This document shows, one piece after another, positions 1 through 25,319 of a stretch of 25,319 nt of DNA. The stretch covers positions 1-25,319 of the IMG/VR virus record IMGVR_UViG_3300040809_000268; one strand, given 5' to 3'. The position numbers were made by a program, and so were the translations under genes. Origin of the DNA: a virus. The notes below the pieces were generated by a model, which was given only the letters and a program-made list of their open reading frames with translations, did no database searches and was not told the origin of the DNA. Within the stretch, counting starts at the first letter, position 1. Every line of letters begins with the position of its first letter.

Positions 1-149
1 AATTTAGTACACAATTTGGTAAATATACCAAACCAGAAGTCTTTAGACCACTCTGTAGTAGCACCTTTGGTTGCCTCCACAGCGTTGTTTATAAGTCTTT
101 CTTGTTTTTCTGGAGTGTTACTGATTCTTTCTATGTATTGTCTCATCAT
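1..149 (-). CDS. Unknown small protein, 3' end outside window
   Basis: An open frame starts at the ATGATG at 149-144 and runs without a stop through 49 codons to the window edge, so the C-terminus is missing. The visible part begins MMRQYIERISNTPEKQERLI and then becomes aromatic (WSKDFWFGIF), which may be the start of a membrane or amphipathic segment. I do not recognise a family. A consensus promoter (TTGACA, 17 bases, TATAAT) ends only three bases before the first ATG, so transcription should start at about the second ATG. No Shine-Dalgarno sequence precedes it. The strong promoter is the main support that this is a gene. Confidence 0.6.
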   Translation of the reverse strand, partial: MMRQYIERISNTPEKQERLINNAVEATKGATTEWSKDFWFGIFTKLCTK

Positions 150-152
150 ATA

Positions 153-181
153 ATTATACCTCATTTATTTGTTTTTGTCAA
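153..181 (-). promoter_or_regulatory. Consensus sigma70-type promoter for the 1-149 gene
   Basis: On the minus strand TTGACA lies at 181-176 and TATAAT at 158-153, separated by exactly 17 bases; both hexamers match the bacterial consensus perfectly. The expected +1 is near 146, the second ATG of the downstream frame, so the transcript would be leaderless. The flank TAGTGGCTTGACA is shared with the promoter at 19518-19546. Confidence 0.8.
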
Positions 182-185
182 GCCA

Positions 186-350
186 CTATTTACCTAAATT
201 GGTGCCTTGTGATATTATTGTTCGTATCGTTGTAAAAGTAGGGTTATTCCAATCTAACGTCTTCTTACATTCTAGGTCTGATACACAGGTCGTTTTCATG
301 CACCCACCCAAAGTCACGAGCAATAATATTAAAATACTAATTCTTATCAT
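186..350 (-). CDS. Small lipoprotein, 54 residues
   Basis: The protein begins MIRISILILLLVTLGGC: a short positively charged start, a hydrophobic stretch and an LGGC lipobox with the lipidated cysteine at residue 17. The mature part is about 38 residues with two further cysteines (C22 and C29). Its start overlaps the end of the upstream membrane-protein gene by 14 bases, suggesting translational coupling. It is the last gene before a new promoter. With the glucosaminidase and multi-pass membrane protein just upstream it could belong to a lysis module, for example as an outer-membrane spanin-like lipoprotein, but it lacks the proline-rich character of Rz1. The lipoprotein call is firm; the role is a guess. 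Confidence 0.65.
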   Translation of the reverse strand: MIRISILILLLVTLGGCMKTTCVSDLECKKTLDWNNPTFTTIRTIISQGTNLGK

Positions 351-1257
351 CTAAATTCACTATCTGGCTTAACTTCAACTTAATCTCATCTGGATTATCG
401 CCAAGGTCTTTTACCACATTTTTATATTTTTTCAAGTTCTTATTTCTTTTCATTAATCTATTTAATTTGTTTTGTAAATTTTGCTGTTTATTAGACTTTA
501 TTAATTGTTTCTTTAATCTCCATTGTCTCAATGATATGTTGGCTGCTATCAATAACAATACAGCCAATGGGTCAAATACAAATATTAAAATCAGTATAAC
601 AATTCTAACTGCCTTGTCAATATTATCTTTTGCACTTTCACCATATATTAACTCTGCAACATACTTAATAGGACCAACCTCTGCCTCTATCTTATCTTGT
701 GCTAATGATAGTGTTGCTTTCTTATCTGATAACTCTGCGATCTTATTACTTGCGTCTTCAATTGCATTGTTTAAAGCAGCTCTTTCTTCTTCTTGTTTTG
801 CTCTTTCTTTTAAACCTCTAGTCACATATTCTTTATCAATGTAGACCTCTAATGCTTTGTCTAATAATGTTAACGTATTTTGTGATCTGTCTATAATAGT
901 TTGTTGTCTTGAAATCTGGTCGGTAATTTGTTCTAGTTTTATATTATTACCAGATGTAGGTTTAACTTGATCAAGGTGTGCCTTTGATAAGAAACCAAAG
1001 ATACCCATAGAGGTAATAAAAACTAATACAATGATTGCTGTAAACAAATACATTTTTAACAATCTAGGTACATCACTTTGCCAATTATTGTATAACCATG
1101 AGGCTGCTACTAACTTACCTACTTCTAATGCCGTACCCATAGCAATAATTGGTACTACTGCACCGGCAAATAGTGTTGCAAGACCTATGATAGAATAACC
1201 AGCGGCTATTACAGATATAGATATTGCACTTAAAAATGTTAGTATAATTAGGAACAT
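337..1257 (-). CDS. Multi-pass membrane protein with central coiled coil
   Basis: A 306-residue protein with hydrophobic segments near residues 2-20, 24-45 and 70-92, a long charged, coiled-coil-like region (about 100-195, rich in E, Q, K and A), another strong hydrophobic segment at about 217-243 (VRIVILILIFVFDPLAVLLL) and a lysine-rich tail. The plan of three N-terminal helices, a periplasmic or cytoplasmic coiled coil and one late helix is reminiscent of DUF4407-type membrane proteins and of membrane proteins of marine T4-like phages, but I cannot assign a family securely. It starts one base after the stop of the glucosaminidase gene and overlaps the small lipoprotein gene. A role in lysis or in altering the inner membrane fits the neighbours. 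No catalytic motif is visible. Confidence 0.8.
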   Translation of the reverse strand: MFLIILTFLSAISISVIAAGYSIIGLATLFAGAVVPIIAMGTALEVGKLVAASWLYNNWQSDVPRLLKMYLFTAIIVLVFITSMGIFGFLSKAHLDQVKPTSGNNIKLEQITDQISRQQTIIDRSQNTLTLLDKALEVYIDKEYVTRGLKERAKQEEERAALNNAIEDASNKIAELSDKKATLSLAQDKIEAEVGPIKYVAELIYGESAKDNIDKAVRIVILILIFVFDPLAVLLLIAANISLRQWRLKKQLIKSNKQQNLQNKLNRLMKRNKNLKKYKNVVKDLGDNPDEIKLKLSQIVNLDDKN

Positions 1258-1258
1258 A

Positions 1259-1831
1259 TTAGTGTTTGTAGTTTTCTCTTATCTTTTTAATGATACTTTT
1301 TACTTTCCAGAAATAGTCTTTATCACTGGCATATGAGTCAAGCGTTTCAACTAATTCTAAACTATCTGCACCTGTAGCTAATAGTTCTCTGTACTTCTCA
1401 TAAGCATGGTGATTGCTTAAAGTATTTATATAATGTAATACACTATCACACTCGTGCTGAAATACTTTAACTCCCCATTTTTTAGGATTGTTTGAAGGCA
1501 ACATATGTGGCTCTTGTAGATCATAAGTTCTAATACCAAATAGGTTTTTACCAATTCTGGCAAATCTACTGTTTCCCCAACCAGACTCTAGAGCCGCCTG
1601 TGCTAATAGTAAATCTTTATCTACCTTGTTAACTGTCTTCTCATAAAAATATATGTACTCAATACACTGATTAACATTGTCTATAAACTGTTGATTATTT
1701 GTATGTTCAAAATTAGGTTTTGTAGGTAATGAAGCGTTTGCCTGAATTTTATAATAGTGTACCGTGGTTACACAAAATAAAACTACAACTACGAACATTA
1801 AAGTTCTTGCTATTGTTTTTACTACAATCAT
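1259..1831 (-). CDS. Membrane-anchored glucosaminidase (Bax/FlgJ-type peptidoglycan hydrolase)
   Basis: A 190-residue protein with an N-terminal transmembrane or signal-anchor segment at about 8-27, followed by a Bax/FlgJ-type glucosaminidase domain. The diagnostic stretch is LLLAQAALESGWGNSRFA (74-91), in which E82 is the expected catalytic glutamate, followed by the family's NLFGIR motif (97-101 plus R101). It would cleave the glycan strand of peptidoglycan in the periplasm. The anchor with no obvious signal-peptidase site recalls signal-anchor endolysins, which are exported by the host and held in the membrane. The start overlaps the previous gene by four bases (ATGA). It could be the phage endolysin or a peptidoglycan-remodelling enzyme; family assignment is strong, lysis role probable. 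Confidence 0.85.
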   Translation of the reverse strand: MIVVKTIARTLMFVVVVLFCVTTVHYYKIQANASLPTKPNFEHTNNQQFIDNVNQCIEYIYFYEKTVNKVDKDLLLAQAALESGWGNSRFARIGKNLFGIRTYDLQEPHMLPSNNPKKWGVKVFQHECDSVLHYINTLSNHHAYEKYRELLATGADSLELVETLDSYASDKDYFWKVKSIIKKIRENYKH

Positions 1832-2139
1832 ATTTTTCTCGCAACATAATCATAACCAGTCCACTCTTGTCCTTCCTCATCTACAAAACCTGGTAACTTC
1901 GTTTGTGTTAACGATAAACCATCTTTCATTTTAGCCACTTTAGAAAATATAACAGCTGCCTGTTTATCTGTAAAGTTATCATATACATCTTTAGCCCAAT
2001 TGCCAGTATAATATACTTTAGATGTACCTGATTTGTTTGATGGTTTATGTAATTCTTGTAGTTGTATCAATGCCTCACCTATTCTACCTTTAAGGTAAGG
2101 ATCAAGTTCTTTCACTTTTCTTCTCATCATATTACTCAT
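1828..2139 (-). CDS. Unknown 103-residue protein
   Basis: A soluble, charged protein with no signal peptide or membrane segment. The middle contains an aromatic patch (VYYTGNWAKDVYDNFTDKQA) and the end reads WTGYDYVARKI. I do not recognise the family. Several N-terminal methionines (M1, M4, M5) leave the exact start uncertain. It lies two bases after the stop of the SprT-like gene and overlaps the glucosaminidase gene by four bases, so it is translated as part of the same string. Confidence 0.7.
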   Translation of the reverse strand: MSNMMRRKVKELDPYLKGRIGEALIQLQELHKPSNKSGTSKVYYTGNWAKDVYDNFTDKQAAVIFSKVAKMKDGLSLTQTKLPGFVDEEGQEWTGYDYVARKI

Positions 2140-2141
2140 AA

Positions 2142-2558
2142 TTATAAGTCCAATCCTACTTTGTTTAATTTACTTCGGTAACTATAAAATAAGGCGTTAT
2201 GGTTACCAGTATCGCCCTCGTTGGCCATCTGGTGTAGATGAACCATTTCATGTGCTAACGTATTAGCAAATTCTTGTTTGTCTTCGTATGTCGGTAACAT
2301 ATGAAGCTCGTACTCTCTTGTACCTCGTCTTTCCCAATCATAAGTTATAACTTGACCAAGTGTTCTATTTCTCATCTGTTTAATATATACTTTATTAAAC
2401 GGCGACAATTTGTTATCAAATACTAGTTCATTTATCATAGAAAAATATCTTTTTATATCAATATATTTTGTTTTATATTTTCGTTTAGATGATTTTTGGG
2501 TAAGGTCAGCCTTCAATAGCTTCTTTGTCTTCGTGTATTTTGTTGATCTTCTTAACAA
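2142..2558 (-). CDS. SprT-like zinc metalloprotease
   Basis: A 138-residue protein carrying the SprT-family metalloprotease signature: TLAHEMVHLHQ, with H103-E104-xx-H107 as zinc ligands and catalytic glutamate, and GDTGNHNALF with H120 as the probable third ligand. Known SprT/Spartan proteins act on DNA-bound proteins; SprT-like proteins are common in large phages, where their substrate is unclear. The start codon is TTG at 2558, preceded by AGGAGA with an eight-base gap; no ATG lies in frame nearby. The N-terminal 35 residues are very basic, which would suit nucleic-acid contact. Family call is firm, the biological target unknown. Confidence 0.85.
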   Translation of the reverse strand: MLRRSTKYTKTKKLLKADLTQKSSKRKYKTKYIDIKRYFSMINELVFDNKLSPFNKVYIKQMRNRTLGQVITYDWERRGTREYELHMLPTYEDKQEFANTLAHEMVHLHQMANEGDTGNHNALFYSYRSKLNKVGLDL

Positions 2559-2588
2559 TTGTTTTTTCTCCTAATTTTAAGTTAATCA

Positions 2589-2918
2589 TTATATACAATC
2601 TTTATCAACTGCTTTAGTATCTTCAAGCAACTTGCATTTATATTCAAGGTCTGCTTTCAATCTCAACTCTGTCATAACAGAATCAAGTATGTATGGTAAA
2701 TGTTTTTCTAAAATAGAAACCATTTCCAAAGCGTAAAGGTGTCCAAGTTTAGATAGTTCACCCTCCATAATAGACTTGTGATCTATCTCATTGTTCTTAA
2801 TAGTCTCTGATATAACATGGCCAATAACTGCCTTGCTATAGTCATCTGCTTTAACTGAATTAGCAAAGGCGTTTAAACCTAACCAAAGTACAGCTAAAAA
2901 TAGTATCGCTTTTTTCAT
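2589..2918 (-). CDS. Exported periplasmic protein, unknown function
   Basis: I place the start at the ATG at 2918, giving 109 residues, not at the in-frame ATG 42 bases upstream: the longer start lies upstream of the predicted +1 (about 2942), whereas 2918 follows AGAAAGG at a normal distance. The protein then opens with a classical signal peptide (MKKAILFLAVLWLGLNAFAN, cleavage near SVKA-DDYS). The mature part is mostly helical in appearance, with two cysteines near the end (CKLLEDTKAVDKDC) that could form a disulfide. I do not recognise a family. It is the first gene after a promoter and leads a string that includes the SprT-like protease and the glucosaminidase. Confidence 0.75.
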   Translation of the reverse strand: MKKAILFLAVLWLGLNAFANSVKADDYSKAVIGHVISETIKNNEIDHKSIMEGELSKLGHLYALEMVSILEKHLPYILDSVMTELRLKADLEYKCKLLEDTKAVDKDCI

Positions 2919-2948
2919 AATGTAATATACCTTTCTTTTTATATATTT

Positions 2949-2977
2949 AGGATACCACAACCTGACATAAAAGTCAA
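2949..2977 (-). promoter_or_regulatory. Sigma70-type promoter for the 2918-1 gene run
   Basis: TTGACT at 2977-2972 and TATCCT at 2954-2949 are separated by 17 bases on the minus strand; expected +1 is near 2942, 24 bases before the ATG at 2918. An upstream box, AAATCAACACTTTT (3006-2993), is shared with the promoter at 8730-8758. Confidence 0.75.
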
Positions 2978-2992
2978 GCAGAAAAAAAATTT

Positions 2993-3006
2993 AAAAGTGT
3001 TGATTT
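2993..3006 (-). repeat. Promoter-upstream box, copy 1
   Basis: The 14-base sequence AAATCAACACTTTT, read on the minus strand, lies 15 bases upstream of a -35 hexamer. An identical copy at 8766-8779 lies 7 bases upstream of another -35. It may be an UP element or a regulator site; the unequal spacing argues against a rigid shared architecture. Confidence 0.5.
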
Positions 3007-3019
3007 ATAAGGGTTTTTC

Positions 3020-3043
3020 AAGGGTACGTTGTGTCGCACCCTT
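3020..3043 (-). terminator. Intergenic hairpin, possible terminator of the 3059-3586 gene
   Basis: On the minus strand AAGGGTGC (3043-3036) can pair with GTACCCTT (3027-3020) around an eight-base loop, eight pairs including one G-U. It sits 16 bases past the stop of the 3059-3586 gene and just upstream of the next promoter. The following bases (GAAAAACCC) are not a U run, so efficient intrinsic termination is uncertain; on the plus strand it is likewise not followed by Ts. Confidence 0.4.
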
Positions 3044-3058
3044 AAAAATGTGAGGTTT

Positions 3059-3586
3059 TTAAGACAATAATTCTTTTAGAATCGATTTACCGTCTGATTT
3101 TACAAAGTCGTCAGTCCAATTAAACGCCTCTTTTACTACAGCCGCTGTTAGACCTTTGTACATGTTGTTTATTTTTTTGTCTTTTATACCGATTAATACA
3201 TCGGCGTCTTTTTCGTGTAAAGATTCTAGTAAACCTAGAAACATTTTCTCTCTGGTCATTTGTTTGGTATCTGGATCTGCACCTTTAACAAATCTCCATA
3301 GTTTTCTACTAGCATAAAACAAACTAGTATGCTCTGTTCCTGCTGGAGCTTCATTTCTAATAAATGGTGGTGTACCATCTGGTAATGCAAACTCTATTTT
3401 AGGATCAAATGCAGCCTTAAGCAACTGTCTCATTGCTTGAGTATCATGTTTTTTTAAGATTGATATCTTCTTTGGTTTATCTTTAGCGTTATTAATCTGT
3501 GTAAAGATTTCGTGTACAGTAAGTTCTGTTGACCCACTGGTTCTGTTGGCGGCCATCATTGCCGCTGATTGTTTTACTATAGCCAT
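3059..3586 (-). CDS. Conserved T4-like phage protein of unknown function (DUF6433-like)
   Basis: A 175-residue soluble protein, start supported by GGAGAA before the ATG. It opens MAIVKQSAAMMAANRTSG and has a mixed charged and hydrophobic pattern without membrane segments. From memory it resembles the DUF6433 group of marine T4-like phages, near the flap nuclease and other replication genes, but I cannot verify that here. It follows the flap-nuclease gene by 21 bases and is the last gene before a hairpin and a new promoter. The conserved-looking part (TQAMRQLLKAAFDPKIEFAL and LWRFVKGADPD) suggests a helical DNA- or protein-binding fold; this is inference. Confidence 0.7.
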   Translation of the reverse strand: MAIVKQSAAMMAANRTSGSTELTVHEIFTQINNAKDKPKKISILKKHDTQAMRQLLKAAFDPKIEFALPDGTPPFIRNEAPAGTEHTSLFYASRKLWRFVKGADPDTKQMTREKMFLGLLESLHEKDADVLIGIKDKKINNMYKGLTAAVVKEAFNWTDDFVKSDGKSILKELLS

Positions 3587-3607
3587 AATTTATTCTCCAT
3601 ATATGTG

Positions 3608-4459
3608 TTAGAAGTCATTCACTTGTTCAATTAATGTCTTCATTTTATTTTCTATAAAGAAATTTAACAGGAGCGACCTGTCTTTTACTTTATAGTTCTT
3701 GTATGTATTTATAATACTTTTTTCTATGTCATCTGGTATTTGAGATAGATCAATCAAAGTCTTATTTCTTTGATAGTTCTCTTTGATATTAGTTTCTATT
3801 GTGGCATTTCTTTCAATATTTTTAAATTCTTCTAGTCTTTTCTTGTTGATAGGTTTCTGTCTGGCTCCCTCTTGTAGAAAGATATCATCTGGACTTAATA
3901 TGTTTGGTACACCATCTGATCTATCACCTTTTATAATTTGTTCATGTAAGAATTGTATAGGGTCAATTTGTTCACCAATATACCCTTTTAGTATAGGAGA
4001 AAATTGATACACATCTCCGTAGTGATGTAGTTGAATAAAATCTTTGTCACCAGATACAATCAGGTACTTATCTTCTTCTCTCTGTTTAATAAGAGTAGCA
4101 ATAATATCATCAGCTTCAGCATTTTCTACATGCATAACTACATATGGAAAGTTATCAACAAGTTCTTTTTTGATCTCTGCCATTATAGCAAAGATATTAT
4201 CCCAATCTGTATCTGAATCAGTTCTACCTTTTCGTCTACCATGTTTGTAATTAGGAAATATTTTTCTTCTCCATGGATTGGCAGCGTCTGAACACAACAC
4301 CATTTTACCATACTCGTCTTTAAATTTTAGATTAAAACCACGTAATGAATTTAATACCATACTTCTCACCATTTCCATGTTAGGTTTGACCTCTGCTTTG
4401 CCTCTGGTCTGCACCATTAAGTTAGATATTAATACTTGATTTAAATCTACTAGAATCAT
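3608..4459 (-). CDS. rnh: T4 RNase H-type 5' flap nuclease
   Basis: A 283-residue protein, slightly shorter than T4 RNase H (305). It shows the FEN/5'-3' exonuclease pattern: D5 near the N-terminus (MILVDLNQ), LCSDAANPWRRKIFPNYKHG with D58 and the arch-helix basic residues, ENAEADDIIATL with E115, D117 and D118, VSGDKDF with D138 and D140, and the helix-three-turn-helix motif GDRSDGVPN with D179 and D182. These acidic residues bind the two metal ions. It removes RNA primers and 5' flaps from lagging-strand fragments, working with the phage primase found at 19451-20452. Its ATG overlaps the preceding small gene's stop by four bases. Confidence 0.9.
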   Translation of the reverse strand: MILVDLNQVLISNLMVQTRGKAEVKPNMEMVRSMVLNSLRGFNLKFKDEYGKMVLCSDAANPWRRKIFPNYKHGRRKGRTDSDTDWDNIFAIMAEIKKELVDNFPYVVMHVENAEADDIIATLIKQREEDKYLIVSGDKDFIQLHHYGDVYQFSPILKGYIGEQIDPIQFLHEQIIKGDRSDGVPNILSPDDIFLQEGARQKPINKKRLEEFKNIERNATIETNIKENYQRNKTLIDLSQIPDDIEKSIINTYKNYKVKDRSLLLNFFIENKMKTLIEQVNDF

Positions 4460-4665
4460 TCGTAATCACTCCAATGTTTTTCTTTGATTAATTTACCTTT
4501 TTCTTTTGCTCTTAATCTTTCTTTTAATACTTTAATTCTATATTTGATACCATCAATAGTGGTGTACATCCAGCCACAATCATGTGGTTCTATTTGTTTT
4601 TTAAACCATTTGTTGGTCTCTTGTAATGTTTCAATTTGTTTTTTAAGTTGTGCTTTGCTTGACAT
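4456..4665 (-). CDS. Small coiled-coil protein, unknown
   Basis: A 69-residue, highly charged protein starting MSSKAQLKKQIETLQETNKW; the first 25 residues look like a short coiled coil and the end is lysine-rich. No family recognised. The ATG is preceded by ACGGAGA at a good distance. A stable GNRA-capped hairpin lies just upstream (4687-4706), so translation or mRNA stability of this gene and the flap nuclease downstream may be set separately from the genes before it. Confidence 0.65.
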   Translation of the reverse strand: MSSKAQLKKQIETLQETNKWFKKQIEPHDCGWMYTTIDGIKYRIKVLKERLRAKEKGKLIKEKHWSDYE

Positions 4666-4686
4666 AAATCTCCGTTGGTTGGTGTA

Positions 4687-4706
4687 GGTGGCGATTTCTC
4701 GCCACC
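4687..4706 (-). other. Intercistronic GNRA hairpin
   Basis: On the minus strand GGTGGCGA-GAAA-TCGCCACC forms eight perfect pairs capped by a GAAA tetraloop, 12 bases after the stop of the 4719-5009 gene and about 20 bases before the next ATG. There is no U run after it, so it is more likely an mRNA processing or stability element, or a weak terminator, than a classical intrinsic terminator. Confidence 0.7.
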
Positions 4707-4718
4707 ATACTAACTATA

Positions 4719-5009
4719 CTAGTTCTTGTAAGCGAATGGAGTTCCATAAAGCTTAGTAATACCGGCAGCTATAATAGCTTTTGAGGCAGTACCAACTCTG
4801 TATGAAGTACCTTTTGCTGTTTTGTTGATATAGATCATATTACCTTGTGATCTTAATTTATCAACCATCGCTCTTGGCGATTTAAGGTCAAACTTGTTTC
4901 TTAGCGTTTTCCAAGATACAGCTTCACCTTTGTTCAAAAGATTTAATACCTTTTGAGTTTTACTTAAAGATTTTCTACCTCTAAGCGCATTTTTAATAGA
5001 TTTAAACAT
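4719..5009 (-). CDS. Winged-helix/HTH-like small DNA-binding protein
   Basis: A 96-residue basic protein. Residues about 16-70 read as a helix-turn-helix followed by a wing: SLSKTQKVLNLLNKGEAVSW, then TLRNKFDLKSPRAMVDKLRS as the probable recognition region, then a beta-like segment (MIYINKTAKGTSYRVG). This pattern is common in small phage transcription-associated proteins, where the exact target is usually unknown. The start is well supported by AAAGGAG. It is followed by a hairpin (4687-4706). A role as a phage transcription regulator is plausible but unproven. Confidence 0.7.
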   Translation of the reverse strand: MFKSIKNALRGRKSLSKTQKVLNLLNKGEAVSWKTLRNKFDLKSPRAMVDKLRSQGNMIYINKTAKGTSYRVGTASKAIIAAGITKLYGTPFAYKN

Positions 5010-5086
5010 TGTTTAAGTCTCCTTTATTATTATTAGTTGCTATTTTACAACCTGCTGAGGCGATTACCGGAGTAATTCTGTAAATT

Positions 5087-5575
5087 CTATTTGTCATCAT
5101 CGTTATCTAAATCACTATCTGATTCAAAAATACTAGAACCATTTGATAGGTCATCTAGTTCAGTTTTAAGTTCTTTGTTAAATGGTTTAGTTGGTTTACC
5201 TGATTCCATAACTCTACTGTAGTCTATGGTGGCTGTTCTATGACCATTTTTCATTTGTTTAACATCAACAATTTTATCAATCAACGTATGTGAAGTATGT
5301 CTCATACCAAAGTCTCTGTATATTAGTCCTCTCATAGCGTCAACAACCATAGCTAAGTCTTTTGTAAATGTAATCTTATCTGTTTTGATTGCTAGGTCTA
5401 AAAAACTGTTTATTAAATTCATAACTATATCGTCTACCTGGTGTTCAATAAATTGTTTTGTTTGTTTTTGTTTTAACTGCTCGTTAATCTTATTCTGTGC
5501 CTTTTGGTTTTCAGTATCTACGTTTCTTACAATTTTATTTGTAGGAAACTGTATTACATTTTCGTTATCAGCCAT
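5087..5575 (-). CDS. Unknown acidic-tailed phage protein
   Basis: A 162-residue soluble protein beginning MADNENVIQFPTNKIVR, with a charged Q/K-rich stretch (30-45), a central hydrophobic-helix region around residues 48-90 (DDIVMNLINSFLDLAIKTDK) and a strongly acidic C-terminus (SDSDLDNDDDK). Acidic tails in phage replication or transcription proteins often mediate contact with other proteins or mimic DNA; that is general knowledge, not evidence here. The ATG overlaps the glutaredoxin stop by eight bases. I do not recognise a family. Confidence 0.7.
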   Translation of the reverse strand: MADNENVIQFPTNKIVRNVDTENQKAQNKINEQLKQKQTKQFIEHQVDDIVMNLINSFLDLAIKTDKITFTKDLAMVVDAMRGLIYRDFGMRHTSHTLIDKIVDVKQMKNGHRTATIDYSRVMESGKPTKPFNKELKTELDDLSNGSSIFESDSDLDNDDDK

Positions 5576-5843
5576 TGTTAATTACTTCGCCTTGAAAATT
5601 TATCATACCTTTTTCAACAAAGTATTCTAACATCTGGTTATAACCACCAACTAACTCATCATCAATTTTAACTTGTGGCATAGACATGACTTTTTTACCT
5701 ATATCTTCTATTAATTTCATAGGATTAGAATCAAAGTCTTTCTCTAGATTTTTTTCTGTGTATTCAAGGCCAAGTTTCTTAACCAAGTCTTTGGCCTTGC
5801 CACAAAATTGACAGTTCTTTTTACTGTATATTACTATTTTCAT
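5568..5843 (-). CDS. nrdC: Glutaredoxin
   Basis: A 91-residue single-domain glutaredoxin: active site C11-Q-F-C14 after the first strand (MKIVIYSKKN), the cis-proline motif SMPQV with P56 and the glutathione-site double glycine (VGGYNQM, G66-G67). It would reduce the C-terminal cysteine pair of the phage ribonucleotide reductase (17145-19454), as T4 NrdC does, although here it lies 10 kb away, directly after the exported-protein genes. The start overlaps the LPP20-like gene by 23 bases. Naming it nrdC follows T4 usage; grxA-like would be equally fair. Confidence 0.88.
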   Translation of the reverse strand: MKIVIYSKKNCQFCGKAKDLVKKLGLEYTEKNLEKDFDSNPMKLIEDIGKKVMSMPQVKIDDELVGGYNQMLEYFVEKGMINFQGEVINNG

Positions 5844-6444
5844 TTGTATCTTTCATTAAGTTTTCATAAGCCACATTTGCTTTCATCTTAACGTTATAAG
5901 AATCTACAGCTTCCTCAATAGTGAAATTATACATCTTGTTAAATTCACCCATTGGTAATCTTAAACCAATCCAAGCTCTGTAGTAACCGTTTTTAGTAAT
6001 AGTTACATCTTTAGCAAAGATTTCATAACCTCTAACTGGTGTTTCTTTAATTAAGTTTACAATTGTAGACTCAACCTCTGATACAGTTGTCTTGTTATTA
6101 TTCTTTCCTAGTTCAGTGATGAATTGTTTACTAGACTTATTCATTTCGCCTTTGATAATGTCAGCTAACTCTGCTTTTGCTATCATCATACCTTTTTCTA
6201 TTGCTAGATTTAAGTCTGGCGATACAGCAGTACCAACACCAAAGATACACATTTTATCTTTGTCTTTACCAAATCTTGGCGTATCACATGCTTTTGATTC
6301 AGAAAAATCGGACATGTACCACTTCGGTACTTGATTTAATACTTTGCCTTTTTCTGATTTCATATTGTAAGTTGCTGAACAGTTAGCCACTAATAGGCCT
6401 GCCACACATACTCCAATAAGTTTACTTACTTTGTTTTTCATCAT
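5821..6444 (-). CDS. LPP20/CsgG-like outer-membrane lipoprotein
   Basis: A 207-residue lipoprotein: MMKNKVSKLIGVCVAGLLVA, then N21-C22 as the lipidation site (asparagine at -1 is unusual). The mature domain (about 40-185) has the LPP20-type layout: VPKWYMSDFSE, a GVGTAVSPDLNLAIEKGMMIAK-like alpha/beta segment, a helix of small residues, then GYEIFAKDVTITKNGYYRAWIGL. LPP20-like proteins share a fold with part of the curli exporter CsgG, so a role near the outer membrane is likely; whether it forms a pore cannot be told. It has its own promoter (6468-6496) and a GTGAGG ribosome site. The presence of curlin-like genes at 23785-25319 makes a functional link attractive but unproven. Confidence 0.75.
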   Translation of the reverse strand: MMKNKVSKLIGVCVAGLLVANCSATYNMKSEKGKVLNQVPKWYMSDFSESKACDTPRFGKDKDKMCIFGVGTAVSPDLNLAIEKGMMIAKAELADIIKGEMNKSSKQFITELGKNNNKTTVSEVESTIVNLIKETPVRGYEIFAKDVTITKNGYYRAWIGLRLPMGEFNKMYNFTIEEAVDSYNVKMKANVAYENLMKDTNENSNIQ

Positions 6445-6587
6445 ATATTATTTACCTCACTTTTCATAGTATATACTAGTTGACCTAATTTGTCAAGTCC
6501 CATTTGAACATAGTCAAGAAACTCTCCAGCCGAGATACCAGTAATAATTACAAATAAAAGTGATAAAATGATCATATTTTTAATCAT
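6441..6587 (-). CDS. Small membrane or exported protein, 48 residues
   Basis: The frame begins MIKNMIILSLLFVIITGISA, a hydrophobic segment that could be a signal peptide or single membrane span, followed by a short polar tail (FLDYVQMGLDKLG). Its ATG overlaps the upstream stop in a TAATG junction and its own stop overlaps the LPP20-like start in ATGA, the same spacing rule used throughout the window, which supports translation. Against it, the tail region contains a full promoter (6468-6496), so part of the frame could be chance. Confidence 0.5.
   Translation of the reverse strand: MIKNMIILSLLFVIITGISAGEFLDYVQMGLDKLGQLVYTMKSEVNNI
6468..6496 (-). promoter_or_regulatory. Sigma70-type promoter for the LPP20-like gene
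   Basis: TTGACA at 6496-6491 and TATACT at 6473-6468 with a 17-base spacer. Expected +1 is near 6461, leaving a 17-base leader with GTGAGG before the ATG at 6444. It lies inside the small frame at 6441-6587, so it would boost the LPP20-like lipoprotein and glutaredoxin independently of the upstream promoter at 8730-8758. Confidence 0.7.
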
Positions 6588-7066
6588 TATTTTACCTTCC
6601 ATTCACCGTCCTTGTTAAGACATGTCTTTCCGAACGATTTAAAGACATGGTTTGGTCTACTATAAGTTCTACAGTACTCTGGTGTAGAGATATCTCTATA
6701 GTAAAACTGAGCAAACAGTTCCCAATAACTTGGTCCATCTACTTTTTTTCTACCATCAGCACACTCTAAAGTTTCCTCTTTAGTAATAGTGTTATCTGTT
6801 TCTTTTATGGTAATTTTGACATAACAATATTGGTCAGCTGCATTTTTAGGTTCTACAGTTGTAATCTTGTTATAATAAACTTTGTCTTTCTCTTTCTCAA
6901 CTCTCTCAATTTTGTCTAATACTTCAATAGTCTTATTAACGGTATCTGATACCTCAACATTTTTTATAGGCACAACTAGACCAGATAGATCACCATTCTC
7001 ACCATGACCATGATCTGCTTTGGCACTTACTGTAAGTATCATTAATATTACTAAAAATTTATTCAT
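6587..7066 (-). CDS. Exported protein, unknown function
   Basis: A 159-residue protein with a clear signal peptide (MNKFLVILMILTVSAKA, cleavage before DHG). The mature part starts with a His/Gly-rich stretch (DHGHGENGD), then a charged, possibly coiled-coil segment (about 45-70) and a C-terminal region with five cysteines and many aromatics, ending KTCLNKDGEWKVK, which resembles the end of the neighbouring 17 kDa-antigen-like lipoprotein (TTCQLPDGRWVELK). Periplasmic or outer-surface location is likely. It sits in the exported-protein run and is coupled to its neighbours by 1-4 base overlaps. No family recognised. Confidence 0.72.
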   Translation of the reverse strand: MNKFLVILMILTVSAKADHGHGENGDLSGLVVPIKNVEVSDTVNKTIEVLDKIERVEKEKDKVYYNKITTVEPKNAADQYCYVKITIKETDNTITKEETLECADGRKKVDGPSYWELFAQFYYRDISTPEYCRTYSRPNHVFKSFGKTCLNKDGEWKVK

Positions 7067-7221
7067 TGTACCTTTAATTTCTTTAACGTATCATTAACTT
7101 CAAAAAGTTCATCTTCAAGTTGGCGTATTTTTGTTTCGTCTCTGCCTTGATAATGATCCATTTGTTCTATAATTTGTTTCTTTTCTTCTTTTAATCTATT
7201 CACTGTAGGATTATCTGTCAT
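7063..7221 (-). CDS. Small coiled-coil protein, 52 residues
   Basis: A highly charged frame starting MTDNPTVNRLKEEKKQIIEQ and continuing with a heptad-like pattern (IRQLEDELFEVNDTLKKLK). The ATG overlaps the end of the previous gene by 11 bases and its stop overlaps the next ATG in ATGA. The regular heptads and tight coupling support a real gene. It is probably cytoplasmic; function unknown. Confidence 0.6.
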   Translation of the reverse strand: MTDNPTVNRLKEEKKQIIEQMDHYQGRDETKIRQLEDELFEVNDTLKKLKVQ

Positions 7222-7399
7222 ATTCACCTTTATCATTTGCTACAAGTTTACATTGTAATTGTATGTCTTCTATTAAAGCATTCACTTCAGCGTCTCTTTC
7301 AGGAGTTTTAGGTTGATTGTACTTAATATTATATAGATTGTCACTCACTTTTTTAATACCATCAATCTTTTGACATAGTTCACTTATTTTATGTATCAT
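7211..7399 (-). CDS. Small unknown protein, 62 residues
   Basis: I start this at the ATG at 7399 (MIHKISELCQKIDGIKKVSD) because it forms a TAATG junction with the upstream lipoprotein stop and follows GGAGTTAAA; a longer frame exists but would overlap the lipoprotein coding end by 39 bases. The protein is helical in appearance, without signal peptide. The region QPKTPERDAEVNALIEDIQ is charged. No family recognised; lies inside the exported-protein run though itself probably cytoplasmic. Confidence 0.6.
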   Translation of the reverse strand: MIHKISELCQKIDGIKKVSDNLYNIKYNQPKTPERDAEVNALIEDIQLQCKLVANDKGEYDR

Positions 7400-7872
7400 T
7401 ATTTTAACTCCACCCAACGACCATCTGGTAACTGACAAGTAGTACCAAATACAGTATTTCTATTTACACCACCAACACCGATCAACGGCCATTGACTTGT
7501 TATGTCCACTGTAGCGTCATAATCTTTACACTTGAAACCTGCTTCTATGTACGACTTGGTCACTTTTATGATACCAGAATTACCTGTTTTCTTATTGTAC
7601 CAATTAGTGTAACTTGACCCCATTGTACCATTATTTAAATGATCTACGAATACTGCGTTGTGTACATCGTAATCTGAATTATACATAATTTCTGCACCGG
7701 CAAACGCACCTACAACAGCACAGGCGCCTATAGCGTATGGATCTGAAACACCCATACTCACACATGCACCAGTTGTGGTAGTTGAACCTAACACAGCACC
7801 AACTTGTGATCTATTTGTAGAGGCACAGTTGGTTAGTGTTAAACCGATTAAGATAATTAGTATAGTTCTCAT
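7399..7872 (-). CDS. Glycine-zipper outer-membrane lipoprotein, 17 kDa surface antigen-like
   Basis: A 157-residue lipoprotein: MRTILIILIGLTLTN then C16, again with Asn at -1. Residues about 24-60 are rich in small residues with spaced glycines (VGAVLGSTTTTGACVSMGVS, then IGACAVVGAFAGAEI), the glycine-zipper pattern of the 17 kDa surface antigen family known from Rickettsia and other alphaproteobacteria, and the end (TTCQLPDGRWVELK) recalls that family's conserved cysteine-DG-W ending. In bacteria such proteins sit in the outer membrane. A host-derived origin is therefore likely, and it is one of the few hints to an alphaproteobacterial host. Coupled by TAATG to the gene before it. Confidence 0.75.
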   Translation of the reverse strand: MRTILIILIGLTLTNCASTNRSQVGAVLGSTTTTGACVSMGVSDPYAIGACAVVGAFAGAEIMYNSDYDVHNAVFVDHLNNGTMGSSYTNWYNKKTGNSGIIKVTKSYIEAGFKCKDYDATVDITSQWPLIGVGGVNRNTVFGTTCQLPDGRWVELK

Positions 7873-8105
7873 TAGTCTTTTTTCTTAAACATTGTCCAAG
7901 GCCATTTTGTTTTTGCCTCAGCCCAAACTTTAGTTTGATAGTCTTTTGTTTTCTCAACTTCACTACCAATAAAATTCACAAGTTTACCTGGTGTTTCTGC
8001 AATTGCATTACCAAACTCTTGTGGTGTAATTGTTTTTTTCTCATCACTTTTGGCCATTGTCATTGTCATCAATACACAAATGGTTAACATCATCATAGTC
8101 CTCAT
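7872..8105 (-). CDS. Small exported protein, 77 residues
   Basis: The start MRTMMMLTICVLMTMTMAKS is a methionine-rich hydrophobic signal peptide, with cleavage probable near AKS-DEKK. The mature part is about 57 residues, amphipathic and aromatic at the end (KTKWPWTMFKKKD). No family recognised. Tight four-base and TAATG junctions place it in the same operon as the lipoproteins. A small periplasmic partner for them is possible. Confidence 0.65.
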   Translation of the reverse strand: MRTMMMLTICVLMTMTMAKSDEKKTITPQEFGNAIAETPGKLVNFIGSEVEKTKDYQTKVWAEAKTKWPWTMFKKKD

Positions 8106-8365
8106 ACTTTACGTCCCATAGTTTTGAAATCGGAAGAATCTACAACCTGATATGTTCCCTTATTGTAACCGATCCCTATTGTTTTACCAGCAGGCAAAGT
8201 AACTTTAGGAGTACTACGTTTAGTACAACTGCCTGAAATCTTATCACTCGTTGGTAACGAGTTCATCTTGATACCATTAATATCTAAAGTATAGTCTGGC
8301 ATTTTTTTGGTGCCATGCACTAACTTAATATTAATTGGTCTATATCTTTCTTTGATCTTCTTCAC
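8102..8365 (-). CDS. Unknown basic protein, 87 residues
   Basis: A lysine-rich protein without signal peptide, beginning MKKIKERYRPINIKLVHGTK and ending in a beta-rich section (VTLPAGKTIGIGYNKGTYQV). The two-part layout suggests a small beta-barrel or SH3-like fold; I cannot name it. It overlaps its downstream neighbour by four bases and is joined to the upstream gene by TAATG. Confidence 0.65.
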   Translation of the reverse strand: MKKIKERYRPINIKLVHGTKKMPDYTLDINGIKMNSLPTSDKISGSCTKRSTPKVTLPAGKTIGIGYNKGTYQVVDSSDFKTMGRKV

Positions 8366-8697
8366 TATTCTTCTTTGTTAAGGTTTGCTTCTGATTCTAA
8401 ATGTTCTTTGGCTTTCTTCTCTGCATAAGTCATGCCAAATCCTATCTGATAAAATGTATCTCTAGGGTTGGTAGTCTTGTATGCATTCTCTAAAGCGTCA
8501 AAATTAATATCAACGTTCTCATAATAAGAAGGATTTGATATTTTAAGTTCTTTGTGATCTACACAAAATTTGACTCTATTAGTAAAGTAGTCATTTTCTG
8601 CACTATCTAAATCAGTATGTTGTGATAATGCAATATCTTTGTTTTTTGCGTCTTTAAACTCTTTGTATAAGTTGTCTGTATCGTATCTAAATGACAT
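8365..8697 (-). CDS. Unknown 110-residue protein, first gene of the exported-protein operon
   Basis: A charged, soluble protein (MSFRYDTDNLYKEFKDAKNK) with many aromatic residues and no export signal. It is led by a good promoter (8730-8758) and by the ribosome-binding module at 8706-8720, so it opens the 8697-4456 transcription unit. No family recognised. Its cytoplasmic nature contrasts with the lipoproteins that follow. Confidence 0.7.
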   Translation of the reverse strand: MSFRYDTDNLYKEFKDAKNKDIALSQHTDLDSAENDYFTNRVKFCVDHKELKISNPSYYENVDINFDALENAYKTTNPRDTFYQIGFGMTYAEKKAKEHLESEANLNKEE

Positions 8698-8705
8698 ATA
8701 GTATA

Positions 8706-8720
8706 TCCTTTTGTTAGTTA
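8706..8720 (-). repeat. Shared ribosome-binding module, copy A
   Basis: TAACTAACAAAAGGA on the minus strand, nine bases before the ATG at 8697. The identical 15 bases occur at 9384-9398 before the ATG at 9375, and a close copy (ACTAACAAAAAGGA, 10570-10557) before the ATG at 10547. The AAAGGA part is the Shine-Dalgarno; the conserved CTAACA upstream is not explained by it. Confidence 0.6.
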
Positions 8721-8729
8721 GTTGTCTTT

Positions 8730-8758
8730 ATCCTACCATACTTTTTAATAAATGTCAA
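8730..8758 (-). promoter_or_regulatory. Sigma70-type promoter for the 8697-4456 run
   Basis: TTGACA at 8758-8753 and TAGGAT at 8735-8730 with a 17-base spacer; expected +1 near 8723, 26 bases before the ATG at 8697. The extended flank ATGGCTTGACA resembles the promoters at 153-181 and 19518-19546. Confidence 0.78.
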
Positions 8759-8765
8759 GCCATTA

Positions 8766-8779
8766 AAAAGTGTTGATTT
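8766..8779 (-). repeat. Promoter-upstream box, copy 2
   Basis: AAATCAACACTTTT on the minus strand, 7 bases upstream of the -35 at 8758; identical to the box at 2993-3006. Possible UP element or protein-binding site. Confidence 0.5.
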
Positions 8780-8786
8780 CATTGGA

Positions 8787-8981
8787 TTAACTTGGTTGTC
8801 CCTCTGATAAACCATTGGTTTTGTCGTTTTTTAAGTACTCATCAACAGCGTCTATATCTGATTCGTACTCTTTAATCTTACTGTCTATTAAATCAGTAGT
8901 TGTAGGACATTTACTACCTAAAGATACCTTAATTTCTTTGAGGTCTTGAAGTGGTCTGTCCAAATCGTGTAGTAGTGACAT
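8787..8981 (-). CDS. Small unknown protein, 64 residues
   Basis: Starts MSLLHDLDRPLQDLKEIKVS after GAGGTAAATAAT. Acidic and helical in appearance, with one cysteine (C25) and an unstructured end (TNGLSEGQPS). No family recognised. Last gene of the 10547-8787 early-type run, before the promoter at 8730-8758. Confidence 0.6.
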   Translation of the reverse strand: MSLLHDLDRPLQDLKEIKVSLGSKCPTTTDLIDSKIKEYESDIDAVDEYLKNDKTNGLSEGQPS

Positions 8982-8982
8982 A

Positions 8983-9375
8983 TTATTTACCTCTCATTTC
9001 TTCAGCGTTAATATTAATCATTGTGTCAACCTCATCTGGTATGTACACCTCGTCTGCCGTTGAATTGATCTCAACGTCTCCGTTTTCTTCAGCATACTCA
9101 TCATCTGTATATGATACTTTACCAATATACTCAATATCTCCTGATTCACTATAGTTAGCGTCAACCATATATGTTTCAACGCCATCTTTTTGTTCAGTGA
9201 TCTCATGGTTTATTTGAGAGTGGTCTATACCATTGTCGCTAAGTTTATTTTCAGCAGTTTCTTTATTATCTGCCAACACATCTTGCTCTATGCAAAGTGT
9301 GTAATAGGTCTTTTTTCTATAAAGATTTTTACCTAAATCTTCTTTCGTTACCATAACATTTGTATCTATTGTCAT
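8983..9375 (-). CDS. Unknown acidic protein, 130 residues
   Basis: A markedly acidic soluble protein (many E and D from residue 50 onward, e.g. SYTDDEYAEENGDVEIN) with a mixed alpha/beta start (MTIDTNVMVTKEDLGKN). The acidity suggests a protein that binds a basic partner or mimics DNA, a strategy known among early phage proteins; there is no direct evidence here. Start supported by the copy of the ribosome-binding module at 9384-9398. Confidence 0.68.
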   Translation of the reverse strand: MTIDTNVMVTKEDLGKNLYRKKTYYTLCIEQDVLADNKETAENKLSDNGIDHSQINHEITEQKDGVETYMVDANYSESGDIEYIGKVSYTDDEYAEENGDVEINSTADEVYIPDEVDTMININAEEMRGK

Positions 9376-9383
9376 TAGTGTTC

Positions 9384-9398
9384 TCCTTTTGTTAGTTA
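9384..9398 (-). repeat. Shared ribosome-binding module, copy B
   Basis: TAACTAACAAAAGGA, identical to 8706-8720, here overlapping the stop codon of the DUF3310-like gene and preceding the ATG at 9375 by eight bases. Confidence 0.6.
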
Positions 9399-9710
9399 TT
9401 CTGGTTTAGTTTCTGGCTCTAGAAAACTATCTGGTGCCCATGAAACTTCCGATGTTTTATCTTCGCTACTCATCAATAAAACTATATAATGAATAGCCTT
9501 TAGTAAATCTTTTCTGTTTTTACCGTCTTTTTTACCATATCTGCAAAGATACTTAATGGCATTAGCTTGGCAAAAATCTTTATCAATATCTAATTGTCTC
9601 AACATATCTTGTACCTGGAAACCGTCTTCGGTTGTACTATAGTGTTGTCCGTATGTTGATTTAATATACTCGTCTATCTCTTTTACAATCTTGTCTTCAC
9701 CGTATTTCAT
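9396..9710 (-). CDS. DUF3310-family phage protein
   Basis: A 104-residue protein with the DUF3310 signature: GFQVQDMLRQL, then FCQANAIKYLCRYGKKDG followed by RKDLLKAIHYIVLLM. This small helical family is widespread in tailed phages and is sometimes annotated as nucleotide-kinase-like, although no ATP-binding loop is visible here. Function unknown. It is coupled to the gene before it by a TAATG junction. Confidence 0.82.
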   Translation of the reverse strand: MKYGEDKIVKEIDEYIKSTYGQHYSTTEDGFQVQDMLRQLDIDKDFCQANAIKYLCRYGKKDGKNRKDLLKAIHYIVLLMSSEDKTSEVSWAPDSFLEPETKPE

Positions 9711-10117
9711 TAGCTTGCCTCTCTGTTTAAATTCTTGTATGTATATTTTTCTGTTAATTTTGGATTATAATCTTTTTTAAAGAATTGTCTACCGTTCCAC
9801 AATTGACCATAATCATTAAATAATGAGTTGTCACTGCCAACTGTTTCTTTACCAAATACATCTTCGTAAGTTGAATAATAGTCATCGCCATGTATAATCT
9901 TAACCGTAGTATTTCCACAAAAATTACTAGCAGTTTCATTAAAATTATCATCACAATATTTTCTAATTTTTTCTTTGAAAGTATTTAAAGTCTTTAGATG
10001 TTTCATAGGTACATTTCTGAATACTGTATTATAGATGTAAAAAAATTCATCATATCTTTCATCTGAATCTTGGTATTCTCTACCGTATACTAAACTAATA
10101 ACTTTACTTTTACTCAC
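9710..10117 (-). CDS. Unknown 135-residue protein
   Basis: A soluble protein beginning MSKSKVISLVYGREYQDSDE, with many tyrosines and aspartates (IIHGDDYYSTYEDVFGKE). No signal peptide, membrane segment or recognisable motif. Coupled on both sides by TAATG junctions within the 10547-8787 run of small, presumably early genes. Confidence 0.68.
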   Translation of the reverse strand: MSKSKVISLVYGREYQDSDERYDEFFYIYNTVFRNVPMKHLKTLNTFKEKIRKYCDDNFNETASNFCGNTTVKIIHGDDYYSTYEDVFGKETVGSDNSLFNDYGQLWNGRQFFKKDYNPKLTEKYTYKNLNREAS

Positions 10118-10359
10118 TAAGCAGCCTCCAACATTGACATTGATACTCTATAAATTCTACCATTTAAATCAACTAAACATTTTGTAGACATTATTTTTGT
10201 AATAACACCTGGTGTTTTTTTAGTCTTTTGTACTACGTTAACTTTTGTACCAACTTTAAATTCTCTTTTGATTTTATTCTGTACAATAGTGTCAATCAAA
10301 ACTTTTGTGTCTTGTAATTGAGCTATTGATAAATTATTTAATTCGTTCATTGTAATCAT
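10117..10359 (-). CDS. Small beta-rich protein, 80 residues (KOW/SH3-like)
   Basis: The N-terminal half is helical (MITMNELNNLSIAQLQDTKV) and the second half is a beta-barrel-like segment: FKVGTKVNVVQKTKKTPGVI, then TKCLVDLNGRIYRVSMSMLE. The VGTKV-x-G-x-I-T-K pattern resembles KOW or SH3-like small domains that bind nucleic acid or ribosomal proteins; this is a weak inference. It may start at M1 or M4 (ATGAACGAA), the first being favoured by the TAATG junction. Confidence 0.65.
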   Translation of the reverse strand: MITMNELNNLSIAQLQDTKVLIDTIVQNKIKREFKVGTKVNVVQKTKKTPGVITKIMSTKCLVDLNGRIYRVSMSMLEAA

Positions 10360-10547
10360 TATTGGATCTCCATTGTTATTACTTCATCAATATTATTTTC
10401 ATCAATACCAACCATTGCTAAATTGTCAAGTTCTAGAATTTTTGATTTACAAGTATCTAGATCAATCTGACCATCTTTTAATTTGTTAATAAATTTATCA
10501 ACAGCATTTTCTACTGACGTTTCAATGTATGCTTTTATTTTTGACAT
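10359..10547 (-). CDS. Small unknown protein, 62 residues
   Basis: Acidic, helical-looking protein starting MSKIKAYIETSVENAVDKFI. First gene after promoter 10584-10612, preceded by AAAAAGGA in the shared ribosome-binding module. Function unknown. It heads the 10547-8787 run. Confidence 0.62.
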   Translation of the reverse strand: MSKIKAYIETSVENAVDKFINKLKDGQIDLDTCKSKILELDNLAMVGIDENNIDEVITMEIQ

Positions 10548-10583
10548 AGTGTTATATCCTTTTTGTTAGTGTTTATATTAGTA

Positions 10584-10612
10584 ATCCTATCATAAAAAAG
10601 TACATTTGGCAA
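10584..10612 (-). promoter_or_regulatory. Sigma70-type promoter for the 10547-8787 run
   Basis: TTGCCA at 10612-10607 and TAGGAT at 10589-10584 with a 17-base spacer; expected +1 near 10577, 30 bases before the ATG at 10547. The -35 has one mismatch to consensus. A second promoter-like pair lies about 80 bases upstream. Confidence 0.65.
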
Positions 10613-10666
10613 CAAGTCTTTTGTAAGATTTGTTTTTATTAGTATCTTTTTTGTTTTCATATCATT

Positions 10667-10694
10667 ATCCTATCATACCAGGCCTAGAAAGCAA
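10667..10694 (-). promoter_or_regulatory. Second, weaker promoter-like site upstream of the 10547 gene
   Basis: TTGCTT at 10694-10689 and TAGGAT at 10672-10667 with a 16-base spacer. Expected +1 coincides with an ATG at 10660 that opens a 41-codon frame overlapping the 10547 gene; I do not call that frame a gene. The TATGATAGGAT segment is identical at the promoter at 10584-10612. Confidence 0.45.
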
Positions 10695-10750
10695 GCGTTA
10701 TTTTTTGTTGTGGGATAAGGGTTTTAGATATAAAATGTTCTGGTTATGTT

Positions 10751-11455
10751 CTATTTCCAGTTATCTTGTACCCATTTCTTCGTTGATTCGTGTGGATTTG
10801 GTTGGCCATGAAACACACATACTTTAGCATTCGGTTTCTGGTCAAATGTCCACTGCGATTTATCTATTCTGGGGGCCTCTCGGGAGAACCACTTGTATGA
10901 AAATGTCCACTCGTCTGGCATTACCTTACAATGTGGAGTTGATTTGATAAAATGGCTCATAACTTGTTGATCACCATGGTTTCTCATCATATTAGTTTCA
11001 TCTTTTTTAAATGATGTCCATATATGTTCAGCTGTAATATTGTTGAATTTCATAATACTTGAATTGTACACACCACTGGCAGGATTAAAATCATTTATAA
11101 CACCAAAGGTGTCCTCTTTACCAAACAATACCATATCATCTATGTTGTCTAGTATCACTACATCTAAATCAAAGTATAAACATGTACCTTTTAAGTTGGC
11201 TTCTGGACTGAATAGAGTTAGTTTGTTCCACCACCCATCGTAATTCGTGAAAGGCAGTTTTCTGGTCTGGTAATTAGGTATCTGGTTATTTCTAAAATCA
11301 TAATTTTCGTGAGTGAAGGTCTGGATGTGATCGGTGTAAACTATAAAGTTAAATGGTATAGAAAGGTTTCTTTTTACCATGTTGTATAGTTTACTTACAT
11401 AATCAGGACTATACTTGTTTCCCCAATATACACAAACTATATTAACCAGTTCCAT
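10751..11455 (-). CDS. GT-A-like glycosyltransferase
   Basis: A 234-residue protein: MELVNIVCVYWGNKYSPDYV, then a Rossmann-like start (PFNFIVYTDH), a W-W-K segment near 75-78 and LYFDLDVVILDNIDD with D96-L97-D98 as the metal- and nucleotide-sugar-binding DxD motif. The layout matches GT-A glycosyltransferases related to GT8-like enzymes, which add sugars to acceptors; the donor and acceptor cannot be told. Conserved W and H residues (TEHIW, HGDQQ, CVFHGQPNP) fit the active site region. It is the last gene of the sugar-modification block and overlaps its upstream neighbour by 19 bases. Confidence 0.78.
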   Translation of the reverse strand: MELVNIVCVYWGNKYSPDYVSKLYNMVKRNLSIPFNFIVYTDHIQTFTHENYDFRNNQIPNYQTRKLPFTNYDGWWNKLTLFSPEANLKGTCLYFDLDVVILDNIDDMVLFGKEDTFGVINDFNPASGVYNSSIMKFNNITAEHIWTSFKKDETNMMRNHGDQQVMSHFIKSTPHCKVMPDEWTFSYKWFSREAPRIDKSQWTFDQKPNAKVCVFHGQPNPHESTKKWVQDNWK

Positions 11456-11682
11456 ATCGCTCTCACTGCTATAATTAAATACATAAATTCCATTAACGCT
11501 CTAGGTATATCTTTATCTTTCCAACCCATGTAAATCCAAATACTACAACTTGATATTGCAATTGACCAACCTAACCATTGTGTATCAGGATTAGCATTGC
11601 TAAGTACCCATGCACCAACCATGGCTAATACAAAACCTAACCATCGCCAACCATCAATCTTTTTGTAGTATCTTATTTTCAT
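11437..11682 (-). CDS. Small membrane protein, 81 residues
   Basis: Three hydrophobic segments (about 14-27, 37-52 and 62-80) with conserved-looking tryptophans: GWRWLGFVLAMVGAWVL, TQWLGWSIAISSCSIWIYMG and ALMEFMYLIIAVRAIWNWLI. The charged WKDKDIPR loop lies between helices two and three. It would sit in the inner membrane. I do not recognise a family with certainty; similar three-helix proteins occur in marine myoviruses. Overlaps both neighbours (29 and 19 bases), pointing to tight coupling with the sugar genes. Confidence 0.72.
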   Translation of the reverse strand: MKIRYYKKIDGWRWLGFVLAMVGAWVLSNANPDTQWLGWSIAISSCSIWIYMGWKDKDIPRALMEFMYLIIAVRAIWNWLI

Positions 11683-12508
11683 GTAAACGTTTTAAAAACT
11701 CCTCTGCTAATTTTTCATGACCTTGTTTGTTAGGGTGTCTATCTATATCAGATAATCTTTCTTCTTGTGATAAACAATCACTTAATGTCCATGATGTTTT
11801 TCCATAATAATTATCTGTTTTTATATCTCCTGGCCAACCTAAAAACTTTTTGTTAATTAACTGTCTATAACCTGTATCATCTAGGTGCTTAACTAAATTG
11901 GATTTTATTTCTCTCCAAAATTTTCTATTTTTATATTCTTCTTCTTTTTTAGAATCATTCCACGTTTCTATTATTTCGTGTACCCATGCTCTCCACATAG
12001 ATATCATTTGAAATTGTACATATGGCAGATCAAGTTGTTTACATAAATTTTGATATGCATATTGATATCTAACTGATTTTAAAAACCAATAGTAAATATC
12101 ACCTTTATTATCTGTTAACATATTTGTCCACCTATCTTTCTTACTTTTATCGCTCAATGTATTTCTCATTGACCAATCACGTCTATGAGCTTGTGACCAG
12201 GCTGCTACGACTAAACCTATATCAGATTTTTTTTGTGGCATAGGAAATTTAAAATTTTTATCTATTATATGTCTTTTTGAAGTAAATGACAACTCTTTAT
12301 CTATAGGTGTTGTTAAATAATCTGATATAACACTGTAAATTTTTTCATTACCGGATCCACTTGTTGATAGATTGACACATTGCATATTTAATTCTTCAGC
12401 AACTAATTCTGGCCATTTAGGCCAATCACAATTCATTTCTGGATGAAGAACAGACTCAAAAATTGGATCTGAAAAACTACAACCACTAACTATTAATAAC
12501 TTTTTCAT
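11654..12508 (-). CDS. SGNH/GDSL-like hydrolase
   Basis: A 284-residue protein with SGNH-type blocks: LLIVSGCSFSD at the N-terminus (S11 or S13 as nucleophile), TSGSGNEKIYSV as the glycine/asparagine block, VVAAWSQAHRRD in the place of block III, and SDIDRHPNKQGHEKLAEEF near the C-terminus, with D256 and H258 as the probable acid and base. Such enzymes remove acyl groups from sugars or lipids; some phage members deacylate host polysaccharide. It lacks a signal peptide, so it acts in the cytoplasm or in the particle. Within the sugar-modification block it may edit O-acetyl or similar groups. Family call moderately firm, substrate unknown. Confidence 0.75.
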   Translation of the reverse strand: MKKLLIVSGCSFSDPIFESVLHPEMNCDWPKWPELVAEELNMQCVNLSTSGSGNEKIYSVISDYLTTPIDKELSFTSKRHIIDKNFKFPMPQKKSDIGLVVAAWSQAHRRDWSMRNTLSDKSKKDRWTNMLTDNKGDIYYWFLKSVRYQYAYQNLCKQLDLPYVQFQMISMWRAWVHEIIETWNDSKKEEEYKNRKFWREIKSNLVKHLDDTGYRQLINKKFLGWPGDIKTDNYYGKTSWTLSDCLSQEERLSDIDRHPNKQGHEKLAEEFLKRLHENKILQKD

Positions 12509-13335
12509 ATTACAAATACTTTCTTTGATTGTTTACTTATAACATTAAATGCTGTACCATCTTCTATCTCTTTCAATGTAAATTGATTATTTGCTAATAG
12601 TTTTAACCATTCGTTTACGTTTTGTACAGTAGGTTTCAAAGGGTCATTTATAAACTCCATATATCTTGTTGATACTGGCCATGCAACGTTTCTTGTATCA
12701 CATATTACAGGTATACCCTCTAGTACTGCGTCAACAGCTGCTAAACTCATATTAGTAACCAAACAGTGAGCTCCATCTAGATCGTCTTGTATTGGTTTTC
12801 CCCACCACTCATTATGTGGTCTAGGTTTATTTCTAATTATTATATCTCTATTGGTATATTTTTTTATTTGAGCAACAATATTATCTGTCCAATCTCCTTG
12901 TGTCATACCATTATGTTTGTAAGTTACTGTTTCAGAGGAAGGACAAACTAATATATGATCTCCTTCTCCTTGATTCCAATTATCAAAAATACTTTTAATT
13001 CCTTTTTTATTCAGTTCTTTTATTCTATCGCCACCACCTTTTTTAGAACCTGTTAGTGTATGTATTCCACCTTTTACAATTCTAAAATAAGTTTTATCGT
13101 AATCATTTATTTTAGGCGAAGGATATCTTGTAATTTGTTCAGTTAAATAACCAACATCTACATAATACCATTCTTGTTTGTTCTTTTCTAATTCTGTTAT
13201 CTTTGCTACGTTATCTTCACCTAATCCCCAAAAAAAATGAGTATCTAAACTAGGCTTTGGCCAACCTTTTTCAAAACTAGGCCAAATTTCATGTGACAGA
13301 CAATCAACTTTTTGCATTCTATGTGTAAAAATCAT
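12505..13335 (-). CDS. GT-B-like glycosyltransferase or polysaccharide-synthesis protein
   Basis: A 276-residue protein lacking a DxD motif. The C-terminal half has a GT-B-like pattern: GDHILVCPSSETVTYKHN (about 125-142), IIIRNKPRPHNEWW and then AHCLVTNMSLAAVDAVLEGI with PVIC, typical of donor-binding segments in capsule-type glycosyltransferases (a threonine/serine-rich turn followed by a helix starting at an acidic position). It is shorter than most GT-B enzymes (usually 350 or more), so the N-terminal domain is reduced or this is a specialised member. Coupled by four-base overlaps on both sides in the sugar block. Donor and acceptor unknown. Confidence 0.6.
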   Translation of the reverse strand: MIFTHRMQKVDCLSHEIWPSFEKGWPKPSLDTHFFWGLGEDNVAKITELEKNKQEWYYVDVGYLTEQITRYPSPKINDYDKTYFRIVKGGIHTLTGSKKGGGDRIKELNKKGIKSIFDNWNQGEGDHILVCPSSETVTYKHNGMTQGDWTDNIVAQIKKYTNRDIIIRNKPRPHNEWWGKPIQDDLDGAHCLVTNMSLAAVDAVLEGIPVICDTRNVAWPVSTRYMEFINDPLKPTVQNVNEWLKLLANNQFTLKEIEDGTAFNVISKQSKKVFVI

Positions 13336-14000
13336 AAGTTTACCTCTGTTGTTTCTTTATACAACTTATGCCATTCGTCTGCATAATCTTGATCTTTAAA
13401 CTCTTTGTACCAAGGACCACCAAGTGTCCAATGTACATTTTTGGCATACTTATCATAGTCATATTCACCTACCAACCAGTTCCACTCAAACGGAAGTTCA
13501 CCTACCATGTGTTCTCTCTCTAACCACTTAAATTGATGTAGTTCTAAACCACTTGCTGTATTTACGTATTCAGGTGTTAATTTTGTGCATTGTGAGTTGT
13601 GAAATAACATTACACTAGACCAGTTCTTTTTAGGAAATGCTTGATTTTTTGCACCTCTAAATTTTATATCTTGTTTTGGTGTATAATTATGTTGGCAACA
13701 CATAACAGAATATTTGTATGTAGCATAGCCATATAACTCTGCAATGTCTGATCTTACCATCATGTCGCAATCCATAAAGATTGACCAACCCTTATAGTTT
13801 GATAGATAAGGTACTAAAAATCTGCTAAATGCAAAGTCTGTTGATTGATTGGATTGTTTTTCTCTCGTAAATTCTGGTAAATTATTTAAACTCAATGGTG
13901 TTATACTTACAGGTACACTAGAAAACTTTCTAATACTTTCAGCAAGCACGTGATATGCCGCTTTTTCACCTTCATCAAATCCTACAAAGACTTTTATCAT
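13332..14000 (-). CDS. GT-A-like glycosyltransferase
   Basis: A 222-residue protein beginning MIKVFVGFDEGEKAAYHVLA and reaching GWSIFMDCDMMVRSDIAELY with D77-C78-D79 as the metal-binding DxD motif; the segment FAFSRFLVPYL before it is typical of the family. The C-terminal half contains W-rich motifs (FEWNWLVGEYDYDKYAKNVH) and HWTLGGPWYKEF. Related phage and bacterial proteins are GT8/GT-A-like transferases of unknown specificity. Four-base overlaps join it to both neighbours. It is one of three DxD proteins in the block, each with a different body, which argues for sequential sugar addition. Confidence 0.76.
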   Translation of the reverse strand: MIKVFVGFDEGEKAAYHVLAESIRKFSSVPVSITPLSLNNLPEFTREKQSNQSTDFAFSRFLVPYLSNYKGWSIFMDCDMMVRSDIAELYGYATYKYSVMCCQHNYTPKQDIKFRGAKNQAFPKKNWSSVMLFHNSQCTKLTPEYVNTASGLELHQFKWLEREHMVGELPFEWNWLVGEYDYDKYAKNVHWTLGGPWYKEFKDQDYADEWHKLYKETTEVNL

Positions 14001-14668
14001 AAAGTACTTTCTTTACTTTTACCTTTTATTTTTCTATTTCCTTTTGTATGGTCATATATTTTACCTAGTATTGATCTTGATTGTACATGGCCAACTCTTT
14101 TATCTCCTATGTCATAGTTTTTAACACCATATCTTTTTTCTAATCTATTTCTAACTACATCAAATATCCATGAGTCATGAAGTTGATCTTCCTTAAATAG
14201 TAAATTGTCGTCATACATCTTTCTCATATCTGTGGCAAATTGTTTTATAAAATAGTGTTTCATGTTGAAATATAAAAAACCACACTCACTGTAGGTTGGT
14301 CTTCCTAGATAAGTTATCATACAATCTTCTCTATGTAAATGTTTCTTTACCCATTTTTCATCAATTTTTTTATAAAATACACTGTCTGCGTCTATGAAAA
14401 TGAGACCATCACAATCTTTTGTTGTTAAGATTGCTTGTGTATATGCATATACTTTATAACTAAAACGTACTGCGTCTTGGCGAAAGTCTAATGGTAAACT
14501 TACCTTGTTTTTTTCTACGAATTTTTTAAGAGTTGGTATTTGTTCATACATACCATGGTCTTCGTTGTATGTTTCTAATTCAAATGGCCAATTATAAGTA
14601 GATTGAAATCTATGAGCATATTCTTTAAATAGTTTATTATTCCAGGTACTAACTACTTTTATTTTCAT
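13997..14668 (-). CDS. GT-A-like glycosyltransferase
   Basis: A 223-residue protein starting MKIKVVSTWNNKLFKEYAHR. The sequence DCDGLIFIDADSVFYKKIDE carries D93-A94-D95 as the DxD motif, preceded by a helix with R and Q (FRQDAVRFSYKVYAYTQAIL) typical of donor-binding helices. Later residues include C-G-F-L-Y-F-N-M and D-Q-L-H-D-S-W that could hold the acceptor. The basic C-terminus (GNRKIKGKSKESTL) lacks a membrane anchor, so the enzyme is soluble. It follows the FkbM-type gene by 19 bases and overlaps the next transferase by four. Confidence 0.74.
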   Translation of the reverse strand: MKIKVVSTWNNKLFKEYAHRFQSTYNWPFELETYNEDHGMYEQIPTLKKFVEKNKVSLPLDFRQDAVRFSYKVYAYTQAILTTKDCDGLIFIDADSVFYKKIDEKWVKKHLHREDCMITYLGRPTYSECGFLYFNMKHYFIKQFATDMRKMYDDNLLFKEDQLHDSWIFDVVRNRLEKRYGVKNYDIGDKRVGHVQSRSILGKIYDHTKGNRKIKGKSKESTL

Positions 14669-14687
14669 GTTGTTACAACTGCAATAT

Positions 14688-15353
14688 TCATTTTTTAAAT
14701 ACCGTATCTTTTATATGTTTGCCCACCTCTTTATAACCAATATCTTCCAATAATTTTACACAATGTTTTTTAATTAATATTTCTTCGTCTGTTCTTATTG
14801 GCAATTCTAATGATAATGTAGGACTAAACTTATTTAAAAATTCTAATGCACCCATTAAAAATTGATATTCATGGCCTTGTATATCTACCTTTATCAAATC
14901 TACAGTATCAAAATCATTAATATAATTATTCAACATTTTAATATCTATATGTTCAACTTTGTTACTCGCACTTTCAAAACCTTCAACTAAAGACCCGCCA
15001 CCTGAGTTTTCTATACCTCTATACAAAGGTACATTCTCACCTTGTTTATCAGATAAACCTACTTGTTCTAAATGCCAGTTATCATAAGCTGCCATATTTC
15101 TTCTATAACAATCTGATATATCATAAACAGGTTCAAATGCCCAAACCTTTTTAAATTTTCTACAAAAATCTTTTGACCAGAAACCTACATTAGCCCCTAC
15201 ATCAATTGCAACATCAAACTTATCTACAAATTCTAAAACATAATCTCTATGTGATTGTTGATATGTAAATTCACCATTGACTTCTTTTAACATAGACTCA
15301 AAATGTGTGTCATAGTCTGGTAAATACCAACTTTTAACTACTTTTATTTTCAT
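14688..15353 (-). CDS. FkbM-family methyltransferase
   Basis: A 221-residue SAM-dependent enzyme. Motif I is FDVAIDVGANVGFWSKDF (D51, G53, N55, G57), the ribose-binding acidic residue is E74 in FEPV, and the family hallmark is VDLIKVDIQGHEYQFLMGAL with K155, D157, G160 and E162. FkbM enzymes O-methylate sugars or hydroxyls on lipids, antibiotics and glycans. Here it lies directly upstream of the glycosyltransferases, so methylating the sugars they add is the natural guess. The first seven residues (MKIKVVK) match the neighbouring transferase, perhaps a small duplication or convergent start. It overlaps the RuvC-like gene end by 20 bases. Confidence 0.85.
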   Translation of the reverse strand: MKIKVVKSWYLPDYDTHFESMLKEVNGEFTYQQSHRDYVLEFVDKFDVAIDVGANVGFWSKDFCRKFKKVWAFEPVYDISDCYRRNMAAYDNWHLEQVGLSDKQGENVPLYRGIENSGGGSLVEGFESASNKVEHIDIKMLNNYINDFDTVDLIKVDIQGHEYQFLMGALEFLNKFSPTLSLELPIRTDEEILIKKHCVKLLEDIGYKEVGKHIKDTVFKK

Positions 15354-15897
15354 GTCCTACCTTTTGTATATAATAACTATCAACAATATCAGATAAAGGA
15401 TTACCACATTTTTCAGTATCTAATATTTGTTTCAAATCAATTTTAGTTTCTTTTAGAAAGGCCTCGTACATCATGTCTTTGTCTGCGTTTCCTTTTCCTG
15501 TTGCGCCTTTTTTAACAACACTCGGTACAACTGTATTGTAATTAAGACCGTTAGAAAGTATCCTGTATTTGAGGATGCCACAATTCTCAGCAATTTGAAA
15601 AAGACCCTGGCCTTTAGAACCATACGAATAGCCTTCAATGTAAATTTCTTTAGGAGTATTAATGGTAGACAGTATATTAAATACAAAATCTGAAATATAA
15701 GTAAATCTTTCAATAGGGTCTGTCCATTCTTTATGTTCATAACCAATTATATTATCACTTTGTTTTCCTATCCACTTTTTTTTAGTAGTTAGGTAATAAA
15801 AATTTAGTTGGCCATCATTTATACAGATAGCCGGACTTGTTAAACTATAATCAATTCCAACTTTCGTGTTCGGCTTCGTCTGGTACTTCACTGTCAT
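15334..15897 (-). CDS. RuvC-like Holliday junction resolvase
   Basis: A 187-residue RNase H-fold nuclease. Candidate metal-binding acidic residues are D16 in TKVGIDYSLTSPAI, E88 in EIYIEGYSYG, and D170 or D173 in LSDIVDSYYIQK; the GKGNADKDMMYEAF segment (K135-K140) supplies the conserved lysine region before the last helix. T4 itself resolves junctions with endonuclease VII (gp49); many marine T4-like phages are thought to use RuvC-type proteins instead. It would cut branched DNA before packaging. Its first 47 bases overlap the end of the zinc-ribbon gene in another frame. Confidence in the fold is good, in the exact biochemical role moderate. Confidence 0.8.
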   Translation of the reverse strand: MTVKYQTKPNTKVGIDYSLTSPAICINDGQLNFYYLTTKKKWIGKQSDNIIGYEHKEWTDPIERFTYISDFVFNILSTINTPKEIYIEGYSYGSKGQGLFQIAENCGILKYRILSNGLNYNTVVPSVVKKGATGKGNADKDMMYEAFLKETKIDLKQILDTEKCGNPLSDIVDSYYIQKVGHENKSS

Positions 15898-16021
15898 GTT
15901 CTTCTTCTACCTCATATCCACAAAAGGGACATGTTAAAGGAGGCAAATCATATTTGTCCTCGTCCCATTCTATAGTATATTTAGTCTGACAATTGGAACA
16001 GTGTTTTGAGACTTTATCCAT
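15851..16021 (-). CDS. Small zinc-ribbon protein, 56 residues
   Basis: Too short for many gene callers, but convincing: MDKVSKHCSNCQTKYTIEW, then TCPFCGYEVEE, giving two CxxC knuckles (C8/C11 and C31/C34) 20 residues apart, the spacing of a zinc ribbon, with an acidic tail. Its ATG shares one base with the nrdB stop (TAATG), and its last 47 bases overlap the start of the RuvC-like gene in a different frame. Zinc ribbons of this size often bind RNA polymerase or DNA; the acidic tail may bind a basic partner. It could assist the nuclease or transcription; no evidence distinguishes these. Confidence 0.72.
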   Translation of the reverse strand: MDKVSKHCSNCQTKYTIEWDEDKYDLPPLTCPFCGYEVEEEHDSEVPDEAEHESWN

Positions 16022-17124
16022 TACAGTTTAAATTTTTTAAATTGATTTTTAGTAACGTCTTGTTTTATACCACCAACTACGTAAGATTCAATTTCTGTTT
16101 CTTGTGGTGCATTTTGAGCTGATCTACTATTTAACCAGTGTTCTACCCATGGTAGTGGATTAGTTTTTTGATCATAAGCAGGTGTTAGACCTATCGTTTT
16201 CATACGTCTATTCGCCATATATTCTACAAATTGGTGTAATAATTTTTCTGATAGACCAATCATAGAACCTTTGCTGAACAAATAAGTTGCCCAACGTTTC
16301 TCATCGTTTACAGCTTGGTCATACATTTTGTAAACTTCTTTTTCGCTTTCTTTAATAATTTTCGTAAAGTCTTTATCATTTTCATAGTCTCTCCAATTGT
16401 TAATTATTCTTTGTGACATTGCTAAGTGTTGGCTTTCGTCTCTTGCGATAAAAGATATAATCTTAGCAGAGCCTTCTAGTTTTTTTAATTCACCAAATGC
16501 AAATGAACAAGCAAATGATACATAAAATCTTAAACCCTCTAGTATATTAACTGATACCATTGCAAGGTACATTTTCTTTTTAAGTTCATATAGATCAACC
16601 TTATCTGGTGATAGTGTCCATTCATATCCTTTTTTAATTAGATCATCATAAGTTTTAGTTACAGAGGCTGCTCGTTCCTCAATTTTTTGATCTTCTAAAA
16701 TCATGTCAAAAACGTCTGCCGGATTTGAATATAAATTCTTGATTATGTATGTATAACTTCTACTATGAATTGTTTCCATAAAGTCCCATACTATTATGGC
16801 ACCCTCTAATTCTGGAAGTGATACAAAAGGTAAAAATGCTAAACATGGACCTCTTCCTTGTACACTGTCTAACATAGTTTGGTATTTTAGATTACTAGTG
16901 AAGATAAACTTTTGGCCTTCGGATAAATCCAAATAGTCGTTTCTATCTTTCTGTAAAGATATTTCTTCAGGTCTCCAAAAATAACCAAGTTGTTGTTGAG
17001 TAAGTTTATCAAAGATAGGATATTTAAAAGTATCATACCTTTGTACAGATAAATCTTTACCAAAAAACATTTGTTGTTTAGTAGGATTTATTCCTTTTTC
17101 TTTATTAAAAACTGATTTACTCAT
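16021..17124 (-). CDS. nrdB: Ribonucleotide reductase class Ia, small (radical) subunit
   Basis: A 367-residue NrdB. Iron ligands and the radical tyrosine are all present: D66 region (YLDLSEGQKF), METIHSRSYTYII with E117, H120 and Y124 (counterparts of E. coli E115, H118, Y122), ILEGLRFYVSFACSF for the next glutamate, and ARDESQHLAMSQRI for the last glutamate and histidine. The tail ending NQFKKFKL should dock into NrdA. It forms the diferric-tyrosyl radical that starts reduction of ribonucleotides, supplying DNA precursors for phage replication. It begins 20 bases after nrdA with AAAGAGAA before the ATG. Length is close to E. coli NrdB (376). Confidence 0.96.
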   Translation of the reverse strand: MSKSVFNKEKGINPTKQQMFFGKDLSVQRYDTFKYPIFDKLTQQQLGYFWRPEEISLQKDRNDYLDLSEGQKFIFTSNLKYQTMLDSVQGRGPCLAFLPFVSLPELEGAIIVWDFMETIHSRSYTYIIKNLYSNPADVFDMILEDQKIEERAASVTKTYDDLIKKGYEWTLSPDKVDLYELKKKMYLAMVSVNILEGLRFYVSFACSFAFGELKKLEGSAKIISFIARDESQHLAMSQRIINNWRDYENDKDFTKIIKESEKEVYKMYDQAVNDEKRWATYLFSKGSMIGLSEKLLHQFVEYMANRRMKTIGLTPAYDQKTNPLPWVEHWLNSRSAQNAPQETEIESYVVGGIKQDVTKNQFKKFKL

Positions 17125-17144
17125 AATTCTCTTTATTTATTAAT

Positions 17145-19454
17145 TTATATTGTACAACTATCACAATTCTCCTCGTCTTCTTGTGGAGTTTCTGTTGTAA
17201 TTGGTGTATCGTAATCTATGGAGTGTTTAGGCTCTTCAATATCTTTTTTACTATCATAAGTATTTTGATAATAAGATGTTTTCCAACCGTATTTATAAGT
17301 TGTTAACAAGTCTTGTGCCATAACAGATACAGGTACTTGATTGTCTTCGTAATTATCTGGATTATATGACCAGTTACCTGATATAGCTTGATCAAAGTAC
17401 TTTTGCATTACTGCAACTATATTTATATATCCTTCATTACTAGGCATATCCCATAATAAAGTATAAAAATTCTTTAATTTATTATATTCTGGTACTATCT
17501 GTTTCAATGTGCCTTTTTTACTTTTCTTAACTGATAAGTGGTCTCTAGGTGGTTCAATGCCGTTTGTTGCATTTGAAACCACACTAGAAGACTCGGAAGG
17601 CATTTGGGCTGATAGAGTACTATGTCTTAGCCCAAATTCTTTAATGTCTGCTCGTAATTTGTCCCATTTCATTGAAAGTTTACGAGTTACTAATTCGTCT
17701 ACTTCTTTTTTGTATGTGTCTATTGGTAATATGCCGTCTGCATATTTTGTTCTATGAAATAGTTCACACTGACCTTTTTCTTGTGCAATCTCATTACTAG
17801 ATTTTAATAGATAATATTGAAATGCCTCTGATAGTTTATCTACTTCTCTCCAGGCACCTTTTTGTTCGTACTTATAACCTGTTTTTGCCAGATAATGTGC
17901 AAGACCAATATAACCTACACCTAATGATCTTCTTGCTTTTGTAGATATCTCGGCCGCTTTTACTGGATATTTTTGATGGTCTATAATTTCTTCTAATGCT
18001 CTTACTGTAAGATCGCATAGTTCTTCCAGTTCATCTAGGTTGTTGATTTTACCTACGTTGATTGCTGATAGAATACACAATGCAATCTCTCCTGGACCGT
18101 CTATATGTTGTATAGGAGTGGTAGGGAGTGTGATCTCTTGACAAAGATTACTCATTTTAATAGTATCTTTAAACGAGGAGTGTGTATTACAGTGATCTAT
18201 ATTCATTATGTAAATACGACCTGTTTCTGCTCTTTCTTTTAAAAGGTCAAAGAATAAATTTTGTGCATTTATCTTTTTCTTATTAATACTTAATTTCCTT
18301 TCTGCTTTTAAATACAATTCATCAAATTCTGGTGTTCCCCATGCCTCATATAATTCAGGCACCTCGTGAGGAGAGAATAGTGTTATTTGTTCTTCATTAA
18401 TAAATCTTTCATAGAATAATTTACTAATCTGTATTGAATAGTCTAACTTTCTAACTCTGTTATCTTCGGTACCTTTGTTGTTCTTTAAAACAATAATATC
18501 TTCTATCTCTTGGTGCCAAATAGGGAAGTGTACAGTTGCTGAGCCTCCTCTAACACCATTTTGAGTGCAACACTTGACCGTTGCTTCAAATTTTTTGAGA
18601 AAAGGAATAACGCCTGTATGTTGTACTTCACCTCCTCTGATTCTTGCATTGATTCCACGTATTCGTCCTGCGTTGATTCCAATACCGGCTCTTTGTGCAA
18701 CGTAATTTCCAACAGCCATGTCACTAGAGAAGATACTAGGTAAAGTATCGTCTGTATCAACAAGTACACAACTAGCATACTGCTTAATAGGAGTCCGAAC
18801 ACCAGCCATAACAGGTGTTGGTATATTAATTTTAAAATTGGATATCGAGTCATAATATTTCTTGACATAGGTCATTCTCCTTGCTTTATCGTAGTTTTGA
18901 AAAAGTGTAGCAGCTATCATCATATACATAAATTGTGGAGTTTCATATATTTCTCCACTTGATCTATCTTGTACAAGATACTTATCTATTACTTGTCTTA
19001 ATCCTGCATATGTAAAGTTGTTATCTCTTTCGTGAGTAATCCAGTTTTGCATTCTGCTAAAATCTTTTTTAGCATATTTGTTTAGGATATCTGGATCGTA
19101 TACTCCTAATTTAACACATTTCTCTACGTGATCGTAAATATTTGGGTGATCCCATAGTCTACCAATAACTTGTTTTCTTAAACTAAACAATAGTAATCTG
19201 GCTGCCACGTATTGGTAGTTTGGATTGTCTAGTGAAATTAAATCTGAAGCAGACTTAATTAAAATTTGTTGTATATCGTTTGTAGTAATACCATCATAGA
19301 ATTGTAAACCACTGCTCATTTCTACTTGTGAAGCTGATACGCCTTTTATATCTTCACAGGCATACTCAACCATTTCATGTATCTTTTCTATATTAAGTGG
19401 TTCTAAACCTCTACCACCTCTCTTTTCAACTTTAATGTTTATATCGTTTGTCAT
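17145..19454 (-). CDS. nrdA: Ribonucleotide reductase class Ia, large (catalytic) subunit
   Basis: A 769-residue NrdA. The N-terminal ~100 residues form an ATP cone (VEKRGGRGLEPLNIEKIHEM), the activity-control site. The catalytic set is complete: C229 and C460 as the redox pair, N436-L-C438-Q-E440 as the active-site loop (equivalent to E. coli N437, C439, E441), MPSESSSVVSNATNGIEPPR as a conserved substrate segment, and the C-terminal CDSC (C764, C767) that is re-reduced by glutaredoxin. It converts ribonucleoside diphosphates to deoxy forms. A consensus promoter lies 57 bases upstream inside the primase gene; the gene overlaps the primase stop by four bases. nrdAB is common in T4-like phages. 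Confidence 0.97.
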   Translation of the reverse strand: MTNDINIKVEKRGGRGLEPLNIEKIHEMVEYACEDIKGVSASQVEMSSGLQFYDGITTNDIQQILIKSASDLISLDNPNYQYVAARLLLFSLRKQVIGRLWDHPNIYDHVEKCVKLGVYDPDILNKYAKKDFSRMQNWITHERDNNFTYAGLRQVIDKYLVQDRSSGEIYETPQFMYMMIAATLFQNYDKARRMTYVKKYYDSISNFKINIPTPVMAGVRTPIKQYASCVLVDTDDTLPSIFSSDMAVGNYVAQRAGIGINAGRIRGINARIRGGEVQHTGVIPFLKKFEATVKCCTQNGVRGGSATVHFPIWHQEIEDIIVLKNNKGTEDNRVRKLDYSIQISKLFYERFINEEQITLFSPHEVPELYEAWGTPEFDELYLKAERKLSINKKKINAQNLFFDLLKERAETGRIYIMNIDHCNTHSSFKDTIKMSNLCQEITLPTTPIQHIDGPGEIALCILSAINVGKINNLDELEELCDLTVRALEEIIDHQKYPVKAAEISTKARRSLGVGYIGLAHYLAKTGYKYEQKGAWREVDKLSEAFQYYLLKSSNEIAQEKGQCELFHRTKYADGILPIDTYKKEVDELVTRKLSMKWDKLRADIKEFGLRHSTLSAQMPSESSSVVSNATNGIEPPRDHLSVKKSKKGTLKQIVPEYNKLKNFYTLLWDMPSNEGYINIVAVMQKYFDQAISGNWSYNPDNYEDNQVPVSVMAQDLLTTYKYGWKTSYYQNTYDSKKDIEEPKHSIDYDTPITTETPQEDEENCDSCTI

Positions 19455-20452
19455 TTAATTTTTTTCCAGTGGTTAAGTTTAGTAAGAGCACTCAATTGTG
19501 AATAAGTGTTCTTGTCTATTATATCTTTAATTTGAAGTTTTGTCAAGCCACTAATTATCATGTCATTAATATCTTTTAGTGTTTGTTCTTCAGGCCATAT
19601 AACGATGTTGAAATCATGTTCAATCATTTTATACATACGATTTATAATTTCTTTGTTTCTTGGCTCGTTGTCAAATATATAGGTTATTTTATTGTTAGGT
19701 ACTTTGTTTTTTAACTGCAAATCGGCGCCAGCAGCTGCGATACAATTGCTAACGAACAATGAGTCAAATGGACCCTCAACTATATATACATGATTTTGAA
19801 AATTTATACGTTCTAAACCGAAAACTTTTTGTTTATTTTCATTTAGTTTTATTGTCAAGTATTTAGGATTTTCTTTTCCTAATGCACGACCTTGAAAGGC
19901 AAATAACTCACCAGTTGTATCGTAAAAAGGAATAACAATTCTATGGTGATCATATTGAGTTTTATATGTATTTGGTTTAACTTTGTTAACTAGTTTTTGA
20001 AATTCCTCTGCATAATACAACTTTTCATAAAATTCTTCAGGTATCTTTCTCTTATTACAATACTCTTTTGCTATATGATCTTCAGGTAATTCTTTTATTG
20101 TTTTTAGTCCTTCTAATATATTAATTTTAAATACAGGTTTTTCAAACTGCCAATCTGGTTTCTTTGTAGATGGTGCTGACCCTTTATATCTTTCTAATAG
20201 ATACTCTGTATATACTTTAGGGTCTATGAATTTTAAGAAGTTTGCAAAACTTTGACCTTGGCCACAATTATGACATTTAAAAAACATATCATTTTTTACT
20301 CTATAAAAATAGGCTCTTGCTTTACTTTTAGATTTTTGAGAATCACCACAATGAGGACAACGGAAGTTAAACAGATAATCTGTCTTTTGCTTAAACTGTT
20401 GTAATCGGCCTGATAGTTGGTTGATGAATTTTAGATCAATATAAGACGACAT
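19451..20452 (-). CDS. 61: DNA primase (T4 gp61-like)
   Basis: A 333-residue primase, close to T4 gp61 (342). The N-terminus carries a zinc finger, FRCPHCGDSQ and FKCHNCGQGQ (C32, C35, C60, C63). The Toprim-like catalytic part has HVYIVEGPFDSLFV (E226, D230) and ITYIFDNEPRN (D261, E263) as metal-binding acidic motifs. It makes RNA primers for lagging-strand synthesis, normally working with the gp41 helicase, which is not in this window. Promoter 20463-20491 ends so close that the leader is only about 4 bases and no Shine-Dalgarno is visible. The 3' end also encodes the nrdA promoter. Confidence 0.9.
   Translation of the reverse strand: MSSYIDLKFINQLSGRLQQFKQKTDYLFNFRCPHCGDSQKSKSKARAYFYRVKNDMFFKCHNCGQGQSFANFLKFIDPKVYTEYLLERYKGSAPSTKKPDWQFEKPVFKINILEGLKTIKELPEDHIAKEYCNKRKIPEEFYEKLYYAEEFQKLVNKVKPNTYKTQYDHHRIVIPFYDTTGELFAFQGRALGKENPKYLTIKLNENKQKVFGLERINFQNHVYIVEGPFDSLFVSNCIAAAGADLQLKNKVPNNKITYIFDNEPRNKEIINRMYKMIEHDFNIVIWPEEQTLKDINDMIISGLTKLQIKDIIDKNTYSQLSALTKLNHWKKIK
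19518..19546 (-). promoter_or_regulatory. Consensus sigma70-type promoter for nrdAB inside the primase gene
   Basis: TTGACA at 19546-19541 and TATAAT at 19523-19518, 17-base spacer, both hexamers perfect. Expected +1 near 19511, 57 bases before the nrdA ATG. It lies within codons for the primase C-terminus. The flank TTAGTGGCTTGACAAAA is nearly that of the promoter at 153-181. Confidence 0.75.
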
Positions 20453-20462
20453 AGTAAATATT

Positions 20463-20491
20463 ACTATACACCATTTATATCAAATAGTCAA
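20463..20491 (-). promoter_or_regulatory. Sigma70-type promoter for primase
   Basis: TTGACT at 20491-20486 and TATAGT at 20468-20463, 17-base spacer. Expected +1 near 20456, about four bases before the primase ATG at 20452. The structured gap RNA (20506-20579) lies just upstream. Confidence 0.7.
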
Positions 20492-20505
20492 GCTTATTTG
20501 AGCGA

Positions 20506-20579
20506 CTTTCCAGCGTAAAAAATAGCACCGAGGTTTCCTGCGCTTATTCACGGACCTACTTATTCTAGTCCTGGAGAAG
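20506..20579 (-). ncRNA. Candidate structured RNA (three-way junction) in the gap before primase
   Basis: The noncoding stretch is visibly richer in G+C than its surroundings. Read on the minus strand it folds into a closing helix CTTCTCCAG (20579-20571) with CTGGAAAG (20513-20506), eight pairs with one bulged C, enclosing hairpin 1 (20571-20552: GGACTA with TAG-G-TCC, one bulge) and hairpin 2 (20543-20525: GCGC-AGG with CCT-CG-GTGC, AAA loop). No tRNA features (T-loop, anticodon arm, CCA) fit, and no ATG frame is present. It could be a 3' UTR element of the 20585-21022 gene, a small RNA or a riboswitch-like fold. I do not recognise a known class. Confidence 0.4.
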
Positions 20580-20584
20580 CGATT

Positions 20585-21022
20585 TTATTTGAAAATGGCA
20601 AAGAGTGGTAACATACCTTTTTTGGATACCATTAAAACTGTAATAAATTCAACGGCTATGAAAGCACCTATGATAATCCACTTGTACTTTTCTAATAGAC
20701 TAATTCTACCACGGAATTCGCCTTTTAGTTCAAGTAACTCTTCCCTTATACGTTTTTCAGATTCCTGTATCTTATCGGAAAGTTCTTTTTCTATACTTAT
20801 CGTCTCACTGGCTCTTATCTTTAGCTTGGAGAATATCACATCATCTATCTTTTCCTGGTGTTCAATCTTCTCCTCGTGTACGGCCAACATAGATTTAATG
20901 TGTGTAGAAACATCTGTTAGTTTGTCAATAGCAGTATCAAGTCTATTTTGAATATTATTAACCTGTTTGACATCTTTGGTTAATTCTGCTAATCGTACTT
21001 GAATTTCTGTATTCTCACTCAT
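20585..21022 (-). CDS. Tail-anchored coiled-coil protein
   Basis: A 145-residue protein: about 110 residues of charged, heptad-patterned sequence (e.g. LAELTKDVKQVNNIQNRLDT, ELLELKGEFRGRISLLEK) followed by one membrane span (WIIIGAFIAVEFITVLMV) and a short tail. With no signal peptide, the long coiled coil is expected in the cytoplasm. Similar proteins are common in T4-like marine phages with no known role. No Shine-Dalgarno precedes the ATG; instead it overlaps the possible CTG-start frame 21015-21137 by eight bases, so translation probably depends on coupling. Confidence 0.72.
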   Translation of the reverse strand: MSENTEIQVRLAELTKDVKQVNNIQNRLDTAIDKLTDVSTHIKSMLAVHEEKIEHQEKIDDVIFSKLKIRASETISIEKELSDKIQESEKRIREELLELKGEFRGRISLLEKYKWIIIGAFIAVEFITVLMVSKKGMLPLFAIFK

Positions 21023-21137
21023 CAGCTATATTTATAATAGTTGATGTTGTATCTGACTTTATATTTTGTGTACATGTCCATAATAAACACCAACATAAAA
21101 AAAACTTTATGAAAGTAAACGTTATCCTTTTTATCAG
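21015..21137 (-). CDS. Possible 40-residue membrane/lipoprotein with a non-ATG start
   Basis: Immediately after the cyclase stop there is a perfect AGGAGG ribosome site with no ATG, GTG or TTG nearby in any useful frame. Four bases later a CTG opens a frame IKRITFTFIKFFLCWCLLW, then TCTQNIKSDTTSTIINIADE, which looks like a basic start, hydrophobic core and a lipobox-like cysteine (C22, with Thr at -1, atypical). Its stop overlaps the start of the next gene. Strength: the SD and the lipoprotein-like profile. Weakness: CTG starts are rare and an alternative 24-codon ATG frame also ends at the same junction. Confidence 0.4.
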   Translation of the reverse strand: MIKRITFTFIKFFLCWCLLWTCTQNIKSDTTSTIINIADE

Positions 21138-21145
21138 ACAGCCTC

Positions 21146-22969
21146 CTAGATTGTGTAAATTGATACCTTATTGGATTTGCCCTTAACTTGAACCATATCC
21201 AATTTCTTCCAATCGTACTTGTTTCTTATCATTTTGTAAGTATCATAACCTACTATTAAAGTTGTGTCATAATTTTTGCTTATGCCTTCTAATCTACTTG
21301 CTAGATTTACGGCGTCACCAAGAACAGAATAATCAAATCTTTGTTTAGAACCCATGTTACCTACAACAGCAGGACCAGAGTTTATTCCTATACCTATATT
21401 TATGTGATTGCCTTCCCCAAAATGTTCATTATCATTTAACTCTTTTAAACATTTTATCATTTCTATTGCTGAATCAACTGCAAGTGATCTATGATTAAGT
21501 TGATCTAAAGGAGCGTTCCAAAATGCCATAATACAATCACCCATATACTTATCAATTGTTCCATTATTCTTCATTATTATATCTGTCATAGGTGTTAGAA
21601 ACTTATTAATAACTTTTGTAAGACCTTGTGGATTACTTTGATACTTTTCTGAAATAGGAGTAAAACCTCTTATATCGCAAAATAAAAAAGTCATGTCTTT
21701 TGTATCACCTCCTAGTTTTAATAATTCTGGATTGTTTTGTAATTTCTTAACCATTGCTGGTGCTAAGTAGTGTTCAAATTGTTTTTTAATTTGTTGTTTT
21801 AATTTAAACTCTAAAATAAATCTATTGAATACGGAATGAAATCCTACGATAGTTATTGTAATTAAAATCCAACTTACATCTACTAACATCAAATGTTTTG
21901 TAAAAAAGTAATAACTTAACCATACTGCTATAACATACCAAGATAAAAGTTTTATTCCTATAACCCAATACGGAGCAAATCTAGTCATTAATATGATAAC
22001 ACAACCTAGTAAAAAGGCAACAGCTAATTCTGATATAAAACTAATATCAACTCTTGTTATATTCTTACCATCTAATACAGTTGATAATGTTGAGGCAGTT
22101 ATCTCATACATATATTTTTCACCTAAAGGAGTTGCCACTATTGAATTTAAACCCTCTGCCGTGGTAGTTATAATAACAGTCTTACCTTTAAACTTGCCAA
22201 CTTGGTCTAAATCTGCTAGACTGATAGTATCATATTCTTTGTTCCATCTTAACCATATACGGCCATTTGGATCAGTCTTTATTGTAGAGAAACCAGGTAC
22301 TCTCATAGCGATAATACCACCTTCTCCTGCCTTCACCTGATAGCTTGGAGCGCCAGTGGCCACTCTTATGACCTCTATTGCCATCGCTGGATAGGTCTCA
22401 TCTCCAATCTTCATAATCAATGGTATTCTTCTTACAACACCATCTATTTCAGGTACTGTGTTTACAACACCAACACCACTTGCCTTTTCACCTAACAATG
22501 GTATAGGTCCTAACATACCTGGCCATTCAAACATATAGGCCATAGGATCATTAATTTTAGCAATACCTCTAGGTACGGCATTCTTATTTGTTTGTGTTGT
22601 TCCTACTTGTGATATGACCACACCATATTGTAATACCTCTGCTAATTCGTTGTCGCCACCTAATCTATCTTCTTCACTAAATAATATAGGTAATACAATG
22701 ATACCTACTTCAGCTTCTCGTAGTTTGATAATGACATCAGCAAGTATATCTCGCTTCCAAGGCCATTGTCCATATTTTTCTATGGCCTTTTCATCAATTG
22801 TAATAACACCTATATCTTGTGATAGTTCTTTCTTTTCTGATTGAAGAAGTAAATCAAAACCTTTAAGTCTTAATATCTCTTTGACTTGTGGGTCTTTTAA
22901 ACCTATAAATGTAATAACAAATAAAGTTACAAATGCTATAGTCCAGTGCGTGAATATTTTACTTATCAT
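21146..22969 (-). CDS. CHASE2-domain adenylate cyclase (class III)
   Basis: A 607-residue membrane receptor enzyme. Order: N-terminal membrane span (about 6-24), extracytoplasmic CHASE2 sensor (about 27-305; includes FDLLLQ, IGVITIDEKAIEKYGQWPWK and GVGVVNTVPEIDGVVRRIPL), three membrane spans (about 311-329, 333-355, 359-378), a linker helix, and a class III cyclase domain (about 422-590). Catalytic residues are all present: metal aspartates D432 (FCDIRGFT) and D478 (YMGDCIMAFW), adenine-selecting K474 and D546 (FDYSVLGD), and N555 and R559 (NLASR). It should make cAMP in the host cytoplasm. Its ATG overlaps the previous stop. Intact receptor cyclases are very unusual cargo for a phage. Confidence 0.92.
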   Translation of the reverse strand: MISKIFTHWTIAFVTLFVITFIGLKDPQVKEILRLKGFDLLLQSEKKELSQDIGVITIDEKAIEKYGQWPWKRDILADVIIKLREAEVGIIVLPILFSEEDRLGGDNELAEVLQYGVVISQVGTTQTNKNAVPRGIAKINDPMAYMFEWPGMLGPIPLLGEKASGVGVVNTVPEIDGVVRRIPLIMKIGDETYPAMAIEVIRVATGAPSYQVKAGEGGIIAMRVPGFSTIKTDPNGRIWLRWNKEYDTISLADLDQVGKFKGKTVIITTTAEGLNSIVATPLGEKYMYEITASTLSTVLDGKNITRVDISFISELAVAFLLGCVIILMTRFAPYWVIGIKLLSWYVIAVWLSYYFFTKHLMLVDVSWILITITIVGFHSVFNRFILEFKLKQQIKKQFEHYLAPAMVKKLQNNPELLKLGGDTKDMTFLFCDIRGFTPISEKYQSNPQGLTKVINKFLTPMTDIIMKNNGTIDKYMGDCIMAFWNAPLDQLNHRSLAVDSAIEMIKCLKELNDNEHFGEGNHINIGIGINSGPAVVGNMGSKQRFDYSVLGDAVNLASRLEGISKNYDTTLIVGYDTYKMIRNKYDWKKLDMVQVKGKSNKVSIYTI

Positions 22970-23387
22970 CTACCTCTGGTTCATCTGCCTCTGGTTTTCT
23001 TTTTATACCATCACACTTCTCTCTCACTTCAGCAAACTGGTCGGGTAGTTCTAGGTTTTTATAACGAGAACACATTTTTAACATTTCTAATTGTTGTCTT
23101 AACAATGCGTTTTCATTAAACACTTTTCTATATTCTTTTGAACAAGTTGAAGTCAATGGTATTCTTAATCTTACGCCTACTGTTCCTCTATCATCATCAT
23201 AACCACTTGTTGATGAACCTCTACCAATATTCTCTGTTTGTGAATATTCCATGTAAGGTTCTAAAGTTGGTCCTTGACAATGATTATCATATTGTAAGTA
23301 ATCGTTTCTTGCGTTAGCAGGTTTAACTAAAATAGTAAATAGAAAAAGTAATACTAATATCAACAAAGTAAATTTATTTGGTGCCAT
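22959..23387 (-). CDS. Small exported protein, unknown function
   Basis: I start this at the ATG at 23387 because it follows GGAGG at seven bases and opens a clean signal peptide (MAPNKFTLLILVLLFLFTIL, cleavage near ANA-RNDY); longer in-frame starts at 23402 and 23447 have weaker context. The mature part (~117 residues) contains DRGTVGVRLRIPLTSTC, which looks like beta-strand, then a helical stretch (NALLRQQLEMLK) and an acidic, proline-containing tail. Four cysteines are present. Placement directly between the curlin-like genes and the cyclase suggests an exported helper. Family not recognised. Confidence 0.68.
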   Translation of the reverse strand: MAPNKFTLLILVLLFLFTILVKPANARNDYLQYDNHCQGPTLEPYMEYSQTENIGRGSSTSGYDDDRGTVGVRLRIPLTSTCSKEYRKVFNENALLRQQLEMLKMCSRYKNLELPDQFAEVREKCDGIKRKPEADEPEVDDK

Positions 23388-23403
23388 CCTAAGTACCTCC
23401 ATG

Positions 23404-23775
23404 TTAATAATCTCCTGTGACTTCTCGTTTGAAGTCTTTAAGTTCATAACCTAAATCTCTTACTGCGTCATTTACTTTGTAATATGAGTTGTCTAACGCC
23501 TCTACTTTTGCTCTTGCTTGGGCAATCTCTGTATTAAGAAATGTCACCTCACGGAATAATTCTTCTCTTCCTTCACTATATTTTTGTGTTAGATTTTTAA
23601 TTTCAATTTTATATCGTTCATCTATTGAACCCAAAGATTGTTCTAAATTTGAGATAGCAATAGTGTGTTGTTCAATAGTGTTGTTTAGTTTACTGATAAC
23701 ATTTATTCCAGTATATAAAGAACCAATCAAAGCAAGTGCTATCGGCAACCAAGTAAATATTTTTTTAATATCCAT
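23404..23775 (-). CDS. Membrane-anchored coiled-coil protein
   Basis: A 123-residue protein with one N-terminal membrane span (WLPIALALIGSLYTGINVIS, about 9-28) followed by a long charged coiled coil (about 30-115, e.g. LNNTIEQHTIAISNLEQSLG and FREVTFLNTEIAQARAKVEA). The basic MDIKK start suggests the coiled coil faces the periplasm, although topology cannot be fixed. It starts after AAGGAGAAACT, ten bases from the curlin-like gene. Possible adaptor between inner membrane and the secreted fibre proteins; inference only. Confidence 0.72.
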   Translation of the reverse strand: MDIKKIFTWLPIALALIGSLYTGINVISKLNNTIEQHTIAISNLEQSLGSIDERYKIEIKNLTQKYSEGREELFREVTFLNTEIAQARAKVEALDNSYYKVNDAVRDLGYELKDFKREVTGDY

Positions 23776-23784
23776 AGTTTCTCC

Positions 23785-25104
23785 TTAATTTTGTGTTACT
23801 GTAGCTGAACAACTAGCAGATACACAGTTTTGTTCCAAATAGTAGTTTTGATCTGTACTACTATCTTGTGTTAATGTTATTGATGTATTGTTTCCACTCA
23901 AATTAATGTGGGCGTCATGGCTACCAGAACCATCTTGTGTTATATCTAGCGTATGACTGTCAGTTAGTATTATATTTAGGTAATGATCGCCTGTACCTTT
24001 TTGATCTACTTGAACATTATTACTATTATCTACATCTAAAAATAGTATCTTATCACCAGTTTCTTTTTGGTCTATTGTTAATGAATTACTATTACCATTT
24101 ACTTCAACTCTAGCAAAGTGTTCTCCACTATTACTTAAATGTAATTGTTCTAAATCTAAAGTATTTGAATTGCCTGTTATTTCAACTATGGCTCTTTGTC
24201 CTGTATCTTGCCATACATCTACATCATTTGAATTGCCATTCACATCAATACCTAATACGTTATCATTATTCTTTTGTGTTAATGTTATTTCATTATAGTC
24301 ACCTTGAATAGAACCAGATGATGTTAAATCTTTACCTATAATTAAGTTGTCATTACCGTCTTGTACAATATCTAAATCTATACCAACACCACTTTGAGTT
24401 ATATAAATGGCATTACCATTTTGAGTTTTTGCTCTTGCTGTGTTTACAGTTGTCTGTTGTGATGATGATATGCCTGCTGAGGGTGTAACTTGTGTTGTTG
24501 AAAACCATGAAGTTGGCATATCTGTTTGACAAGAAGTTGAATAAGAGTTAGTCATACAGTAATTAATATCTAAAGCGGCACCGCCACCCCATTCATACAT
24601 CCATATTGTAATTTCATATTGTTGACCAGCAGTCTTTGTTAATGAACCAGTTGCGTTCCAAGTAGCAGTACCTTGTTGTTGCCAATCTGTAATAACATTT
24701 GTACCATCTATGTTCATAAACACACCATCATCAGCCGCTACACCAAAGTAAACTGTTGTCTGTTGTCCTGTTGTACCTGGCCAAGTGATGTAACCTGTGA
24801 TTTCTACTGCCACCGAATCGCTTCTTCCACTATCTAATACCTGACCACTACCCCAATAATATCCACTTGGACTTGATATAGTTCCTGTGCTCAGTACACT
24901 ACCTAAACCATTTGGACTGGAATTTGAACCATCTGTGTTATAACCTGTTGAATTATCATAGAAAGGAAATTCTAGGCTTGGTGCATAGGTAGTTATATAA
25001 TATGTTTTATAATTTAAAGTTCCTGCCTTTGCCTTTTCCACAATAGAAAAAAACACCATCCATACGAACAGCCAGATTGTAAACCATTTCATAAATTTAT
25101 ACAT
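23785..25104 (-). CDS. Secreted PA14-like/curlin-repeat protein
   Basis: A 439-residue exported protein. Signal peptide: residues 1-27 (hydrophobic WFTIWLFVWMVFF, cleavage near KAKA-GTL). Residues about 28-185 form a PA14-like carbohydrate-binding domain (VYFGVAADDGVFMNIDG at 118-134, then ITDWQQQGTATW). Residues 229-439 are curlin-type repeats of about 22 residues, each ending a strand with Q: NEITLTQ (271), NDVDVWQ (293), NTLDLEQ (314), NSLTIDQ (340), NNVQVDQ (362), HTLDITQ (384), TSITLTQ (407), with NGNSN or GNN turns between. Cysteine pairs are C183/C192 and C427/C432. Curlins form amyloid fibres after export through CsgG. Start is the TAATG junction with the upstream gene. Confidence 0.85.
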   Translation of the reverse strand: MYKFMKWFTIWLFVWMVFFSIVEKAKAGTLNYKTYYITTYAPSLEFPFYDNSTGYNTDGSNSSPNGLGSVLSTGTISSPSGYYWGSGQVLDSGRSDSVAVEITGYITWPGTTGQQTTVYFGVAADDGVFMNIDGTNVITDWQQQGTATWNATGSLTKTAGQQYEITIWMYEWGGGAALDINYCMTNSYSTSCQTDMPTSWFSTTQVTPSAGISSSQQTTVNTARAKTQNGNAIYITQSGVGIDLDIVQDGNDNLIIGKDLTSSGSIQGDYNEITLTQKNNDNVLGIDVNGNSNDVDVWQDTGQRAIVEITGNSNTLDLEQLHLSNSGEHFARVEVNGNSNSLTIDQKETGDKILFLDVDNSNNVQVDQKGTGDHYLNIILTDSHTLDITQDGSGSHDAHINLSGNNTSITLTQDSSTDQNYYLEQNCVSASCSATVTQN

Positions 25105-25319
25105 TATTGATTCTGATATATCCTAATTTGATTTTGACCACCATCACCTAATTCATAATCTATAATTTCTTGGTCGCCTTGTGTGACATTGATAGTATAA
25201 CTGTTTTCCATATCAAGTCTTAATACTATATTGTTTTGAGCAGCGTCTAGTCTAGTCCAAACCCATTGAGGATCCTCTAGTAAAAGTATAACACCAAACT
25301 CATCTTTACCTGATTTTTT
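25104..25319 (-). CDS. Curlin-like protein, 5' end outside window
   Basis: The last 71 residues of a protein whose start lies beyond the window; the frame is open to the edge. It contains FGVILLLEDPQWVWTRLDA, then two strand motifs of the same kind as its neighbour: NSYTINVTQ and NQIRIYQNQ at the very C-terminus. Curlins (CsgA/CsgB) often end with such Q-containing strands. The stop TAA shares a base with the next gene's ATG. It may be a nucleator-type partner (CsgB-like) or a duplicate of the neighbour; the truncation prevents a decision. Confidence 0.65.
   Translation of the reverse strand, partial: KKSGKDEFGVILLLEDPQWVWTRLDAAQNNIVLRLDMENSYTINVTQGDQEIIDYELGDGGQNQIRIYQNQ

Follow-up and report, generated by a model that had tools for sequence, protein, structure and literature searches.

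A phage curlin-repeat protein with a PA14 head and sequence evidence for head exchange

A headed curlin gene in a phage curli operon

We analysed a stretch of 25,319 nucleotides of DNA from a marine phage (IMG/VR record IMGVR_UViG_3300040809_000268, positions 1–25,319; referred to below as the window), which carries close to one end a gene for a 439-residue protein, here called head-curlin. The gene, its parts and its neighbours, all on the minus strand, are the following.

23785–25104 (minus): head-curlin gene, encoding signal peptide, PA14 head and curlin-repeat stem, 439 amino acids (open reading frame, Pfam, HTVC008M orthologue)
25024–25104 (minus): signal peptide, residues 1–27, ending KAKA-G (sequence; common to L009 and L010 despite their other heads)
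24480–25020 (minus): exchangeable PA14 head cassette (DNA comparison with L009 and L006)
24727–24732 (minus): Asp125-Asp126, at the position of the D-cis-D calcium-binding motif of PA14 lectins (alignment)
24592–24594 (minus): Glu171, aligned with the Ca1 ligand Asp181 of MhPA14
23788–24486 (minus): curlin-repeat stem, residues 207–439, kept under different heads (Pfam, motif count)
25104–25319 (minus): C-terminal 71 residues of a FecR-domain protein, cut by the contig end; precedes head-curlin in the operon
22959–23775 (minus): two small open reading frames, of 123 amino acids (transmembrane segment and coiled coil) and 162 amino acids (signal peptide), inserted between head-curlin and the cyclase and outside the conserved operon
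21146–22969 (minus): CHASE2-adenylate/guanylate cyclase, 607 amino acids (CHASE2 3e-44, Guanylate_cyc 1e-22), last gene of the curli operon

The N-terminus of head-curlin resembles a signal peptide (MYKFMKWFTIWLFVWMVFFSIVEKAKA-G), residues 81–178 match the Pfam PA14 family (PF07691; E 3e-8, 34 bits, against a curated cut-off of 24 bits), and the C-terminal stem matches Curlin_rpt (PF07012; E 5e-7, 30 bits, cut-off 20.7 bits); a search of the window's own record places four curlin stretches in this frame. In the AlphaFold model a beta sandwich (residues 30–183) is followed by regular strands up to residue 438, with a modest mean pLDDT of 67, the C-terminal two thirds of the stem being mostly above 80. 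The initial annotation had read the protein as a signal peptide followed by a PA14-like domain, a secreted head of sugar-binding type borne by a curlin stem, and had proposed Pfam searches and structure prediction as checks; the profile matches and the run of regular strands agree with that reading, and its core holds.

A Ser/Thr/Gln/Asn-rich linker precedes the stem, whose 233 residues hold 11 copies of the motif h-x-h-x-Q, whereas 20,000 shuffles averaged 2.7 and never exceeded 9. The Gln residues lie at positions 237, 248, 277, 299, 320, 346, 368, 390, 413, 425 and 438 and mark about nine to ten units, mostly 21–26 residues apart with less regular first and last spacings, consistent with the seven or more units of ~22 residues claimed earlier. 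The identity autocorrelation of the stem peaks at 22 but does not exceed that of shuffled sequences, so the evidence for repeats is the motif and the profile rather than raw identity. Among PDB sequences the stem gave a single marginal match, to the curlin-repeat protein 8c50 (0.09), and the NCBIfam CsgB model matches head-curlin weakly (4e-5, far below its cut-off). The C-terminal Cys pair of the stem is invariant in A1. The stem is probably beta-solenoid-like and of amyloid type. Head-curlin shares with Escherichia coli CsgA and CsgB the curlin repeats, a signal peptide and linkage to csgG and csgF, and differs from them by its extra folded head of ~180 residues, by more divergent repeats and by the lack of an obvious N22-type CsgG-targeting segment: on inspection of head-curlin none is evident after the signal peptide, and the mature protein begins with the PA14 head.

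The gene that precedes head-curlin was initially taken for a truncated second curlin-like protein. This attribution did not hold, as the reading frame 25104–25319 (minus) corresponds to the end of phrog_37870, with 53% identity to the FecR protein of Pelagibacter phage HTVC008M and a Pfam FecR match of 1e-8; the final 'IRIYQNQ' resembles the curlin motif by chance. In HTVC008M, tblastn detects a full-length orthologue of head-curlin (72% identity), annotated 'hypothetical protein', in an operon ordered csgF, csgG, csgB, FecR, head-curlin, adenylate cyclase, where csgB, ahead of FecR, is the other curlin gene. The four Melnitz phages give a weaker match limited to the stem, and Melnitz has the same gene order. 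Pfam confirms CsgF, CsgG, FecR and the CHASE2 cyclase in the operon of relatives, and almost every retrieved viral locus of sufficient length shows this order, some with inserts ahead of the cyclase. The window, whose contig ends inside FecR, holds the FecR tail before head-curlin and the CHASE2 cyclase after it, as in the pelagiphage type VIII operon and as the cyclase is placed in relatives; csgF and csgG are present in those relatives long enough to show them. Phage curli operons with a second curlin, FecR and a cyclase have already been published (PMC9599517, PMC7029224, PMC9004378), in line with the initial annotation, by which some marine phages carry curlin-like genes, and judging from sequence head-curlin is the second curlin gene of this type VIII (curli) operon.

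Several observations on these loci can be added. A sensor cyclase such as the window's CHASE2 cyclase is in itself unusual in a phage. The two small open reading frames lie upstream of csgF in L013 (3084–3844) and are inverted in L020 (1733–2502), as a mobile pair; they are perhaps spanin-like, given a weak match to phrog_739 (0.0017). At three loci (L065, 3113–4222; L057, 3092–4249; L070, 3062–4180) the first curlin, at the CsgB position, has 369–385 residues instead of the usual ~228 and may carry an extra domain too. At L053 (1–1699) the end of a curlin stem is directly followed by a second complete head-curlin; this phage may have two copies in tandem, each with its own head. FecR and the cyclase were described as absent from bacterial type VIII operons (PMC9599517); on a 705 kb contig of a Hyphomonas MAG (L246, 7489–13512), FecR and a CHASE2-type cyclase adjoin csgF, csgG and a curlin gene. 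Elsewhere the window encodes an endolysin-like protein (1259–1831, minus; phrog_3513) and a glycosyltransferase (10751–11455, minus; phrog_1962).

Heads on a conserved stem

The best Foldseek matches of the PA14 head in the PDB, namely the sugar-binding domain MpPA14 of a marine ice adhesin, the Epa adhesins and the flocculin Flo5, are all calcium lectins. In MhPA14, sugar is bound via a calcium ion held by Asp136, Asp137 and Asp181 (PMC6650083), which align with Asp125, Asp126 and Glu171 of head-curlin. Wherever a PA14 head covers these positions the residues are invariant, the Asp pair in 34 of 34 heads and Glu171 in 32 of 32; the alignment thus places the D-cis-D calcium-site residues of PA14 lectins in the window's head. 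With these acids intact, the PA14 head probably binds a glycan. Fold, D-cis-D position and second-loop acidic ligand are shared with the lectins of RTX adhesins (MpPA14, MhPA14) and with yeast flocculins and Epa proteins, which differ in using an RTX or wall-anchored stalk where head-curlin uses a curlin stem. In the viral collection, all open reading frames with a PA14 head that are complete enough to judge carry this stem.

Across the same collection the stem (residues 207–439) stays similar while the N-terminal head varies. In 45 complete relatives the stems belong to one family and the heads to eight types, defined at 60% identity. Three of the types are PA14 lectin-like and five ThuA/GIFT-like, and the two folds are unrelated. 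The PA14 head can thus be interchanged with several others, a feature absent from the initial annotation. The window combines the head of L006 (97%) with the stem of L009 (99%). At the DNA level it is 95–100% identical to L009 in the FecR tail and most of the stem and 88–100% in the signal peptide, but only 50–68% in the head, whereas identity to L006 is 92–100% in the head and 50–82% outside it. Informative sites place one breakpoint between 25034 and 25031, where the signal peptide ends, and the other between 24487 and 24468, in the linker; 251 of 255 sites inside the head agree with L006, and 357 of 374 outside it with L009.

This exchange has occurred repeatedly. Seventeen changes of head type are needed on the maximum-likelihood stem tree (the minimum being 7); the window's own type, which occupies five rows, needs five. 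In their pairwise identities csgG, csgB, FecR, stem and cyclase vary together (Spearman 0.55–0.90), whereas head identity does not follow the other operon genes (0.04–0.13), the correlation being 0.27–0.45 within one head type. The cultured isolate HTVC008M (L008) is itself discordant, with a stem 93% identical to that of L066 and a head only 44% identical; relative to the window it is the head that is close (93%) and the stem that is distant (60%). The sequence comparisons show that recombination exchanges the head-coding cassette and leaves the flanking signal peptide and stem in place. A surface recognition domain that is selected to vary would be expected to show this pattern.

The ThuA/GIFT-like heads yielded no Pfam domain; their model is good (pLDDT 87) and resembles the N-terminal (GIFT) domain of IFT52, ThuA-like proteins and class I amidotransferase-like folds. 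No ThuA-type head was found in annotated phage genomes. Some of these heads are instead joined to long C-terminal regions with a final Phe and an alternating pattern (14 of the 14 checked), and of ten such records three contain CsgG as well. By this C-terminal signature alone, which is typical of outer-membrane barrels, they look like barrels, and Pfam and PDB profile searches with them gave no match. In two cases (L206, 1238–3124; L229, 4905–7784) the ThuA/GIFT-like head and Phe-ending C-terminus lie inside a curli operon, which fits a surface-display role of the heads. A further protein of this kind (L219, 4902–6962) has the look of an outer-membrane barrel or autotransporter.

The initial annotation had considered the PA14 fusion the less familiar part, and indeed neither PA14 or any other N-terminal head nor head exchange is mentioned in the phage-curli papers PMC7029224, PMC9004378 and PMC9599517, where the second CsgA/B gene of the operon with CsgF, CsgG, CsgA/B, FecR and adenylate cyclase is described without a head; a literature search for 'curlin' together with 'PA14 domain' returned one unrelated review. 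The protein itself thus belongs to a published system, while its head–stem architecture and cassette exchange appear new. Myxobacterial TraA (PMC6372800), to which NCBIfam gives a weak match (0.003–0.006), likewise has a polymorphic PA14-like recognition domain at its N-terminus and a surface stalk that is better conserved. Its variation stays within a single fold and its repeats are Cys-rich, in contrast with the two unrelated folds and amyloid-type stem found here, and we regard the likeness as analogy only.

Origin of the fusion and proposed function

A scan of 84,980 species genomes with a profile of the fusion found no relative. A CsgG search found many alphaproteobacterial operons; no PA14-headed curlin occurs among the best 80 matching bacterial csg loci, and the only headed curlin there, of the ThuA type, is on a 10 kb contig of a Flavobacteriaceae MAG (L243) that may be phage. 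Nowhere in 385 Alphaproteobacteria does one reading frame match both PA14 and curlin. These searches gave no clear bacterial source, and the fusion appears to have arisen in phages or to come from sources not yet sampled. The curli operon is absent from the host group: CsgG exceeds the cut-off in four of 197 Pelagibacterales genomes, and the one strong match lies on a phage-like 3 kb contig.

We propose that head-curlin acts in surface recognition, as the adhesin-tipped subunit of the phage curli (type VIII) system on the infected cell, a reading to which we give a probability of about 0.55. The Sec signal peptide would bring the protein into the periplasm of the infected cell, from which, given the operon linkage in relatives, it would leave through the phage CsgG/CsgF pore; its stem would co-assemble with, or be nucleated onto, the CsgB-like curlin, and the PA14 head would be displayed on the cell surface and bind a glycan, with a specificity that the recombination seen in the sequences would alter. 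Amyloid formation, export, ligand, display on infected cells and purpose are all inferred. Its likeliest use would be in recognition on the outside of the infected cell: it might keep neighbouring or sibling cells attached to one another (the published 'sibling capture' idea with a specificity domain added), or it might shield the surface glycans of that cell from competing phages. The pattern of exchange implies a target of the head that is variable and important. A counterpoint to the adhesin reading is that CsgG passes unfolded chains, and a head of ~180 residues, with a Cys pair in the window's type, must go through it with no N22-type signal evident. In addition, no cell clumping was seen in Melnitz infections (PMC9004378); the Melnitz phage has a shorter, different second curlin of ~340 residues.

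The main rival is a superinfection exclusion coat, in which the head would attach to a surface glycan of the infected cell itself and a mat of curlin would hide receptors, so that rival phages could not adsorb; head swaps would then track changing host glycans. Superinfection defence has been suggested for phage curli (PMC9599517), and the sugar-binding fold of the head and the near absence of CsgG from the host group are compatible with it; five of the eight head types, however, are not PA14 lectins, and the evidence fits self-binding and neighbour-binding alike. We consider the coat unlikely. In a reading as lysis or channel function, CsgG/CsgF would act as a pore or pinholin-like timer, as proposed for Melnitz from structure and synteny (PMC9004378), and head-curlin would be cargo or plug rather than adhesin. 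This leaves unexplained why a curlin stem should lie under exchangeable heads and why the calcium-lectin site is conserved, and cassette exchange of the head makes pore-only ideas less likely; we judge it improbable.

The initial annotation had also suggested that the protein might form part of the particle, and PA14 domains do occur in many other phage proteins of the structure library, just as host-recognition fibres do swap heads. This suggestion found no support: relatives keep the gene with the CsgG/CsgF export genes, FecR and the cyclase rather than with tail genes, the protein has a signal peptide, and tail-fibre stems are not built of curlin repeats, making a virion fibre or decoration protein quite improbable. 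Finally, since most loci, the window included, are metagenome contigs, the swaps could be assembly chimeras. The discordant isolate argues against this, as do breakpoints at domain borders and the 17 changes required on the stem tree, and we consider it the least credible of these explanations.

The purpose of pelagiphage curli was left as an open question (PMC7029224, PMC9004378, PMC9599517). The strong cassette exchange of the head points to recognition of something variable outside the cell as the selected trait, and the window's head type in cultured HTVC008M opens an isolate to testing. More tentatively, one operon may offer exchangeable heads, PA14 or ThuA/GIFT-like, on a CsgG-exported amyloid stem and, in some phages, on outer-membrane barrel proteins from that operon. 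If this is true, the infected cell would attach to cells or surfaces according to the head that its phage carries.
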